Origin: Swaminathania salitolerans | GTDB taxonomy: Bacteria > Pseudomonadota > Alphaproteobacteria > Acetobacterales > Acetobacteraceae | Length of the DNA: 64,000 bases | NCBI RefSeq assembly: GCF_007988945.1 | Contig: NZ_BJVC01000001.1 | Location: forward strand, 620,001 to 684,000 | Direction: 5' to 3' | In this document: positions 1 through 64,000 of the stretch, piece by piece | Layout of the letters: each line of letters starts with the position of its first letter | How positions within the stretch are numbered: position 1 is the first letter of the stretch | Made by a program: the position numbers and the translations under genes | Notes under the pieces: generated by a model | Database searches by the model: none | What the model was told of the DNA's origin: nothing | Seen by the model: only the letters and a program-made list of their open reading frames with translations

Positions 1-528
1 TTCCGGTGCGGGTGCTTTCGGCACGGGTTTCGACCTGCGTCTTGCAGGGGTCGGTACGCCCTCCTGATAGGTCGAGCCGTTCCAGCTCCAGCGATCGTTC
101 TTGTCGATCAGGAGATCGTGCATCCCGCGATGCTTCGTGGGCAGAACGGCAATCGCACCGCTGACCGAATCGAGAACCAGTTTCCAGCCGCCCTTGTGAC
201 GCAGATAGACGGAGGTCGAGCATCCTGCGGAGCCGCACAGACGCGCGGACTGGATCTGGACGAAAAGGGCCATATCTCCGGGTGCCGAAGAGAGCGGAGC
301 CGAGGCGACGAGGACGACCGGTTGATCGCGATGCTTCGCGTCGTCCGCCAGATCGGCCGCGTTCAGTCGCCGGGCTTCACGATCGAGTTCCGTTCCCGGC
401 TGCTCCGACAGCAGCACGGGGCGGGGCGTCGCCCTGGACGTCGCGTGATGTCCGTGACTGCGTGCCTGGGCGTGACCGGGCGCGAATCCCGCCAGAATCA
501 TGACCGACAGAACCAATCGAGCGCGCAT
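1..528 (-). CDS. Secreted hypothetical protein, partial (3' end outside window)
   Basis: This minus-strand frame stays open from an ATG at 526-528 to the window edge, 176 codons without a stop. The second of two nearby ATGs is chosen because it gives a clean Sec signal peptide (MRARLVLSVMILAGFAPGHA, cleavage near AQA). It is preceded by GGTGAGGT as a ribosome-binding site. The mature part includes a stretch reading as beta-strand rich (MALFVQIQSARLCGSAGCST, then SVYLRHKGGWKLVLDS), with two close cysteines that could form a disulfide, and ends in a basic, proline-rich tail. I do not recognise the family; a small periplasmic protein is an inference from the signal peptide. It lies downstream of the dioxygenase-like gene on the same strand, separated by a stem-loop. 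Confidence 0.7.
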   Translation of the reverse strand, partial: MRARLVLSVMILAGFAPGHAQARSHGHHATSRATPRPVLLSEQPGTELDREARRLNAADLADDAKHRDQPVVLVASAPLSSAPGDMALFVQIQSARLCGSAGCSTSVYLRHKGGWKLVLDSVSGAIAVLPTKHRGMHDLLIDKNDRWSWNGSTYQEGVPTPARRRSKPVPKAPAPE

Positions 529-549
529 TCATACCTCACCGGGCTAGCG

Positions 550-570
550 GGCCGCACCGGGCGTGCGGCC
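550..570 (-). terminator. Stem-loop after the dioxygenase-like gene
   Basis: An 8-bp perfect inverted repeat (GGCCGCAC / GTGCGGCC) with a 5-nt loop lies 13 bases past the stop at 584 on the minus strand. There is no T-run, so it may be a weak or Rho-assisted terminator. Confidence 0.4.
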
Positions 571-583
571 ATTGCTGCCTATA

Positions 584-1342
584 TTAGGCGTGGCGCAGCG
601 TTACGACCAGAACGTCGCGATACGCCGGTCGCGCCGGATCGATAGGCTCGACGGGTGTAACGCCATGATAGACGCGATGGTCGTCCACCAGCGCCGTATC
701 GAGCGGTTTCTCCAGCGTGAAGGTCCCGATTTCCTGTCTCTGGTCGTTATGGATCGAGGTAACGCCGGAGGCGACGTTCTCACGATTGACCATGAGCACC
801 AGAACCCAGTCCACGCCGTCGCGATGCATGCCCTCTGGCGTGGGCTGGCCCGTATGGCCGGCCTGTGCCTCAATCCGGAACTGATGGACCTCGGCGTGCC
901 AGCTATCGGGCTGGGTCGGGGCGGGGGTCATGCGCAGGGCGAGAAGATGCGCGGCCCGCAGAATGGCGATCATGGCCGGATGCGTTGCGATCGCATCCTC
1001 CACGGGGCCGAACCAGCGTTCGATCCCGCCATTCAGGAGATTGTAGTCGCGGCTCTGGTAATGCGGCTGATGGCGCTTGCGCTCGATACGCGCCTCGCTC
1101 AGCGCATAGGTCGCATAGCGTCGTTTCCGATAGCGCCCGCCATCCGCCATGTAGCGATCCAGACCGAGGCGGTTCCAGCTTTCGGCAAAGCGAGGCCAGT
1201 CCGCGAACCCGAACCCTTCCAGAAAAGGGCGCATGGCCTCTCCGCGCGTGAAGGTGAAACCGCGCTCACGCAGGATATCCACCATCGAATCGAGCGAGGT
1301 GCTCTCTGCGGAAGGAAAGGGGCCGGGTCTCTGCTGGGTCAT
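584..1342 (-). CDS. 2-oxoglutarate/Fe(II)-dependent dioxygenase family protein
   Basis: The 252-residue product resembles the 2OG-Fe dioxygenase family that includes bacterial free-amino-acid hydroxylases (isoleucine dioxygenase type). The HxD iron-binding motif is seen in GMHRDGVDW, the distal histidine in DDHRVYHGVTPV, and the 2-oxoglutarate-binding arginine is plausibly in YRDVLVVTLR at the C terminus. The length fits the family. No signal peptide is present, so it should be cytoplasmic. It begins 15 bp after the stop of the NADH dehydrogenase gene, and the two probably share a transcript. The substrate cannot be told from sequence; hydroxylation of a free amino acid is the family-based guess. 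Confidence 0.75.
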   Translation of the reverse strand: MTQQRPGPFPSAESTSLDSMVDILRERGFTFTRGEAMRPFLEGFGFADWPRFAESWNRLGLDRYMADGGRYRKRRYATYALSEARIERKRHQPHYQSRDYNLLNGGIERWFGPVEDAIATHPAMIAILRAAHLLALRMTPAPTQPDSWHAEVHQFRIEAQAGHTGQPTPEGMHRDGVDWVLVLMVNRENVASGVTSIHNDQRQEIGTFTLEKPLDTALVDDHRVYHGVTPVEPIDPARPAYRDVLVVTLRHA

Positions 1343-1357
1343 GTCACAACCATATCG

Positions 1358-2593
1358 TCACTGATCGAGGCGAGGTCTGGTCGGGCTCAGATGGGCCTTG
1401 AGAAACGCGGACACCCCGCGTCCCACGCCCATGACCCCGATCTGATGCTGACGGAAAATCAGATCGTGAAGCCATCTTGGCGCGAGGCCGCGCAGGAAGC
1501 CGCCACCGAAACTCGTCGAGGACCCGACCATGCCCCACCCGTTATAGTCGCCGAGCGAGACGACCGCACCTCGGTCGCGGTAAACAAATGTCGACGGCTC
1601 CCGACCGGCTGCGATGACCGGAATGGCCCTGCCGAGATAGATCCCCTGCTGACGGGCAACCTGCGCCGTGGCCGGAAGGGGCGAGTCCTTGATACGCGCG
1701 CAGTCACCGAGCGCGAAAATCGAGGTGTCGCTCGTGGATTGCATATGATGGTTGACGACGATCTGTCCGCCCTTGGCGATTTCCAGTCCTTCGAAAAGCG
1801 CAGTCGCCGCGCTGGCGCGCACGCCGGCTGCCCAGACACGCAGCTCGGCCGGGACGACACGGCCATCCTTCAGATGAAAGCCCTGCTCATCCACGGAGGT
1901 GACCATGGCTTCGGTCAGCACGGAAACGCCGAGCGCCTCGAGCTGACGACGGGCATCTGCGGAAACGCGCTCGGGGAAAGCGGGCAGGATACGCGCACCG
2001 GTCTCGATCAGGGAGAGGCGCAGTGTCTTGCGTCGTGCTTCCTTGCCGTAGCCCGGAGCAAGGTCGATCGCGCTGCACAGTTCCGCAGCGAGCTGCGTAC
2101 CGGTCGCTCCTCCGCCGACGATCCCGACCTCGAGCGGACGCCCTTCGGCGACCGCGTCCCGGAAGGCGGTGCGGAATTTCTCGTGGAAGATATCGGCATC
2201 TGGCAGGGAATCGATGAACGTGCAATTGGCCATCACGCCTGAAATGCCGAAATCGTTCGAGCGCGAGCCGAGCGAGACGACGAGCATGTCGTAGGGCACG
2301 ACCTTGTCATTGGTCAGACGGATCTCGTGCTTTTCGCGATCCACGCTTGCAAGAGCGCTCTGGATGAAGCGGAAACCGAAACGGCGGCTGGCTTCCTCGA
2401 ATGTGGTGCAGTCCCGCGACTGCTCTCCGGTTCCTGCCGCAAATTCGTGCAGCATCGGTTTCCAGTAATGCACGGCACCCTTGTCGATCAGCGTGGTCTC
2501 GATCTCGCGATTCCCGCTGCGACCGAGCGTCATCGCAGTCTCCATCCCGGCGACGCCGCCGCCGATGATGACCACGCGCAATCCATTAGCCAT
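1358..2593 (-). CDS. ndh: Type II NADH dehydrogenase / FAD-dependent pyridine nucleotide oxidoreductase
   Basis: This 411-residue flavoprotein has two Rossmann dinucleotide-binding motifs: IIGGGVAGMETA near residue 8 for FAD and IVGGGATGTQLA near residue 165 for NADH. The second FAD contact IFALGDCA lies near residue 300. The order and length match single-subunit NDH-2, which passes electrons from NADH to ubiquinone at the inner face of the membrane without pumping protons. The C-terminal part carries the amphipathic, membrane-associating character expected of NDH-2. Acetic acid bacteria rely heavily on such enzymes in a short respiratory chain. The ATG at 2591-2593 is preceded by AGGGGAA. 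It leads a two-gene unit with the dioxygenase-like gene. Confidence 0.88.
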   Translation of the reverse strand: MANGLRVVIIGGGVAGMETAMTLGRSGNREIETTLIDKGAVHYWKPMLHEFAAGTGEQSRDCTTFEEASRRFGFRFIQSALASVDREKHEIRLTNDKVVPYDMLVVSLGSRSNDFGISGVMANCTFIDSLPDADIFHEKFRTAFRDAVAEGRPLEVGIVGGGATGTQLAAELCSAIDLAPGYGKEARRKTLRLSLIETGARILPAFPERVSADARRQLEALGVSVLTEAMVTSVDEQGFHLKDGRVVPAELRVWAAGVRASAATALFEGLEIAKGGQIVVNHHMQSTSDTSIFALGDCARIKDSPLPATAQVARQQGIYLGRAIPVIAAGREPSTFVYRDRGAVVSLGDYNGWGMVGSSTSFGGGFLRGLAPRWLHDLIFRQHQIGVMGVGRGVSAFLKAHLSPTRPRLDQ

Positions 2594-2931
2594 GCCTGTT
2601 CCCCTGATCTTCGGCCGTCTGGCAAGACGGTGTGTCGATGCGTCGATATCGGTTTCACGGCGTCGGGCGCCGTGGCTTTACCCATAATGTGGGATCAGAC
2701 AACGCATCCGTCTACCCGTCCGTTCACCTGAAAGCGGTCAAAAACAAGACCGAAACAGTACGAAATATCGGTGCGTCTTTGCTCCCGCTCCCTGCGATGC
2801 GGGGCCAGGAAAAACGGCTACGGGACGCGGCCATGACTTGTGGCCATGACGCGCGGCCCCAATTCGCGGCCCCAACTCGCGGCGATGACACGCGACACCG
2901 AGGCAATGGCGTCGGAGGGCAGAGGGTATAA
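2594..2931. promoter_or_regulatory. Intergenic region carrying the ndh promoter
   Basis: Between ndh and argJ, both minus strand, are about 340 bases without a credible gene. A 7-bp hairpin (CACGGCG / CGCCGTG, 2656-2674) would lie in the ndh 5' leader. CCCATAATGTGGG near 2679-2691 is an imperfect palindrome that could be an operator. A short direct repeat, GCGGCCCCAA, occurs twice around 2852-2880. I could not pick out a convincing -35/-10 pair. Confidence 0.4.
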
Positions 2932-2957
2932 CCCGGGTTGCGCCTCCGCAACCCGGG
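2932..2957 (-). terminator. Terminator-like hairpin downstream of argJ
   Basis: A perfect 11-bp inverted repeat (CCCGGGTTGCG / CGCAACCCGGG) with a 4-nt loop starts 6 bases past the argJ stop on the minus strand. The following minus-strand bases are TTATA, a poor T-run, but stem strength and position favour a terminator. Confidence 0.6.
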
Positions 2958-2963
2958 GAGAAA

Positions 2964-4199
2964 TCAGCTCCGGTAAGAGCCGTTGATATCGATATAGCCG
3001 TGGGTCAGATCGCAGCTCCAGATACGGGCATGCCCGTTCGCCAGTCCCAGATCGACCATGATGTCGATCTCGTCGCCTTTCATATGGGCGACGACGGGGG
3101 TTTCGTCATAACCATCGACCACGGTGCCCTGACGGGCGATCCAGGTGCCGCCGATCGCGATGGAGAGCGTATCGCGATTGGCTGCCTCGCCGCTCTTGCC
3201 CACGGCCATGACGATTCGTCCCCAGTTGGCGTCCTCGCCAGCGATCGCCGTCTTGACCAGAGGGGAATTTCCGATTGCCAGTGCGATCCTCTTGGCCGAA
3301 TCGTCCGAGACAGCCCCCGTCACCCGCACCGAGAAGAGTTTGCTGGCGCCCTCGCCATCGCGCACGACCATGAGGGCGAGTTCGAGCAGCAGGGAGTCGA
3401 GCGCCTCCCTGAAAGCGGCGAGGGCAGGGTCCTCGGCCGAGGTCACGGGGGTGTTGCCTGCCTGACCGGTCGCGAAGAGAAGGACCATATCGGAGGTCGA
3501 CATGTCCGAATCGACGGTGATTGCGTTGAAACTCCGGTTGCAGCCGCGCGAGAGCAGGGACTGGAGTACCTCGTTCGGGAGCGAGGCATCGGTCGCCACG
3601 AAGCCGAGCATGGTGGCCATGTCGGGGGCGATCATGCCGCTTCCCTTGGCGATGCCCTGCAGCGTGATCTCGGTATCGCCGATCCGGGTCTTGCGGATTG
3701 CCGCCTTGGGGAAGGTGTCGGTGGTCATGATGGCTCTTGCCGCGTCCTCCCAGCCATCCGCGGACAACCGGTCGTGCAGGGCGGGCATGGCAGCGCTGAT
3801 ACGCTCGGCATCCAGAGGCTCGCCGATCACGCCCGTCGAAGCGAGAAAGACATCGGTAGCCGCACATTGTGCGACGCGCGCGGCCGAAGCGGCGGTGATC
3901 TGGGTTGCGAGAATGCCCGCCCGGCCCGTGAAGACATTCGCATTGCCGGAATTGACCACCAGAGCGCGCGCCTTGCCCTGAGCGAGGGCCGCCCGGCTCC
4001 AGTCGATCGGGGCACCGGGGCACTTGCTGCGCGTGAAGACACCTGCAACCGTCGTTTCCGGCGCGAAGGTCATCATCATCAGGTCGGGACGATCCTTGTA
4101 GCGGATCTGCGCGGCGATCGCCCCCAGCCGCACGCCTGCAACCGGGACGAGCGTCGGAAGTGGCTGGGCGAGGGGGGAGCGGGGAAGGGCTTCTGCCAT
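2964..4199 (-). CDS. argJ: Bifunctional glutamate N-acetyltransferase / amino-acid N-acetyltransferase ArgJ
   Basis: ArgJ transfers the acetyl group from N-acetylornithine to glutamate, recycling it in the cyclic arginine pathway; some members also use acetyl-CoA for the first step. The 411-residue product has the family length. The autocleavage site is visible in APDMATMLGFVATDA near residue 190, where the threonine of ATML becomes the N-terminal nucleophile of the beta chain. GEDANWGRIVMAVGKSGE near residue 320 and the C-terminal THGYIDINGSYRS are family signatures. It lies downstream of the periplasmic parvulin gene on the same strand with a 122-bp gap. Whether it accepts acetyl-CoA cannot be read from sequence. 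Confidence 0.95.
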   Translation of the reverse strand: MAEALPRSPLAQPLPTLVPVAGVRLGAIAAQIRYKDRPDLMMMTFAPETTVAGVFTRSKCPGAPIDWSRAALAQGKARALVVNSGNANVFTGRAGILATQITAASAARVAQCAATDVFLASTGVIGEPLDAERISAAMPALHDRLSADGWEDAARAIMTTDTFPKAAIRKTRIGDTEITLQGIAKGSGMIAPDMATMLGFVATDASLPNEVLQSLLSRGCNRSFNAITVDSDMSTSDMVLLFATGQAGNTPVTSAEDPALAAFREALDSLLLELALMVVRDGEGASKLFSVRVTGAVSDDSAKRIALAIGNSPLVKTAIAGEDANWGRIVMAVGKSGEAANRDTLSIAIGGTWIARQGTVVDGYDETPVVAHMKGDEIDIMVDLGLANGHARIWSCDLTHGYIDINGSYRS

Positions 4200-4321
4200 G
4201 ATCTGTCTCCGGACTTGAAACGTTCGGAGGAGGATGCACGGCTGGCCGCTCAGGTCCAGCCCTCCATCCCGCCGGGGGGATGAAAAGACCGGAAAACTGA
4301 GAGAGATGTGAGCGGAGGCTC

Positions 4322-5248
4322 TTATTTCTTCGTCGGGGCGGCCGGCTTGGCGTTCGGGTCGATGGGCTTGCCCTGGGCGTCGTAACGGACGATCTTGACC
4401 TTGTCCTGGGCCTGCTGGACGACCTTGCGGACATTGTCGCGGATCAGCTGCTGGCGGATCTCGTCATGGACCTGATCGAGCGGCGGCACAGGCGCATCGC
4501 GCGAACCGAGAACCTGAATGACGTGATAGCCGTACTGCGTCTTGACCGGGGTCTGGCTGATCGCATTGGGCTTCATTGCGAAAGCGGCCTTGGAGAACTC
4601 GGGCAGCATATCGTCTTTCTTGAACCAGCCGAGATCGCCACCGCTCGCGCCCGAACCCTTGTCGGTGGAGAGCTTCTTGGCCAGATCCTCGAATTTCGCG
4701 CCGTGATTGAGCTGCTTGATCACATCCTTGGCCTGCGCTTCGGTCGCAACCAGAATGTGGCGGGCATGGATCTCCTTCTCGCCCTTCTTCGAGGCGTAGT
4801 TCTTTTCGTACGCCGCCTTGATGGCGTCCTCGGTGACGAGCGGGGTCACCTTTTCCTGGAGATAGGCATTCTGCAGGGCGCCGTCGGCGGCCTCTTCCAT
4901 CTGCGCCTTGACCTCGGGCTTCTTCTCCAGCCCTTCCTTCATGGCGTCGATCTGGATCGCCTTCTGGCTGATGATCTGGTTAACCAGAAGTCCGACCAGC
5001 GTGTTGGGCTGGAGCTGACGCGCCTGCGGCGGCAGATTGGCCGCAGCGTGCTTCACGTCTTCCAGATAGATGTTCTGGCCGTTGACCGAAGCGATCAGCG
5101 GGTTCGGATTGCTCGGGGCTGCCGGAGTCGCCGGAGCGGACGCCGCCTTTGCCGGAGCGGCAGGAGCGGGGGCGGCAAAGGCCTGAGCTGCCAGGGTCGT
5201 GCCGGAGATAAGGGCGGCGCAGAAAAGTGCCGGGCGGGAAAGCCGCAT
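4322..5248 (-). CDS. Periplasmic parvulin-type peptidyl-prolyl cis-trans isomerase
   Basis: The product is a 308-residue SurA/PpiC-like foldase. The ATG at 5246-5248 is used because it gives a signal peptide (MRLSRPALFCAALISGTTLA, cleavage near AFA-AP); the frame stays open upstream but without one. After an Ala/Pro-rich linker (to about residue 45) comes an alpha-helical SurA-like N-terminal chaperone part (about 50-155). A parvulin domain follows (about 160-255), with IHARHILVAT, GGDLGWFKKDDMLPEF and TQYGYHVIQVL, all typical. The role is isomerising proline bonds and assisting folding of exported or outer-membrane proteins. It is divergent from secA, fitting a secretion context, and is followed by argJ. 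Confidence 0.88.
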   Translation of the reverse strand: MRLSRPALFCAALISGTTLAAQAFAAPAPAAPAKAASAPATPAAPSNPNPLIASVNGQNIYLEDVKHAAANLPPQARQLQPNTLVGLLVNQIISQKAIQIDAMKEGLEKKPEVKAQMEEAADGALQNAYLQEKVTPLVTEDAIKAAYEKNYASKKGEKEIHARHILVATEAQAKDVIKQLNHGAKFEDLAKKLSTDKGSGASGGDLGWFKKDDMLPEFSKAAFAMKPNAISQTPVKTQYGYHVIQVLGSRDAPVPPLDQVHDEIRQQLIRDNVRKVVQQAQDKVKIVRYDAQGKPIDPNAKPAAPTKK

Positions 5249-5700
5249 GGAGAAACAACCTCGATAAAACTCGTGGAACTTCCTGCAGCATGGCCCAGCC
5301 TCTTCCAGTCGGCAAGGCCGCAGCCATGCGGTTCGGCGGTTTTGATCGCGCTCCCCCGAGCGGGATCCCCCGATCTGGCTCCCCCGGCCGGGCTGACCCG
5401 ATGGTACGGCTCGAGGCCGAAACCGCGCCGGGAGGCCGGGCGGACGTGCAGAGGGCGTCTCGAGCCGGGCTCCCGTGTCCGGTCTTCGCCACCGCGCTCG
5501 GTTGACCAAGCCATGGCAGCGCCTTATCTCACTTCACGCGCGGATCGTCCCGATCCTGCTCCGGCAGGTCGGCGCCGCCGCCGCTTGCGTTTCCGCCAGG
5601 CATTCCGGATCACCGTCGGCCCCGGTGTCGGCGGACAAGGAAGAAACGCCTCTTCATTTCGCGGTCCATCTCTCCGGACCAGGTCGCCAGAAGGACAGAC
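5249..5700. promoter_or_regulatory. Divergent intergenic region between the parvulin gene and secA
   Basis: About 450 bases separate the two divergent starts and must hold both promoters. The parvulin side has GAGG 10-13 bases before its ATG, and secA has AGAAGGA just upstream. I saw no clear operator, hairpin or small gene. A short plus-strand frame overlapping the secA start was considered as a leader peptide and not accepted. Confidence 0.4.
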
Positions 5701-8427
5701 ATGTTCGCACGTATCGCCCGCGCCGTGTTCGGTACCGCCAATGATCGCTCGCTCAAGGGCTATCAGAAGCGCCTGCCGGAGATCAATGCGCTCGAACCCG
5801 CGATGCAGGCGCTGGACGACGATGCGCTTTCCGCCAGGACCGAGGCGTTCCGGCAGAGGATCGCCGCGGGCGAGAGCCTCGATGCGCTCATGCCGGAGGC
5901 TTTCGCGGTCTGTCGCGAGGCATCGCGTCGTGTGCTCGGCATGCGCCATTTCGACGTTCAGCTCGTGGGCGGCATGGTGTTGCATTCGGGGCGGATCGCC
6001 GAGATGCGCACGGGCGAAGGCAAGACCCTCGTGGCCACGCTCGCCGTCTATCTCAGCGCCCTCGCCGGCAAGGGTGTGCATGTGGTCACGGTCAACGATT
6101 ATCTCGCCCGGCGCGATGCCGAGGAAATGAGCCGTCTTTACGGTTTCCTCGGTCTGACCACCGGTGTCATCGTGCCCAATCTCTCCGATGACGAGCGCCG
6201 TACAGCCTATGCCTGCGACATCACATACGGCACGAACAACGAATTCGGCTTCGATTATCTCCGCGACAACATGAAGTACACGCTGGAGGAAATGGTCCAG
6301 CGTCCCTTTTTCCATGCGATCGTGGATGAGGTCGACTCGATCCTGATCGATGAGGCGCGCACGCCGCTCATCATTTCCGGCCCCGCCGATGACAGCTCGG
6401 AGCTCTATCGCGCCGTCGATGACGTGATGGTCGATCTGGTCAGGAATACCGACGCGTTCGAGAAGGACGAGAAACTCCGCACGGTCATCCTGACCGAGCA
6501 GGGCTCCGACCAGATCGAGGCGCTTCTGCGTGAGGCAGGCGTGCTGCACGAGGGCGGACTCTACGACGTGCACAACATCGCGGTGATGCATCATGTGCAG
6601 CAATCCCTGCGCGCGCACACGCTTTTCGCACGGGATGTCGAATATATCGTGCGCGGCGGAAAGGTGATCATCATCGATGAATTCACCGGCCGCATGATGG
6701 ATGGCCGGCGCTATTCCGACGGCCTTCATCAGGCGCTCGAGGCGAAGGAACATGTCGAGATCCAGCCAGAGAACCAGACCCTGGCCTCGATCACCTTCCA
6801 GAACTACTTCCGGCTCTATCCGAAGCTCTCGGGCATGACCGGCACGGCGATGACGGAGGCCGACGAATTCGCCGAGATCTACAAGCTCGAGGTCGTGGAG
6901 ATTCCGACCAACCTGCCGGTCGCGCGCAAGGATACGGATGACGAGGTCTATATCACCGCGCGTGAGAAGTTCGACGCCGTCGCCAATCTGATCCAGGAGG
7001 TTTCGGCAACGGGGCAGCCCGTTCTCGTCGGCACGACCTCGATCGAGAAGAGCGAATATCTGTCGAACCAGCTCAAGAAGAAGAACGTGCCGCATAGCGT
7101 GCTGAACGCGCGTTTTCACGAGCGCGAGTCCGAAATCGTGGCACAGGCGGGTGCGCCCGGCGCGATCACGATCGCGACGAACATGGCCGGACGCGGAACC
7201 GATATCAAACTGGGCGGCAATCTCGACATGCTGCTCCGGCACAGGCTGGAGGGCATCGAGGACGAGGCCGCCCGTGAAGCCGAATCCCTCCGTCTGCGTG
7301 AGGAAATCGCGGTCAATCACGGAAAGGTCAAGGAACTGGGCGGCCTGTACGTGATCGGTACGGAGCGTCATGAGAGCCGCCGGATCGACAACCAGTTGCG
7401 CGGCCGGTCCGGCCGTCAGGGCGATCCGGGTGCCTCGCGTTTCTTCCTGTCGCTCGAAGACGATCTCATGCGGATCTATGGCGGCGAGCGCATGGGGCAG
7501 TTCTGGACGAAACTGGGGATGAAGGAAGGCGAGGCGATCGTCCATCCCTGGCTGAACAAGGCCCTCGAGCGCGCCCAGAAAAAGGTCGAGGCGCGCAATT
7601 TCGACATGCGCAAGAACGTCCTCAAATATGACGACGTCATGAACGACCAGCGCAAGGAGGTATACGCCCAGCGCCGCGAATACATGGCGATGGAGGATGT
7701 ATCCGGCATCATCCAGGAGCTTCGCGAGCAGAGCATCGAGGAAGCCGTTCATGCACGCATCCCGGAGAAGGCCTTTGCCGAGCAATGGGAGAGCGAGGCG
7801 CTCGAGAGCGATCTTCTGTCCCTGCTCAATCTCGCTCTGCCCGTTCGTGAATGGGCGCGGGAAGACGGCATGGATGCGGAGCTGATCATCCAGCGCGTGG
7901 AAGAGGCCGCAGCCCAGGCCCAGGCGGCGCGTTCGGCCAATATCGGCCCGACCGTCATGCGTAATATCGAGAAGCAGGTCCTGCTCACCTCTTTCGATGC
8001 CGTCTGGAAAGAGCATCTCCATGCCCTCGATCAGCTCCGCCAGGGGATCGGTCTGCGCGCCTACGGGCAGCGCGATCCGCTTAACGAATACAAGCATGAG
8101 GCTTTCCAGCTTTTCACCGCCATGCTGGACGACATGCGCATCAGGGTGACGACCACCATGTCGCGTATCGAGGTGGTGCAGCAGGCGGATCCCTTCCCCG
8201 CATTCGAGGGACATGCGATCGCAGCGGGCATGGAGGGTACCGGCCAGGGCTTCGAACCCAGACAGGTCGGCATCCAGCCCGGCCCGGCGATGGGAGCGAG
8301 AGCCGATGACGCTGCGGTCTCCCCGTCCCAGGCTGCGTCGGGCTACGCGCAGGATACGCCGCGCAATGCACCGTGTCCGTGCGGTTCGGGAAAGAAGTTC
8401 AAACATTGTCACGGCCGTCTGGCCTGA
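5701..8427 (+). CDS. secA: Preprotein translocase ATPase SecA
   Basis: SecA is the ATPase motor that pushes unfolded preproteins through SecYEG. The 908-residue length is normal. Walker A is MRTGEGKT near residues 102-109, the Walker B/DEAD-like motif is [14 protein letters not shown] near residue 210, and the second nucleotide-binding domain shows [13 protein letters not shown] near 495. The extreme C terminus has the zinc-binding SecB/lipid-contact motif [13 protein letters not shown] (about 892-904), preceded by a variable acidic/Gly-rich linker. It starts with ATG after AGAAGGACAGAC. It is divergent from the parvulin gene and followed 22 bp later by yebC. Confidence 0.98.
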
Positions 8428-8449
8428 TTTCAGGGGTGAGGAGGGTCTG

Positions 8450-9199
8450 ATGGCCGGTCATTCGCAATTCAAGAACATCATGCATCGCAAGGGTGCGCAG
8501 GATGCCAAGCGCGCCAAGCAGTTTGCGAAGATCCTGCGCGAAATCACCGTTGCGGCGCGCTCCGGTCTTCCCGACCCGGCGTCCAACCCGCGGCTGCGTG
8601 CGGCCATGATCGCCGCGCGTGAGGCAAACATGCCCAAGGACAATGTCGAGCGCGCGATCAAGAAGGCCAGCGGTGCCGGGGGTGGCGAGGATTATGTCGA
8701 GGTGCGCTACGAGGGCTACGGTCCGGCTGGTGTCGCCGTCATCGTCGAGGGGCTGACCGATAATCGCAACCGGACTGCGAGCGAGGTGCGCGCCGCGTTT
8801 TCCAAGCATGGCGGGTCGATGGGCGAGAGCAACTCGGTCTCTTTCATGTTCCAGCGTCTTGGCGTGGTGCTCTATCCGGCGGATATCGCCTCGGAGGAGG
8901 ATATGCTCGAGGCCGCTATCGAGGCAGGTGCCGATAACGTCGAGAGCACCGCGGAAGAGCATGAGATCACCTGCGCGATGGAAAATCTCTTCGCTGTCCG
9001 CGATGCGCTCGAGGCCCGTTTCGGCGAGCCGCGTTCTGCCAAACTCGACTGGCGGCCGGAAAACACGGTCACGCTGGATGAGGAGAAGGCCCGTTCGGTC
9101 CTGAAGCTGATCGATGTGCTCGAGGATAATGACGATATCCAGGCCGTCTATGCGAATTTCGACCTGCCGGACGAGGTGGCGCAGGCGCTCGCCGCTTGA
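8450..9199 (+). CDS. yebC: YebC/PmpR family DNA-binding regulatory protein
   Basis: A 249-residue member of the YebC/TACO1 family, widely conserved and often placed before ruvC. The start [15 protein letters not shown] is the family signature, and the internal ATG at 8450 with GAGGAGG upstream gives the standard length. The conserved [15 protein letters not shown] lies near residue 62 and [19 protein letters not shown] near 92. Members have been described as transcription regulators and more recently as translation factors acting on difficult motifs; sequence does not decide between these. The stop overlaps the TTG start of ruvC. Confidence 0.93.
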
Positions 9200-9702
9200 T
9201 CAGGCTGCTCGGAATCGATCCCGGTCTGCGTTTTATGGGCTGGGGGCTGATCGATGTGGAGGGGAACCGGCTGCATCACGTCGCCTCCGGGGTCATCGCG
9301 ACCGACGGTGCCGAATCCGTCCCGCTGCGCCTGTGCGAACTGCATGGCGCCTTGCAGAAACTCATACGCGAGTTCGCCCCGGCAGAAGCCGCGGTGGAGG
9401 AGACCTATGTCAACCGGAATGGCGCCTCCACGCTCAAGCTCGGTTACGCGCGCGGCGTTGCGTTGCTGACGCCGGCTTATGAGGGGCTCCCCGTTGCGGA
9501 ATACGGCGCGATGATGGTCAAGAAATCGGTGGTCGGGACGGGTGCGGCGACCAAGGAGCAGGTTACCATGATGGTCAAGCGACTGCTTCCGGGTGCGGTG
9601 ATTCACAAGGCAGATGCCAGCGATGCGCTTGCCGTCGCCATCTGCCATGCCCATCACCGGGAAACGGCGCGTCACGTCTCGAACGGGAAACGCAGCGCAT
9701 GA
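9196..9702 (+). CDS. ruvC: Holliday junction endodeoxyribonuclease RuvC
   Basis: RuvC resolves Holliday junctions by paired nicks once RuvAB has migrated them. The 168-residue product shows the acidic catalytic residues of the RNase H-like fold: IDPGL near residue 7, VEETYVN near 68 and [12 protein letters not shown] near 143. Translation apparently starts at TTG (9196-9198), overlapping the yebC stop (TTGA), because the conserved N terminus LLGIDPG follows immediately. The gene in turn overlaps ruvA by ATGA. The chain yebC-ruvC-ruvA-ruvB-ybgC is translationally coupled nearly throughout. An SOS box was not seen. Confidence 0.96.
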
Positions 9703-10304
9703 TCGGGCTTCTGACCGGAGTGGTCGCCGGGGTCGAGGCCGATCGCTGCCTTATCGATGTCGCGGGGGTGGGCTATGTGGTCTCGGCCTCTACGCAAACG
9801 CTGGCCTCCCTGCCCGAACCGCCCGAGCGCGTGCGCCTCCTGATCGAGACGGTCGTGCGCGAGGAATCGATCCAGCTTTACGGTTTCCGCACAGCCGACG
9901 AACAGGAATGGTTCCGGCTTCTCACCACGGTTCAGGGTGTCGGTGCCAAGGTCGCGCTTGCCATTCTCTCGGTCGCGACACCCGGCGATCTGGTGCTTTC
10001 CATCGGTGCGGGCGACAAGACGACCCTGACGCGCGCGGCCGGTGTCGGTGCGCGACTGGCCGAGAGAATCGTGACCGAACTCAGGAACAAGGTCGGCAAG
10101 ATGCCCGGCGGTGGCGCCGCGCCGCTCGGCAAGGCGGCGGGGCTCGCTGCACACAGCATCGAGAACGATGCTCTTCAGGCTCTGGCGGGGCTGGGTTTCC
10201 GCCGTGCTGAGGCATGGCCCGTTCTCGGGCGCATTCTCACCGAACATGAGGGCGCGGGGCTCGATACGGTCATACGTCTGGCGCTGAAGGATCTGGCCCG
10301 ATGA
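9699..10304 (+). CDS. ruvA: Holliday junction DNA helicase subunit RuvA
   Basis: RuvA is the tetrameric junction-binding subunit that loads RuvB. The 201-residue protein starts [20 protein letters not shown] with the N-terminal OB fold. Helix-hairpin-helix motifs follow, [16 protein letters not shown] near residue 74 and [19 protein letters not shown] near 108. A flexible Gly/Ala linker and the C-terminal RuvB-binding three-helix domain ([16 protein letters not shown]) complete it. It overlaps ruvC and ruvB by 4 bp each (ATGA), indicating coupled translation. Confidence 0.96.
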
Positions 10305-11374
10305 GTGGATATGACACGGGCGCACATGACCGCGGCGCGCTCGATCCCGAGCGGCGCATCGACGATTCGGATCACGGTTTGCGGCCCCAGACCCTCGACG
10401 ATTTCACGGGGCAGCGGGCAAGCCGGGAAAATCTCGCCGTTTTCATCCAGGCGGCAAAGAGCCGCGGCGAAGCGCTCGATCATGTGTTGCTGCATGGGCC
10501 TCCGGGTCTCGGCAAGACCACGCTGGCGCAGATCGTCGCGCGGGAACTCGGTGTCGGTTTCCGTGCGACGTCAGGCCCCGTCATCCAGCGTGCGGGAGAT
10601 CTGGCGGCGATCCTTACCAACCTGCAGCCGCGCGACGTGCTCTTCATCGACGAGATCCATCGCCTGCAGCCGGCCATCGAGGAAGTCCTCTACCCGGCCA
10701 TGGAGGATTTCCAGCTCGATCTGATCATCGGGGAGGGGCCTGCGGCGCGCTCGGTGCGGATCGATCTCTCGCCGTTCACGCTCGTTGCGGCAACGACGCG
10801 GGCCGGACTCCTTGCGACGCCGCTGCGCGACCGGTTCGGTATTCCGCTGCGCCTCGTTTTCTACACGGCGGAGGAATTGCGGCTTATCGTGTCGCGCGGG
10901 GCGGGCAAGCTCGGCATGACCCTGACCGAGGACGGCGCCGAGGAGATTGCCTCGCGCGCACGCGGAACGCCACGCATCGCCGGACGATTGCTGCGGCGGG
11001 TGCGTGATTTTGCCGCAGTCGGCGCACCGCGGGATCGGGCGATCACGCGGGTCATGGCCGATGCCGCGCTTTCGCGTCTCGAAGTCGATTCGATCGGTCT
11101 CGATTCCATGGATCGCCGGTATCTCCTGCGGATCGCCGAGCACCATCACGGCGGCCCGGTCGGCGTCGAGACCCTCGCGGCCGCACTGGCCGAGTCGCGC
11201 GACACGCTCGAGGATGTCATCGAGCCCTATCTGATCCAGGAAGGGCTGGTGCTGCGCACCTCGCGCGGGCGCATGCTCGGTGAGCGCGGCTGGCGCCATC
11301 TCGGCCTGACGGCGCCTGCCTCCGCCGCGACCGCGCAATTCGATTTTCTGAAGGATCAGGATGACGGTGCATAA
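10301..11374 (+). CDS. ruvB: Holliday junction branch migration ATPase RuvB
   Basis: RuvB is the hexameric AAA+ motor driving branch migration. The 357-residue product has Walker [10 protein letters not shown] near residue 67, Walker [10 protein letters not shown] near 112, sensor [11 protein letters not shown] near 166, and the arginine-rich winged-helix C terminus beginning [33 protein letters not shown] near residue 27 is the classic start of the AAA core. It overlaps ruvA by 4 bp, and its last 14 bases overlap the start of ybgC. Confidence 0.97.
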
Positions 11375-11774
11375 GACCGGGTTCAGGATCTATTACGAAG
11401 ACACCGATGCGGGCGGGATCGTCTATCACGCGCGTTATCTGGCCCTGGCCGAGCGCGCGCGCACGGAAGCCCTGCGGATGGCGGGGACGTCGGTTGCAAG
11501 CCTCCTTGCCGAGACGGGTCTCGCTTTCGTCGTGACCCGGCTCGAGATTGCCTATCAGGCGCCGTTGCGTCTGGATGACTGGGTGGAGATCGCCACAGAT
11601 CTTCTCTCCATCGGGCAGGCACGTTGCCAGTTGCGTCAGACGCTTTCATGTGGCGACATGCAGGCTGCGATACTGACAGTCGAGCTTGCCTGCATCACGC
11701 AGGATTCGGGCCGGCCTGCCCGAATTCCGCCGCGATGGCGTGCTTCCCTCCAGGCCATGTCGAACCGGTCCTGA
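11361..11774 (+). CDS. ybgC: Tol-Pal-associated acyl-CoA thioesterase YbgC
   Basis: A 137-residue single hotdog-fold thioesterase. The active-site motif [17 protein letters not shown] near residues 11-27 contains the catalytic aspartate of the 4-hydroxybenzoyl-CoA thioesterase-like group. It starts inside the end of ruvB. YbgC proteins hydrolyse acyl-CoA or acyl-ACP and are genetically linked to tol-pal, as here, where tolQ follows 115 bp later. The membrane role in phospholipid metabolism is inferred from family and position. Confidence 0.9.
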
Positions 11775-11871
11775 AAGCGGGCACGATCCCGGGCGGGCAG
11801 GTCGTGACGGCGCGGAGCGATTTGGGATATGCGCCGGGCGGGCTTGCGCGGTATAGGCGTGGCGCAGAACG

Positions 11872-11889
11872 AAACCTCAGGAGGTTTTT
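11872..11889 (+). promoter_or_regulatory. Hairpin embracing the tolQ ribosome-binding site
   Basis: AAACCT (11872-11877) pairs with AGGTTT (11882-11887) around a CAGG loop; the Shine-Dalgarno AGGAGG (11879-11884) lies in the loop and 3' arm. A run of seven T follows directly and includes the first bases of the TTG start codon. The element can be read as a terminator-like attenuator or as a fold that hides the tolQ ribosome-binding site. Confidence 0.45.
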
Positions 11890-12606
11890 TTGGATCGAGC
11901 GGTAAATGCGGCTGACCTCGGGGCGGCCGCGTCTGGTTTGTCACCTTTGGATCTGTTCCTCCACGCCTCCATCGTGGTGCAGCTTGTGATGATCGGACTG
12001 ATCTTGTGCAGTGCCTTCGTCTGGGCCGTGATCATCGAGAAGATCGTTCTCGTCCGGCGCGTCAATCGCGAGGCCACGGCGTTCGAGGACCGGTTCTGGT
12101 CCGGCGGCAGCCTCGAGGATCTCTACGACAGCGACGGCGCCAAGCCTTTGCATCCGATGGCGGCGGTCTTCGGCGCTGCGATGGGGGAATGGCGTCGTTC
12201 GGCGCGTATCACCGGGATCGATCTCGCCCGGGGCGGGGTGAGGGATCGTGTCGATCGTGCGATCAATATCACGATCGCACGCGAGATGGATCGTCTCAGC
12301 CGTCGCGTCGTGGCTCTTGCCACGATCGGCCCCGTTGCGCCGTTCGTCGGCCTGTTCGGGACGGTCTGGGGCATCATGCATGCCTTCGGGTCCATCGCGG
12401 CCATGCACAACACCAATCTTGCCGTGGTCGCGCCGGGTATTTCCGAAGCGCTCTTCGCGACGGCCATAGGGCTCGTGACCGCCATTCCGGCCTATGTCGC
12501 CTATAACGTGACGAGCAGCGCGCTGGACCATTTTGCCGAGCGCATGGAAGCGTTCGGCACGGAGTTCGCTGCCATCCTGTCGCGTCAGTCTGAAGAGCGG
12601 AGCTGA
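11890..12606 (+). CDS. tolQ: Tol-Pal system proton-motive subunit TolQ
   Basis: TolQ is the MotA/ExbB-family inner-membrane subunit which, with TolR, uses proton motive force to energise TolA. The 238-residue product has three predicted membrane segments: about 18-45, 135-155 (ATIGPVAPFVGLFGTVWGIM) and 168-195. The TTG at 11890 is preferred because the strong AGGAGG sits 5 bases before it and the next possible start lies inside the first membrane segment. It is followed 5 bp later by tolR. Confidence 0.95.
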   Translation: MDRAVNAADLGAAASGLSPLDLFLHASIVVQLVMIGLILCSAFVWAVIIEKIVLVRRVNREATAFEDRFWSGGSLEDLYDSDGAKPLHPMAAVFGAAMGEWRRSARITGIDLARGGVRDRVDRAINITIAREMDRLSRRVVALATIGPVAPFVGLFGTVWGIMHAFGSIAAMHNTNLAVVAPGISEALFATAIGLVTAIPAYVAYNVTSSALDHFAERMEAFGTEFAAILSRQSEERS

Positions 12607-12611
12607 GATCC

Positions 12612-13046
12612 ATGGGCATGTCGGCAGGAGGGGGGCCGATGCGCGGCCGCAGGCGGCGCCCGGCTTCGGAAATCAACGTCACGCCTCTGGTGGATGTCAT
12701 GCTCGTGCTGCTGATCATCTTCATGGTCACAGCGCCCATGATGACGAGCGGCGTCAATGTCGATCTGCCGAAAACCGACGCCAGTCCGCTCAACGCGGAT
12801 ACCAAGCCGATCACGGTCTCGGTCAAGAGCGATGGCGGGATCTATCTGGGTGACGAGCCCGTTTCGGCCGATCAGCTCGTGGGCCAGCTGCAGCAGGCAG
12901 CCCAGAACGACAAGGAGCACCGGATCTTCGTCCGGGCCGATGCTCATATCAATTATGGTCAGGTGATGGACATCATGGGGAAAATCACCTCGGGTGGCTT
13001 CACCCATGTGGCGCTGCTGGCCCAGCAGCCCGCCGCAAGCCAGTAA
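12612..13046 (+). CDS. tolR: Tol-Pal system subunit TolR
   Basis: TolR (ExbD family) is a single-pass inner-membrane protein with a periplasmic domain. The 144 residues include a short basic, glycine-rich cytoplasmic N terminus and a membrane helix (about 22-44, LVDVMLVLLIIFMVTAPMM) whose aspartate is the essential proton-path residue. A periplasmic region follows, with VDLPKT and IFVRADAHINYGQVMDIM, typical of the family. It is flanked by tolQ and tolA in the canonical order. Confidence 0.95.
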   Translation: MGMSAGGGPMRGRRRRPASEINVTPLVDVMLVLLIIFMVTAPMMTSGVNVDLPKTDASPLNADTKPITVSVKSDGGIYLGDEPVSADQLVGQLQQAAQNDKEHRIFVRADAHINYGQVMDIMGKITSGGFTHVALLAQQPAASQ

Positions 13047-13063
13047 CGAGAGGAGAAGCAGCG

Positions 13064-14059
13064 TTGCTGCGTCCCCGTCGGTCCGACATCCGGCGTTTTC
13101 GCTACGCCCTCGGTGCGTCCGTTGCCGGTCACGCCCTGTTCGTCGGTTTTCTCCTCCTGCGTATGCCGATGAGCAAGCCGCCCGAGCCCCCCGAACCTCC
13201 GCCGATCGAGATGGCCTTCGAGGAGGCCGGTCCTCCGGCGACGCCGCACAAGGCTGAAAAACCCGCTCCCAAGCCGGCGCCTGCCCCAGCTCCCGTTCCC
13301 GACGATGCGCCGCCGGCGCCGACACCGCCGACGCCTCAGCCGGTCGAGGAGCCCCAGCCGCCGCCGCCACCGCCGCAACCGGTTCCGCCTCCCGCAGAGA
13401 GTAAGACGCCGCCTTTGCCGGATGTGAAGGCGCCACCGAAAGTGGTGGATGACGTCGCCGAGCCGATCAAGGCCTCGCCGCCGCTTCCGTCTCCGCCTTC
13501 GGTCTCGAAGCAGGTCGCCCCACCGTCTCCCCAGACGCAGGCCGTGGACAAGCTTCCGGATACGCCGGAATTCTCTCACATTACCCAGCCCAATCCGGCG
13601 AAGAAGACCAAGGCCGAGTCCCATTCCCTTCTGGCGACGCTCGATTCGTTCCGTGCGGACCAGAAGCAGACCCACCCGCCCAAGGCGCGATCGAACCCCA
13701 GGCAGGGCGGTGCGCCCAACGGTGGAGGCGCGCCGAATGGCGATATCACCAACGCGCTCAGTGCGGCCCAGCAGAAGGCGATCGGCGGGTCTGTGCGTCG
13801 CTGCTATTCGGAGGACACGCAGGCGCGCAATTATGCCTCATTCAGCGCGCATCTGATCGTGACCGTCGATGCGACCGGAGAAGCGAGAATGGCGCGTTTC
13901 GCCCCCGATACCCAGGCGAAAGTCAACGCCGATCCCTCCTACAGGGCGCTGGCCGAGCGCGCGCGCGATGCCGTGCTCAGTCCGACCTGCTCGAAACTTC
14001 CGATCCCCCGGAATCTTCTCGGCAGGACGCACGAGCTGAAATTCGTGTTCCGACCGTAA
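13064..14059 (+). CDS. tolA: Energy-transducing TolA-like protein with a proline-rich linker
   Basis: The 331-residue product occupies the TolA slot between tolR and tolB. It starts at TTG (13064) with AGGAG just upstream. An N-terminal membrane helix (about 15-33, including a [14 protein letters not shown] stretch with the SxxxH motif shared by TonB and TolA) is followed by an extended Pro-rich, partly acidic region (about 37-165). The C-terminal domain (about 215-331) has [19 protein letters not shown] and a TonB/TolA-like end. The central region is proline-rich rather than the Ala/Lys/Glu helix of enterobacterial TolA. Function, linking the inner membrane motor to TolB and Pal, is inferred from gene order and domain layout. 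Confidence 0.88.
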
Positions 14060-14087
14060 ACCCACGCTGCGCAAGAGAATAGAAGTC

Positions 14088-15464
14088 ATGCGAGTCGAAT
14101 TGCCGTTCCTGTCCGACGATCAGGCACAAGGCCTGTCCAACCTGTTATCCCGCCGCACCCTGCTCGGTGTCTCCGCAGCAGCTGGCGGCCTTCTTGCGAC
14201 CCCGCTCCAGGCTTTCGCCCAGGCAGACGGTACAGGAACTTCCCCCGGCGCGCCGGGCGAGGCCGAGATCACGGTGGATCAGGCGCGCACCGCCCCGATC
14301 CCGATCGCCATTCCGTCCTTCGGCCCGGGCCTCGGCGAGCAGATCACCGGCGTGATCGCCGCCGATCTCGAGAGCACCGGTCTTTTCACCGTGCTGCCCG
14401 GCGCGCCGGGCGCTCCCGATTTCGCCGCGCTCAAGGGGCAGGGCGCTCGGGCCGTCGTGACTGGCAGCGCGTCGGGATCGAGCAGCGCGCGGGTCGAAAT
14501 GCGGCTGTGGAACGTCCTGACCGGCCAGCAGATCCAGGGCACGGCCTATACGGCATCGGCTGCCAACTGGCGTCGTATCGCTCATACGATCGCCGATGTG
14601 ATCTATGAGCGTATGCTGGGAGAGAAAGGGTATTTCGACACCCGTATCGCCTATATCGCCCGTACCGGACCGCGCCACCATCAGATCACCAGACTTGCGA
14701 TCATGGATCAGGACGGGGCGAACGCCCACACCCTGACTTCCGGCCAGTGGCTGACGCTGACGCCGCGGTTCAACCCGGTCCGCGACCAGATCGCCTTCAT
14801 GTCCTACGCCAATAACCGGCCCCGGGTTTACACCTTCGATCTCGCCTCAGGCCGACAGCAGATGCTCGGGGAATTCTCCGGCATCTCCTTCGCGCCGCGT
14901 TTCTCCCCCGACGGGAATCAGGTCGTGCTCTCCGCGACCCGGGGCGGCGGCTCGGATATCTTCATCGTCGATCTCGCATCGGGTGCCAAACGCCAGATAA
15001 CGAGCTCGGGTGCGATCGATACCAGCCCGTGTTTCAGCCCCGACGGCAGCCAGATCGTCTTCAACTCGGATCGCGGGGGGTCGCCCCAGCTCTATATCAT
15101 GAGCGCGTCTGGCGGGGGCGTGCGCCGGATCTCATACGGTCACGGCAGTTATGGATCGCCCGTCTGGTCGCCGCGCGGGGATCAGATCGCCTTCACCCGG
15201 ATCGCCAACGGGCGTTTCTCGCTCGGGGTCATGATGCCTGACGGCACGGGAGAGCGCATCCTCACCGAAGGGTTTACGGTGGAAAGTCCGACGTTCTGCC
15301 CCAATGGGCGGGTCATCGCCTTCTGCCGCCAGTCGGCCGCAGGTGCGGGTGGCGCGGGATTCTCGAGCGGAATCGGTACGATCGACATCACCGGTTTCCA
15401 TGAGCGTCCCATCCGCACCGCGACGGGCGCATCCGATCCGGCCTGGTCGCCGCTGCGCGGCTGA
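14088..15464 (+). CDS. tolB: Tol-Pal system beta-propeller protein TolB
   Basis: TolB is the periplasmic partner of Pal. The 458-residue protein has an N-terminal TolB domain (about 50-180) followed by WD40/PD40-like beta-propeller repeats: [61 protein letters not shown]. Its signal region is unusual: SRRTLLG at residues 21-27 precedes a hydrophobic stretch ending AFAQA near 44, which fits the twin-arginine consensus (S/T-R-R-x-F/L-L) better than an ordinary Sec signal. It follows tolA by 28 bp and precedes pal. Confidence 0.95.
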
Positions 15465-15469
15465 AAAAA

Positions 15470-15508
15470 CGTGTCTTCGGCGCCGCGTTCTGTGGCGGCG
15501 GAGACACG
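15470..15508 (+). terminator. Stem-loop between tolB and pal
   Basis: Two stacked inverted repeats, CGTGTCT/AGACACG (15470-15476 with 15502-15508) and CGCCGC/GCGGCG inside, start 5 bases past the tolB stop. No T-run follows, so it may act as a partial terminator or an mRNA-stabilising 3' end. Confidence 0.45.
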
Positions 15509-15709
15509 AAAACCGGATTTCTCATGAAATCAGCGCGACCGGCCGCCGTGCCATAATCATGTCGCTTGACCATGCTTCTCTCGTGTGAGTAAGGGCAATC
15601 TTGGTCGTCGGGACCAGTGAGCGCCTTGGTTCAGGTAACCAGAAAGCAAAGCGGGAACTCCGACCTGTTTCAATAGTTGTCGTAACGCTTCCTGGTCCCG
15701 GATGGGGAC

Positions 15710-15715
15710 TATATT
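15710..15715 (+). promoter_or_regulatory. Possible -10 box for pal
   Basis: TATATT lies 14 bases before the pal start in the 265-bp tolB-pal spacer. The hairpin after tolB and this AT-rich hexamer suggest pal can be transcribed on its own, but no good -35 was found at standard spacing and the leader would be very short. Confidence 0.25.
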
Positions 15716-15729
15716 CAGGGTTGGCAAAA

Positions 15730-16206
15730 ATGAATTTCAAGCTTCTCGGTGCGCTTGGTCTCGCAGTCGTTCTCGCTGCGTGCTCGGACAAATCGAACAC
15801 GGGCGCATCGACCGGTGCGGGCGCTACGGCACAGGAAACCGGCGCAGCGCCGGGCAGTGAGGCCGATCTGGTCGCCAATGTCGGCGATCGCGTGTTCTTC
15901 GACCTGAACCGCAACACGCTCTCGAGCGATGCCCAGATGACCCTCGACAAGCAGGCCGCCTGGCTTGCCCGCTATCCGCAGGTCAGCGTCCAGATCGCCG
16001 GTAACTGCGACGATCGCGGCACGGAAGAGTACAACATTGCGCTCGGCCAGCGCCGTGCGAATGCTGCGCGCGACTATCTCGTCGCCAAGGGCGTCGCACC
16101 CTCGCGCATCACGACGATTTCCTACGGCAAGGATCGTCCGACCGCCGATGGCGATGACGAGCAGGCATGGGCCCAGAATCGTAACGCGATCACCTCGGTT
16201 CGCTGA
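15730..16206 (+). CDS. pal: Peptidoglycan-associated lipoprotein Pal
   Basis: Pal anchors the outer membrane to peptidoglycan and binds TolB. The ATG at 15730 gives a lipoprotein signal with lipobox LAAC (cysteine near residue 18) and a 158-residue precursor; longer in-frame starts would lose the signal peptide. After a Ser/Thr/Gly linker the OmpA-like domain shows VFFDLNRNTLSSDAQ near 58 and GNCDDRGTEEYNIALGQRRA near 92, containing the diaminopimelate-contacting Asp and Arg. It ends at a strong terminator. Confidence 0.95.
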   Translation: MNFKLLGALGLAVVLAACSDKSNTGASTGAGATAQETGAAPGSEADLVANVGDRVFFDLNRNTLSSDAQMTLDKQAAWLARYPQVSVQIAGNCDDRGTEEYNIALGQRRANAARDYLVAKGVAPSRITTISYGKDRPTADGDDEQAWAQNRNAITSVR

Positions 16207-16237
16207 TCGGCTCCAGCCGATCCCAACGGTATCCGCG

Positions 16238-16275
16238 AAACCGGCTGGCGCTTATGCGTCAGCCGGTTTTGTTTT
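16238..16275 (+). terminator. Rho-independent terminator after pal
   Basis: AAACCGGCTG pairs with CAGCCGGTTT (16238-16247 with 16260-16269), followed by the T-rich TTTGTTTTAT. Position and shape are typical for an intrinsic terminator closing tol-pal transcription. Confidence 0.85.
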
Positions 16276-16338
16276 ATGATACGTGCAGTTTACAGCGAGG
16301 CTCCCGGCTCGCTTCCCGATCAGTCATAAGGATGCGCC

Positions 16339-17202
16339 ATGCGCGGTACCCCCGTTCTCCGCTTCATCGTCCTGTCCGGTATCGCCGTTGCCGCCTTTGC
16401 GGGGCCTGCGATGTCCACGGCGCAGGCGCAGATCTCGAGCCGCGAGGGAATCGCGCTGCAGAACCAGATCGAGCAGTTGAGCCAGCAGATGCAGCAGGTC
16501 CAGCAGATGCGCGAGACGTCGAACGGCGCAGTCTCCGCCTCATCCCGGGCCGCACCGGCCGCCAGTGGGGATCTGGTGTCCCAGCTTCTCCAGCGCGTAG
16601 CGACCCTCGAGAACGAGAATCGCGACATGCGCGGCGCGCTCGACCAGCTGACGAATCAGGTGCAGACGGATATGGCGAGCCTCAAGAAGCAGATCGCCGA
16701 CATGCAGTTCGCCGCGCAGAACGGAGGGGGCGGGGGCGGAGCTGGGGCCGGAGCCGGGGCCGGGGCAGCGTCCCCGGCCGACATGCAGGCTTCGTCGGCC
16801 CCCGCAGCAAAGCCCGTGACGGCGATCGAGCTGCTCAAATCGGGGCAGGAAGCCCTGCGCGCCCATGATTATGCGTCCGCCCAGAGCAGCGCCGAGCAGG
16901 CGCTCAGGCGCGCCAGGACCGTCAATGGCAAGATCGATTCCCAGTTCCTTCTGGCCCAGTCCCTGGCCGGGCAGAAACAATACCGGGATTCCGCCGTGGC
17001 CTATTTCGATGCCTATAAGCGCGCGCCGAAATCCACCCGTGCGCAGGAAGCGCTTCTGGGTGTATCGGCTTCGATGCTCGCTCTCGGAGACAAAAACTCC
17101 GCCTGCGAGGCACTGAAAAAGCTCCAGACAGAGTTTCCCTCCCCGACGCCGCGGGTCAGGTCGGCAATGACCAGTTTCAAGGGACGTGCCAGCTGCCATT
17201 GA
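16339..17202 (+). CDS. cpoB: Cell division coordinator CpoB / YbgF
   Basis: A 287-residue periplasmic protein with a signal peptide (cleavage near AQA-QI, residue 31). A Gln-rich N-terminal coiled coil follows, with QNQIEQLSQQMQQVQQM near 42. A second coiled coil runs at about 80-125, then a Gly/Ala-rich linker (about 128-155). C-terminal TPR repeats (about 160-280) include AYFDAYKRAPKSTRAQEALLGV. This is the standard YbgF/CpoB layout, coordinating Tol-Pal constriction with peptidoglycan synthesis. It lies after the pal terminator and so probably has its own promoter. Its stop overlaps the tilS start. Confidence 0.9.
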   Translation: MRGTPVLRFIVLSGIAVAAFAGPAMSTAQAQISSREGIALQNQIEQLSQQMQQVQQMRETSNGAVSASSRAAPAASGDLVSQLLQRVATLENENRDMRGALDQLTNQVQTDMASLKKQIADMQFAAQNGGGGGGAGAGAGAGAASPADMQASSAPAAKPVTAIELLKSGQEALRAHDYASAQSSAEQALRRARTVNGKIDSQFLLAQSLAGQKQYRDSAVAYFDAYKRAPKSTRAQEALLGVSASMLALGDKNSACEALKKLQTEFPSPTPRVRSAMTSFKGRASCH

Positions 17203-18503
17203 GAGAAACCGTTCCGGTCAGCGCAGGCGAGTTCGCCGCGCTGATGGCGCGTTTCGGCCCGTTTCCCTCCGACGATCCGGCCTTTCCCATCGGGATTGCC
17301 GTATCGGGCGGGGCAGACAGCCTCTGTCTCGCTCTTCTGATGCGACAATGGCGACGCGCCGTTCAGGCTTTCGTCGTCGATCACGGTTTACGGCCCGAAT
17401 CCGCCGCTGAGGCGCGGATGACCATAGGCAGACTGGAGGAGATGGGCGTTCCCGCCCTTCTCCTGACCCTGACGGGTCTGGACGGGAGGCGGGCGATCCA
17501 GTCAGGTGCGCGGGCAGCGCGGTATGCAGCGCTGGACTCTGCCTGCAAGGCCCGGGGGATCCTCGACCTTGCCCTCGGGCATCACGAGGACGACCAGATC
17601 GAGACCCTGACGCTCCGGCGCGCCCATGGCAGCACGGCGCATGGCATGGCCGGTATGGCCCGTAGCCGGGAAACGCCGGAGCTTCGCTATCTCCGCCCCC
17701 TGCTCGGAATTTCGTCCGCACGGCTGCGCATCACCCTGCGCGACGCCGGGTGCGACTGGATTGAGGACCCGAGCAACCGGAACCGGCGATTCGAGCGCGT
17801 GCGTATCCGGCAGGATCTGACCCCGGGCGACAGGGTTGCAGCGCGCGGCGATCTGGCACGATACGGCGCGAAGCGGGACGGGACACAAAGCCGTCTGGGC
17901 GCGCTGGCTGGAGAGGTTCTCATGGATCCTCTCGGATTCGCTCTTCTCGGCGAGAAGCTCCCGGAGCCGGATCTTCTGGCGCGGCTGTGGCAGATCGTCA
18001 GCGGTGCGGCTTTCCCGCCTTCACCCCGGCTTCTCGCCGCTCTTCATCGCGCGCCGCGTCCTGCAACCCTTGGCGGTGCGTTGCTCGCCCGATCCGGACG
18101 ACTCGGCAGGACATGGATTCTGATGAGAGAGCCCGCCGCGATCACGGCCCGGACACCGGTGGCGCCGGGTCTCCTGTGGGATCGACGCTTCGAGATGGCT
18201 GGATCGGAGGCGGGGGAAATCGCTCCATTCGCAGCGATGGCGGCGGCGCATGGCGAGATCGGACCGCTGGGGCGCGAGGCCTCCGATTTCCGGTCATATC
18301 CCTATCCGTTTCGTATTCTCGCCGGTCTTCCGGCACTGCGCATCAAGGGACGGCTGGTGGCCGTCCCCTGTCTCGAGGACCCCGGAGCGGCAACCGGGAC
18401 TGCGGCCGGGGCAGGGATAAGCATGCGGTTTTCTCCGCCTCTTACCCTGACCGACCGCTCGGAATGGGGAGATGACCCTGCGACTTGCCGGCCCGGAGCC
18501 TGA
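17199..18503 (+). CDS. tilS: tRNA(Ile)-lysidine synthase TilS
   Basis: TilS converts C34 of the AUA-reading tRNA-Ile to lysidine with ATP and lysine. The 434-residue product carries the PP-loop IAVSGGADSLCLALL near residue 32, the VVDHGLRPESA motif near 63, and LALGHHEDDQIETLTLRR near 124. The C-terminal part is divergent. The start is TTG (17199), overlapping the cpoB stop. The cpoB-tilS-ftsH order is common in proteobacteria. The unusually high Arg content of the middle region is in line with the local GC-rich codon use and is not a sign of frameshift. Confidence 0.93.
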   Translation: MRETVPVSAGEFAALMARFGPFPSDDPAFPIGIAVSGGADSLCLALLMRQWRRAVQAFVVDHGLRPESAAEARMTIGRLEEMGVPALLLTLTGLDGRRAIQSGARAARYAALDSACKARGILDLALGHHEDDQIETLTLRRAHGSTAHGMAGMARSRETPELRYLRPLLGISSARLRITLRDAGCDWIEDPSNRNRRFERVRIRQDLTPGDRVAARGDLARYGAKRDGTQSRLGALAGEVLMDPLGFALLGEKLPEPDLLARLWQIVSGAAFPPSPRLLAALHRAPRPATLGGALLARSGRLGRTWILMREPAAITARTPVAPGLLWDRRFEMAGSEAGEIAPFAAMAAAHGEIGPLGREASDFRSYPYPFRILAGLPALRIKGRLVAVPCLEDPGAATGTAAGAGISMRFSPPLTLTDRSEWGDDPATCRPGA

Positions 18504-18658
18504 AAACTTGATCGCGAGGGGCTGGGAACGGACCGACGAATGCTTATGTTAACACGAGACCGTATGACGCTTGCCCGCCCGGGCAGGACGCCTTTGAGAC
18601 TGTCGTCCGCATGGTCGGGCAGTCTTCGCCTGTAGCGATTGGAACAATTGAGACTGTG

Positions 18659-20593
<1,935 letters not shown>

Positions 20594-20616
20594 TGTCGAG
20601 GGAGACCGAAGAAAAG

Positions 20617-20641
20617 AAGAGGGCGAAAGCCCTCTTTTTTT
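20617..20641 (+). terminator. Rho-independent terminator after ftsH
   Basis: AAGAGGGC and GCCCTCTT form an 8-bp stem with a GAAA tetraloop, followed by a run of seven T. It is a textbook intrinsic terminator. Confidence 0.93.
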
Positions 20642-20721
20642 GTGGGTTTTTTCGGGCCGTTGCCTGTGCTTGAAGAGGTCAGGGTGCCCGGTGCGGGACT
20701 GTCGGTGAAACAAGGGCGATC

Positions 20722-22092
20722 ATGAGCAACCAAACAAACGCGACGCGCAGGCTTTTCGGGACGGATGGCATCCGCGGCGAGGCAAACAGCTTTCCGATGA
20801 CGGTCGATATCGCGCTGAAGCTCGGGCAGGCCGCCGGGCTGTATTTCCGGCGTGGAGCCCATCGTCACTCCGTGGTTCTCGGGAAGGACACGCGCCTTTC
20901 CGGCTATATGATCGAAAGCGCGCTGGTCTCGGGATTTCTCTCTGCCGGTATGGATGTCATTCTGGTGGGGCCGCTGCCGACCCCGGCAATCGCCATGCTG
21001 ACGCGCTCGCTGCGGGCCGATCTCGGCGTCATGATTTCTGCATCGCACAATCCGTTCGGCGATAACGGAATCAAGCTCTTCGGTCCTGACGGTTTCAAAT
21101 TATCCGATGAGGTCGAGGCCGAGATCGAGGCTCTCATGACGATGGACCTCTCAGCCAGGCTTGCGTCGCCCGCAGAGGTCGGACGCGCTTCGCGTCTGAA
21201 CGATGCTGCAGGGCGCTATATCGAAAACGCGAAGGCCTCTTTCCCGCGCGGCTCGCGTCTCGACGGGTTGCGCATCGTGCTCGACTGTGCCAACGGGGCC
21301 GCCTATCGCGTCGCACCGGTCGCGCTCTGGGAGCTGGGTGCGGATGTCATCAAGATCGGATGCGCACCCGACGGGATCAACATCAATGCATCCTGCGGCT
21401 CGACCCACCCTGCGGCCCTGCAGGAGGCCGTGATTCGCCATGAGGCCGATATCGGGATCGCCCTCGATGGAGATGCCGACCGCGTCATCATCGTGGACGA
21501 GAAGGGCGAGATCGTCGATGGCGACCAGATTCTCGGTCTGATCGCCCTGTTCCTTCACCGGAGCGGTCGCCTGCATTCGACGGATGCCGTCGCGACCGTG
21601 ATGTCCAATCTCGGTCTCGAGAAGACGCTTCAGGCGCACGGCATCACCCTTCATCGAACCGCCGTGGGCGATCGTTATGTGGTCGAGCGCATGCGCGAGC
21701 TGGGGGCGAATCTCGGCGGTGAACAATCGGGTCACATGATCATGTCCGATTTCACCACCACGGGAGACGGTCTGGTCGCAGCGCTTCAGGTTCTCGCGGT
21801 TCTGGTGGAGATGCGCGCTCCGGCCAGTGAGATCTGCCGCGTGTTCCGGCCTTATCCGCAGCTCTTGCGCAACGTGCGCTATACGGGCGCGGACCCGCTC
21901 GGGACCGAGCGCCTCATCGAGGCGCGGCGCAAGGCCGAGGCGCGCCTCGGGACCCAGGGGCGTCTCGTTCTGCGCAAGAGCGGGACCGAGCCTCTCATTC
22001 GCGTCATGGCCGAGGCGGAGGACGCCGCCCTGGTGGAGGATGTGGTGGCGTCGATCTGCGATGCCGTGACCGCGGCAATGACCGGGGAATGA
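20722..22092 (+). CDS. glmM: Phosphoglucosamine mutase GlmM
   Basis: GlmM converts glucosamine-6-phosphate to glucosamine-1-phosphate for UDP-GlcNAc, and so for peptidoglycan and LPS. The 456-residue protein has the N-terminal [13 protein letters not shown]. The phosphoserine loop [14 protein letters not shown] is near residue 102, the metal loop DGDADR near 252, and the substrate/phosphate loop [12 protein letters not shown] near 420. It begins 80 bases after the ftsH terminator and overlaps thiD by 4 bp. Confidence 0.96.
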
Positions 22093-22880
22093 AGGGCCGC
22101 GTCCTTATCGTCGCCGGGAGCGATTCCGGGGGAGGGGCGGGCATCCAGGCCGATATCAAGACCGTGTCGGCTTTCGGTGGCTTCGCCATGACGGCGATCA
22201 CGGCGGTGACCGCGCAGAACACGCATGGCGTGCAGGGCATAACAGCCATGTCGCCCGACTTCGTTGCGTTGCAGATGCGCATGGTTCTGGACGATCTGGG
22301 GGCCGATATCGTCAAGCTGGGTATGCTCGGTAATGAGAGCATCGCCGAGGCGGTCGCCGATACCCTGGCGTGCTATCCCGATCTGCGCTGTATCGTCGAT
22401 CCGGTCATGATCGCGACCAGCGGGGATTCCCTGATGGGAGACTCGCCCTGTCGGGCTTATGGCAGACTGATGAAGCGGGCTTTCGTCCTGACGCCCAATC
22501 TGCCCGAACTCGCCGAGTTGAGCGGCGAAAACCCCGGCACTGTCGAGGGGGTCTTCCGTGCGGCCAGAAAGATCTGTCTCGAGCACGGGCCGCGTTACGT
22601 TCTGGCGAAAGGGGGGCATCTCGAAGGATCGGTCGTGTCCGATCTCCTCGTCTCATCGGAAAGCAGGAAGATCTTTTCGGCGGACAGGATAGAGAGCCGG
22701 CATACTCACGGTACGGGGTGCACTCTGGCGAGCGCTCTTGCGACATGCCTCGCCCAGGGCGAGACGCTCGATCAGGCGGTCATTCGCGCGCGCCGGTATG
22801 TGCGTCGTGCCATCCTCGAGGCACCGCCCTTCGGTAAAGGGAGCGCCTGTCCGATGAATCACGCAGTCAGCTCAGAATGA
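22089..22880 (+). CDS. thiD: Hydroxymethylpyrimidine / phosphomethylpyrimidine kinase ThiD
   Basis: ThiD phosphorylates hydroxymethylpyrimidine twice for thiamine synthesis. The 263-residue product is a ribokinase-fold enzyme with the N-terminal [20 protein letters not shown]. The SPDFVALQM region is near 57, [13 protein letters not shown] near 102, and the anion hole [12 protein letters not shown] near 218. It overlaps the end of glmM (ATGA), implying coupled translation, although the pathways are unrelated. Its end overlaps the end of the convergent CtrA-like gene by 9 bp. Confidence 0.93.
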
Positions 22881-23618
22881 TGCCTGAAGCGAGCTTTCGT
22901 CTTTCGCTTCGGTTCTGAGCGCTGTCGCCGGCGTCGTCGCGGGTTTCGCTTCGTCCCTCAGCACATAACCACGGCCCCAGACGGTGCCGATCAGCTGTCC
23001 GGCTCCGAATTGCTGGAGCTTCCGGCGGAGCTTGCAGATGAAGACGTCGATGATCTTCATCTCGGGTTCGTCGATGCCACCATAGAGATGGTTGAGAAAG
23101 GCATCCTTGGTGAGGACGGTTCCGCGACGCAGCACGAGCAGCTCGAGGATCGCATATTCCTTGCCCGTGAGCTGCACCGGATTTCCGTTGACGGTGGCGC
23201 TCTTGGCGTTGAGATCGATCGAGAGCGGGCCGACCGTCATGATGGTGGTGCTGAAACCCCGCGACCGACGCAGAACGGCGTGCAGGCGCGCGAGAAGTTC
23301 CTCGGAGTCGAAAGGCTTGGTTATGTAATCGTCGGCGCCCGCATGGAACGCCTTGATCTTCGCCTGTGCCCGGCTCAGGCCGCTCAGCACGATGATCGGC
23401 GTTTCGATCTGCGTGTTGCGGACGCGCCGGATCACCTCGAAACCTTCGAGATCCTCCAGCGTCAGCTCGGTCAGGGCCAGATCGTAATCGTAATGGCGCA
23501 GCATATCGATCGCTTCGTGCCCGGTCTGGGCGTGATCGATAGTAATACCGCCCTGCTTCAGCGTTTTGATCAGGGTATGAGCCGTGGCTTGATCGCTTTC
23601 CACAAGAAGGAGGCGCAT
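22872..23618 (-). CDS. CtrA-family response regulator with glutamate at the phosphorylation position
   Basis: The 248-residue product matches CtrA, the alphaproteobacterial cell-cycle master regulator, along its whole length. The receiver domain (1-115) starts MRLLLVESDQATA and contains HYDYDLALTELTLEDLEGFEV and ADDYITKPF. The OmpR-type winged helix has LTGKEYAILELL, LNHLYGGIDEPEMKIIDVF and GTVWGRGYVLRDE, almost identical to CtrA. Position 51, the phospho-accepting Asp in CtrA, is Glu here (codon GAG, plus coordinates 23466-23468), and the acidic pocket reads ESD rather than EDD. The lysine and Thr/Ser switch residues remain. The ATG at 23616-23618 is chosen by family alignment; an upstream in-frame extension of 19 residues is possible. 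It may be a constitutively active-like paralog or the organism's only CtrA; sequence alone does not say. Confidence 0.9.
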   Translation of the reverse strand: MRLLLVESDQATAHTLIKTLKQGGITIDHAQTGHEAIDMLRHYDYDLALTELTLEDLEGFEVIRRVRNTQIETPIIVLSGLSRAQAKIKAFHAGADDYITKPFDSEELLARLHAVLRRSRGFSTTIMTVGPLSIDLNAKSATVNGNPVQLTGKEYAILELLVLRRGTVLTKDAFLNHLYGGIDEPEMKIIDVFICKLRRKLQQFGAGQLIGTVWGRGYVLRDEAKPATTPATALRTEAKDESSLQASF

Positions 23619-23750
23619 ATCGTCAATCTCCAGGGTTGTTGTGATCGTGTTACTACCTGAGGTTGCTGTCGGCAAGGAAAATACTTTCTTACCTCAAAAA
23701 CTTTTCTGGTGAGGAGTAACGTGTTTTTAACGAAGTGGGTCTAAAATTTC

Positions 23751-23780
23751 ATTGTATTTACAGTTTGTTCTCATAGTGAA
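23751..23780 (-). promoter_or_regulatory. Candidate promoter of the CtrA-like gene
   Basis: On the minus strand, TTCACT (23775-23780) as -35 and TACAAT (23751-23756) as -10 are separated by 18 bases. The transcript would start about 125 bases before the ATG, leaving a long leader. Confidence 0.45.
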
Positions 23781-23782
23781 CG

Positions 23783-23798
23783 TTAAGAATAGTTGAAC
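23783..23798 (+). promoter_or_regulatory. Near-consensus CtrA box
   Basis: TTAA-N7-TGAAC differs by one base from the known CtrA site TTAA-N7-TTAAC. It sits 2 bases upstream of the candidate -35 of the CtrA-like gene, where an activator or autoregulator would bind. Confidence 0.45.
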
Positions 23799-23875
23799 GA
23801 CATCGTCTGATATGGGGATCCTTACGAACAAATTTCCCTATGCATTATTCACGTTCGTTAACGTAAAAGGTTCCT

Positions 23876-23909
23876 GAGAATCCGCAATTTGAATCCGGAT
23901 TCTCTTTTT
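23876..23909 (+). terminator. Inverted repeat with T-run, containing GANTC sites
   Basis: GAGAATCCG (23876-23884) and CGGATTCTC (23896-23904) form a 9-bp stem with an 11-base loop, followed by TTTTT. Each arm carries a GANTC site and the loop leads into a third. It looks like a plus-strand intrinsic terminator, though no plus-strand gene precedes it; an operator or methylation switch is the alternative. Confidence 0.4.
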
Positions 23910-24065
23910 CCACCCGTTTAGGTTGTATGGTGTGGCCTTTACCTTCTTTCATGATTCTATTGGGTCGTTTGCAAGCATAGATAACGAAATTACGATTCCG
24001 GAACGAAACCGGAGTGATTACTTCCCGACCTTCCTCTTCAGGACCTTTATCCGTGAGCGAGATTC

Positions 24066-24410
24066 GTGCAGATCAAGAGAAATAGTAGGCAGCAGCGTTG
24101 GCGCGAGATGCTCGAATGTGCCTCAGCCCTGACCGCAATCCTGCGTCGCGAGACCAGAGCGCGTCACGTGAGGCATGAAGCAGAGGCCGCGATGATCGCG
24201 GCGGAGCGGGCCGTGCTCGAATCGAATGATGAAGACAGCGCTGTGGAGGGCTTCGTCAGCTGGCTGCCCGAGGCGCGGGACACGATCGAACGTGCGCGTG
24301 CGGCTGAACGCGAGGTCGGGATCGATGTCGCAGTCGCCTATCAGGCCTTCGTGATGGCGCGGAATGCCTCCGAGCATTGCCCCGTGCCGGATGGCGATCT
24401 GCGTCCCTGA
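24066..24410 (+). CDS. Small helical protein of unknown function
   Basis: A 114-residue frame starts at GTG (24066), with an alternative ATG at 24108. Codon use is like the neighbouring genes. The protein is basic at the start (MQIKRNSRQQRWREMLECA), then rich in Ala, Glu and Arg, with a charged heptad-like pattern (LRRETRARHVRHEAEAAMIA) suggesting coiled coil. It has no signal peptide or membrane segment. Position next to a CtrA-like gene and helical character make a FliJ/YscO-like flagellar or secretion chaperone a possible but weak guess. A hairpin with 9-bp arms follows at 24512. Confidence 0.55.
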   Translation: MQIKRNSRQQRWREMLECASALTAILRRETRARHVRHEAEAAMIAAERAVLESNDEDSAVEGFVSWLPEARDTIERARAAEREVGIDVAVAYQAFVMARNASEHCPVPDGDLRP

Positions 24411-24511
24411 CAGATCTATTGCGACCGGATCGCGGTCGAATGACGGTTTGCGCTCTCGGGCGTCTGATCGTGCAAGGATTTCTCGCGCCGGTCGTCCGGG
24501 GGGAAGGCCAC

Positions 24512-24533
24512 GCGCGCCCCGGTGGGGGCGCGC
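24512..24533. terminator. GC-rich stem-loop between convergent small genes
   Basis: GCGCGCCCC and GGGGCGCGC form a perfect 9-bp stem with a 4-nt loop between genes converging from 24410 and 24572. It could serve both directions; neither side has a T-run. Confidence 0.5.
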
Positions 24534-24571
24534 AGGTTTCGCTCCCCCGTCCCGACGGCGACAGGCGGGAG

Positions 24572-24991
24572 TCAGGGTTGCGCCCGATGCATGTCCGACG
24601 GGGTTTCATTCGTGTCGGTCAAGACGGGGCGGCTGCCGATGATGACGCAGGCAACAGCCGTGGACGCGTCGCGTACGAACGAGATCCACGTCTCTCCTTC
24701 GTCCTCGAACAGATCTGTCTTCAGCGACAGGCGTGCCGGTACGACGCCTTCGCCGGTCGCCGTCAGCCCCTGGGCCGCGTGAGCGAGCAGATGATGAACG
24801 GCGCGTTCCGTCGATGCGACGTCTGCCCCTTCGGGATGGCGGGTCAACAGACGATCCCGGTCGGCGCTTGAGATGAATGCCGGCACACCCCCCTCGGGCG
24901 TGGTTCGCTCGGCCCGCAGGAGATGGCCCTCCTGCGCGAGGCGAATGATGTCGATCGGGGGGAGGAGCTCAGGGTCGATTGTTATCGGCAT
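24572..24991 (-). CDS. Hypothetical cytoplasmic protein
   Basis: A 139-residue acidic protein starting MPITIDPELLPPIDIIRLAQEG at ATG 24989-24991, with GGAAACG upstream. It has no signal peptide, membrane segment or recognised motif. The pattern LTRHPEGADVASTERAVHHLLAHAA suggests alpha-helix, and ARLSLKTDLFEDEGETWISFV suggests beta-strand. It follows a small secreted protein gene on the same strand by 42 bp. I do not recognise the family. Confidence 0.6.
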   Translation of the reverse strand: MPITIDPELLPPIDIIRLAQEGHLLRAERTTPEGGVPAFISSADRDRLLTRHPEGADVASTERAVHHLLAHAAQGLTATGEGVVPARLSLKTDLFEDEGETWISFVRDASTAVACVIIGSRPVLTDTNETPSDMHRAQP

Positions 24992-25033
24992 CGTTCGTTT
25001 CCGGCGATCGGAGTCAGGGGGGTCAATCGAAGT

Positions 25034-25546
25034 TCACGGAGTCGAGGACGGTGGCATTCCCATGGCCTGCATCAGGCGCGCGGTCTCAGCCGGATGGGCC
25101 TTGAGCAGCGCAATATTCCCCGGATCCGGCGAGGGAAAGCCCGCAGGAGGTTTCTGTCCGTGCATGATGGCCACGGTCATGCCGAAAGCCGTCAGGCCGA
25201 GCACGAAATCGCGGGGCGTGAAACCATGTGCAGACAGGATTTGCGGGACACCCGGTGTGGCAGACACCCTGTCTATCGTCTGCTGCAAGGTCAGGCTCGA
25301 CGAGTCGGGCGGTGCGATCCGGGCCGAGCGGAGCGATTCGACCGTGCCCATGGCGCGGGACATGAAATCGGAGGGCAGCCTATAGGCGAGACCCGACTCC
25401 ACATCCGCACGCATTCCCGGCGACATGGACGCCCCGCCCCCGGGAGGCGCGTCCTGCCCCCGGGCCGCGGGAGTCGCGAGAAAAGCGCCGCAAAGACCGA
25501 GAGTCGCGACGACCGGGGCGAGGCGGCTGCGGGGGCGTTTTGTCAT
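25034..25546 (-). CDS. Small secreted protein of unknown function
   Basis: 170 residues starting at ATG 25544-25546, chosen because it overlaps the aminopeptidase stop (ATGA) and yields a clear signal peptide (MTKRPRSRLAPVVATLGLCG, cleavage near ARG-QD). The mature protein is helical, with ATPGVPQILSAHGFTPRDF and a hydrophobic FVLGLTAFGMTVAI stretch, and ends in a short helix and a Ser/Thr/Pro tail. I do not recognise the family, though it reads like small periplasmic proteins often carried by Acetobacteraceae. Translational coupling with the aminopeptidase suggests co-expression. Confidence 0.65.
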   Translation of the reverse strand: MTKRPRSRLAPVVATLGLCGAFLATPAARGQDAPPGGGASMSPGMRADVESGLAYRLPSDFMSRAMGTVESLRSARIAPPDSSSLTLQQTIDRVSATPGVPQILSAHGFTPRDFVLGLTAFGMTVAIMHGQKPPAGFPSPDPGNIALLKAHPAETARLMQAMGMPPSSTP

Positions 25547-26784
25547 ACCCAGGCTCCCTTGCGCATGAGCGGTGTCGCCTTGCCGTCGCAATCCAGCCCA
25601 TCCACGTCGATCCGGTCCGAACCGATCATCCAGTCGATATGGATCATGCTCGTATTGGCACCCCGCGCCGACAGCGATTCCGGGGTCGCGCCCTCCGTAT
25701 CGAACAGGCATTTCGTGTAAGCCTGACCGAGAGCGATATGACTCGAGGCATTCTCGTCGAAAAGCGTGTTCCGGAACAGGATGCCGGTTTCCGAAATCGG
25801 GGAGGCATGGGGGACGAGCGCGACCTCACCGAGTCGCGCGGCGCCTTCATCGGTGTCCAGGATGCGGCGCAAGGCGTCCTCGCCCTGCCCGGCATGGGCC
25901 TCGACGATCCGGCCGTCTTCGAAGCGCACGTTTATGTCGTCGATGAGCGTCCCTTGATGAAAGAGCGGCTTGGTGCTTCGCACGATCCCCTTCACCCGGT
26001 GGCTATGCGGAGTGGTGAAGACCTCTTCGGTCGGGATGTTGGGGTTGCACGCCACGCCCGAAGATGTGCGCTCCGAGCCCCCCGCCCATGCATGACCGTC
26101 TGCCAGTCCGACCTCGAGATCGGTGCCGGGTCCCGTGAAACGCAGGGCATGGAAGCGTCTCTCGTTCAGCATCGCTGCGCGGGCGTGCAGGGTGGCGTTA
26201 TGCGCCCCCCATGCGACCACGGGATCGGCTGCATCGAGTCGCGAGGCGCTGAATATGGCGTCCCACAAACGATCCTGCGCCTCGTCCGGAGCAAGATCCG
26301 GAAAGACCTGGGCGGCCCAGCTTCGTGTGGCGTAGGCCACGATGGTCCAGTTCGTGTCGAAACGGGTGATGATTTCCATCGCGGCACGGTTGACGCGCGA
26401 CGCCGCACGGCTTGCACGCGAGACCCTTTGCGGATCCTGCCCGTTCAGCAGGGTAGGATTGGCGCCCGTGATCGCGAGTCGGGCCGCGCCTTGCCGGTAG
26501 GCGCGGGCGATTCCGTCGGCGAGCCAGTCAGCGCTGACATCGAGGCTTTCGTCGGAGGCATGGCGGAAACGGGCAAGTGTTGCTTCGTCATCCGCATACT
26601 GGGTCGTGACGAGGCTCGCACCGGCGCGATAGGCATGCTCGGTAATCCGCCTGACCAGACTGACCGCCTCGAGCGGCGCGGAGATGAGAAGCTCCTGGCC
26701 GGGCTGGAGATTGAGCCCGATTCTCACGGCGACCTCGCCCAGCCGGTCCAGTCGATCGGTAAAGTTTCTGGCGGTCTCGGACAT
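25543..26784 (-). CDS. M29 family metallo-aminopeptidase
   Basis: A 413-residue thermophilic-type (M29) aminopeptidase, the usual family length. The ATG at 26782-26784 has AAGGAAA upstream; earlier in-frame ATGs add a non-homologous basic stretch. Recognisable segments are GLNLQPGQELLISAPLEAV near residue 22, LVTTQYADDEATLARF, NIPTEEVFTTPHSHRVKGIV near 240 (metal-site Glu and His), and a C-terminal IALGQAYTKC and NTSMIHIDWMIGSD (near 385), where further metal ligands lie. It removes N-terminal amino acids from peptides in the cytoplasm. Confidence 0.92.
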   Translation of the reverse strand: MSETARNFTDRLDRLGEVAVRIGLNLQPGQELLISAPLEAVSLVRRITEHAYRAGASLVTTQYADDEATLARFRHASDESLDVSADWLADGIARAYRQGAARLAITGANPTLLNGQDPQRVSRASRAASRVNRAAMEIITRFDTNWTIVAYATRSWAAQVFPDLAPDEAQDRLWDAIFSASRLDAADPVVAWGAHNATLHARAAMLNERRFHALRFTGPGTDLEVGLADGHAWAGGSERTSSGVACNPNIPTEEVFTTPHSHRVKGIVRSTKPLFHQGTLIDDINVRFEDGRIVEAHAGQGEDALRRILDTDEGAARLGEVALVPHASPISETGILFRNTLFDENASSHIALGQAYTKCLFDTEGATPESLSARGANTSMIHIDWMIGSDRIDVDGLDCDGKATPLMRKGAWV

Positions 26785-26827
26785 CGTACGGTTTCCTTGG
26801 CGCGAAATTGAGAGGCGGGGGCGCAGG

Positions 26828-27127
26828 TTATTCGCCGAAGGTCTCGGCATGATGGGCACGACGCGGCGCGCGGCGCGGACGTTCGTCGCGCCTGGGGCGA
26901 TCCTGCGGCTGGGACTCTGCCTTAGATGCCGCGCGGATCTCGACTTCGAGCTCGCGGATCCGGCGCTGGATGCTCTCGCGCAGGGTTGGCGAGGTATGCG
27001 GCTTCATCGCGCCGAGCGTTTCCTTGAGATCGCGAAGCTGCTTCTGCTTTTCGGCCAGATTGCGGCGGATCGGCTGGTTGTCGGAAAGCTGTCCTGTATA
27101 GGAGCGCATGAATAGGTCCGTTTTCAC
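26828..27127 (-). CDS. Small charged coiled-coil protein, hypothetical
   Basis: A 99-residue protein; the start is either GTG 27127 or the in-frame ATG at 27109. The middle (IRRNLAEKQKQLRDLKETLG, then TLRESIQRRIRELEVEIRAA) is a strong coiled-coil pattern, and the tail is Arg/Pro-rich and basic, suggesting nucleic-acid contact. It has no known domain. It lies between hisC and the aminopeptidase on the same strand. Confidence 0.55.
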   Translation of the reverse strand: MKTDLFMRSYTGQLSDNQPIRRNLAEKQKQLRDLKETLGAMKPHTSPTLRESIQRRIRELEVEIRAASKAESQPQDRPRRDERPRRAPRRAHHAETFGE

Positions 27128-27218
27128 TCCGGTATCGTCCGGAGAAAGTCACAAGGGGAGTCTCCCCTGGGCGCGGAAAGACCGGCGTATCCCGGGAGAG
27201 CGTCCCCGTCTCGTTTGA

Positions 27219-27235
27219 AAGGCTGCGCCAGCCTT
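27219..27235 (-). terminator. Short hairpin after hisC
   Basis: A 7-bp stem AAGGCTG / CAGCCTT with a 3-nt loop begins 8 bases past the hisC stop; minus-strand bases after it are TC AAACG, so the T-run is minimal. Confidence 0.5.
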
Positions 27236-27242
27236 CGATGCG

Positions 27243-28301
27243 TCAGATGCCCAATGCCTCGAGCGTTTCGACGAGCCGGTCCATTTCCTGGTCCGTGCCG
27301 ATCGAAATTCGCAACCAGTCGCGGATGCGGGGTGCGCTGAGCTGGCGCACGATCATATGCTGTTCTCGCAATCCGTCGAGCAGGGCGCCTGCATCGCGAT
27401 CCGGATGGCGCACGAGAACGAAGTTCGCACAGGAGGGCAGAATGTCAAAGCCCAAAGCCTCGATCCGACCCACAAAGCGCGCACGGGTGCGTTTGACGCG
27501 CTCCGTCACCTGCGCCAGCCAGGCGGTGTCTGCAATGGCGGCGGCCGCACCTTTCTGCGCGATCCGGCTCAGGGGATAGGAATTGAAGCTGTCCTTGACG
27601 CGGGTCATCCCCTCGATCAGATCGGGATGACCGATCGCGTAGCCCACGCGCAGCCCCGCGAGGCCATGGGATTTCGAGAGGGTCTGCACCACCAGCAGAT
27701 TATCGTAATGCTGCGTCAGCGGAATGGCGGAGTGCGCACCGAAATCGACATAGGCTTCATCGATGATGATCGTACGATCCGGTTGCATCCGGGCCAGGCG
27801 CGCGATGGCGTCGAGAGAAACGGCATGGCCGGTATTCGCATTGGGATTGGCGATCGCGATCCCGCCGCAGGGGATGTCGTAGCCGTCGATATCGATCTCG
27901 AACGCCCCGTTGAGCGGAATCTCGCGAAAAGGCTGATCGAAGAGCTGGCAATAGACCGGATAGAAGCCGTAGCTCACATCGGCGAAGAGCATCGGCGCGT
28001 CCTGGGCGACGAGGGCGCGAAAGGCATGGGCGAGGACCTCGTCCGACCCGTTGCCGACGAAAACCCGCTCGATCGGCATGTCGAAACGCGTCCCGATGGC
28101 CTGACGCAGATCCTGAGCGGTCGGATCGGGATAGAGCCTCAGACTGTCGTCGCAGGCGTCCCGCATGGCCGCGATCGCCCGGGGGCTCGGACCGTAAGGC
28201 AGCTCGTTGGTGTTGAGCTTCACCACATCGTCGCCGCGAGGCTGCTCGCCGGGGATATAAGGATGGAGTTGATGAACGCGTGCGTTCCAGAACCGGCTCA
28301 T
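27243..28301 (-). CDS. hisC: Histidinol-phosphate aminotransferase HisC
   Basis: A 352-residue PLP-dependent class II aminotransferase for histidine synthesis. KLNTNELPYGPSP near residue 28 is the substrate-binding start. VGNGSDEVLAHAFRA is near 82, IDEAYVDFGA near 188, and the PLP lysine lies in VQTLSKSHGLAGLRVGYAIG near 215. The C-terminal arginine for substrate phosphate is in DWLRISIGT. Its start overlaps the stop of the ankyrin protein gene by 4 bp. Some HisC homologs act on aromatic or other amino acids, so specificity is not proven here. Confidence 0.9.
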   Translation of the reverse strand: MSRFWNARVHQLHPYIPGEQPRGDDVVKLNTNELPYGPSPRAIAAMRDACDDSLRLYPDPTAQDLRQAIGTRFDMPIERVFVGNGSDEVLAHAFRALVAQDAPMLFADVSYGFYPVYCQLFDQPFREIPLNGAFEIDIDGYDIPCGGIAIANPNANTGHAVSLDAIARLARMQPDRTIIIDEAYVDFGAHSAIPLTQHYDNLLVVQTLSKSHGLAGLRVGYAIGHPDLIEGMTRVKDSFNSYPLSRIAQKGAAAAIADTAWLAQVTERVKRTRARFVGRIEALGFDILPSCANFVLVRHPDRDAGALLDGLREQHMIVRQLSAPRIRDWLRISIGTDQEMDRLVETLEALGI

Positions 28302-28834
28302 GCCTGCCTCGTCAGTTCGGCAGACAGAAGATGGCTCTGGCCGTGAGTTTCCGCGATGTCGCGAACCGACAGGCCCTCGGCGTCGCGCTGGTTGGGATCG
28401 GCGCCTCGCTCGAGCAGGAATCGCACCAGCTCCACCCGGCCGAACATGACGGCGAACATCAGGGGCGTGCGGCCGAGATGACTGGGAATGTCGAGCGCGG
28501 CACCGCGGTCCACGAGGAGTTCAGCCACGGCCAGATGCCCCTTGAATGCGACACCCGAGAGCGCAGTGGCGCCTTTCGCATCCTGCAGATCGGGGTTGGC
28601 GCCCCGCTCGAGAAGAAGCCGGGTCGCCGGAAAGACGCCGTTATAGGCAGCGACGATCAATGCCGTGTAGCCGCGGCTGTCCTGGGCATCGACGGCCATC
28701 CCGGCATCGAGAAAGCGGGTCAGGAGATCGGTATCTCCGCGCCGCGCCGCGTCGATGAACAGGGAGGTGATCTGTTCGGGCGAAAAACTGCCTGCCGGCA
28801 TCATTTCGGTCATTGGCGGGTCCGATAGGGTCAT
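28298..28834 (-). CDS. Ankyrin repeat protein
   Basis: 178 residues with four ankyrin repeats: DAARRGDTDLLTRFLDAGM, TALIVAAYNGVFPATRLLLERGA, TALSGVAFKGHLAVAELLVDRGA and TPLMFAVMFGRVELVRFLLERGA. The consensus G-TPL-AA--GH---V--LL--GA is easy to see. The ATG at 28832-28834 is preferred; an alternative ATG lies at 28813. Repeats of this type bind partner proteins. It is translationally coupled to hisC (ATGA overlap) and follows the MBL hydrolase gene by 31 bp. The partner is unknown. Confidence 0.88.
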   Translation of the reverse strand: MTLSDPPMTEMMPAGSFSPEQITSLFIDAARRGDTDLLTRFLDAGMAVDAQDSRGYTALIVAAYNGVFPATRLLLERGANPDLQDAKGATALSGVAFKGHLAVAELLVDRGAALDIPSHLGRTPLMFAVMFGRVELVRFLLERGADPNQRDAEGLSVRDIAETHGQSHLLSAELTRQA

Positions 28835-28865
28835 AGCTGCGCCAGCATAGACCAGCGCGGGGCGA

Positions 28866-29924
28866 TCAGGAAGCTCTCGACCCCGGGGCCTTTTCCCCGG
28901 GTATCCCGTCTGTCCTGCCGGGTAGGAGGATCGTCTCGCCCCGCTCCGGAACCCTGAACCAGTCCGGAGAGCGCCCCGACGCGGCCAGAGCACGGCTCAG
29001 CCGCCCGGGAGGCTCCCAGTACCCTTCATCCGTGAGCTGGAAGGTGCCGAAATGCATTGCGACCGCGCGGCGGGCCTCGAGGCGCAACGCGGCATCGAGG
29101 GCCTGCTCGGGCGTCATGTGAACGTCGTGCATCAGCGAGACCGGCTCATAGGCGCCAATGGGCAGCAGAGCGAGATCCGGTGGACCGAGCCGGTCGCGTA
29201 TGAAATCCCAGTGACGCCCATGCGCCGTATCGCCCGCGAAGAAGAGGGTCTCCTCGGCGCTGCGGAGATGAAACCCGCCCCAAAGGGCCTTGTTCGCATC
29301 GAACGGGGTGCGTGCCGATCCATGCAAGGCAGGGGTGAGCGTCACGAGCGGTCCCCCCGCCAGGCCCGTGCCGGTGCGGTCCCACCAGTCGAGCGACCGG
29401 ATGCGCGAGAAGCCGAGACCGCGCAGATGCCTGCGATTGCCGATCGGCGCGATGCAGACAGGATCGTCGCGCCGCGCGATGCGGCGCAGCGTCGGCCGAT
29501 CGAGATGGTCGTAATGGCAGTGGGAAACCAGCACGAGATCGATCGCGGGGAGAGACCGGAAATCCAGCCCCGGGGCTACGACCCGCGCGGGCCCGAAATG
29601 CCGGAACGGAGAGCAGCGTGCGGAGAGGATAGGGTCCGTGAGTACGGCAAGGGGAGGCTGTCCGCGGCGCCCGATACGGATCAGGAAGCTGGAATGGTTG
29701 ATGAAGGTGACGGAAAACGCACCCGGCGCGAGATCGGGCAGGACGACCCGACGCGGCGGCGGGAGATCGTCGGGCCATCTCGGGCGGAGGCTGCGCTGCC
29801 AGGCGAGGATCGACGCGAAGCCGGGATCGATTCTCCTGTCGGCGGGAGGAGAGGCGAGCCGCAATGCGGACGGGTTGTAGAACCTCCGGCCGTCATGATG
29901 GTCGGAAACTGGGAAATGGGCCAC
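28866..29924 (-). CDS. MBL-fold metallohydrolase (NAPE-PLD / UlaG-like)
   Basis: A 352-residue metallo-beta-lactamase-fold protein with the zinc motif SHCHYDHLDRPTL near residue 133 (HxHxDH). Further ligands are in FFAGDTAHG near 230 and VAMHFGTFQLTDEGYWEPP near 290. An N-terminal region with RFYNP and FINHSSFLIRIG is typical of the group around NAPE-type phospholipase D. The substrate is uncertain; related bacterial enzymes act on N-acyl phosphatidylethanolamine or serve as general lactonases. It has no signal peptide. It heads a minus-strand run into the ankyrin gene and hisC. Confidence 0.85.
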   Translation of the reverse strand: MAHFPVSDHHDGRRFYNPSALRLASPPADRRIDPGFASILAWQRSLRPRWPDDLPPPRRVVLPDLAPGAFSVTFINHSSFLIRIGRRGQPPLAVLTDPILSARCSPFRHFGPARVVAPGLDFRSLPAIDLVLVSHCHYDHLDRPTLRRIARRDDPVCIAPIGNRRHLRGLGFSRIRSLDWWDRTGTGLAGGPLVTLTPALHGSARTPFDANKALWGGFHLRSAEETLFFAGDTAHGRHWDFIRDRLGPPDLALLPIGAYEPVSLMHDVHMTPEQALDAALRLEARRAVAMHFGTFQLTDEGYWEPPGRLSRALAASGRSPDWFRVPERGETILLPGRTDGIPGEKAPGSRAS

Positions 29925-30311
29925 GGTTATCCCCGCAAAAAAGCGTGTGGTCGAGCACTCGTGAATGGCCCGGCCCTAGCACATTATGGGCAATCGGCGT
30001 CTTATACGCAGTGCAATGTATTGCCGGGCCGGTAGGTTTCAGTTTGGTGTCAGTGCTGTCGGGATTTTGAGGCAATATGTGCAGTGCAGCGGAACATCGC
30101 CACGATGCAGGCGTATGATCAGGATGTTGGATGGCCGCTCTCGCCATGGAACTGCCATGAGCGGTGAGCGCGGTCACGCAATCTGCATGGTTGCCGGTGG
30201 CAAAAGGATCCCCGATGGGGTTGTCTCAGGCAGCAAACCGGTCTTGAACATCCATGTCTGTCCGGCTGATGGTTTTCCATCGCAAAGAGTTAATTCGGAG
30301 GTCGATTTTTG
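29925..30311. promoter_or_regulatory. Divergent region upstream of tkt
   Basis: This 387-bp intergenic stretch separates the MBL gene (minus) from tkt (plus). Near 29967-30030 is a nested set of inverted repeats (see the separate entry). GGAGGTCGATTTTTG before 30312 supplies the tkt ribosome-binding site. I found no reliable promoter hexamers or protein-coding frame. Confidence 0.4.
29967..30030. other. Nested inverted repeats upstream of tkt
   Basis: GGCCCGGC (29967-29974) pairs with GCCGGGCC (30023-30030). Inside, GCAC (29979-29982) pairs with GTGC (30011-30014), and GCGT (29997-30000) with ACGC (30006-30009). The nesting would allow a branched RNA fold; its strand and function are unknown. 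Confidence 0.35.
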
Positions 30312-32432
30312 ATGCGTTCCTTGAGCAACCCGTCCGCGTATGGCGCGGAAACTGGCGGGACGGCCGGCACCGATGCCGTCGATATCGCGCAGCTGAGCAT
30401 CAATACCATTCGCACCCTGTCGATGGACGGTGTGGAAAAGGCCGATTCCGGCCATCCGGGTACGGCCATGGCGCTTGCACCCGTCATGTACGCCCTGTGG
30501 CAGAATGACCTGAAATACGATCCGGCGAACCCGCTCTGGCCCGGTCGCGACCGCTTCGTGCTTTCGGTCGGTCATGCGTCGATGCTTCTCTATTCGACCA
30601 TCTATCTCACGGGCATCCGCGATGTCGTGAAGGACAAGGTTCTCGAGCGTCCGTCGCTCACGCTGGACGATCTCAAGCAGTTCCGTCAGCTCAATTCCAA
30701 GACGCCGGGTCATCCCGAATACCGTCATACGGCCGGTGTCGAGACCACGACCGGACCGCTCGGCCAGGGCTGCGGCAACTCGGTCGGCATGGCGATGGCC
30801 GAGAAATATCTCGCCGCGCATTACAACCGCCCCGGTTTCGACCTGTTCGACTACCACACCTATGTCTTCTGCGGCGATGGCGACATGATGGAGGGCGTGT
30901 CCTCCGAGGCCGCTTCGATGGCCGGTCATCTCGGTCTGGGCAATCTGATCTGGCTTTACGATTCCAATCAGATCTCCATCGAGGGTTCGACCGATCTCGC
31001 CTTCACCGAGAACGTCGCCGAGCGTTTCCGTGCCTATAAGTGGCATGTCGTGACGGTCGATGATGTCAACGATCTCGCCGCAGTGTCCAAGGCGCTCGAG
31101 GAAGCCCGCGCGGTCAAGGATCGTCCGAGCCTGATCGTCATGCATACGGTCATCGGCTATGGCGCGCCCAAGAAGGCCGGTACGGCCTCTGCCCATGGCG
31201 AGCCGCTGGGCGATGAGGAAATCGCTGGCGCCAAGAAAGCCTATCACTGGCCTTGGACCGATCCATTTCATGTGCCGGAAGGCGTGCTCGAGCATTTCCG
31301 CGAGGGAATCGGCGCACGCGGTGCGAAGGCCAGCGCCGAGTGGCAGGCCCTGTTCGACGCCTATGCCAGGGAATATCCGAAGGAAGCCGCGGAACTCACG
31401 GCCATCTTCGAGCGTCGCCTGCCGGAAGGCTGGGACAAGGATATTCCGAAATGGGAGGCAGACGCCAAGGGTGTCGCCTCGCGTGCGAGCTCCGGCAAGG
31501 TCATCAATGCCGTTGCGAAGAACCTGCCGTGGATGATGGGTGGCTCCGCCGATCTGTCGCCTTCGACCAAGACGAATCTCACCTTCGAGGGTGCCGGTTC
31601 GTTCCAGCCGCCGCAATGGGGCGGTACCTATGCAGGTCGCAACGTGCATTTCGGCATTCGCGAACATGCGATGGGTTCGATCTGCAACGGTCTGGCCCTT
31701 GCCGGTCTGCGCGCCTACGGGTCGGGATTCCTGATCTTCTCCGACTACATGAAGGCGCCGATCCGTCTCTCGGCTCTCATGGAGCTGCCGGTCATCTATA
31801 TCTTCACCCATGACTCCATCGGTGTCGGTGAAGACGGTCCGACGCATCAGCCGATCGAACAGCTCGCCCAGCTGCGTGCGACCCCGGGGATCATGACCAT
31901 TCGTCCGGGCGATGCCAACGAGGTTTCCGAGGCCTGGCGTACGCTGATTCCGCAGACGCACAAGCCTGCGGTTCTCGTCCTCAGCCGCCAGAACCTGCCG
32001 ACGCTCGACCGCAGCAAATATGCCTGCGCCTCCGGTGTGGCGAAGGGCGCCTATGTCCTTGCGAGCTGTGAGGGCAAGCCGGACGTCATCCTGATGGCTT
32101 CGGGTTCGGAAGTGTCGCTGGTCGTCGATGCCTATGAGAAGCTGACGGCAGAGGGCATCAAGGCCCGGGTCGTGTCCTTCCCGTCCTTCGACCTGTTCGA
32201 AGAGCAGGACCAGGCCTATCGGGACAGCGTTCTGCCGCCCGACGTCAAGGGGCGTGTGGCCGTCGAGCAGGCAGCTGCTTTCGGCTGGGATCGTTACACC
32301 GGTATCGGTGGCGCGATCATCGCCATGAACAGCTTCGGTGCCTCCGCGCCGCTCAAGGGGCTGCTCACCAAGTTCGGCTTCACGCCGGAGAAGGTCTACG
32401 AAGCTGCGCGCAAGCAGGCCGAACGCAAGTAA
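30312..32432 (+). CDS. tkt: Transketolase
   Basis: Transketolase moves two-carbon units between sugar phosphates in the non-oxidative pentose-phosphate pathway, using thiamine diphosphate. The 706-residue product has the N-terminal ADSGHPGTAMALAPVMYALW near residue 40. The ThDP motif GDGDMMEGVSSEAASMAGHLGLGNLIWLYDSN is near 190. The central FGIREHAMGSICNGLALAG is near 450, with THDSIGVGEDGPTHQPIEQLAQLRA following. The ATG at 30312 is used; a TTG immediately before it is unnecessary. It opens the pentose-phosphate gene block and is followed by a stem-loop and the transaldolase fusion. Confidence 0.97.
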   Translation: MRSLSNPSAYGAETGGTAGTDAVDIAQLSINTIRTLSMDGVEKADSGHPGTAMALAPVMYALWQNDLKYDPANPLWPGRDRFVLSVGHASMLLYSTIYLTGIRDVVKDKVLERPSLTLDDLKQFRQLNSKTPGHPEYRHTAGVETTTGPLGQGCGNSVGMAMAEKYLAAHYNRPGFDLFDYHTYVFCGDGDMMEGVSSEAASMAGHLGLGNLIWLYDSNQISIEGSTDLAFTENVAERFRAYKWHVVTVDDVNDLAAVSKALEEARAVKDRPSLIVMHTVIGYGAPKKAGTASAHGEPLGDEEIAGAKKAYHWPWTDPFHVPEGVLEHFREGIGARGAKASAEWQALFDAYAREYPKEAAELTAIFERRLPEGWDKDIPKWEADAKGVASRASSGKVINAVAKNLPWMMGGSADLSPSTKTNLTFEGAGSFQPPQWGGTYAGRNVHFGIREHAMGSICNGLALAGLRAYGSGFLIFSDYMKAPIRLSALMELPVIYIFTHDSIGVGEDGPTHQPIEQLAQLRATPGIMTIRPGDANEVSEAWRTLIPQTHKPAVLVLSRQNLPTLDRSKYACASGVAKGAYVLASCEGKPDVILMASGSEVSLVVDAYEKLTAEGIKARVVSFPSFDLFEEQDQAYRDSVLPPDVKGRVAVEQAAAFGWDRYTGIGGAIIAMNSFGASAPLKGLLTKFGFTPEKVYEAARKQAERK

Positions 32433-32445
32433 TACGAGTGCAGAA

Positions 32446-32475
32446 GACCCGACCGTTCGCCTCGACGGTCGGGTC
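32446..32475 (+). terminator. Long stem-loop between tkt and tal-pgi
   Basis: GACCCGACCGT and ACGGTCGGGTC form a perfect 11-bp stem with an 8-nt loop, 13 bases past the tkt stop. No T-run follows, so it more likely tunes expression or protects the 3' end than ends all transcription. Confidence 0.5.
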
Positions 32476-32593
32476 CGGTGGTGCCGCGCACGTTCGTAGC
32501 ACCACCCGTTTCGAGGTCAGGGTCGGAAAACCGGCCTGAGCTGCGACGGGGCTTCATGAGAAGCCCGTCAGAGGGACAGACAGGAGTTACGTC

Positions 32594-35461
32594 ATGGACG
32601 TCGATCAGAAGCCGGACGCCGCGAAGGGCGCGAACGTGCTGCGTGACCTTTCCAAATTTGGCCAGTCACCCTGGCTGGACTTCATTCAGAGATCCTACAC
32701 TGCCGATGGCAGCCTCAAGAAGCTCGTCGATGAGGATGGCCTGCGGGGTGTTACTTCCAACCCGGCCATTTTCGAAAAGGCCATGGGTTACGGCACGGAT
32801 TACGATGCCCAGATCAAGGATCTGCTGGCAAAGGAAATCCTGTCCCCCGGTGAGCTGTACGAAAAGCTCGCAATCACCGATATCAAGGCGACCGCCAAGG
32901 TCATGCACCCGGTCTTCGTCGAGACCAAGGGGCTCGATGGCTATGTGAGCCTCGAGGTTTCGCCCTATCTGGCGTTCGAGACCAAGGCTACGGCCGATGA
33001 GGCCCGTCGTCTCTGGGCGGCCGTCGGCGAAGAAAACCTGATGATCAAGATCCCGGGTACGCCTGAGGGGATCCCGGCCTTCCAGGAAGTGACGTCAGAA
33101 GGCATCAGCGTCAATGTCACGCTGCTCTTCTCGCTCGAGGCCTACAAGAACGTTCTCGAAGCCTATATCAAGGGTCTCGAGATCCGCCATGCCGCGGGCA
33201 AGGATATCAGCAAGATCGCCAGCGTGGCGTCTTTCTTCGTGTCGCGCATCGACGGCAAGATCGACGGTGCCATCGATCGTCGCGTCAAGGAAGGCGACAA
33301 GGATGCCGAGGCGCTGAAAGCCCTGCGTGGCAAGGTCGCCATCGCAAACGCGAAGGTCGCCTATCAGCATTATCTCGAAGTCATGAAGAGCGAGCGCTGG
33401 AAGAAGCTGGCTGCTGCCGGTGCCAATCCGCAGCGTCTGCTCTGGGCCTCGACCGGCACCAAGGACAAGACCTTCTCAGACGTGCTGTATGTGGAGGAGC
33501 TGATCGGAGAAGACACCGTCAACACGATCCCGCCGGCAACGTTCGACGCCTTCCGCGATCACGGCAAGCTGCGTGCCAGCCTGACCGAGAATGTGGATGA
33601 CGCGTTCAAGGTGCTCGAGCAGCAGGCCAGGCTCGGCCTCGACCTCGACGGCGTGACCAAGACCCTTGTAACAGAAGGCTGCGCTTCGTTCTGCGACGCT
33701 TTCGACCAGCTGCTCGGGGCGGTAGCAAACAAGCAGGCCACGTTTCTCGGGTCCAGACTGATCGAGCAGAAGGCCGACCTTCCGGCCGATCTGAAAGCGG
33801 CTGCCGACGCCGTTCTCGAGGACTGGCGCAAGACCGGCAAGGGTCGCAAGCTCTGGGCCAAGGATGCGTCCGTATGGACGGGCGGCGACGAAGCCAAATG
33901 GCTGAAATGGCTCGATATCGTCGATGAGCGTCTGGCTCATGTCGCTGAACTCGAGGCGTTCGCCAGCGAAGTGAAAGCCAAGGGCTTCAGCGATGTTCTG
34001 CTGCTCGGTATGGGCGGGTCGAGCCTCGGTCCGGAAGTGATTGCCGAGACGTTCGGCCAGATCGCAGGTTTCCCGAAGCTGCATGTGCTCGACAGCACGG
34101 ACCCTCAGCAGGTCAAGACCTTCGAGAATGCGGTCGATCTGAAGAACACGCTTTTCATCGTCTCGTCCAAATCGGGCGGCACGCTGGAGCCGAATATCCT
34201 CAAGGCCTATTTCTTCGCAGCCGCCGAAAAGGCGCTCGGTTCGGCACCTGGCAAGCATTTCGTGGCGGTGACCGATCCCGGTTCCCACATGGAAGATGTG
34301 GCGAAGAAGGACGGATTCTGGAAGATCTTCTACGGCGAGAAGCAGATTGGAGGCCGGTTCTCCGTTCTCTCCAATTTCGGTCTCGTTCCCGCGGCAGCAG
34401 CCGGTCTGGACGTTCGTGCTTTCCTCGAATCCGCATTGCGTTCCGTCAAGGAAGCCTCGGCCAGCACGCCGCCGGCCCATAACGGCGCCATGCAGCTCGG
34501 TGCCATTCTCGGCGCGGCAGCCACGAAGTTCGGCCGTGACAAGGTGACGATCGTCGCCTCTCCCGCGATCTACGATCTGGGGGCGTGGCTCGAGCAGCTT
34601 CTCGCCGAGTCGACCGGAAAGAAGGGCACAGGCCTGATCCCGATCGACGACGAGACGCTGGGCGCGCCGGGTGTCTATGGCAAGGATCGCGTCTTCGCCT
34701 ATCTGCGCCTGACAGGGGAAGCCTGTCCGAAGCAGGAGAAGGCTATCGCTGCCCTGATCGCCGCTGGCGAGCCGGTGGTGACGATCGATCTCGCCGACAA
34801 GCTCGATATCGCCCAGGCATTCTTCCACTGGGAATATGCCACGGCCGTCGCGGGTTCGGTTCTCGAGATCGACCCGTTCGATCAGCCGGATGTCGAGTTC
34901 AGCAAGATCGAGACGAAGAAGCTCACGACCGCCTTCAACGAGACGGGCAAGCTGCCGCCCGAAACGCCGTTCGCGACTTCGGGGGCGTTCGAGTTCTTTG
35001 CCGATGACGTCAATGCGAAGGCACTGGGTCAGGGCGATGCGCTCGCAATCCTCAAGGCGCATTTCGGCCGTGTGAAGGCTGGCGACTATGTGGGCGTTCT
35101 CGCCTATATCGAGCGCGATCTGAAAACGCGGGAGTGGATCCAGGCCGTGCGCCTGAATCTGCGCGATCAGCTCAAGGTTGCAACGGCGGCGGAGTTCGGC
35201 CCTCGCTTCCTTCATTCGACCGGCCAGGCCTATAAGGGCGGCCCCGATAGCGGCGTGTTCCTCCAGATCACGGCTGACGATCATGCCGATCTGGCCGTTC
35301 CGGGCGAGCGCTTCACCTTCGGCGTCGTCAAGGCCGCCCAGGCGCGCGGCGATTTCGATGTGCTCTCCGAGCGCGGACGTCGTGCCCTGCGGGTCCATAT
35401 CAAGGGACCGCTCGAAGCTGGCCTCGCCGAGCTGGCGACGGTCATCGGGAAGGCCGTCTGA
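32594..35461 (+). CDS. tal-pgi: Bifunctional transaldolase / glucose-6-phosphate isomerase
   Basis: A 955-residue fusion. Residues about 1-370 are a class I-type transaldolase: LRGVTSNPAIFEKAMGYG near 50, SVNVTLLFSLEAY near 175, and QRLLWASTGTKDK near 280. The Schiff-base lysine lies in LMIKIPGTPEGIPA near 150. Residues about 400-955 are a glucose-6-phosphate isomerase: LLGMGGSSLGPEV, FIVSSKSGGTLEPN and the later LPIDDE-type region. Fused Tal-Pgi is a known feature of Gluconobacter, Acetobacter and relatives. It links fructose-6-phosphate from transaldolase directly to isomerisation back to glucose-6-phosphate, supporting a cyclic pentose-phosphate pathway. Start ATG at 32594 has AGGAG upstream. 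Confidence 0.97.
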   Translation: MDVDQKPDAAKGANVLRDLSKFGQSPWLDFIQRSYTADGSLKKLVDEDGLRGVTSNPAIFEKAMGYGTDYDAQIKDLLAKEILSPGELYEKLAITDIKATAKVMHPVFVETKGLDGYVSLEVSPYLAFETKATADEARRLWAAVGEENLMIKIPGTPEGIPAFQEVTSEGISVNVTLLFSLEAYKNVLEAYIKGLEIRHAAGKDISKIASVASFFVSRIDGKIDGAIDRRVKEGDKDAEALKALRGKVAIANAKVAYQHYLEVMKSERWKKLAAAGANPQRLLWASTGTKDKTFSDVLYVEELIGEDTVNTIPPATFDAFRDHGKLRASLTENVDDAFKVLEQQARLGLDLDGVTKTLVTEGCASFCDAFDQLLGAVANKQATFLGSRLIEQKADLPADLKAAADAVLEDWRKTGKGRKLWAKDASVWTGGDEAKWLKWLDIVDERLAHVAELEAFASEVKAKGFSDVLLLGMGGSSLGPEVIAETFGQIAGFPKLHVLDSTDPQQVKTFENAVDLKNTLFIVSSKSGGTLEPNILKAYFFAAAEKALGSAPGKHFVAVTDPGSHMEDVAKKDGFWKIFYGEKQIGGRFSVLSNFGLVPAAAAGLDVRAFLESALRSVKEASASTPPAHNGAMQLGAILGAAATKFGRDKVTIVASPAIYDLGAWLEQLLAESTGKKGTGLIPIDDETLGAPGVYGKDRVFAYLRLTGEACPKQEKAIAALIAAGEPVVTIDLADKLDIAQAFFHWEYATAVAGSVLEIDPFDQPDVEFSKIETKKLTTAFNETGKLPPETPFATSGAFEFFADDVNAKALGQGDALAILKAHFGRVKAGDYVGVLAYIERDLKTREWIQAVRLNLRDQLKVATAAEFGPRFLHSTGQAYKGGPDSGVFLQITADDHADLAVPGERFTFGVVKAAQARGDFDVLSERGRRALRVHIKGPLEAGLAELATVIGKAV

Positions 35462-35470
35462 GACTGACGC

Positions 35471-35505
35471 AATCCGCCCCGCTCCGACGGGGCGGATTGT
35501 TTTTT
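35471..35505 (+). terminator. Rho-independent terminator after tal-pgi
   Basis: An 11-bp stem (AATCCGCCCCG / CGGGGCGGATT) with a 6-nt loop is followed by GTTTTTT. It should separate tal-pgi from gnd. Confidence 0.93.
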
Positions 35506-35552
35506 GACGTGATAGTTAGAGGGCACAGGAACACTGTGCAGGAGTTTTAGAG

Positions 35553-36548
35553 ATGCAAATCGGTATTGTTGGCCTTGGCCGCATGGGTGGCAACATTGCG
35601 GTGCGCCTGACCCGTCACGGTCATGATGTCGTTCTGTTCGACCGCACGCCTGAAGTCGTGACCAAGACGTTCGACCGTGCCGAAAAGGGCCGGGCAGTCG
35701 CAGCGGACTCCGTTTCCGATCTGGTCAGCAAGCTCACGGCAGAGCGCAAGATCGTCTGGGTCATGCTGCCGGCCGGTGAGATCACCGAAGCCTGCGTGCA
35801 GGAACTGCGCGGCCTGCTCGGCAAGGACGACATCGTGATCGACGGTGGCAACAGCTACTACAAGGACGATGTCCGTCGCGCGCACGAGCTGATGGAAAAG
35901 GGCATCCACTATATCGACGTCGGCACGTCGGGCGGCGTCTGGGGCCTCGATCGCGGCTATTGCATGATGTATGGCGGCACGAAGGACTCCACCGATCATA
36001 TCGATCCGATCCTGAAGGCGCTGGCGCCGGGCAAGGGCGATGTCGTCCGTACCATCGGTCGCGACCGTGAAGGCCTCGATCCCCGCGCCGAGGAAGGCTA
36101 TCTGCATTGCGGTCCCGCCGGTTCGGGCCACTTTGTCAAGATGGTTCATAACGGCATCGAATACGGCATGATGCAGGCCTTCGCCGAAGGCTTTGACGTC
36201 ATGAAGTCCAAGAACTCGCCCGCGCTCCAGGAAGACCAGCGTTTCGACCTGAACATGGCCGATATCGCCGAAGTCTGGCGTCGCGGCAGTGTCGTCTCGT
36301 CCTGGCTTCTCGACCTGACAGCGGACGCGCTCGCCAAGAACGAATCCCTGTCCGAGTTCTCGGGCGAGGTTGCCGATTCCGGCGAAGGTCGCTGGACGAT
36401 CGAAGCCGCCATCGAGGAATCGGTGCCGGTTCCCGTCATGACCGCGTCGCTCTTCACGCGCTTCCGGTCGCGCACGGGTAACAACTACGCAGAGAAGATT
36501 CTCTCTGCCATGCGCTTCGGCTTTGGCGGCCACGTCGAGAAGAAGTGA
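35553..36548 (+). CDS. gnd: 6-phosphogluconate dehydrogenase, decarboxylating (short form)
   Basis: The 331-residue product belongs to the short (YqeC/GntZ-like) branch of 6-phosphogluconate dehydrogenases, which oxidise and decarboxylate 6-phosphogluconate to ribulose-5-phosphate. The Rossmann motif [13 protein letters not shown] starts at residue 6. The beta-2 end VVLFDRTPE carries an aspartate, which tends to disfavour NADP and suggests NAD or dual use. The substrate and catalytic motifs are [11 protein letters not shown] near 92, [15 protein letters not shown] near 125, [19 protein letters not shown] near 190 (catalytic lysine) and the C-terminal TRFRSR. It has its own AGGAG and is flanked by two terminators, so probably its own promoter. 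Confidence 0.95.
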
Positions 36549-36555
36549 CATATCG

Positions 36556-36590
36556 GGGCCGGGACCAGACTGGTTCCGGCCCTTTTTCTT
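36556..36590 (+). terminator. Rho-independent terminator after gnd
   Basis: GGGCCGGGACC pairs with GGTTCCGGCCC (one G-U pair) around a 5-nt loop, followed by TTTTTCTT. It starts 8 bases past the gnd stop. Confidence 0.9.
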
Positions 36591-36679
36591 GTACAGGGTA
36601 AGAGGGTCGGGGCATTTCGTCCGCGCCGGGCGAAGCGCGTCGGTCCGGTCCAGATCGGACGACTAAAAAGGTTCGGAAT

Positions 36680-38227
36680 ATGGTCGAGGTTTCCGCTTCA
36701 GCACGTGCATCGCTGTCCAATCCAGAGACAGCCAGGGGAGTGAAGGTCGCTCCGCCCGGATCGCTGGTCATTTTCGGTGGCGGCGGAGATCTGACGAAAA
36801 GGCTGCTCATCCCCGCAATCTACAATCTCGATTCTGCCGGTCTGCTGAGCGAGGATTTCTCGATCATCGTCGTCGACTGGGCCGAGATGACGACGGAGGG
36901 GCTTCTCGCCCAGCTCAAATCGGCGCTCGACGATTTCGTGAGCAAGCGCGGCACGAGTGCTACGGTGCTGCGTCAGGATGTCTGGGATCGCATGTCCCGG
37001 AGCATCACCTATCTGCGCGGTTCCTTCGAGGAGCTTTCGACATTCGAGGCACTGAAGGAAAAGCTGGGCGTACGCTCTGCTGTGTTCTATCTCGCGGTGG
37101 CCGCCCGTTTCTTCGGGCCGATTGTCGATCTGCTCGGCGAGTCCGGACTCGCGGAACAGGATGACGGAATCTCCCGGCGCGTCATCATCGAGAAGCCCTT
37201 CGGCGCCGATCTCGAATCGGCCAAGGCGCTCAATGCGCGGCTCCTTCGCTCGCTCGATGAAAACCAGATCTATCGCATCGATCACTATCTCGGGAAGGAG
37301 ACGGTCCAGAATATCCTGGCCCTTCGCTTCTCCAATGGCTTCTTCGAGCCGCTGTGGAACCGGCAGAATATCGACCATGTGCAGATCACGGCTGCCGAAA
37401 CGGTGGGTGTCGAGCGGCGCGGACGCTTTTACGAGAGCACCGGCGCGCTGCGTGACATGGTGCCCAATCATCTGATGCAGCTTCTCTCGATGGTTGCGAT
37501 GGAGGCCCCCACCTCGTTCGATGCCGAGGCCGTTCGCGACGAAAAGGCCAAGGTCCTGAGCGCCATACAGCCGCTCGATCTCGGGCAGGTGGTTCGTGGG
37601 CAATATGTCAGCGGCTCATTCGGCGTCGGGGACGAGGCCGAGGCGCTGCGCGGGTATCGCGAGGAACCCGATGTGGCCATGGGCAGCCAGACCGAAACCT
37701 ATGTCGCGATGAAGCTGCGGATCGATAACTGGCGCTGGGCGGGCGTGCCGTTCTATCTGCGGACGGGCAAGCGGTTGCGGTGTCGCAAGACGGAAATCGC
37801 GATCCATTTCAAACAGGCGCCTTTCGCCCTGTTCCGCGATACCCCGGTCGACAAGCTTACGCCGAACATCATGGTACTGCATATCCAGCCGACCGAAGGC
37901 GTGACGATGCAGTTTTCCGCAAAGGTGCCCGGCCCCTCCGTGCGACTGGGCGGCGTGAGGATGAAGTTCGATTATTCGGACTGGTTCAGCGAAGGACCGA
38001 GCACCGGATACGAGACGCTGATCTACGATTGCCTGATCGGCGATCAGACCCTCTATCAGCGTGCCGATACGATCGAGGAGGGCTGGCGGATCGTCGAGCC
38101 TGCCCTGGCGCAGGACACGGCAGAAAAGTCGCCCCTGTGCTTCTATCCCGCCGGGCTGGACGGCCCGCGCGAGGCTGATGAACTCCTCGCACGCAACGGG
38201 CGTCGATGGCTCGATCTGGGCAACTGA
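36680..38227 (+). CDS. zwf: Glucose-6-phosphate 1-dehydrogenase
   Basis: Zwf oxidises glucose-6-phosphate to 6-phosphogluconolactone. The 515-residue product has [21 protein letters not shown] near residue 30 in place of the usual GASGDLAxRKLxPAL, a modest variation of the nucleotide loop. The active-site [19 protein letters not shown] is near 205, with the base histidine and substrate lysine. The substrate-contacting FYLRTGKRL is near 360 and the C-terminal [15 protein letters not shown] region is present. It starts a run of five closely spaced genes through gntK and is separated from gnd by a terminator. Confidence 0.95.
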
Positions 38228-38238
38228 ATGCGCAGGAT

Positions 38239-38257
38239 CCGGCCCGTGTCGGGCCGG
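38239..38257 (+). other. Hairpin between zwf and the HAD phosphatase gene
   Basis: CCGGCCCG / CGGGCCGG form an 8-bp stem with a 3-nt loop just after the zwf stop. No T-run follows; it may trim expression of the downstream genes. Confidence 0.4.
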
Positions 38258-38298
38258 GTACGAACGACCCGGACGGATTGAACAAGAAGGAACACGAG

Positions 38299-39162
38299 AT
38301 GACGATCGATCTGGATGCGATCCATGCAGCCTTGCCGCCCATGACCTCCCGGATCCGTCTCGTGGTTTCCGACATAGACGGAACGCTGCTCGGTCCCGAC
38401 AAGACGCTCTCCGCCGGGACGATCGAGGCCGCACGCCTGCTGAAGGCGAGCGGCATCGCGCTTTGTCTCGTCAGCTCCCGTTCGGCGCGGGGCATGATAC
38501 GCTATCATCGCGAACTCGGTCTCGAGACGCCGTTCGGAGCCCTCAATGGGGGAGCGATCGTCTCGGCGGATGACGAGATCCTCTCCCATCTCGTGCTTCC
38601 TGAACCCTGTGTCGCCTCTGCCTGTGACGTGCTGTCCGTGCATGCCATCGATACATGGCTCTTCCGGGATCATGACTGGCTGGTTCGGGACCCGGGCACA
38701 CCCTATGTGGCGCATGAGAGCAAGGTCGTGGGCCTCGCCCCGACCGTCGTTCCCGATTTCTCGGCCTGTCTGGGCGGCGTCGGCAAGATCATGGCGGCGA
38801 GCAGCAATGCCGCTTTGCTTGCCCGGATGGAAATCGAGATCGGTGCCATGCTGCGCGGAGAGGCGAGCGTTCATCGCTCTTCGGAGTATTATCTGGATAT
38901 CACCCATCGTGACGCCAACAAGGGATTTGCCGCGCGGGAGCTTGCGGCGCGGCTGGGCGTTTCGATGGAGGAAGTCGCCTGTATCGGCGACATGTCGAAC
39001 GACGTGCCAATGCTCGATTGTGCGGGGCTCGGTATCGCAATGGGCAATGCGAGCGCTGAAGTGCGCGCCCATGCCCATGTGACGACCGGCAGAAACGATG
39101 CGGAGGGCTGGGCCGAAGCCATGCATCGTTATGTGCTGCCCAGAGCACCGGTAGCGGCCTGA
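38299..39162 (+). CDS. HAD-superfamily (Cof-type) sugar phosphatase-like protein
   Basis: 287 residues from ATG 38299 (AAGAAGGAACACGAG upstream), chosen because the HAD motif I VVSDIDGTLL then falls near residue 22. Motif II is VSSRSARG near 58. Motif III/IV is GDMSNDVPMLDCAGLGIAMGNAS near 233, typical of Cof-type (class IIB) phosphatases acting on sugar phosphates. Its placement inside zwf-pgl-rpiA-gntK suggests a sugar-phosphate substrate or a repair role, but the exact substrate is unknown. Confidence 0.85.
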   Translation: MTIDLDAIHAALPPMTSRIRLVVSDIDGTLLGPDKTLSAGTIEAARLLKASGIALCLVSSRSARGMIRYHRELGLETPFGALNGGAIVSADDEILSHLVLPEPCVASACDVLSVHAIDTWLFRDHDWLVRDPGTPYVAHESKVVGLAPTVVPDFSACLGGVGKIMAASSNAALLARMEIEIGAMLRGEASVHRSSEYYLDITHRDANKGFAARELAARLGVSMEEVACIGDMSNDVPMLDCAGLGIAMGNASAEVRAHAHVTTGRNDAEGWAEAMHRYVLPRAPVAA

Positions 39163-39180
39163 GAGGAAGGAAGAGAAGTT

Positions 39181-39921
39181 ATGACAGGACATGACGTGCC
39201 ATCAGCCCGAGTGGTCGTTCTGAAGGATGGCGAGGCCGTCGCCCGTGAAATGGCTCGCTGGCTTCTCGAGGAGGCACTGGCGAAGAAGGACGGGCCGTTC
39301 GTGATCGCGCTTTCGGGCGGATCGACGCCGAAGCGTCTTTTCAAGATCATGGCCGAGCCCGAATTCGCGAAGACATTCCCGTGGGACAGGACACAGATCT
39401 TTTTCGGCGACGATCGCCATGTGCCCTACACCCATGCGGACAGCAATTATACGATGACCCGCCAGCTCCTGCTGGATCATGTCGCCATTCCGCCCGCGAA
39501 CGTCCATCCGATCCCCGCTGACGGAACGCCGGAGGACGACGCCGCGCTCTATCAGCGGAGTCTCGAGCGGGTATACGGGGGCAGCGTACTCGAGCCCGGG
39601 CGTCCGCTTTTCGATGTGATCATGCTCGGCATGGGCCCGGACGGCCATACGGCGTCCCTGTTCCCACGTCAGCCGATCCTCGGGGAGCGCGAGAAATGGG
39701 TTGCGGCCTGCACGCCCGACAATGCACCGCATGACCGCGTTTCTCTCACCTATCCGGCGATCCATTCGAGCCGTCACGTCGTCTTCCTCGTCGAGGGCGC
39801 GGGCAAAGCCGAGATGCTGGCGCGAGTACGCAAGGGAGAGGACGCGCTTCCCTCTTCGCATATCACCTCGGAAGGGGATGTCACGTTCCTGACCGACGAG
39901 GCCGCGGCGGGAGATCTGTAG
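39181..39921 (+). CDS. pgl: 6-phosphogluconolactonase
   Basis: Hydrolyses 6-phosphogluconolactone to 6-phosphogluconate. The 246-residue product is of the DevB/SOL type, with VIALSGGSTPKRLFKIMAE near residue 42. WDRTQIFFGDDRHVPYTHADSNYTM is near 70, and DVIMLGMGPDGHTASLFP near 143 contains the catalytic histidine. It follows the HAD gene by 18 bp and precedes rpiA by 1 bp. Confidence 0.95.
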   Translation: MTGHDVPSARVVVLKDGEAVAREMARWLLEEALAKKDGPFVIALSGGSTPKRLFKIMAEPEFAKTFPWDRTQIFFGDDRHVPYTHADSNYTMTRQLLLDHVAIPPANVHPIPADGTPEDDAALYQRSLERVYGGSVLEPGRPLFDVIMLGMGPDGHTASLFPRQPILGEREKWVAACTPDNAPHDRVSLTYPAIHSSRHVVFLVEGAGKAEMLARVRKGEDALPSSHITSEGDVTFLTDEAAAGDL

Positions 39922-39922
39922 G

Positions 39923-40636
39923 ATGTCAGAGAGCGAAGAGAGCAAGGCGCGCGTTGCTGCGCTGAAACGCGAAGCCGCGATCAAGGCCGTTTCCTATGTC
40001 GAGGACGGCATGGCGGTCGGCCTCGGGACAGGGAGCACGGCGAAGTTCATGATCGACGCGCTCGGAGAGAGGGTGCGCAAGGAGGGGCTCCGGATCCGCG
40101 CGATTCCGACATCCGAGGCCAGCGCCAACCAGGCCAGTGCCCTGTCGATCCCGATCACGAATTTCTCGGACGATCCCGAGCTCGATATTGCGATCGACGG
40201 GGCCGACGAGGTGCAGGCCGGATCGCTCTTCCTGATCAAGGGACGGGGCGGGGCGCTTCTTCGCGAGAAGATCGTCGCCGTTTCGGCGCGTCGCTTCGTC
40301 GTCATCGTCGATGAAAGCAAGCTCGTCGACGATCTCGGAACCCATATGCCCGTGCCGGTCGAGATCATTCCCTGGGGATGGGAGCGTGTCGAGAATCTGC
40401 TCTGCAAGACGGGCGCCAGACATTGCCAGCCGCGCCGGAACGACGATGGCTCGCTCTACCAGACCGATAATCACAACATCATCATCGATTGCGATTACGA
40501 GCGTATCGAGGATCCCCGTGCTCTGGCCGATCAGATCATCTCGATCACCGGAGTGGTGGATCACGGCCTTTTCCTCGATGTGACAACAGAGGTACTCGTT
40601 GCCGGTACCGGCGGATTGAGGAGACTGGCCCTGTGA
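39923..40636 (+). CDS. rpiA: Ribose-5-phosphate isomerase A
   Basis: Interconverts ribose-5-phosphate and ribulose-5-phosphate. The 237-residue product has GMAVGLGTGSTAKFMIDAL near residue 28 and IPTSEASANQA near 62. DIAIDGADEVQ near 89 carries the catalytic acidic residues, and KGRGGALLREKIVA near 104 the lysine. It starts one base after the pgl stop and ends inside the gluconokinase start (GTGA), so the segment is translationally coupled. Confidence 0.95.
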   Translation: MSESEESKARVAALKREAAIKAVSYVEDGMAVGLGTGSTAKFMIDALGERVRKEGLRIRAIPTSEASANQASALSIPITNFSDDPELDIAIDGADEVQAGSLFLIKGRGGALLREKIVAVSARRFVVIVDESKLVDDLGTHMPVPVEIIPWGWERVENLLCKTGARHCQPRRNDDGSLYQTDNHNIIIDCDYERIEDPRALADQIISITGVVDHGLFLDVTTEVLVAGTGGLRRLAL

Positions 40637-41157
40637 GCGGCATGACACAAAGCGGCGCACCTTCCCTCTATGTCGTCATGGGGGTCTCCGGATGCGGAAA
40701 AACGACCGTGGCGCAGGGGCTGGCCGAGCATTTCGGCTGGCCCTTCCAGGAGGGGGACGATCTGCATCCGAAGACCAATGTCGAGAAGATGCACGCGGGG
40801 ATCCCTCTCGACGATGCCGATCGCGCGCCCTGGCTCAGATTATGCCATGACTGGCTTGCCGCCCATGCCGAGACGGGCGGGGTTCTGACCTGCTCCGCGC
40901 TCAAGCGTGCCTATCGCGACACGTTGCGCTCGGGTCTCGTCGTCACCTTCGTCTATCTCGAAACGACGGAAGAAACGATCGCCGAGCGTCTGGAGCATCG
41001 CATGGGGCATTTCATGCCGCCGAGCCTGCTGCCCAGTCAGCTTGCGACGCTCGAACCGCCGATGGATGACGAGCGTGTGATCACGCTCGACAGCGCCGGA
41101 ACGCCCGATGTCGTGATGGCCGAGCTGATCCGGCGGGTCTCGTCTTCCCGGGGATGA
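40633..41157 (+). CDS. gntK: Gluconokinase, GntK type
   Basis: Phosphorylates gluconate to 6-phosphogluconate, feeding gnd. Walker A is VMGVSGCGKTTVAQGL near residue 13, and QEGDDLHPKTNVEKMHAGIPLDDADRAPWL is the family core. CSALKRAYRDTLR lies near 90. I prefer the GTG at 40633, which overlaps the rpiA stop and has GAGGAG 9 bases upstream; the ATG at 40642 would give 171 rather than 174 residues. It closes the pentose-phosphate block and lets periplasmically made gluconate enter the same route. Confidence 0.93.
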   Translation: MSGMTQSGAPSLYVVMGVSGCGKTTVAQGLAEHFGWPFQEGDDLHPKTNVEKMHAGIPLDDADRAPWLRLCHDWLAAHAETGGVLTCSALKRAYRDTLRSGLVVTFVYLETTEETIAERLEHRMGHFMPPSLLPSQLATLEPPMDDERVITLDSAGTPDVVMAELIRRVSSSRG

Positions 41158-41503
41158 TGTCCGGAGTTTCAACCTTGTCCCCTGCCATCAACAGTTTATG
41201 CACAGGGTGATCCGCAAGGTTGTTCCCCCGAACTGGGGATAATTTCCTTTATCCCCGACCCTCACTCTGATCCTGACTCTTGCTGGCCCCGCCCCCCACC
41301 CCGGGGCCATCTCCTCTGCGGGTTTGCCTTATCCGGGTCACGAAATGGCGCCATGATGAGCCGATACAAGCGGCCGGACCGGACGGCGTGACCGGAGACT
41401 ACATGGGGGGGCGCGTGCACCCGGTAAGGGCGTTTGCGAAGCCGGGGGCACGGGCGGTGCCGTGCCCCGAGGCCTGTATCCGGCAATATTCACGGGGATC
41501 TCG
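41158..41503. promoter_or_regulatory. Intergenic region with a DnaA-box match and an inverted repeat
   Basis: This 346-bp stretch contains TTATGCACA (41196-41204), an exact match to the DnaA box TTATNCACA. It also has a palindrome GGGGATAA / TTATCCCC with a 6-base gap at 41235-41256. Downstream is a C-rich tract and then the leader of the lipoprotein gene. No gene is seen. A single DnaA box is not enough to call an origin. Confidence 0.45.
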
Positions 41504-42373
41504 ATGAACGTAAGAAACAGGCTCTTTTCCTGGGTGGGGATCACGCTCGCCGTCGCGGCTGTGACGAGCCTGCCCGGATGTCGCCATCGCGAAACCGGAT
41601 CTTCTGCCGCGATTCCGCCCGCCGTCTTCGCCCGGGGCATGATGGTCAGGGCGGCAGCGGGCGACGGTCCCGGTGTGCGCGACGGAAAGGCAATCGCCTA
41701 TCGCTACGATCTGTCTTTTCTCGTGTCTGACGGGATGGTCACGCCTCATTTCGAGCGGGCCCGGACATATTGCCTGAAAACCTCCGAATGCAGCCTCATC
41801 TCCGCGCAGCAGATGGCCCATGAGGGGGAAGCAGGCGATGCACGGATCACCTTGCGTCTTCCCCATCGGGATGTGGCGGCCTTTCTTGCTCTTGCTGCCT
41901 CTCCGCTTCCCGGCGAAACCGGGCAGAAGATCCACGCGATACGACAATCGGTCGATGCCGAGGATCTCGCGCCTGCCTTGCGGGACGTGGCGCGGCGCAT
42001 CGTTCAGCTCACCGCCTATCGCGATCGTCTCGAGGTGCTCGAAAAGCAGAGCGCCGCGCGGGCGGAAGATCTGATCCGTGTTGCCAAGGAGCTGTCGGAG
42101 GTCCAGTCCGAACTCGAATCGATCCAGGGGCAGGAGAGCCAGCTCCGCCGCCGGGTCGATACCGAGGAGATCGATCTCACCTATACGGCGCGTCTTCACG
42201 CGACCGGCCCGCTCCGTGAGGCATGGCGCGAAATGGGGCGCGATCTGCTCGCGAGCGCGGCCGATGTCCTCACCTTCGTCATGACCGCCATTCCCTGGCT
42301 CCCTCTCGTCCTGCTCGGTCTGGTGTTCATCCGTCTCGCGCTCAGGCGCGGGTGGTTCCGCCCGGGACCATGA
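41504..42373 (+). CDS. DUF4349-like lipoprotein
   Basis: The 289-residue product starts at ATG 41504, giving a lipoprotein signal with lipobox LPGC (cysteine near residue 25). The body has ITLRLPHRDVAAFLALAA, then a long coiled coil (about 150-205, with TAYRDRLEVLEKQSAARAED and LSEVQSELESIQGQESQLRR). A C-terminal membrane helix (about 252-280) is followed by a basic tail. This layout (lipid anchor, domain, coiled coil, C-terminal membrane segment) fits the DUF4349 family, whose role is not known. A membrane-bound position is inferred from the two anchors. Confidence 0.8.
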   Translation: MNVRNRLFSWVGITLAVAAVTSLPGCRHRETGSSAAIPPAVFARGMMVRAAAGDGPGVRDGKAIAYRYDLSFLVSDGMVTPHFERARTYCLKTSECSLISAQQMAHEGEAGDARITLRLPHRDVAAFLALAASPLPGETGQKIHAIRQSVDAEDLAPALRDVARRIVQLTAYRDRLEVLEKQSAARAEDLIRVAKELSEVQSELESIQGQESQLRRRVDTEEIDLTYTARLHATGPLREAWREMGRDLLASAADVLTFVMTAIPWLPLVLLGLVFIRLALRRGWFRPGP

Positions 42374-42547
42374 GGTCGCTCATGAGGTCGTGCGGTTCTG
42401 GACTGAGGCCATGCCCCCGATCGCAGGCAGGATCCGTCTGGTCGCTGCATCGGCGTCTTCATACGACGGATCGGAGAACCGGATTGCGTCTGATGCGTCA
42501 GAAATGACAAGAAGATGAAAGATCGGTAATCAGGAGAGACGCGCGCC

Positions 42548-44047
42548 ATGACAGCCATCCCCGATAGTCCCCGTTCCCATGCTCCGGATCCGCACGGGGC
42601 GCCTCTCGAGACGGATATTCCCGCACGGCTCGATCGGTTGCCCTGGTCGCGTTTCCACATGCTCGTCGTGATGGCGTTGGGTATCACCTGGATTCTCGAT
42701 GGTCTGGAGGTCACGGTCATAGGATCGCTGGCCCCGTCGCTACAGCGCGGCGATACGCTCGGGCTCTCAGCCGACGGTATCGGATTTGCGTCTTCGGCCT
42801 ATGTGGCCGGAGCGGTGCTCGGTGCGCTGATATTCGGATGGATGACGGACCGTCTGGGCAGAAAGCAGATCTTTTTCCTCACCCTCGCCCTGTATGTCGT
42901 CGGTGTCGGTGCTTCTGCGCTTTCATGGGGGTTGGGCAGTTTTGCCATCGCGCGCTTCGTGACGGGCATGGGCATAGGCGGAGAGTATTCCGCCATCAAT
43001 TCGGCAATCGACGAGCTCGTTCCCGCGCGCCTGCGCGGGCGTGTGGATGTCATGGTCAACGGAACCTTCTGGGCCGGTGCGGCCTTCGGCGCTCTGGGTT
43101 CAGTGTGGCTTCTCAATACAGGTCTCATCCCGGTATGGCTCGCCTGGAGGCTGGCTTTCGCCCTGGGGGCGTTGCTTGGCGTTGCGGTGCTTCTCCTCCG
43201 GGCTTTCGTGCCGGAGAGTCCGCGCTGGCTCATGACGCATCGTCGCGTCGCCGAGGCCGAGTCCATCGTGGCCAGGGTCGAGGCGCGCTGCCCCGCGCCC
43301 GCGGAGGGCAGGGGGCAGCCTCTGCACAAGGTGCTGATCTACCCCGCCGGAGCATTCAGCCCTCTCGACATGATCCGGATCATGGCGCGGCATTACCGGA
43401 GCCGCTCGCTCTATGTTCTGGTTCTGATGATCTCACAGGCCTTCCTGTACAATGCCGTGTTCTTTACCTACGGCATGGTGCTCACGCGGTATCACGACGT
43501 GCCGGCTGAGGCGGTCGGGTGGTATATCCTGCCTCTGGCTCTGGGCAATCTCATCGGTCCTCTCGTTCTGGCGCGCGGTTTCGATAGCTGGGGCCGACGT
43601 CGCATGATTGCCTCGAGCTATGCGATATCGGGCATATTGATGGGGCTGGTCGCCTGGGCCATGGGGGCGCATATCCTGACTGCGACCACCCAGACTCTCG
43701 CCTGGTGCGGTATATTCTTCTTCGCCTCTGCTGCGGCGTCCTCGGCCTATCTCACGGCAAGCGAGCTTTTTCCCCTCGAGATGCGTGCGTTCGCCATTGC
43801 GATTTTCTATGCCGTCGGCACGCTTTTCGGCGGTGTCGCCGCGCCACTCATTTTCGGCCATCTGATCGGCACGGGGCGTCTGTCGCTTCTGCTCATGGGG
43901 TATGGCGTTGCCGCACTGCTGATGATCGTGGCGAGTATCGTGGCCTGGATATGGGGCGTGGATGCCGAAAACCGGTCCCTGGAGGAGGTCGCGCCTCCGC
44001 TTTCGCAATATTACCGTCCCGGGGCAGGGATGCTCAACGAGGCATAG
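42548..44047 (+). CDS. MFS transporter, sugar/acid porter type
   Basis: 499 residues with about 12 membrane segments starting near residue 38 (MLVVMALGITWILDGLEVTV). The MFS signature between TM2 and TM3 is GWMTDRLGRKQIFF near 98, and the repeated one in the second half is RGFDSWGRRRM near 345. VPESPRWLMTHRR near 220 is the sugar-porter PESPR motif. It resembles aromatic-acid, metabolite or sugar symporters; the substrate is not deducible. It lies apart from the pentose block, 174 bp after the lipoprotein gene, on its own. Confidence 0.9.
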   Translation: MTAIPDSPRSHAPDPHGAPLETDIPARLDRLPWSRFHMLVVMALGITWILDGLEVTVIGSLAPSLQRGDTLGLSADGIGFASSAYVAGAVLGALIFGWMTDRLGRKQIFFLTLALYVVGVGASALSWGLGSFAIARFVTGMGIGGEYSAINSAIDELVPARLRGRVDVMVNGTFWAGAAFGALGSVWLLNTGLIPVWLAWRLAFALGALLGVAVLLLRAFVPESPRWLMTHRRVAEAESIVARVEARCPAPAEGRGQPLHKVLIYPAGAFSPLDMIRIMARHYRSRSLYVLVLMISQAFLYNAVFFTYGMVLTRYHDVPAEAVGWYILPLALGNLIGPLVLARGFDSWGRRRMIASSYAISGILMGLVAWAMGAHILTATTQTLAWCGIFFFASAAASSAYLTASELFPLEMRAFAIAIFYAVGTLFGGVAAPLIFGHLIGTGRLSLLLMGYGVAALLMIVASIVAWIWGVDAENRSLEEVAPPLSQYYRPGAGMLNEA

Positions 44048-44120
44048 TCCGAAATCCCCGCTGCTGCTGCATGGCACGGGGAAACGGAATCCGGTTTGTT
44101 CCGGTCCGCTCCGGCGCGGA

Positions 44121-44501
44121 TCAGCCCTGATAGAGTTCCAGGGGAAGCCCGTCGGGGTCGGAGAAGAAGGTGTAGAGCTTTCCGGTATAGGGATCCGTGC
44201 GGATCGGTTCGCAGGTTATGGCGTTGGCAGCAAGATGGTCGACGGTTGCCTGGATATCGTCCACGGTGAAGGCAAGATGTCGCAATCCGGCCGCCTCGGG
44301 ATGCGACGGTCGGCTCGGCGGTGTCGGGAAGGAAAAGAGCTCGATCTGCGTGTTGCCGACCGCGATATCGCACTTCCAGGACTGGCGCTGGGCGCGCCAG
44401 ACTTCGCGTATGATCCTGAGGCCGAGCATCTCGGTGTAGAAGCTGCGCGATTTCTGATAGTCGGACGCGATGATCGCAACGTGATGAATGTTCTGGAACA
44501 T
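44121..44501 (-). CDS. VOC-family (glyoxalase-like) protein
   Basis: 126 residues from ATG 44499-44501; the longer frame adds a basic stretch overlapping the upstream stop. The fold is a vicinal oxygen chelate pair: MFQNIHHVAIIASDYQKSRSFYTEMLGL with the first metal histidine, then GLRHLAFTVDDI and PLELYQG with the later His and Glu. It resembles YaeR-type small VOC proteins, metal-dependent with unclear substrate. It is coupled to the methyltransferase gene, 4 bp upstream. Confidence 0.85.
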   Translation of the reverse strand: MFQNIHHVAIIASDYQKSRSFYTEMLGLRIIREVWRAQRQSWKCDIAVGNTQIELFSFPTPPSRPSHPEAAGLRHLAFTVDDIQATVDHLAANAITCEPIRTDPYTGKLYTFFSDPDGLPLELYQG

Positions 44502-44505
44502 CCTG

Positions 44506-45291
44506 CTAGTCCTGTTTCTGGCGGGCTTTCCGGCCATTCGACAATTCGGTCACCACGCCATGCAGCGTGCGCAGCTCCTGCTCGGTCACTTCGCCGCGCT
44601 GGAACAGGTGGCGCAGGTTGCGGACCATTCCCGGGCGCTTCTGGGTATTGCGCAGGAAACCGCAGGCGTCGAGATCGCGGGTCAGATGATCGAGGAAGTT
44701 TTCGAGCTCACCCTTCGTCGCGACATGGGTCTCGTTCGTCATCAGGGTTCTGGGCGGTGTGGTTTCGCAGGCCATCCACCATTCATAGGCCATGATCAGC
44801 ACGGCCTGAGCCAGATTGAGCGACATGAAGTTGGGATTGAGCGGATAGCGGATCAGGATATCGGCCCGCGCCATGTCCTCGTTATCGAGCCCCGCTCTCT
44901 CAGGTCCGAACAGAAGTCCGGCCCGCAGACCCCGGCTCGAGATGGCGCGCAGCTCCGCAGCCGCCCCGCGTGCGGTCATGACCGTTTTCACGATATGACG
45001 CGGTCTCGGGCAGGTTGCCATGACGTGATGCAGGTCGGCGACCGCCTCGTCGACGCTGTCGAAGACCTGTGCCGCATCGAGAATGCGATCGGCGCCCGAA
45101 GAGGCATACCAGGCCCGCTCCTGCGGCCAGCCATCTCTCGGGGCGACGAGACGCAGATGGAAGAGGCCGCCATTGGCCATGGCCCGCGCCGTGGTGCCGA
45201 TATTCTCGGCAAGCTGGGGACGCACCAGGATGACCACCGGGCTGAAAGCACCGATCGGCCCGATATCGGCGCCGCCATCGCGACCGGTCAT
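44506..45291 (-). CDS. trmJ: tRNA/rRNA methyltransferase, TrmJ-like SPOUT family
   Basis: 261 residues of SpoU/TrmJ type, 2'-O-methylation of tRNA position 32 in known members. Motif 1 is VILVRPQLAENIGTTARAMAN near residue 20. Motif 2 is GLLFGPERAGLDNEDMARAD near 125, and motif 3 is IRYPLNPNFMSLNLAQAVLIMAYE near 145, the knotted SAM site. The C-terminal extension (TKGELENFLDHLTRDLDACGFL) is typical for TrmJ. It overlaps cysS by 4 bp and precedes the VOC gene on the minus strand. Confidence 0.88.
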   Translation of the reverse strand: MTGRDGGADIGPIGAFSPVVILVRPQLAENIGTTARAMANGGLFHLRLVAPRDGWPQERAWYASSGADRILDAAQVFDSVDEAVADLHHVMATCPRPRHIVKTVMTARGAAAELRAISSRGLRAGLLFGPERAGLDNEDMARADILIRYPLNPNFMSLNLAQAVLIMAYEWWMACETTPPRTLMTNETHVATKGELENFLDHLTRDLDACGFLRNTQKRPGMVRNLRHLFQRGEVTEQELRTLHGVVTELSNGRKARQKQD

Positions 45292-46655
45292 GCGCGCCTC
45301 CAGCTCGTTCCTGAGGCGGTATCCTCGAGAAGGATGCCCTGCTCGGACAACCGGGCGCGTATATCATCCGCAGTGGTGAAATCCCGCGCCTTCTTCGCTT
45401 CGGCCCGTTGTGCGATGAGCGCCTCGATCGCCGTATCGTCCGCGCCGGAGCGGAACCAGAGATCGGGAGACCGGGTCAGTATGCCGATGAGCCGCCCGCA
45501 TGCGCTGAGCGCATCGGAGGCGGCCTGATCGCCCTGCAATGCCGCATCGGCAAGCGGATGCAGGCAGCTCAGGGCGAGCGGCGTATTCATGTCGTCGCAC
45601 AGGGCGTTCATGAACGGGGCGCAAAGAGACGAGGCGGGTTCGACTTCGGCCAGGGGAGGGGTCCGCTCGAGCGCGCGATAGAACCGGTCGAGCGTTCGCT
45701 TGGCCTCCTCAAGTTTTTCCCAGGTGAAATCGAGGACCGAGCGGTAATGCGTGCCGAGCATCAGGAGGCGGAGCGCCTCGGCAGGGGCCCGGGTGAGCAC
45801 CTGTCTGATGGTGTAGAAATTGCCCAGGGATTTGGACATCTTCTCGCCGTTCGAGAGCAGCATCGCGTTATGCAGCCAGGTATGGGCGAAGCCGCTCGCT
45901 GGCGCGCAGCAGAGAGATTGCGCGCGTTCGTTCTCGTGATGGGGGAACATGAGATCGTCTCCGCCCCCATGTATGTCGAAGCTTTCGCCGAGATAGCGTC
46001 TCGACATGGCCGAACACTCGATATGCCAGCCCGGCCGCCCGCGTCCATAGGGGCTGTCCCAGCCGGGCTGATCGGCCGAGGAGGGTTTCCACAGGACGAA
46101 ATCGCCCGGATGACGCTTGTAGGGAGCGACCTCGACCCGCGCGCCTGCGAGAAGATCCTCCGGACTGCGCCCGGACAACGCGCCATAGCTGGCGCAGCGA
46201 TCGACGGCGAAGAGCACGTGTCCCTCTGCCACATAGGCGTGATCGCTGGCGACGAGCTGGTCGATCATGGCCAGCATGTCGTCGATATGATGGGTTGCGC
46301 GGGGCTCGACATCCGGCGGAAGGATGTTCAGCTCGGCCACGTCCTCGTGGAAGATCTCCGTCGTCCGGGCAGTCAGCGCGCCGATCGTCTCGCCGTTTTC
46401 ACGGGCGCGGGCCGTGATCTTGTCGTCCACATCGGTGATGTTGCGCACGAAGGTGACGTGCGGATACAGGCAGCGCAGGAGCCGGACGAGAATATCGGCG
46501 CTGAGCATCGCGCGGAGATTGCCGATATGGACCGCGTCATAGACGGTCGGGCCGCAGTAATAGACACGCACGTTCTCCGGATCGATCGGAGTGAATACCC
46601 GTTTCTGCCGGGTCTGGCTGTCATGCAGCGAAAGAGAATGAGAAGGGGAGGCCAT
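45288..46655 (-). CDS. cysS: Cysteinyl-tRNA synthetase
   Basis: CysS charges tRNA-Cys. The 455-residue product shows the HIGH motif in YCGPTVYDAVHIGNLRAM near residue 29 and the KMSKS loop SNGEKMSKSLGNFYT near 270. Zinc ligands are likely in the Cys at 31 and in WHIECSAMS and HHENERAQS near 210-240. Its start is at 46653-46655 and its end overlaps trmJ. The length matches the family. Confidence 0.95.
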   Translation of the reverse strand: MASPSHSLSLHDSQTRQKRVFTPIDPENVRVYYCGPTVYDAVHIGNLRAMLSADILVRLLRCLYPHVTFVRNITDVDDKITARARENGETIGALTARTTEIFHEDVAELNILPPDVEPRATHHIDDMLAMIDQLVASDHAYVAEGHVLFAVDRCASYGALSGRSPEDLLAGARVEVAPYKRHPGDFVLWKPSSADQPGWDSPYGRGRPGWHIECSAMSRRYLGESFDIHGGGDDLMFPHHENERAQSLCCAPASGFAHTWLHNAMLLSNGEKMSKSLGNFYTIRQVLTRAPAEALRLLMLGTHYRSVLDFTWEKLEEAKRTLDRFYRALERTPPLAEVEPASSLCAPFMNALCDDMNTPLALSCLHPLADAALQGDQAASDALSACGRLIGILTRSPDLWFRSGADDTAIEALIAQRAEAKKARDFTTADDIRARLSEQGILLEDTASGTSWRRA

Positions 46656-46750
46656 GATCGAGAGTAGATGCGACAGCCCCGTCCCCGGTGCAACTCTAAT
46701 TTGCCGTTATCGACGCTGGTTTTGGGGCGTGAGTGCTGTCAGAAGGGCGC

Positions 46751-48163
46751 ATGGCCGATAACAGTCTTCCTTCCGAAGCGCCGCCGCGCGGGCTGCATCT
46801 GCGTGCGCTCATACGGATTGCCGCGCCCCTGAGCTTCTCGCAGCTGAGCGAGATGGCGATGAACGTCACCGATACCGTTCTTCTGGGCGGGCTCGGCGCG
46901 ACGGCGCTTGCGGTGGGCGGCATGACCACCAATCTCTTTTTCTGCACCTTCATCACGTTTCAGGCCGCTCTTGGCGGGGCGAGCATCCTGATCGCCCGGG
47001 CGCGGGGGAGAGCCTATTCAGCCGGGCGCGATCTGGAGGATCTCTCGGGGATCGTGACCTCCGGCGTGGTTCTGGCGCTTCTCTTGTGTCTTCCGGTCCT
47101 CGCCATTCTCCTGCCTGTCGGTCCGCTCCTCTCCTTTTTCGACGAGCCGGCTTTTATCGTGAGTCAGGGAAGCCGGTTCATGCATCTGCTTCTCTGGGCG
47201 CTCGTGCCGAATCTCGTGATCATCGGGCTGCTTCGGATCGTCCTGCCTGCCTTCGGGGCCGAGCGGCTTCTGCTCTGGACCATGCCGGGCATGGCCGTGC
47301 TCAACGGGGTGCTGAATGCCAGCCTGATACACGGTCATTTCGGGCTGCCTGCGCTCGGGCTCTGGGGATCGGCCAGCGCGACCATCGTCACCGGATGGTC
47401 GGTGGCGCTCCTGCTTCTCGTCCTTGCGAAACGACAGGCGCATCTGCGTCCCCATCTGAGGCTGACGCGCCCCGATCCGGCGGCGATCCGTGAAATGCTC
47501 CGGCTGGGTCTGCCCATGATGGGGGCTACCGGGGCGGAGCTTCTCGCATTCCAGATGACCGGACTCCATGCAGGCGCGCTCGGGGCGGTGGCTTCGGCCT
47601 CGCATCAGATCGCACTCAGCGTCACGAGCACGGCGTTCATGATCAGTCTCGCCTTGTCCCAGGCCGTCAATATACGCGTTGCCTACTGGCTGGGTGCGGG
47701 GCGACCGGGCGCCGCGACACGCTCCGTTCTGGGCGCGATCCTGCTCGTATTGTGCTGGACCAGCTTTACCGCGTTCATTCTTCTCGCCTATCCCGAGCAG
47801 ATCGCGCGCCTTTATGTCGACCCCGCGAGCCACGATGCATCGGCCGTGATTCCGCTTGCGGCCACCCTGCTCAGGATCGCGGGACTCTTCCAGATTCTGG
47901 ACGGTGTGCAATGCGTGTGTTCGGGCGCGCTGCGCGGGTGTCACGATACGTTCATGCCGATGGTTTTCATGATCGCCACCTATGTGCCGGTCGCGATCTT
48001 CGGAGGGGACTGGCTGGCGTTTCATCGCGGTCTCGGTGCCGTGGGCCTCTGGGTCGGTCTGGCGAGCGGTCTCGGGCTTCTCTCGCTGATCCTGTCCGTA
48101 AGGCTGTTCCTGATCCTGCGTCGGGAAAACAGAAGTGCCGTGGCGGCGCCCGTCTTCGCCTGA
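46751..48163 (+). CDS. MATE-family multidrug/metabolite exporter
   Basis: 470 residues from ATG 46751; a GTG at 46733 is possible but adds 6 residues with no homology. It has twelve predicted membrane segments, with the characteristic LIRIAAPLSFSQLSEMAMNVTDTVLLGGLG at the first helices. AFMISLALSQAVNIRVAYWLGAGRPG is the second-half repeat, and FQILDGVQCVCSGALRGCHDT comes near residue 385. It uses a sodium or proton gradient to export cationic compounds. The divergent region with cysS is only 95 bp. Confidence 0.92.
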   Translation: MADNSLPSEAPPRGLHLRALIRIAAPLSFSQLSEMAMNVTDTVLLGGLGATALAVGGMTTNLFFCTFITFQAALGGASILIARARGRAYSAGRDLEDLSGIVTSGVVLALLLCLPVLAILLPVGPLLSFFDEPAFIVSQGSRFMHLLLWALVPNLVIIGLLRIVLPAFGAERLLLWTMPGMAVLNGVLNASLIHGHFGLPALGLWGSASATIVTGWSVALLLLVLAKRQAHLRPHLRLTRPDPAAIREMLRLGLPMMGATGAELLAFQMTGLHAGALGAVASASHQIALSVTSTAFMISLALSQAVNIRVAYWLGAGRPGAATRSVLGAILLVLCWTSFTAFILLAYPEQIARLYVDPASHDASAVIPLAATLLRIAGLFQILDGVQCVCSGALRGCHDTFMPMVFMIATYVPVAIFGGDWLAFHRGLGAVGLWVGLASGLGLLSLILSVRLFLILRRENRSAVAAPVFA

Positions 48164-48512
48164 CTGGCTTCATCCGGAGCGCTCCGGGCCACAGCGCTCC
48201 GGGCCATACCGCTCCGGTCCCTCCAGCGCCGGTCCCTTCAGCGCCGGTCCGGGCAGCGCCGGTCTTTGCAGCGCCTGTCTCTGCAGCTCTGGCGCACGTC
48301 TTTTCGATTGACAGGAGGCGGTGGCTTCTTTACGCACCGCCGCTATTGCCGGGAACGTGGACAGACCGGCCGCAATCGGACCGGGTTCTGCATCCCGAGA
48401 TTGCGGTCAGAGGTGTGCGCCCGTCTCTTCCAATCCGGGGAGAGGCCTACCGGCGCAACAAGAGGCCGTCGCGCAGCACTGGACAGCCCGAAATCGAAGC
48501 GAGTTCTTGCAG
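48164..48512. promoter_or_regulatory. Region between the MATE gene and rpsD
   Basis: Besides the 15-bp repeats in its first third, the rest contains the rpsD leader. A leader of about 200 bases is ample for the S4-type autoregulation known in other bacteria, but I could not recognise a specific S4-binding fold. No promoter hexamers stand out. Confidence 0.35.
48178..48295. repeat. Degenerate 15-bp tandem repeat upstream of rpsD
   Basis: About eight copies of a unit like AGCGCCGGTCCCTTC begin at 48178, 48193, 48208, 48225, 48240, 48255, 48270 and 48285. Spacing is 15 bp except one 17-bp step. The two first copies (AGCGCTCCGGGCCA plus C or T) are almost identical, and later ones drift. It lies in the 349-bp gap after the MATE gene. 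The period is a multiple of three, but no supported gene covers it. Confidence 0.75.
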
Positions 48513-49130
48513 ATGAGCAAGCGCCAAGAGAGCAAGTACAAAATCAACCGCCGTCTGGGCGTCAACCTGTGGGGCCGCGCCAAGTCGCCGGTCAACAAGC
48601 GGGAATACGGCCCCGGTCAGCACGGCCAGCGCCGCAAGCAGAAGCCTTCGGACTTCTCGATCCAGCTGATGGCGAAGCAGAAGCTGAAGGGCTATTACGG
48701 CAATATCAGCGAGAAGCAGTTCCGCAAGTATTACGATGAGGCCGTTCGTCGCAAGGGTGACACCTCGGAGAACCTGATCGATCTGCTCGAGCGTCGCCTC
48801 GATGCGGTGATCTACCGCCTCAAATTCGCGATCACGCCGTTCGCCGCCCGTCAGTTCGTCAGCCACGGTCACGTGACGGTCAACGGTCGCAAGGTGAACA
48901 TCCCGTCCTATCTCGTTCGCGATGGCGACGTGATCGAAGTGCGTGAGAAGTCGAAGCAGCTTGCCGTCGTTCTCGATGCAGCACAGTCCGCCGAGCGCGA
49001 CGTGCCGGAATATATCGAGGTCGATCATCGCCAGATGAAGGGCAAGTTCATCCGCACGCCGCGTCTTTCCGACGTGCCTTATCCCGTGCAGATGGAACCG
49101 AACCTCGTGGTCGAGTTCTACTCGCGCTAA
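48513..49130 (+). CDS. rpsD: 30S ribosomal protein S4
   Basis: 205 residues from ATG 48513. The N-terminal basic [21 protein letters not shown], the [19 protein letters not shown] region and the S4 RNA-binding domain ([32 protein letters not shown]) are all present. It is a primary 16S rRNA-binding protein nucleating the small subunit. Here rpsD stands alone, away from the alpha operon, as in many alphaproteobacteria. A terminator-like stem follows. Confidence 0.97.
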
Positions 49131-49160
49131 ACGCCGGTTCCCAACCGGGTGTTTCTGGCC

Positions 49161-49200
49161 AATGCCGGATCGGGTCGCCCCGGTCCGGCATTTGTCGTTT
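49161..49200 (+). terminator. Terminator-like hairpin after rpsD
   Basis: AATGCCGGA (49161-49169) pairs with TCCGGCATT (49184-49192); inside, CGGG and CCCC-type bases extend the fold. The downstream TGTCGTTTCC is moderately T-rich. Confidence 0.6.
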
Positions 49201-49234
49201 CCGGTCCCAAACTGTTTTCTGAAGGGTATTCCCG

Positions 49235-50797
49235 ATGTCCGAAGCCGCGTCCGCTTCCGTTTCCGCCACCGGTCTTTCTGGCGAGATACGCCGACGCCGG
49301 ACTTTCGCCATCATCTCCCATCCGGATGCGGGAAAGACCACCCTGACCGAGCGCATCCTGCGAGCGGGCGGTGCCATTCAGCTCGCCGGAAACGTGCGTG
49401 CGAAAGGGGAGCGGCGCCGGACGAAATCCGACTGGATGGGAATCGAGCGCGATCGCGGCATTTCCGTCGTGACCTCGGTCATGACGTTCGAATATGGCGG
49501 CTGCGTTTTCAATCTGCTCGATACGCCCGGCCATGAGGACTTCTCGGAAGACACCTATCGCACGCTGACCGCCGTGGATTGCGCCGTGATGGTGATCGAT
49601 GCGGCGAAAGGAATCGAGGACCGGACACGGAAGCTCTTCGAGATCTGCAGGCTGCGCGATATCCCGATCGTGACCTTCATCAACAAGATGGATCGCGAGG
49701 CGCAGGACTGTTTCGGTCTTCTCGACGAGATCGCCTCGACTTTGGCGCTCGATACCGCGCCTGCCACCTGGCCCATCGGGCGCGCCGCCCATTTTGCCGG
49801 AACCTACGACCTGCGTACGCGTGAGATCCGTGGGGAGGCTGCCGCCTTCCCGCAATCCGAGCCGCGGATGATCGCCCTCTCGGAGGATCTCGAGCTGGTG
49901 GAAGCCGCTCTTCCGCAATTCGATCGCGATTCCTTCGATGCAGGCCATCTCACTCCTGTGTTTTTCGGAAGCGCCATGAAGGAAATCGGCGTGACCGATC
50001 TTCTGGATGCGCTGGTTGCCTATGGCCCGGCACCCCGTGCCCAGCCGAGCGAGCATCGCGAAGTCCGTGCCGAGGAAGAGCAGGTCACGGCGCTGATTTT
50101 CAAGATCCAGGCCAATATGGACCCGAATCACCGCGACCGCATGGCTTTCGCCCGGATCTGCTCCGGGCGTCTGACCCGAGGCATGCGCCTCAAGCATGTG
50201 CGCACAGGCAAGCAGTTTGCGCTTCACACGCCGCAGTTCTTCTTTGCGCGAGACCGGCAGCTCGCTGAGGAAGCCTTTGCGGGCGATGTTGTCGGGCTGC
50301 CCAATCACGGGACATTGCGCATCGGAGATACGCTTTCCGAACAGGAGGAACTCCGCTTTACGGGTGTGCCGCATTTCGCTCCTGAAATCCTGCGGCGCGT
50401 CCGGCTCGACGATGCCATGAAGGCGAAAAAACTGCGTCAGGCGCTCGTCGAGCTCGCGGAAGAGGGGGTCGTGCAGCTCTTTCGGCCCCAGGACGGTCTG
50501 TCGCCGATTGTCGGCGTCGTGGGGACGCTTCAGCTCGACGTGCTTCAGTCCCGCCTGAAGGGAGAATACGGCGTTGCGATCGGGTTCGAGTCCACGCCGT
50601 TCACCATTGCGCGCTGGGTCACGGGTGAGCGCACGCGGGTCGAGACGTTCTCGCTCGCCAACCGGTCGGCGATGGCGGACGATCTGGATGGCGATCCGGT
50701 GTTTCTCGCAAGCTCTGCTTTCATGATGCGTCGCATGGTGGAGATGAATCCGGAACTCGGGTTCCACGACATCAAGCAGATCGGTCTGAGCAACTGA
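49235..50797 (+). CDS. prfC: Peptide chain release factor 3
   Basis: RF3 is the GTPase that removes RF1/RF2 from the ribosome after termination. The 520-residue product has G1 AIISHPDAGKTTLTE near residue 26, the switch region GIERDRGISVVTSVMTFE, G3 LLDTPGHEDFSED near 90, and G4 FINKMDREAQDC near 148. Domain II and III features follow, including GFESTPFTIARWVTGE near the end. The length is standard. It follows rpsD after the hairpin and is probably transcribed separately. Confidence 0.95.
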   Translation: MSEAASASVSATGLSGEIRRRRTFAIISHPDAGKTTLTERILRAGGAIQLAGNVRAKGERRRTKSDWMGIERDRGISVVTSVMTFEYGGCVFNLLDTPGHEDFSEDTYRTLTAVDCAVMVIDAAKGIEDRTRKLFEICRLRDIPIVTFINKMDREAQDCFGLLDEIASTLALDTAPATWPIGRAAHFAGTYDLRTREIRGEAAAFPQSEPRMIALSEDLELVEAALPQFDRDSFDAGHLTPVFFGSAMKEIGVTDLLDALVAYGPAPRAQPSEHREVRAEEEQVTALIFKIQANMDPNHRDRMAFARICSGRLTRGMRLKHVRTGKQFALHTPQFFFARDRQLAEEAFAGDVVGLPNHGTLRIGDTLSEQEELRFTGVPHFAPEILRRVRLDDAMKAKKLRQALVELAEEGVVQLFRPQDGLSPIVGVVGTLQLDVLQSRLKGEYGVAIGFESTPFTIARWVTGERTRVETFSLANRSAMADDLDGDPVFLASSAFMMRRMVEMNPELGFHDIKQIGLSN

Positions 50798-50929
50798 ATG
50801 ACACCACACGGACGGCTCATGCGGCAGTAGGCGCGTCTCGTGGGGCAGGGATCGTTCGAAAGCTACGCTTCCCTGTCAGATACCCGACAAGAAAGTGGCC
50901 GCCCGGAAGGGCATGGAAGAGCGGTCTTT

Positions 50930-50966
50930 CCCGGGAGCGATCCCGGAACAGGGATCGTTTCCCGGG
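50930..50966. terminator. Large imperfect hairpin between prfC and the small membrane protein gene
   Basis: CCCGGGA and CGATCCC (50930-50944) pair with GGGATCG and TCCCGGG (50951-50966), with a 6-nt loop and a small internal bulge. It sits between convergent ends and may terminate both, though neither direction has a T-run. Confidence 0.5.
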
Positions 50967-50979
50967 GAGGGGTTGCGAC

Positions 50980-51123
50980 TTACATCATCGCGAGAGTTGC
51001 AATCGCGAGTGTTGCAAAGCTCACGCCGGTGGCGGCAAGGGTGAGATAGAAGCTTCCCGTACGAGCCGTCAGGGAAGAGTTGCGCAGCGCTGGCATATCG
51101 CCCGCGTGATAGACCTGTGCCAT
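50980..51123 (-). CDS. Putative 47-residue membrane protein
   Basis: A minus-strand frame from ATG 51121-51123 to TAA 50980-50982 encodes 47 residues. A polar N terminus (MAQVYHAGDMPALRNSSLTA) is followed by a hydrophobic segment, LTLAATGVSFATLAIATLAMM, that could span the membrane. AGGAC lies about 10 bases upstream of the start. A hairpin follows its stop. Nothing else occupies this 531-bp gap. It could be a genuine small membrane protein; chance cannot be excluded because the frame is short, and no family is recognised. Confidence 0.5.
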   Translation of the reverse strand: MAQVYHAGDMPALRNSSLTARTGSFYLTLAATGVSFATLAIATLAMM

Positions 51124-51247
51124 CGTAGAACTTGTCCTGCTGAAAAAATCTGAACTCAGGTCTTCTCAATACGGCATGTCGCCGCCGCGGAGCTGGGCGT
51201 AAAGCGAATGGCTGCCACGCGTGGAAACGCGCAGGAAAACACGCATG

Positions 51248-51284
51248 AAAAAAGGCCCGTGGCGAAACCGCCAGGGCCTTTTTT
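51248..51284. terminator. Bidirectional intrinsic terminator downstream of ompA-like gene
   Basis: AAAAAAGGCCC and GGGCCTTTTTT (11 bp) enclose an inner TGGCG/CGCCA stem with an AAAC loop. Each strand ends in a T-run. It lies 45 bases past the minus-strand OmpA-family stop. Confidence 0.93.
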
Positions 51285-51328
51285 CTTGCGACAGGGGAGA
51301 GGGTTGCCCCTCTCCCGGTCGGTCGAGA

Positions 51329-52468
51329 TTATCGCAGGATGATTTCGACGCGACGGTTCTGCGGCTCGCGGGTGTTCGGACCCGTCGGGACCAGCGGGTG
51401 CTGTTCGCCATAGCCGTGGATGTCGATCGCAGCGGCGGGGACGCCGTCACGGATCAGCTCAGCCTTGACGGACTGTGCACGACGGATCGACAGACCCATG
51501 TTGTACTTCTGACCACGCGGGCCCGGATGGGCTGCGGAGTTGTCCGTGTAGCCGTTGACTTCAATGCGCGTCGTCTGGACGTGCGTGGAAGCCTGGGCTG
51601 CCTGGGCGACGATCTCACGAGCGCGGCCGGTCAGGTTGGACTTGTCCCAGTCGAAGAACACCAGATAGGTGCGTGCCGGGGTCGGTGCGGGCGGCACGAC
51701 AACCGGAGCCGGCGGCGGCGGCGGCGGCGCGGTGTCGAACGCGTAGCGCAGACCCAGGATGAACTGGTGGTTGAAGCGGTGATCGAAATTCACGTTACCC
51801 TTGTGAATGCCGGACGAGTTCCAGGTCGTGGAGCGGTAGGCGCCGTTCTGGAAGGTCTGGCCGATCATGCGGTATTCGGTCGTGAGCGCGAGGCCCGGGA
51901 CGCCCGGAATATCGTATGCCGCACCGACGATGCCCTGATAGGCGAAGCCGCCATTCGTGCCACCGACGCGGTTGGTCACGCCATTGGTGTAGGCCGTGGT
52001 GATCGGGTTGTAGTGCTGCCACAGATAGCCTGCACCGACACCGACGAACGGCGTGATCGGCAGGTTGATGCCGAACTGGGCCAGATCGATGTCATACAGA
52101 ACGTTGACGAAGCCGCCATAGGACTGGTCGGAGCCGCTCGTCGAGCCGTTCGCGAAGGTCGGACGACGGTGGTTGATCTGGGAGTAGTTGTAAACACCCT
52201 CGACTTCAGCGCGCAGGCCGTTGCCGAAGCCCCAGCCGAACGAACCGAAGCCCGTGAAGCCGTCCTTGTGGCGGAAGCGCGACTTGCTGCCGGAAGCAAC
52301 AGTGCCACCATCGGCCATCGTGGTCGGGGCAAAGTTCGCGTGCTGGCTCTGAACCAGATTGTAGCCACCGCCGATATTGACATACGGGCCGGTGATGGTG
52401 CTCGCCATTGCGATCGTCGGGGCGGCTGCCATCGACGTCATGGCCAGAAGTGCCGTGCGGAGACGCAT
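51329..52468 (-). CDS. OmpA-family outer membrane protein
   Basis: 379 residues from ATG 52466-52468, favoured because GAGG lies 9-12 bases before it and it starts at the signal peptide (MRLRTALLAMTSMAAAPTIA, cleavage near AMA-ST). The N-terminal half (about 25-250) is an eight-stranded-barrel-like region with alternating aromatic strands (GPYVNIGGGYNLVQSQ, GGFVNVLYDIDLAQFG, FNHQFILGLRYAF). A Pro-rich linker (PPPPPPAPVVVPPAP) is followed by an OmpA C-terminal domain: YLVFFDWDKSNLTGRAREIV, VNGYTDNSA and IRRAQSVKAELIRDGV, which binds peptidoglycan. It is probably a major surface protein. An in-frame ATG 15 bases earlier is a weaker alternative. Confidence 0.92.
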   Translation of the reverse strand: MRLRTALLAMTSMAAAPTIAMASTITGPYVNIGGGYNLVQSQHANFAPTTMADGGTVASGSKSRFRHKDGFTGFGSFGWGFGNGLRAEVEGVYNYSQINHRRPTFANGSTSGSDQSYGGFVNVLYDIDLAQFGINLPITPFVGVGAGYLWQHYNPITTAYTNGVTNRVGGTNGGFAYQGIVGAAYDIPGVPGLALTTEYRMIGQTFQNGAYRSTTWNSSGIHKGNVNFDHRFNHQFILGLRYAFDTAPPPPPPAPVVVPPAPTPARTYLVFFDWDKSNLTGRAREIVAQAAQASTHVQTTRIEVNGYTDNSAAHPGPRGQKYNMGLSIRRAQSVKAELIRDGVPAAAIDIHGYGEQHPLVPTGPNTREPQNRRVEIILR

Positions 52469-52791
52469 AAGTTTCGTCCTCATTAATTCATCCATTCGAG
52501 CCTGCCGAACCCCTCCCGGAGGAGTGAAGCAACAACAGGCCCAGCGCGATGCATAAGTGCGTATAGAGCCGTCGGTTCCGGTTCAGGAAGTGAGTTCCCT
52601 AGGTATTTGACGATTGGACGAATTAACCGTGTCCAAACTGCAACAGTTCATTCCGGCCCATTAACTAATTCTCATGCAACGCGCTCATTTAGAGCGATTT
52701 TTCGTATGTTGTATCATCAAGGGATCGTGAGGATCCGGGCGAATCCCTTTGCGGATTTTTCCGGGCGCTCTACCGAATCGTCACGATATAA
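52469..52791. promoter_or_regulatory. Intergenic region upstream of the OmpA-family gene
   Basis: This 323-bp gap carries the OmpA-family promoter on the minus strand. It is AT-richer than its surroundings (for example around 52660-52720) and contains a small CGCTC / GAGCG repeat followed by ATTTTT. No gene is visible. No promoter was assigned with confidence. Confidence 0.35.
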
Positions 52792-54489
52792 TCACGCTTC
52801 GCACCCGGCGCGGCGCAGCACCTCCGTCACCCGGTCCATATCGACGTCATTGCTCGTGAAGGCGGCACCGATATCCCGGAGAAGGACGAAGGAGAGCCGT
52901 CCGTCCTGCATTTTCTTGTCACGTGCCATGTAACCGATCAGTTCCCTCGCGCTGAGAGGGGCGTCGAACCAGTCGAGCCCGGCCGGCATGCCAAGCATGC
53001 GCAGATGACGATCGATCCGGTCGCCGAGCTCCTGTCGCGCATGGCCGAGCGCGACGGAAAGGGAGGCCGCAAGGCCCAGGCCGATGGAGACAGCCTCGCC
53101 ATGCAGCAGGCGTCCGTCATAGTTGAAATGCGCCTCGAGCGCGTGGGCGAAGGAGTGGCCGAGATTGAGCAGGGCGCGCCCGTCCCGGGCGGCGGTCTCG
53201 CGCTCGTCTTCCATGACGACCCGCGCCTTGAAGGCACAGGCCCGGCGCACGGCTTCCGTGAGTGCCGCGGGGTCGCCATCCAGAACGCGGGCACCATTGG
53301 CCTCGCACCAGGAGAACAGCTCGGGATCGGCGATCAGCCCGGCTTTCACGATCTCCGCATAGCCTGCGACGCGCTGTCTGCGTGGAAGTGTCGCGAGTGC
53401 ATCGCCATCGGCGAGCACGATGCGGGGCTGATAGAAGGCGCCCACGAGGTTTTTTCCGCTCGAGGCATTCAGCCCCGTCTTTCCACCGACAGAGCTGTCC
53501 ACCTGCGAGAGCAGGGTGGTGGGGATCTGCACGAACGGAACCCCACGGAGCAGGCTCGACGCCACGAATCCGGAAAGATCGCCGACGACGCCTCCGCCGA
53601 GGCCGATCACGGTCGTCTTGCGTTCCATGCCGTGGGCGAGAATGTCATCGACGAGACGGGCATAACGCGAGAGTGATTTCGAACCTTCCCCGACGGGGAC
53701 GACGAAGGCGCGCGCATCGATTCCCGTTTCCTCTAGGGATGCCATGAAGCGTGGGAGATGAAGGGCGGCGACGGTTTCATCCGTAATCACCACGGCGCGT
53801 TTCTGGGGCAGGATCGGGGCCAGCCAGGCGCCGGCCCGTTCGATCAGCCCGGCGCCGATCACCACGTCGTAGCGATGATGATCGAGGGTGACGGGTACCG
53901 TCACCGGGTGGGCATAGGAGTCCAGGGCATCGATGATGCGCTGGGTTCCGTGTTCGATGCTGTCGTCTCCGCAATCCACGATGATATCGGCCTCCGCATA
54001 GAGTGGATGACGTTGCGCCTGAAGCGCAGCGAGGGTGGTCTCGAGATTGCCCGCCTCGAGCAGCGGTCGACCCGCGCGTCCCGAGACGCGGCGGATCAGG
54101 ACGGGCAGGGGGCAGCGCAGCCAGACGGAGCGCGCCCGGCTGCGTACGAGCGCACGCGTCTGCGGGTCCATGAAGGCGCCCCCGCCGGTGGCGAGGATCT
54201 TGGGCCCTCCCTGGAGGAGGCGGTGGATGACACGGCGCTCGCCGTCGCGGAAAGCCGGTTCGCCATGGCGGGCGAATATCTCGGAAATCGTGCATCCCGC
54301 AGCGCGCTCGATTTCGTGATCCGCATCGACGAAATCGAGTCCGAGACGGGCGGCGAGACGGCGACCGATGGTCGTTTTCCCCGCGCCCATCAGGCCGACG
54401 AGCACGATGATTCCATTCGGGGCGATTCCACTCGGAGCGGAAGAGATGGCGGCGACCGATCCCGGCAGGGGATCAGGCAAATCGGACAT
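52792..54489 (-). CDS. aroKB: Bifunctional shikimate kinase / 3-dehydroquinate synthase
   Basis: A 565-residue fusion of two non-consecutive steps of aromatic amino acid synthesis. The kinase part (about 24-195) has Walker A GLMGAGKTT (32-40), the shikimate-binding DxD in FVDADHEIE, and ATGGGAFMD. The synthase part (about 205-565) has NAD- and metal-binding VIGLGGGVVGDLSGFVASS near 300, PTTLLSQVDSSVGGKTGLN, and NLGHSFAHALEAHFNYDGRLLHGEAVSIG, where the zinc histidines lie. The AroK-AroB order is an established fused form in several alphaproteobacteria. It begins 209 bp from the divergent small membrane protein gene. Confidence 0.95.
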   Translation of the reverse strand: MSDLPDPLPGSVAAISSAPSGIAPNGIIVLVGLMGAGKTTIGRRLAARLGLDFVDADHEIERAAGCTISEIFARHGEPAFRDGERRVIHRLLQGGPKILATGGGAFMDPQTRALVRSRARSVWLRCPLPVLIRRVSGRAGRPLLEAGNLETTLAALQAQRHPLYAEADIIVDCGDDSIEHGTQRIIDALDSYAHPVTVPVTLDHHRYDVVIGAGLIERAGAWLAPILPQKRAVVITDETVAALHLPRFMASLEETGIDARAFVVPVGEGSKSLSRYARLVDDILAHGMERKTTVIGLGGGVVGDLSGFVASSLLRGVPFVQIPTTLLSQVDSSVGGKTGLNASSGKNLVGAFYQPRIVLADGDALATLPRRQRVAGYAEIVKAGLIADPELFSWCEANGARVLDGDPAALTEAVRRACAFKARVVMEDERETAARDGRALLNLGHSFAHALEAHFNYDGRLLHGEAVSIGLGLAASLSVALGHARQELGDRIDRHLRMLGMPAGLDWFDAPLSARELIGYMARDKKMQDGRLSFVLLRDIGAAFTSNDVDMDRVTEVLRRAGCEA

Positions 54490-54698
54490 GGTTCGGTTTC
54501 AGTCGGTCAGGATGGTGGCGTGATCACAGTTGGGCGTGACAATCCGGCAAGGCTAACATACAGGACAACGACCTGCCACCGATCAGGTCGCGGCCGATCT
54601 GCTGCCCCTGTTCCAATGCGCCCGTCACACTCCGCCCGTTCTGGTCCGCCCGTTCCACTGGGCGCTCTCCAGATCGGTGTTCACAACTAGGAGCCTGC

Positions 54699-54935
54699 AT
54701 GTCCAATCTGAGTTTTCCGCGGATTGCCGTTGCCCTCGTCCTTCTGCTCGCGCTCGGGCTCGGTGGCGCGTTTCTGAAGCTTGGCATGAATCCGCCGCTT
54801 CCTGTCCAGACCGTGGTTCACAAGGATCTGCCGGGGGCCCGGTTCGCGCTGAGCGAGTCACGGCAGGGCGGCGCGAGCCTGCCGGCCATGCCGGAGCCGA
54901 AGGCTGCGCCGATGCTGCAACAGCAGCAGCACTGA
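54699..54935 (+). CDS. Small single-pass membrane protein of unknown function
   Basis: 78 residues with a membrane helix near the N terminus (FPRIAVALVLLLALGLGGAF), followed by a polar, Pro/Gln-rich C terminus ending in QQQQH. AACTAGGAG lies upstream of the ATG at 54699. It ends 2 bases before the recombinase start, implying coupling with it. The aroKB-xerD neighbourhood often carries a short hypothetical gene here; the function is unknown. Confidence 0.65.
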   Translation: MSNLSFPRIAVALVLLLALGLGGAFLKLGMNPPLPVQTVVHKDLPGARFALSESRQGGASLPAMPEPKAAPMLQQQQH

Positions 54936-54937
54936 TC

Positions 54938-55873
54938 GTGAAGCCGGGAGAGTCTTTGCCCCCTGCGGCGGAGGCTTTTCTCGAGATGCTGGCGGCGGAG
55001 CGGAACGCAGCACCCAGAACCCGCGCCGCCTATGCGGCCGATCTCGCGGATTTCGTGCGGTTCATCCGTCGCCCCGGACCCCGGCCGGGATCCGCTCCGA
55101 CATTGCTCGAGATCGATGCCGGATATGTCACCGCCTATGGCGCTGAGCAGGCGAGAAGGCGACTTTCCGCCCGGACTGCTGCACGACGCCTGTCCTGCCT
55201 GCGGCAATTCTACGGTTTTGCCCTGAGAGAGGGGTGGTGCCGCAGCGATCCTACCGAGAGCATACAGATGCCGCGTCTTGCCGCGTCTCTGCCCCGTCTT
55301 CTCTCCGAGGCGCAGGTCGCGGCGCTGATCGAGGATGGATGCCGCGGTTATGAGGACGAGCGGCGCGCGCTGGTCTGTCGCGCGGCGCTCGAGCTTCTCT
55401 ACACCACCGGCTTGCGTATCTCCGAGTTGCTTGCCTTGCCGGTGGCCCTGTTCCGCCGCGATACGCCGATGGTCATGGTGCGCGGCAAGGGGGGGCGCGA
55501 GCGTCTCGTGCCGATATCGTCCGGCGCGCGGTCTGCGGCTCTCGCCCTCATCGACCACGATCGCGATCTCGAGACGCCCTGGCTCTTCCCCGGGCGTAAT
55601 CCGATCCGTCCCCTGACCCGTCAGGGATTCGACAAGATCCTCGCTCAGGCCGCACTGCATGCCGGGATCGATCCCGCTCTCGTCTCTCCCCATGTGCTTC
55701 GTCACAGTTTTGCGACGCATCTGCTCGAACGCGGTGCCGATCTGCGCGCGCTCCAGACGCTGCTCGGTCATGCCGACATCGCGACGACACAGATCTATAC
55801 CCATGTGATGCAGGCGCGCCTCAGGCAGGTTCTCGAAACGCATCACCCGCTCTCGCAGAACGCTACGGGCTGA
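54938..55873 (+). CDS. xerD: Tyrosine site-specific recombinase, XerD-like
   Basis: XerC/D recombinases resolve chromosome dimers at dif. The product is 311 residues from GTG 54938, placed 2 bases after the previous stop; earlier in-frame starts run back through the small gene. It has an N-terminal SAM-like domain (about 10-95) with TRAAYAADLADFVRFI. The catalytic domain shows LLYTTGLRISELLAL with the first Arg near 170, then HVLRHSFATHLLERGADLRALQTLLGHADIATTQIYTHV with the H-x-x-R, His and nucleophile Tyr. XerD is preferred over XerC because of the accA and aroKB neighbours, as seen in related genomes; the two are hard to separate by sequence alone. Confidence 0.88.
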   Translation: MKPGESLPPAAEAFLEMLAAERNAAPRTRAAYAADLADFVRFIRRPGPRPGSAPTLLEIDAGYVTAYGAEQARRRLSARTAARRLSCLRQFYGFALREGWCRSDPTESIQMPRLAASLPRLLSEAQVAALIEDGCRGYEDERRALVCRAALELLYTTGLRISELLALPVALFRRDTPMVMVRGKGGRERLVPISSGARSAALALIDHDRDLETPWLFPGRNPIRPLTRQGFDKILAQAALHAGIDPALVSPHVLRHSFATHLLERGADLRALQTLLGHADIATTQIYTHVMQARLRQVLETHHPLSQNATG

Positions 55874-55931
55874 ACGCAACGGTCAACGCAACGGATTGTT
55901 GAAAGCCGGTGAGGCGTGCTATCGGCGGGTC

Positions 55932-56888
55932 ATGCGTCAGTATCTCGATTTCGAAAAGCCGGTTGCCGAGCTTGAAAACAAGATTGCCGAACTCCGCCAG
56001 ATGGCGAAGGACGGCGAAGGCATCAACATCGCCGACGAAATCGGCAAGCTCTCCGACAAGGCGGAGAAGCAGCTTCGGGCCGCTTATACCAAGCTGACGC
56101 CCTGGCAGAAGGTTTCGGTCGCCCGTCATGCGCAGCGCCCGCGCGCGCTCGATTATTTCAAGGCCCTGCTCGAGGAATACACGCCGCTTGCCGGTGACCG
56201 CCTCGGTCATGACGATCAGGCCGTCGTCGGCGGCCTGGCACGGTTCCGCGGTCAGGCCGTGGTCGTGATCGGCACCGAGCGCGGCTTCGACATGGAATCG
56301 CGCCTGCGTCACAATTTCGGCATGCCCAAGCCCGAGGGCTACCGCAAGGCCCAGCGTCTCGTGGAGCTTGCCGGTCGTTTCGGTCTCCCGATCCTGACTT
56401 TCATCGATACCTCCGGCGCATGGCCGGGAATCGATGCAGAGCAGCGCGGTCAGGCCCAGGCCATTGCGCGCTCCACCGATTGCTGTCTCAGAGCGCCCGT
56501 TCCCTTCATCGCCACCATTATCGGTGAAGGCGGTTCGGGCGGCGCCGTTGCCCTCGGCGCGGGCGACAGGGTTCTGATGCTCGAACACTCCATCTATTCG
56601 GTCATCGCCCCGGAAGGGGCTGCGTCGATCCTCTGGCGCGACCCGAAACAGGCCTCCACCGCCGCCGAGGCCCTGAAGCTCACGGCGCAGGATCTCCTGA
56701 AGCTCAAGCTGATCGACCGGATCATCCCCGAGCCGATCGGCGGCGCGCAGCGTTTCCCTTCCGAGGCGATCGCTTCGGTGGGCGATGCCATCGACGAAGT
56801 GCTCAAGGAGCTGCTGCCGCTCGATGGAGAAAATCTGGTGGCAAAGAGGCGGGAGAAGTTCCTGGCCATGGGCAGGGACGCGCTCTGA
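55932..56888 (+). CDS. accA: Acetyl-CoA carboxylase carboxyltransferase subunit alpha
   Basis: AccA, with AccD, transfers the carboxyl group from biotin to acetyl-CoA in the first step of fatty acid synthesis. The 318-residue product starts MRQYLDFEKPVAELENKIAEL at ATG 55932. It has RFRGQAVVVIGTERGFD near 105, FIDTSGAWPGIDAEQRGQAQAIA near 158, and the oxyanion-hole GEGGSGGAVALGAGD near 197. HSIYSVIAPEGAASILWRD follows. It comes 58 bp after xerD. Confidence 0.96.
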   Translation: MRQYLDFEKPVAELENKIAELRQMAKDGEGINIADEIGKLSDKAEKQLRAAYTKLTPWQKVSVARHAQRPRALDYFKALLEEYTPLAGDRLGHDDQAVVGGLARFRGQAVVVIGTERGFDMESRLRHNFGMPKPEGYRKAQRLVELAGRFGLPILTFIDTSGAWPGIDAEQRGQAQAIARSTDCCLRAPVPFIATIIGEGGSGGAVALGAGDRVLMLEHSIYSVIAPEGAASILWRDPKQASTAAEALKLTAQDLLKLKLIDRIIPEPIGGAQRFPSEAIASVGDAIDEVLKELLPLDGENLVAKRREKFLAMGRDAL

Positions 56889-56956
56889 GGCAGGTCGGGT
56901 CTGCGCCCCGTCGCACGCCGCCTGTCCCTCTTTCCTTCCGGGTCTCTTCTCTTCGC

Positions 56957-57028
56957 CCGGAGCGATGGCTCCGGCTTCGCCCACAGAACCCGGTCGCGAC
57001 GATCCTCCGGGCCGATTTTTCGGCCCGG
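56957..57028. terminator. Two hairpins between convergent accA and the cinA-like gene
   Basis: CCGGAGC/GCTCCGG (56957-56974, GATG loop) and CCGGGCCGA/TCGGCCCGG (57007-57028, TTTT loop) are perfect stems of 7 and 9 bp in a 184-bp gap. They may end transcription from both sides; T-runs are lacking. Confidence 0.55.
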
Positions 57029-57072
57029 TGCCCCTTGCAGACCCGGGCCATCCCGCTCGCGCTATCCTGCTT

Positions 57073-57825
57073 TCAGGGGCTCGGCTCTCCCGCAACCGGC
57101 ACCGCGCCGAGCGATTCGATCAGCGCCCTGATCTTCTCTCCCGCTTCGGCAATCGCATCCCGGTCATATCCCTTGGCGACGAGCGTCACGCCTTTCCGGC
57201 CATCTGCCCGGTCGAAGGGGTAGGAACCGAGATCGAGCGAAGGACAGGCATTCTGTAGCGCCTCCAGCCCCTCCGCGAGCGTCCCTTCACGCAGATCGCT
57301 GTGCCACGCCACCGAGCACAAGGGCGCGCCGCCCTCCAGCGTGGGTATGAGCGCGCGGAACATGGCCTGCATGATGGCGGGCACGCCTGCCATGACATGA
57401 ACGTTCGCAATGCTGAAACCGGGCGCGATCGAGACGCTGTTCGGGATCGGGCGTGCACCGCGCGGCAGCATCGCCATACGCTGACGCGCCTTGTTAAACT
57501 TCTCCCGCCCGAGATAGGTTTCCAGAGCCCGGTAGCTCTCCTCATGGATTTCCAGCGGAACGCCAAGGGCCTCGGCGACACAGGCGGCGGTGATATCGTC
57601 ATGTGTCGGGCCGATTCCGCCCGTCGTGAAGACATGATCGAATTGTGCGCGGCAGGTCGTCACGGTCTCCACGATCCGGCGCGTCCTGTCCGGTATGACC
57701 CGGACTTCCTCCAGCGCGATGCCGGCCTCGGCCAGACCGCTGGCGATGAAGCGGATATTCGCGTCCTGCGTGCGTCCGGAGAGGATTTCATTGCCGATCA
57801 CGAGCAGACAGGCTGTTGCGGGCAT
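57073..57825 (-). CDS. CinA-type molybdopterin-binding domain protein
   Basis: 250 residues consisting of one MoCF (MoaB/Mog-like) domain: LLVIGNEILSGRTQDANIRFIASGL near residue 7, then VFTTGGIGPTHDDITAACVAEALG near 65. It corresponds to the N-terminal half of CinA (competence/damage-inducible protein A) without the nicotinamide-mononucleotide deamidase domain. The function in bacteria without that half is unclear; ADP-ribose pyrophosphatase activity is known for some full-length members. It is divergent from the lactonase gene. Confidence 0.85.
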   Translation of the reverse strand: MPATACLLVIGNEILSGRTQDANIRFIASGLAEAGIALEEVRVIPDRTRRIVETVTTCRAQFDHVFTTGGIGPTHDDITAACVAEALGVPLEIHEESYRALETYLGREKFNKARQRMAMLPRGARPIPNSVSIAPGFSIANVHVMAGVPAIMQAMFRALIPTLEGGAPLCSVAWHSDLREGTLAEGLEALQNACPSLDLGSYPFDRADGRKGVTLVAKGYDRDAIAEAGEKIRALIESLGAVPVAGEPSP

Positions 57826-57928
57826 GACAGGCTTCTCCTATTTCAAACTGTGTAGATGACGACAACCATACAGAGTTGCGCGACGTTACGCCTTGCGTAT
57901 CTGATGACTTTTTCGCGGGAGATGATTC

Positions 57929-58831
57929 ATGACCGGACCGAACCAGGAACAATGGGCAAGCTGCGCCTATGACGTCCGCGCCCAGCTCGGGGAGGGGCCT
58001 GTCTGGATCGCCGAGGAAAAAGCGCTCTATTTCGTCGATATCGTCAACAAGCGGGTCCACCGGTTCGAACCCGGAACCGGGAAGGCGACGCATTTCGATG
58101 CTCCCGACAAGGTCGCGTTTCTGCTTCCGCTCGAAGACGGAACATTTCTCGCAGGGGTCAAGGACGGGCTCTATCGTTTCGACTCTTCCGATGGGTCGTT
58201 CCGCAAGGAAGTCGACGTCGAGCCCGATCTGCCCGGCAACAGGCTGAATGACGGATGCGTGGATATCTACGGGCGCGGATGGTTCGGCACGATGGACGAT
58301 TCGGAAGAAGCCGCGAGCGGGTCGCTCTACAGCGTTCGTCATGAGGCATCCGGCTTCGTGCTGCGCAAGCACGATACAGGCTATACGGTTGCCAATGGTC
58401 CGGCAGTCTCCCCCGATGGCCGTACGCTCTATGCCTGCGATACGCCGAGCGGGAACATCTACCGGTTCGATATCGCGGCGGATGGCAATCTGGTGAACAA
58501 GCGCGTCTTCGTCCATCTGCCGGAAGACAAGGGCTATCCGGATGGCGTCGTGACCGATTGCGAGGGAAATGTCTGGAGCTCTACCTGGGGTGGGGGCCAT
58601 GTCCGCTGCTTCACGCCCGAAGGGGTGGAGCGTTTCGCTGTTCGGGTGCCCGCCACGAACGTGACGAAGGTCGCTTTCGGCGGCCCCGACAGGAAGACCG
58701 CCTATGTAACCTCTGCGCGACAGAATCTTTCTGCCGGGACTCTCGCAGGCGAGCCACATGCCGGGAGCGTCTTCACCTTCCGCTCCGACAAGGCCGGGCT
58801 GCCGCAGCACCGGATCCGTCTCTCAGCCTGA
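57929..58831 (+). CDS. SMP-30/gluconolactonase-family hydrolase
   Basis: A 300-residue six-bladed beta-propeller lactonase. AQLGEGPVWIAEEKALYFVDIV near residue 19 has the metal-binding Glu. GNRLNDGCVDIYGRGWFGTMD near 103 contains the Asn and Asp ligands, and GYPDGVVTDCEGNVW near 200 the last Asp. The absence of a signal peptide argues for a cytoplasmic lactonase, acting on sugar lactones such as gluconolactone or others. In an acetic acid bacterium this fits sugar oxidation. GGGAGATGATTC precedes the ATG. The precise substrate cannot be assigned. Confidence 0.88.
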   Translation: MTGPNQEQWASCAYDVRAQLGEGPVWIAEEKALYFVDIVNKRVHRFEPGTGKATHFDAPDKVAFLLPLEDGTFLAGVKDGLYRFDSSDGSFRKEVDVEPDLPGNRLNDGCVDIYGRGWFGTMDDSEEAASGSLYSVRHEASGFVLRKHDTGYTVANGPAVSPDGRTLYACDTPSGNIYRFDIAADGNLVNKRVFVHLPEDKGYPDGVVTDCEGNVWSSTWGGGHVRCFTPEGVERFAVRVPATNVTKVAFGGPDRKTAYVTSARQNLSAGTLAGEPHAGSVFTFRSDKAGLPQHRIRLSA

Positions 58832-59926
58832 CAGGAGTTCCTGAAGCAGCGGGATGAGAGGGCGGTCGGGGTTTGGCATGGGATAAGCGTGCAATGCCTC
58901 GGGAGACACCCAGGCGAGTTCCTGCCCCTCCCGTCCGACCGGATCGTGACGCCATCGCCTGCATATGAAAAGCGGCATGAGAAGATGGCGCCCTCCGGAG
59001 TTCTCGGAGACGAAGGTCAGGGGAGCGATGCAACCGGCGCTGAGATCGACTCCGAGTTCCTCGTGAAGCTCGCGGATCAGGGCCTGCTCTGGGGATTCGT
59101 TGTGTTCGACCTTTCCTCCGGGGAATTCCCACAGACCGGCCAGGGGTTTGCCCGGAGGTCTGCGGGCGATGAGCACCCTGTTTTCCCGGTCGACGAGAAC
59201 GGCGGCCACGACGAGCAATATCCGGGGCGCCGCTGAGGCAGGGCGTTTCGTCGCGATGCCGTCCGGGACCGTCCCGGCGCCGGAAGCGGCGGGCATTGCT
59301 GTGGCGGTTGCAGGGCCGGTGGGCCGGGGCGTCATGCCCGGGTCATGATCGGCGGAGGTTTCTGCTGAAACGGTGCCGAGCCGGGCCGCGACGGAAGAGA
59401 AGCCGGAACGGGCGAGGGACATGGTCAGGACAGGACAGGGTTCGCCGCCACGGGAGAGAAACGCGATGGTCGTGCGTCCCGCCTCGGAAAATCCGAGCCG
59501 CCTCAGCAGGGCGATCGATGCCGGATTATCCTGCGCGACATCTGCGAGGATCTGCGAGGCCGGAAGGGTCTCGAACGCCCACGCGACAATGCGGGTGACG
59601 CAGAGGGTAGCGATACCGCGGCCCCAATGGGCGCGCCCCAGCCAGTAACCGATCCGCGCCGCCCTGCCGGGGGCATCGAGCGAGACGCCGATGCAGCCGA
59701 TCAGCGCCTTGTCGTCGCAGATCCCGAAATGCCATGCCTGTCCGGCGCTCTGACGCTGGATGGTGCTGCCGATCCAGCGATCGGCGAGCTCCCTCGGATA
59801 AGGAAAGGGGAGATGGCTCAGCATCCGCACCACGCTCCAGTCATTGACCAGACGGTGGATGTCCGCACCATCGGACAGGCGAAGGGGGCGCAGCCGATAG
59901 GGAGCGATCTCGATGGAGGCGGTCAT
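58823..59926 (-). CDS. GNAT acetyltransferase fused to a Nudix (MutT-type) hydrolase
   Basis: 367 residues from ATG 59924-59926, overlapping the Rieske gene stop. Residues about 5-172 form a GNAT domain of the ribosomal-protein/amino-acid N-acetyltransferase type, with the acetyl-CoA loop GRAHWGRGIA (97-106) and QDNPASIALLRRLGF near 132-146. An Ala/Thr/Pro linker (about 173-232) leads to a Nudix domain (about 235-365) with a complete box GKVEHNESPEQALIRELHEE, then LGV (271-293). The Nudix half is closest to MutT-type (8-oxo-dGTP) diphosphatases. Its C terminus overlaps the end of the convergent lactonase gene by 9 bp. How the two activities combine is unknown. Confidence 0.9.
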   Translation of the reverse strand: MTASIEIAPYRLRPLRLSDGADIHRLVNDWSVVRMLSHLPFPYPRELADRWIGSTIQRQSAGQAWHFGICDDKALIGCIGVSLDAPGRAARIGYWLGRAHWGRGIATLCVTRIVAWAFETLPASQILADVAQDNPASIALLRRLGFSEAGRTTIAFLSRGGEPCPVLTMSLARSGFSSVAARLGTVSAETSADHDPGMTPRPTGPATATAMPAASGAGTVPDGIATKRPASAAPRILLVVAAVLVDRENRVLIARRPPGKPLAGLWEFPGGKVEHNESPEQALIRELHEELGVDLSAGCIAPLTFVSENSGGRHLLMPLFICRRWRHDPVGREGQELAWVSPEALHAYPMPNPDRPLIPLLQELLSG

Positions 59927-61029
59927 GAATCGGCGGCGGCAGGCTTTATTCCCGCGCGGCGAAGGAGATCGCGAAGCGCATTGATCACGGGGAACACCTC
60001 CTGGTTCCTGTCGCCGCCGAGGTCGCGCCAGGCCTGCTGCTCGAGCTCCACGATTTCCCGGTCCTCGGCGAAGATGCGGTTCGTGAAGCCGACGAGCAGA
60101 GGCCAGGCCAGTTCCAGAGCTCCCTTGAGCCTGGGGCGTCGTATCGAGAGAAGGCCGAAAACGCGGCAACTCATATGCGCCTCGTCCTGCGGGACATAGA
60201 CAATCCACAGATCCATGACAGGAGGTGCATCCCCGGTGCGGATGCGCAGCGTCTGATAGGGATATTCCGTGCGGATCGTCATGACGTCGCGATGGGCGTA
60301 TTTTGCGCTCGCATCGCGTCTCTCGCCGAAAATGAGGGTTTCTCCCCAGGGCTGCTTGCCCCCGGTGCGGGCGAAACTGTAGCGCGCCTCGACCATGAGC
60401 GGCTCGTTTTCGCCGCCGAGATAGCGCGGCTTCATCTTGCCCATCTGCTTCGAGTGCATGAACTGATGATTCATATCCATCAGGTTTTCATGCATGAAGC
60501 TGTAGTGACACTGGACGGTCTCGCCGAAACGACGGGTTTTGTAGGCCGGATCGGCAACCGAGCCCAGCCGCGGGAACGGAACCGTTTCCGCCTTTGCGGG
60601 ATCTCCCGGGAAGACGAAGATCAGCCCCTCCACCTCGCGGCAGGGATAGGTGCGTACGCCGTTGGGCAGCTTGCCCTTGCCGAGATAGGGAACATCGATA
60701 CAGCGCCCCGAACGTCCATAGGCCCATCCGTGATAACAGCACTGGACGGCCTCTCCCTCCACGCGCCCCTTGCTGAGTGGCACCTGACGATGCGCGCAGC
60801 GATCTTCCAGAGCGAAGACGGCACCTTCCTCGGGGCGGACGAGGGCGATCGGCTGGCCGGCAAAGCGCGTACCGATCGTCTTGCCCTTCCTGAGCTCGTG
60901 CGACCAGGCGACCGGATACCAGTAATCCGGGTCGCATTTGACCTGACGCAGGTCGATGGTCTCGCTGCCCAGTCTCATCCGGTCGGAGCTGCCCTGCGGG
61001 AGATCTGCGAGGGTGGGCGTGTCGGTCAT
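59923..61029 (-). CDS. Rieske 2Fe-2S ring-hydroxylating oxygenase-type protein
   Basis: 368 residues from ATG 61027-61029 (GGAAAG upstream); an in-frame ATG at 61044 would add 5 residues. The Rieske cluster is clear: CAHRQVPLSKG followed by QCCYHGWAYG near residues 72-97 (C-x-H ... C-x2-H). The mononuclear iron site is indicated by HENLMDMNHQFMHSKQM near 178, matching the N/D-x2-H-x(3,4)-H pattern. The C-terminal catalytic domain fits alpha subunits of ring-hydroxylating or demethylating oxygenases. No beta subunit, ferredoxin or reductase gene is adjacent, so electron supply is unknown. Its end overlaps the GNAT-Nudix start. Confidence 0.87.
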   Translation of the reverse strand: MTDTPTLADLPQGSSDRMRLGSETIDLRQVKCDPDYWYPVAWSHELRKGKTIGTRFAGQPIALVRPEEGAVFALEDRCAHRQVPLSKGRVEGEAVQCCYHGWAYGRSGRCIDVPYLGKGKLPNGVRTYPCREVEGLIFVFPGDPAKAETVPFPRLGSVADPAYKTRRFGETVQCHYSFMHENLMDMNHQFMHSKQMGKMKPRYLGGENEPLMVEARYSFARTGGKQPWGETLIFGERRDASAKYAHRDVMTIRTEYPYQTLRIRTGDAPPVMDLWIVYVPQDEAHMSCRVFGLLSIRRPRLKGALELAWPLLVGFTNRIFAEDREIVELEQQAWRDLGGDRNQEVFPVINALRDLLRRAGIKPAAADS

Positions 61030-61317
61030 AAGGCTTTCCGTCATGGGTGTTCTGTCGAGACCTCCATTGGGGCGACCGACCTGCGGGGGCGGGCCGCGCG
61101 ATACGTGACGCAGTGTTGGACCGGACATTAGCAGGCTTGGAGGGCTGGCGAATAGCGGGTTTATCGCGCCCGCCCGCGACCTCTCCGGCCCGCTCCGCCA
61201 CCGCAGGCAGGTCGATTCACAAGCGAAACGCAAGCATCGCGTCTCGCCTGTGAGGGGCTTTCGCGCAACATAATGCTGGTCCGCTGCGTCAAACTGTGTT
61301 TTTCATGTCTCATTCGG

Positions 61318-61355
61318 TTCGATATCGAAAGAAAGTCTCCATTTCGATATTGTAA
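61318..61355. promoter_or_regulatory. Operator-like repeats upstream of the TonB receptor gene
   Basis: TTCGATATCGAA (61318-61329) is a perfect 12-bp palindrome. TTCGATATTGTAA (61343-61355) repeats its left part 25 bases downstream. The surrounding 40 bases are AT-rich. They lie about 65-100 bases before the receptor start and could bind a dimeric regulator. Confidence 0.5.
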
Positions 61356-61417
61356 CGTATTTCCGGCGCTGCCTAGACTGCCTCTCGTTCCCATCCCATG
61401 GAGAGACAGCACAAACG

Positions 61418-63949
61418 ATGTCCACAAAACGAAGAATACTGGCCGCGGCGACGCTTCTCACACTGCCATTCGGGTTCGACTGTGCGCTGGCGGAAACGTC
61501 TTCTGCAAAGCACACGACCGCTCGCGCTAAAAAACAGGGCACCGTGCATCACCGGACATCGATCGGATCGGATCAGACTCTCGCCTCGGTTCCCAGCAAG
61601 GCCCGCACGCGTCACGCCCGCGATGCGAGCGGGGATTCGGGTGAGTCGGTGATCGTGACCGGGACCCATGCCTTCAACCGCAAGGCCCGTGACAGCGCCG
61701 TCCCGGTGACCGTTCTTTCCGGGGCCACCCTGCGCCGGTCGGGACAGCTCAACCTCGCCGATGCCATCACGCGTGTCGATCCGTCGATCACGGTCACGGC
61801 GAATGGCGCCGATGCGGGTGCGCTGACTTCCGCCATCCGGATGCGCGGGCTCAATCCGAACGAGGTGCTCGTTCTGGTCGACGGCAAGCGTCGCAACACC
61901 ACCGCCAATATCTATGCCGATGCAGGGCCGCAGCAGGGCTCGACCCCGGTCGATCTGAACATGATCCCGGCGGGTGCGATCGATCATATCGAGATCCTGC
62001 GCGACGGTGCCGCGGCGCTTTACGGTTCCGATGCGATCGCAGGTGTTGTCAACGTGATCACCAAGAAGACCAGTCACGGGATCAACACCGTCGCCCAGAC
62101 CGGCGCGAATGCCTATAACGGCTCGGGCTGGCAGTATCTCGTCGGTGCCGATGGCGGGGCGAAATGGGGCAAGGACGGCTTCGTCCATCTGAGCGGGCAG
62201 GTCTATCACACCGATCATTTCGTCTCGAAGCTGCGCAGCACCAACGATCACCGCTGGACCCCGGGCGCAAGCTGGCCTGCGAATTCCAACAAGATCCTGT
62301 CCATGCCGGAGGAAACGCGCGAAAATCTCTCGATCGAATGGGGCAAGGGGATCGTCGAGGGACTCCAGACCTACGGCCTCATCACCTATGCGCATCGCCA
62401 TGCGGAGTCGATCCAGAATTATCGCCTGCCCAGCGTGGCGCCGAGCGCCTATCCCTATGGATTCTCACCGCTCGAGACGATCGAGGAAAATGACTTCCAG
62501 GCCAATCTCGGGCTCAAGGGCGACGATCTTCTGGGGTTCAGCTGGGATCTGAGCACCCTGTACGGCCAGGACGACAACGATATCGGCAACAAGAACACCT
62601 TCAACCCGAATTACTACAAGGCTTATGGCTTCTCGCCCACGACCGTGAGGACGCAGAGCTATTCGCTTGCGCAGTGGACGAGCAATTTCGATGCCCGGCG
62701 GCGCTTCCGCATTGCCGATACCGTGCCGATGACGCTCGCTTTCGGCGCCGAGCACCGGCTCGAGATGTACAAGATCATGGCCGGCGAGGAAGCGTCCTAC
62801 GCCCTCGGTGGGACGCAGGGTTTCGCAGGTCTTACGCCGCAGAACGCCGGACGCTGGCAGCGCAATATCTGGGCCGGTTATGTGGACAGCGATTTCCATC
62901 TCCTGCCGCACTGGGATCTCGATTTTGCAGGGCGGTTCGAGCATTACACCGATGTCGGAAATACCGAGAACGGGAAGGTCACGACGCGATACGACATCAC
63001 CAGCCGCCTTGCCGTGCGTGCGACGATCAGCAACGGCTTCCGCGCGCCGACCATGCCCGAGCAGTATTACAGTGCCCTGAACGTCTCACCGACCGGCGCG
63101 TCGGGTCTGCTCCAGACCGTGGGCGCGGCCGGTCAGACGATCGGCGCCCAGAGGCTGAAGCCGGAGCGTTCCACCAGCGCGGAAGGCGGAATCATCGCCG
63201 AACCGGTCAAGGGATGGCATATCTCCGCCGATGTCTATCAGATCAACATACGCGACCGCATCATCGGGTCGGCGACCGTCAACGGCCAGACGGCTCTGGA
63301 TGCGATCACCCTGACCGGCGTGCAGCTTCCGGGCTCCGGCGGTGGCGGATTCGATCTCGATAATGTGACCGCGAACTATTTCGCAAACGTCGCGAGCACA
63401 CGCACCCAGGGTCTGGATATCCAGTCCGACTATCTTCTGCGTCTCCATCGTTACGGGACGCTCAATCTCAGCATGATGCTCAATCTCAACCGGACGCGCA
63501 TCCATCACGTCAACACCAATGCCTTCGGCGAACCGGCGGCCAATGCACAGACGATCGGCTATCTCACGACCGGCTCGCCCAGAAGCAAGATCATCCTGAA
63601 TGCCTACTGGTCCTATCATCAGTGGGATGTGAACCTGCGCCAGACGCGTTACGGCGAAACCAAATCGCTCCTCAGCTATCAGGATCTGGCGCCTGCCGGC
63701 CTCAAATATTCGAACACGCAATGGGCCGAATTCAAGAATACGCCCGCATGGCTTACCGATATCGAGGTCGGCTACCGGTTCATGGAGCACTGGCACATGG
63801 CTCTGGGCGTGAACAACATCTTCAACCAGCGCCCCCGCCATGTGAACCCGATCAACAACTATCTCGGCCCGAAGATCTATGACACCGATTCGTCCGGAAT
63901 TCCCATCTCCGGCGCCTATTATTACGGCCGCCTCAACGTGACGTTCTGA
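61418..63949 (+). CDS. TonB-dependent outer membrane receptor
   Basis: 843 residues with a signal peptide (MSTKRRILAAATLLTLPFGF, cleavage near ALA-ET). A poorly conserved, basic 50-residue stretch precedes the likely TonB box (ESVIVTGTH near 76). The plug domain follows: VPVTVLSGATLRRSGQLNLADAI, IRMRGLNPNEVLVLVDGKRR, and IEILRDGAAALYGSDAIAGVVNVITKK near 190-215. A long barrel ends in the terminal YYYGRLNVTF with the C-terminal aromatic residue. The substrate (siderophore, sugar or vitamin) cannot be named. Paired palindromic sites lie upstream and a hairpin downstream. Confidence 0.93.
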   Translation: MSTKRRILAAATLLTLPFGFDCALAETSSAKHTTARAKKQGTVHHRTSIGSDQTLASVPSKARTRHARDASGDSGESVIVTGTHAFNRKARDSAVPVTVLSGATLRRSGQLNLADAITRVDPSITVTANGADAGALTSAIRMRGLNPNEVLVLVDGKRRNTTANIYADAGPQQGSTPVDLNMIPAGAIDHIEILRDGAAALYGSDAIAGVVNVITKKTSHGINTVAQTGANAYNGSGWQYLVGADGGAKWGKDGFVHLSGQVYHTDHFVSKLRSTNDHRWTPGASWPANSNKILSMPEETRENLSIEWGKGIVEGLQTYGLITYAHRHAESIQNYRLPSVAPSAYPYGFSPLETIEENDFQANLGLKGDDLLGFSWDLSTLYGQDDNDIGNKNTFNPNYYKAYGFSPTTVRTQSYSLAQWTSNFDARRRFRIADTVPMTLAFGAEHRLEMYKIMAGEEASYALGGTQGFAGLTPQNAGRWQRNIWAGYVDSDFHLLPHWDLDFAGRFEHYTDVGNTENGKVTTRYDITSRLAVRATISNGFRAPTMPEQYYSALNVSPTGASGLLQTVGAAGQTIGAQRLKPERSTSAEGGIIAEPVKGWHISADVYQINIRDRIIGSATVNGQTALDAITLTGVQLPGSGGGGFDLDNVTANYFANVASTRTQGLDIQSDYLLRLHRYGTLNLSMMLNLNRTRIHHVNTNAFGEPAANAQTIGYLTTGSPRSKIILNAYWSYHQWDVNLRQTRYGETKSLLSYQDLAPAGLKYSNTQWAEFKNTPAWLTDIEVGYRFMEHWHMALGVNNIFNQRPRHVNPINNYLGPKIYDTDSSGIPISGAYYYGRLNVTF

Positions 63950-63972
63950 GGCAGGGACGCGGAGGCGTCGTC

Positions 63973-63996
63973 TCCGTCAGGTTCCGGCCTGACGGA
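63973..63996 (+). terminator. Stem-loop after the TonB receptor gene
   Basis: TCCGTCAGG and CCTGACGGA form a 9-bp stem with a 6-nt loop just before the window end; the following bases cannot be judged because the sequence stops. Confidence 0.5.
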
Positions 63997-64000
63997 CACG

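Follow-up and report, generated by a model that had tools for sequence, protein, structure and literature searches.

Glutamate at the phosphate site of CtrA in Swaminathania salitolerans and other acetic-acid bacteria without ChpT

The only CtrA encoded by the genome of Swaminathania salitolerans carries a natural glutamate at position 51, the site of the phosphorylatable aspartate, and it is probable that this true CtrA has been converted to a phosphorylation-independent regulator, in which an active-like form would be maintained by selection and control would have shifted to the amount of the protein. In textbooks, CtrA and its phosphorelay stand as the master switch of the alphaproteobacterial cell cycle. 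The gene lies in a window of 64,000 nucleotides, which is the whole stretch of DNA analysed here, and coordinates are given as positions in this window unless a locus or contig is named.

The ctrA gene occupies positions 22872–23618 of the minus strand, with its ATG at 23618, and encodes a product of 248 amino acid residues containing a receiver domain (PF00072, 85.3 bits) and a Trans_reg_C domain (PF00486). The best full-length match of this product is CtrA, covering the receiver as well as Trans_reg_C, and CtrA is also the best NCBIfam model with 321.5 bits, below its curated cut-off of 350, while the next family reaches 172.9 bits. The product clusters with the CtrA proteins of its relatives in the tree, and its DNA-binding domain is conserved in the alignment, as expected of a CtrA orthologue. 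The genome of S. salitolerans (G000; 2.92 Mb, 99.99% complete) encodes no second CtrA, as the next best match to the window protein is only 36% identical, and the window protein is thus the sole CtrA of this genome. The paralog tuned as a competitor for CtrA sites, which the preliminary description had proposed as an alternative, is rejected on the same ground.

Codon 51 (GAG; 23466–23468, minus strand, read from 23468 to 23466) is translated as glutamate, at the place where the ChpT-bearing relatives have aspartate. The product is therefore an aspartate-less receiver, recognised as PF00072 by its sequence and with the phosphorylatable aspartate replaced, and it does not have the aspartate required at the phosphate site by a CckA-ChpT-CtrA phosphorelay. 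Codons 7–9 read GAA AGC GAT (ESD), where codon 8 (AGC; 23595–23597, minus strand) places serine at the site of the second metal-binding acidic residue of receivers (PMC4395418). The switch lysine, encoded by codon 101 (23316–23318, minus strand), and Ser79 are both kept. On all these residues the preliminary description, which had noted Glu51, the ESD pocket and the remaining lysine and serine or threonine, proved to be right.

The spread of Glu51 was followed in two sets, namely a scan of named genomes, in which the best 80 of 468 relatives were kept and which is biased towards the window protein, and a genus sample with one genome per genus (60 family genomes, G000 plus G001–G059). The closest named relatives among the best 80 of 468 are Asaia species, which are 82–91% identical in the best segment. 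Glu51 is present in 41 of these best 80 of 468 loci, the remaining 39 having Asp51, and is distributed over Gluconobacter (20), Acetobacter (8), Asaia (5) and Neokomagataea (3), with one locus each in Brytella, Acidomonas, Tanticharoenia, strain ESL0709 and the MAG L172. When only records titled with an acetic-acid-bacterial genus are considered (again among the best 80 of 468), 39 of 40 ctrA loci have Glu51, and the sole exception with Asp51 is a MAG labelled Asaia bogorensis (L176), which is probably mislabelled, as its CtrA is 57% identical and has Asp51, and its genome contains ChpT. Nine of the 60 sampled genera have Glu51 (G000, G008, G021, G024, G036, G039, G041, G047 and G053), the CtrA of G039 being very divergent. 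Glu51 is not confined to one genome and does not stem from chance or a sequencing error, since it recurs in 40 other genes, of which 39 belong to acetic-acid-bacterial genera and one to strain ESL0709. In G015, a second CtrA-like protein with Gly51 (L251) occurs alongside an Asp51 CtrA in the same genome.

ChpT was searched for with Pfam PF10090 and with a ChpT alignment built in this analysis. PF10090 alone was rejected as too weak a test, because the ChpT of G026 was found by the alignment at 1.7e-41 and missed by Pfam, which matched only a fragment elsewhere, in a frame of 625 amino acids; the alignment was thus used for 51 of the 60 genera, and PF10090 alone for the other nine, all of which were positive. 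Neither PF10090 nor the ChpT alignment gave any match in G000, the genome in which chpT had been named as a gene to look for, and ChpT is absent from 22 of the 60 sampled genera, G000 and all nine Glu51 genera among them. In these 22 genera, any match to the ChpT alignment scores no higher than 43 bits and comes from a frame at least 416 amino acids long, and the ChpT proteins that were found score at least 99 bits. Among the genomes reached via named loci, ChpT is absent from all 21 Glu51 genomes that belong to acetic-acid bacteria or strain ESL0709, and is present in eight of ten Asp51 control genomes. Three of the 21 coincide with G036, G047 and G053 in the genus sample and do not count as independent cases. 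The MAG L172, which has both Glu51 and ChpT (165.8 bits), is a clear exception.

The NCBIfam CckA model reached its cut-off in none of 100 genomes, and a family CckA alignment was therefore built. It scores at least 417 bits in 31 of the 38 ChpT-bearing genera and in none of the 22 ChpT-less ones (highest 361). The test is not sharp, as the other seven ChpT-bearing genera do not reach this score and overlap with the lower range. The best CckA match in G000 (E 1e-92) is at the level of a general hybrid kinase, a match to be read with these seven ChpT-bearing genera below 417 bits in mind, and a clear CckA was found in none of the 22 ChpT-less genera, G000 included. The reading of a CtrA that works without the CckA-ChpT relay, as first suggested from the window, is supported by the missing ChpT, the lack of a clear CckA and the selection for Glu51 described below.

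It is quite improbable that small-molecule phosphodonors, or a kinase that escaped recognition, still phosphorylate CtrA at Glu51 or at some other position. The metal-binding acid at position 8 is serine in the window CtrA, the ChpT alignment finds no counterpart in G000, and Asp56, which was considered as a new phosphate acceptor, was rejected in this role because it is invariant in an alignment of 12 sequences that includes Asp51 members. Against this evidence stand the hybrid kinases with receiver domains which remain in G000, and the suggestion that another phosphotransferase may replace ChpT where CtrA and CckA are present (Brilli et al. 2010, PMC2877005). That some members of this group have lost chpT is already known (PMC2877005, PMC8116508), and in cluster D of the Rhodospirillales cckA was reported as present and chpT as not found (Brilli et al. 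2010, PMC2877005), unlike the absence of a clear CckA here; the two results conflict if cluster D covers the acetic-acid bacteria.

The receiver pocket was compared with the presence of ChpT in 54 genera, after six rows had been dropped: G004 and G011 gave nothing beyond weak best matches, the CtrA of G033 was not read, orthology was uncertain for G022, G028 has no CtrA, and the receiver could not be aligned in G031. With an intact pocket defined as E/D7, D8, D51 and K101, the pocket is intact in 35 of 35 genera with ChpT and in four of 19 without it (Fisher p 4.5e-10), an association that amounts to about two ChpT losses and that showed no significance in a phylogenetic independent-pairs test, where one or two pairs give no power. 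Addition of ten named rows changes these counts to 35 of 37 and four of 27, the ChpT-bearing exceptions being L172 (Glu51) and L176 (Asn8). The four ChpT-less genera with Asp51 and an intact pocket are G012, G029, G038 (87% complete) and G040 (90% complete), and other ChpT-less genera keep Asp51 with other pocket changes. Decay among ChpT-less relatives takes several forms, as L241 (G001) has Ala51, no receiver could be aligned in L244 (G031), L012 (G045) combines Asp51 with Asn8 and Arg101, and Arg101 is found in G036, G041, G045, G052 and G059.

The CtrA tree was computed with the pocket columns removed, and 16 of its 17 Glu51 rows belong to a supported clade (99/95) of 23 rows, to which L172 does not belong. 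This clade also holds rows with Asp51 and other changes (G045, G055 and G059), Ala51 (G001), Asp51 with a nearly normal pocket (G012 and G029), and G031. Glu51 requires seven changes on this tree, at least four of which are forced by well-supported branches, the resolution within the 23-row clade being poor, and a single origin of Glu51 is thus not established. The MAG L172, outside the acetic-acid-bacterial clade, represents an independent occurrence of Glu51 in an intact pocket, with the relay partner ChpT still there.

Selection at codon 51 was analysed in 41 Glu51 genes (40 named genes and that of the window, L172 being left out). These genes were chosen for having Glu51, and the only acetic-acid-bacterial-named locus among the best 80 of 468 omitted for its Asp is that of the mislabelled-looking L176. 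Codon 51 is GAA in 33 genes, GAG in eight and GAT or GAC in none, and the restoration of Asp from the Glu codon would take one third-base transversion. On the 41-gene tree, this codon underwent seven A/G changes and no purine/pyrimidine change, while purine/pyrimidine changes occurred in 28 of 28 conserved fourfold columns (mean 6.8, range 1–14). Asp51 does occur within the relay-less clade (G045 and G059). In these 41 genes, Glu51 is held by selection and not by drift.

The remainder of the protein is unevenly conserved. Pocket positions 7, 8, 51, 79 and 101 are identical in the 35 ChpT-bearing rows and have a mean identity of 0.65 in eight Glu51 rows, and the identity of residues 9–22, which include helix 1, the partner-docking face of receivers, falls from 0.52 in ChpT-bearing genera to 0.30 in Glu51 genera. 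The DNA-binding core has a mean pairwise identity of 0.86 among the eight Glu51 genera versus 0.85 among the 35 ChpT-bearing ones, and the corresponding values for alpha4-beta5-alpha5 are 0.71 and 0.76. These two regions, together with the selection for Glu at codon 51 in the 41 genes, argue against relaxed constraint only, in which the receiver would be decaying towards loss and Glu51 would be a passing state; this explanation is disfavoured and very unlikely, although the varied decay in genera without ChpT (Ala51, Arg101 and the receiver that could not be aligned) and the several Glu51 changes needed on the CtrA tree speak for it. Simple loss of phosphorylation control in this lineage, as offered in the preliminary description, is an understatement, as the state is common to many genera and selected.

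A role of Glu51 in the folding or dimer formation of a pseudo-receiver, with activity arising from other changes in the domain and not from imitation of phosphate, is rather unlikely. Pocket residues 7, 8 and 101 do vary among the 41 Glu51 genes (position 7 is Glu in 21 and Asp in 20), the equivalent glutamate of ChxR can be replaced and DNA binding is not abolished (PMC4395418), and the residue at the phosphate site matters for dimer formation in some atypical regulators (PMC12632262). However, Ser79 and Lys101, the partners that a phosphate mimic would use, are kept in the window CtrA, position 101 is occupied by Lys in 37 of the 41 genes and by Arg in the other four, and codon 51 never becomes an Asp codon on the 41-gene tree, though the relay-less G045 and G059 have Asp.

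The conversion to a phosphorylation-independent regulator would be accompanied by changes outside the receiver. The window protein ends in ASF (22875–22883, minus strand), without the Ala-Ala end typical of most Asp51 CtrAs. Among the best 80 of 468 relatives, the Ala-Ala end is found in 31 of 39 Asp51 proteins versus ten of 41 Glu51 proteins, the latter ten coming from eight Acetobacter, Tanticharoenia and L172, and in the genus sample it is found in 25 of 35 genera with ChpT and eight of 19 without. In Caulobacter, the ctrA allele used as the stabilised form differs by replacement of the three terminal residues (PMC12186491), and disruption of clpP in the acetic-acid bacterium Komagataeibacter xylinus leads to longer cells (PMC12733265), in a paper whose available text cites CtrA only from Caulobacter.

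Upstream of ctrA, a site of the form TTAA-N7-TTAC is located at 23716–23731, 113 to 98 bases before the start codon, and is found at the same position in all five named Asaia (L100–L104). It resembles the consensus of the CtrA box, and a second such site with one mismatch (23782–23797) is not found at the same place in other Asaia. In a scan for TTAA-N7-TTAAC with at most one mismatch over 400 bp upstream of ctrA, from which L159 was dropped for having too little upstream sequence, a box-like site is present in 28 of 41 Glu51 regions versus one of 38 Asp51 regions (best 80 of 468 relatives). Twenty dinucleotide shuffles of the Glu51 regions, which allow for their A+T richness (GC 0.48, versus 0.60 for Asp51), gave a mean of 4.0 and a maximum of ten, and other spacers gave no more than ten. 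Within the scanned 400 bp, no site was found in the eight Acetobacter, Acidomonas and Tanticharoenia, nor in one Gluconobacter, one Neokomagataea and L172. In the Glu51 set (best 80 of 468), the site accompanies 28 of the 31 genes without Ala-Ala and none of the ten with it, a split which is mostly a contrast of two genus groups and not a series of many independent events.

Conserved gene order bears on the gene served by the site at −113. Among the best 80 of 468, all 41 named Glu51 loci contain a fliJ match, and in 35 of them fliI adjoins ctrA divergently. In the window (23619–24410), all five named Asaia and ESL0709, ctrA lacks an adjoining fliI, and what remains is a short fliJ-like ORF, which in the window is located at 24066–24410 of the plus strand and encodes 114 amino acids that match no Pfam or NCBIfam model; such an ORF is all that persists in Asaia of the fliI-fliJ linkage of ctrA. 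The site at −113 may more probably serve ctrA itself, because it is retained in Asaia without an adjoining fliI. In the relay-bearing G046, the other side of ctrA is occupied by cheR, cheA and then chpT.

Across the genome G000, the exact CtrA box occurs seven times versus four in the control, which is not clear enrichment, and no pattern was seen among the flanking ORFs. One site at L252:1501-1515 (G000:C1:25377-25391), which has the same 7-base spacer as the site preceding ctrA (TTAAAAACACGTTAA), lies upstream of a gene that resembles an RND transporter by eye. Six GANTC sites are also present upstream of ctrA (23878–24065), and were rejected as a conserved feature, as L100 and L104 of Asaia have none within 400 bp. 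GANTC is strongly depleted across the whole window (169 sites versus 402 expected from shuffles), and such depletion is expected where CcrM-type methylation acts.

The closest known counterpart is the laboratory form of Caulobacter CtrA, of the same family and with the same substitution, for which strains with ctrA.D51E replacing ctrA have been made and studied (PMC12186491). The glutamate described here, in contrast, is natural, belongs to the only ctrA, is common to many genera and occurs without ChpT or a clear CckA, and the S. salitolerans protein moreover carries Ser8 and lacks the Ala-Ala end. ChxR of Chlamydia, an OmpR/PhoB regulator, has a natural glutamate at the phosphate site and does not need phosphorylation (PMC3960148, PMC4395418), but it is not a CtrA; the present case differs in that a known phosphorelay target can be followed through its conversion from genus to genus and that its glutamate is under measurable selection. 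Aspartate-less receivers with glutamate are known as well, glutamate being the commonest replacement (26%; PMC4395418, see also PMC12632262) and the second acidic residue being acidic in only 29% (PMC4395418); CtrA is not named in the main text of either of these two papers. A degenerate CtrA network with missing chpT has already been reported for cluster D of Brilli et al. (PMC2877005) and in a 2021 paper on chromosomal location in the Rhodospirillales. In their available portions, PMC2877005 and PMC8116508 do not tie the loss of chpT to the phosphate site of CtrA, and D51 does not occur in PMC8116508. No report of natural Glu51 in CtrA was found at the level of titles and beginnings of abstracts, in a literature where subscription journals are thinly covered.

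In the explanation that we favour, the ChpT relay step would have been lost in an acetic-acid-bacterial lineage, and since CtrA would be off without phosphate, the change of Asp51 to Glu may have kept it in a working, active-like state. Glutamate, with its longer acid side chain, could imitate the phosphate and still use Ser79 and Lys101, even though an Asp-to-Glu change alone often fails to activate a receiver (PMC4395418). With phosphotransfer now dispensable, the metal-binding pocket would then have decayed. In several genera, including Asaia, the Ala-Ala end would have been lost too and the CtrA-box-like site would have appeared upstream of ctrA, and CtrA output would therefore most likely depend on how much of the protein is made from its own promoter, phosphorylation having ceased to set it. 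From the sequences we infer the constitutive activity, the autoregulation together with its sign, and the order of these events.

As the substitution used in the laboratory as an 'always phosphorylated' mutation is natural here and the switching relay was not found, these results suggest that S. salitolerans and many of its relatives run CtrA in another way. A natural change of the D51E type, in culturable and industrially used bacteria without ChpT and with the glutamate selected, allows a direct study of how a master regulator can operate when its switch is gone, and of the meaning of 'phosphomimetic' over evolutionary time.
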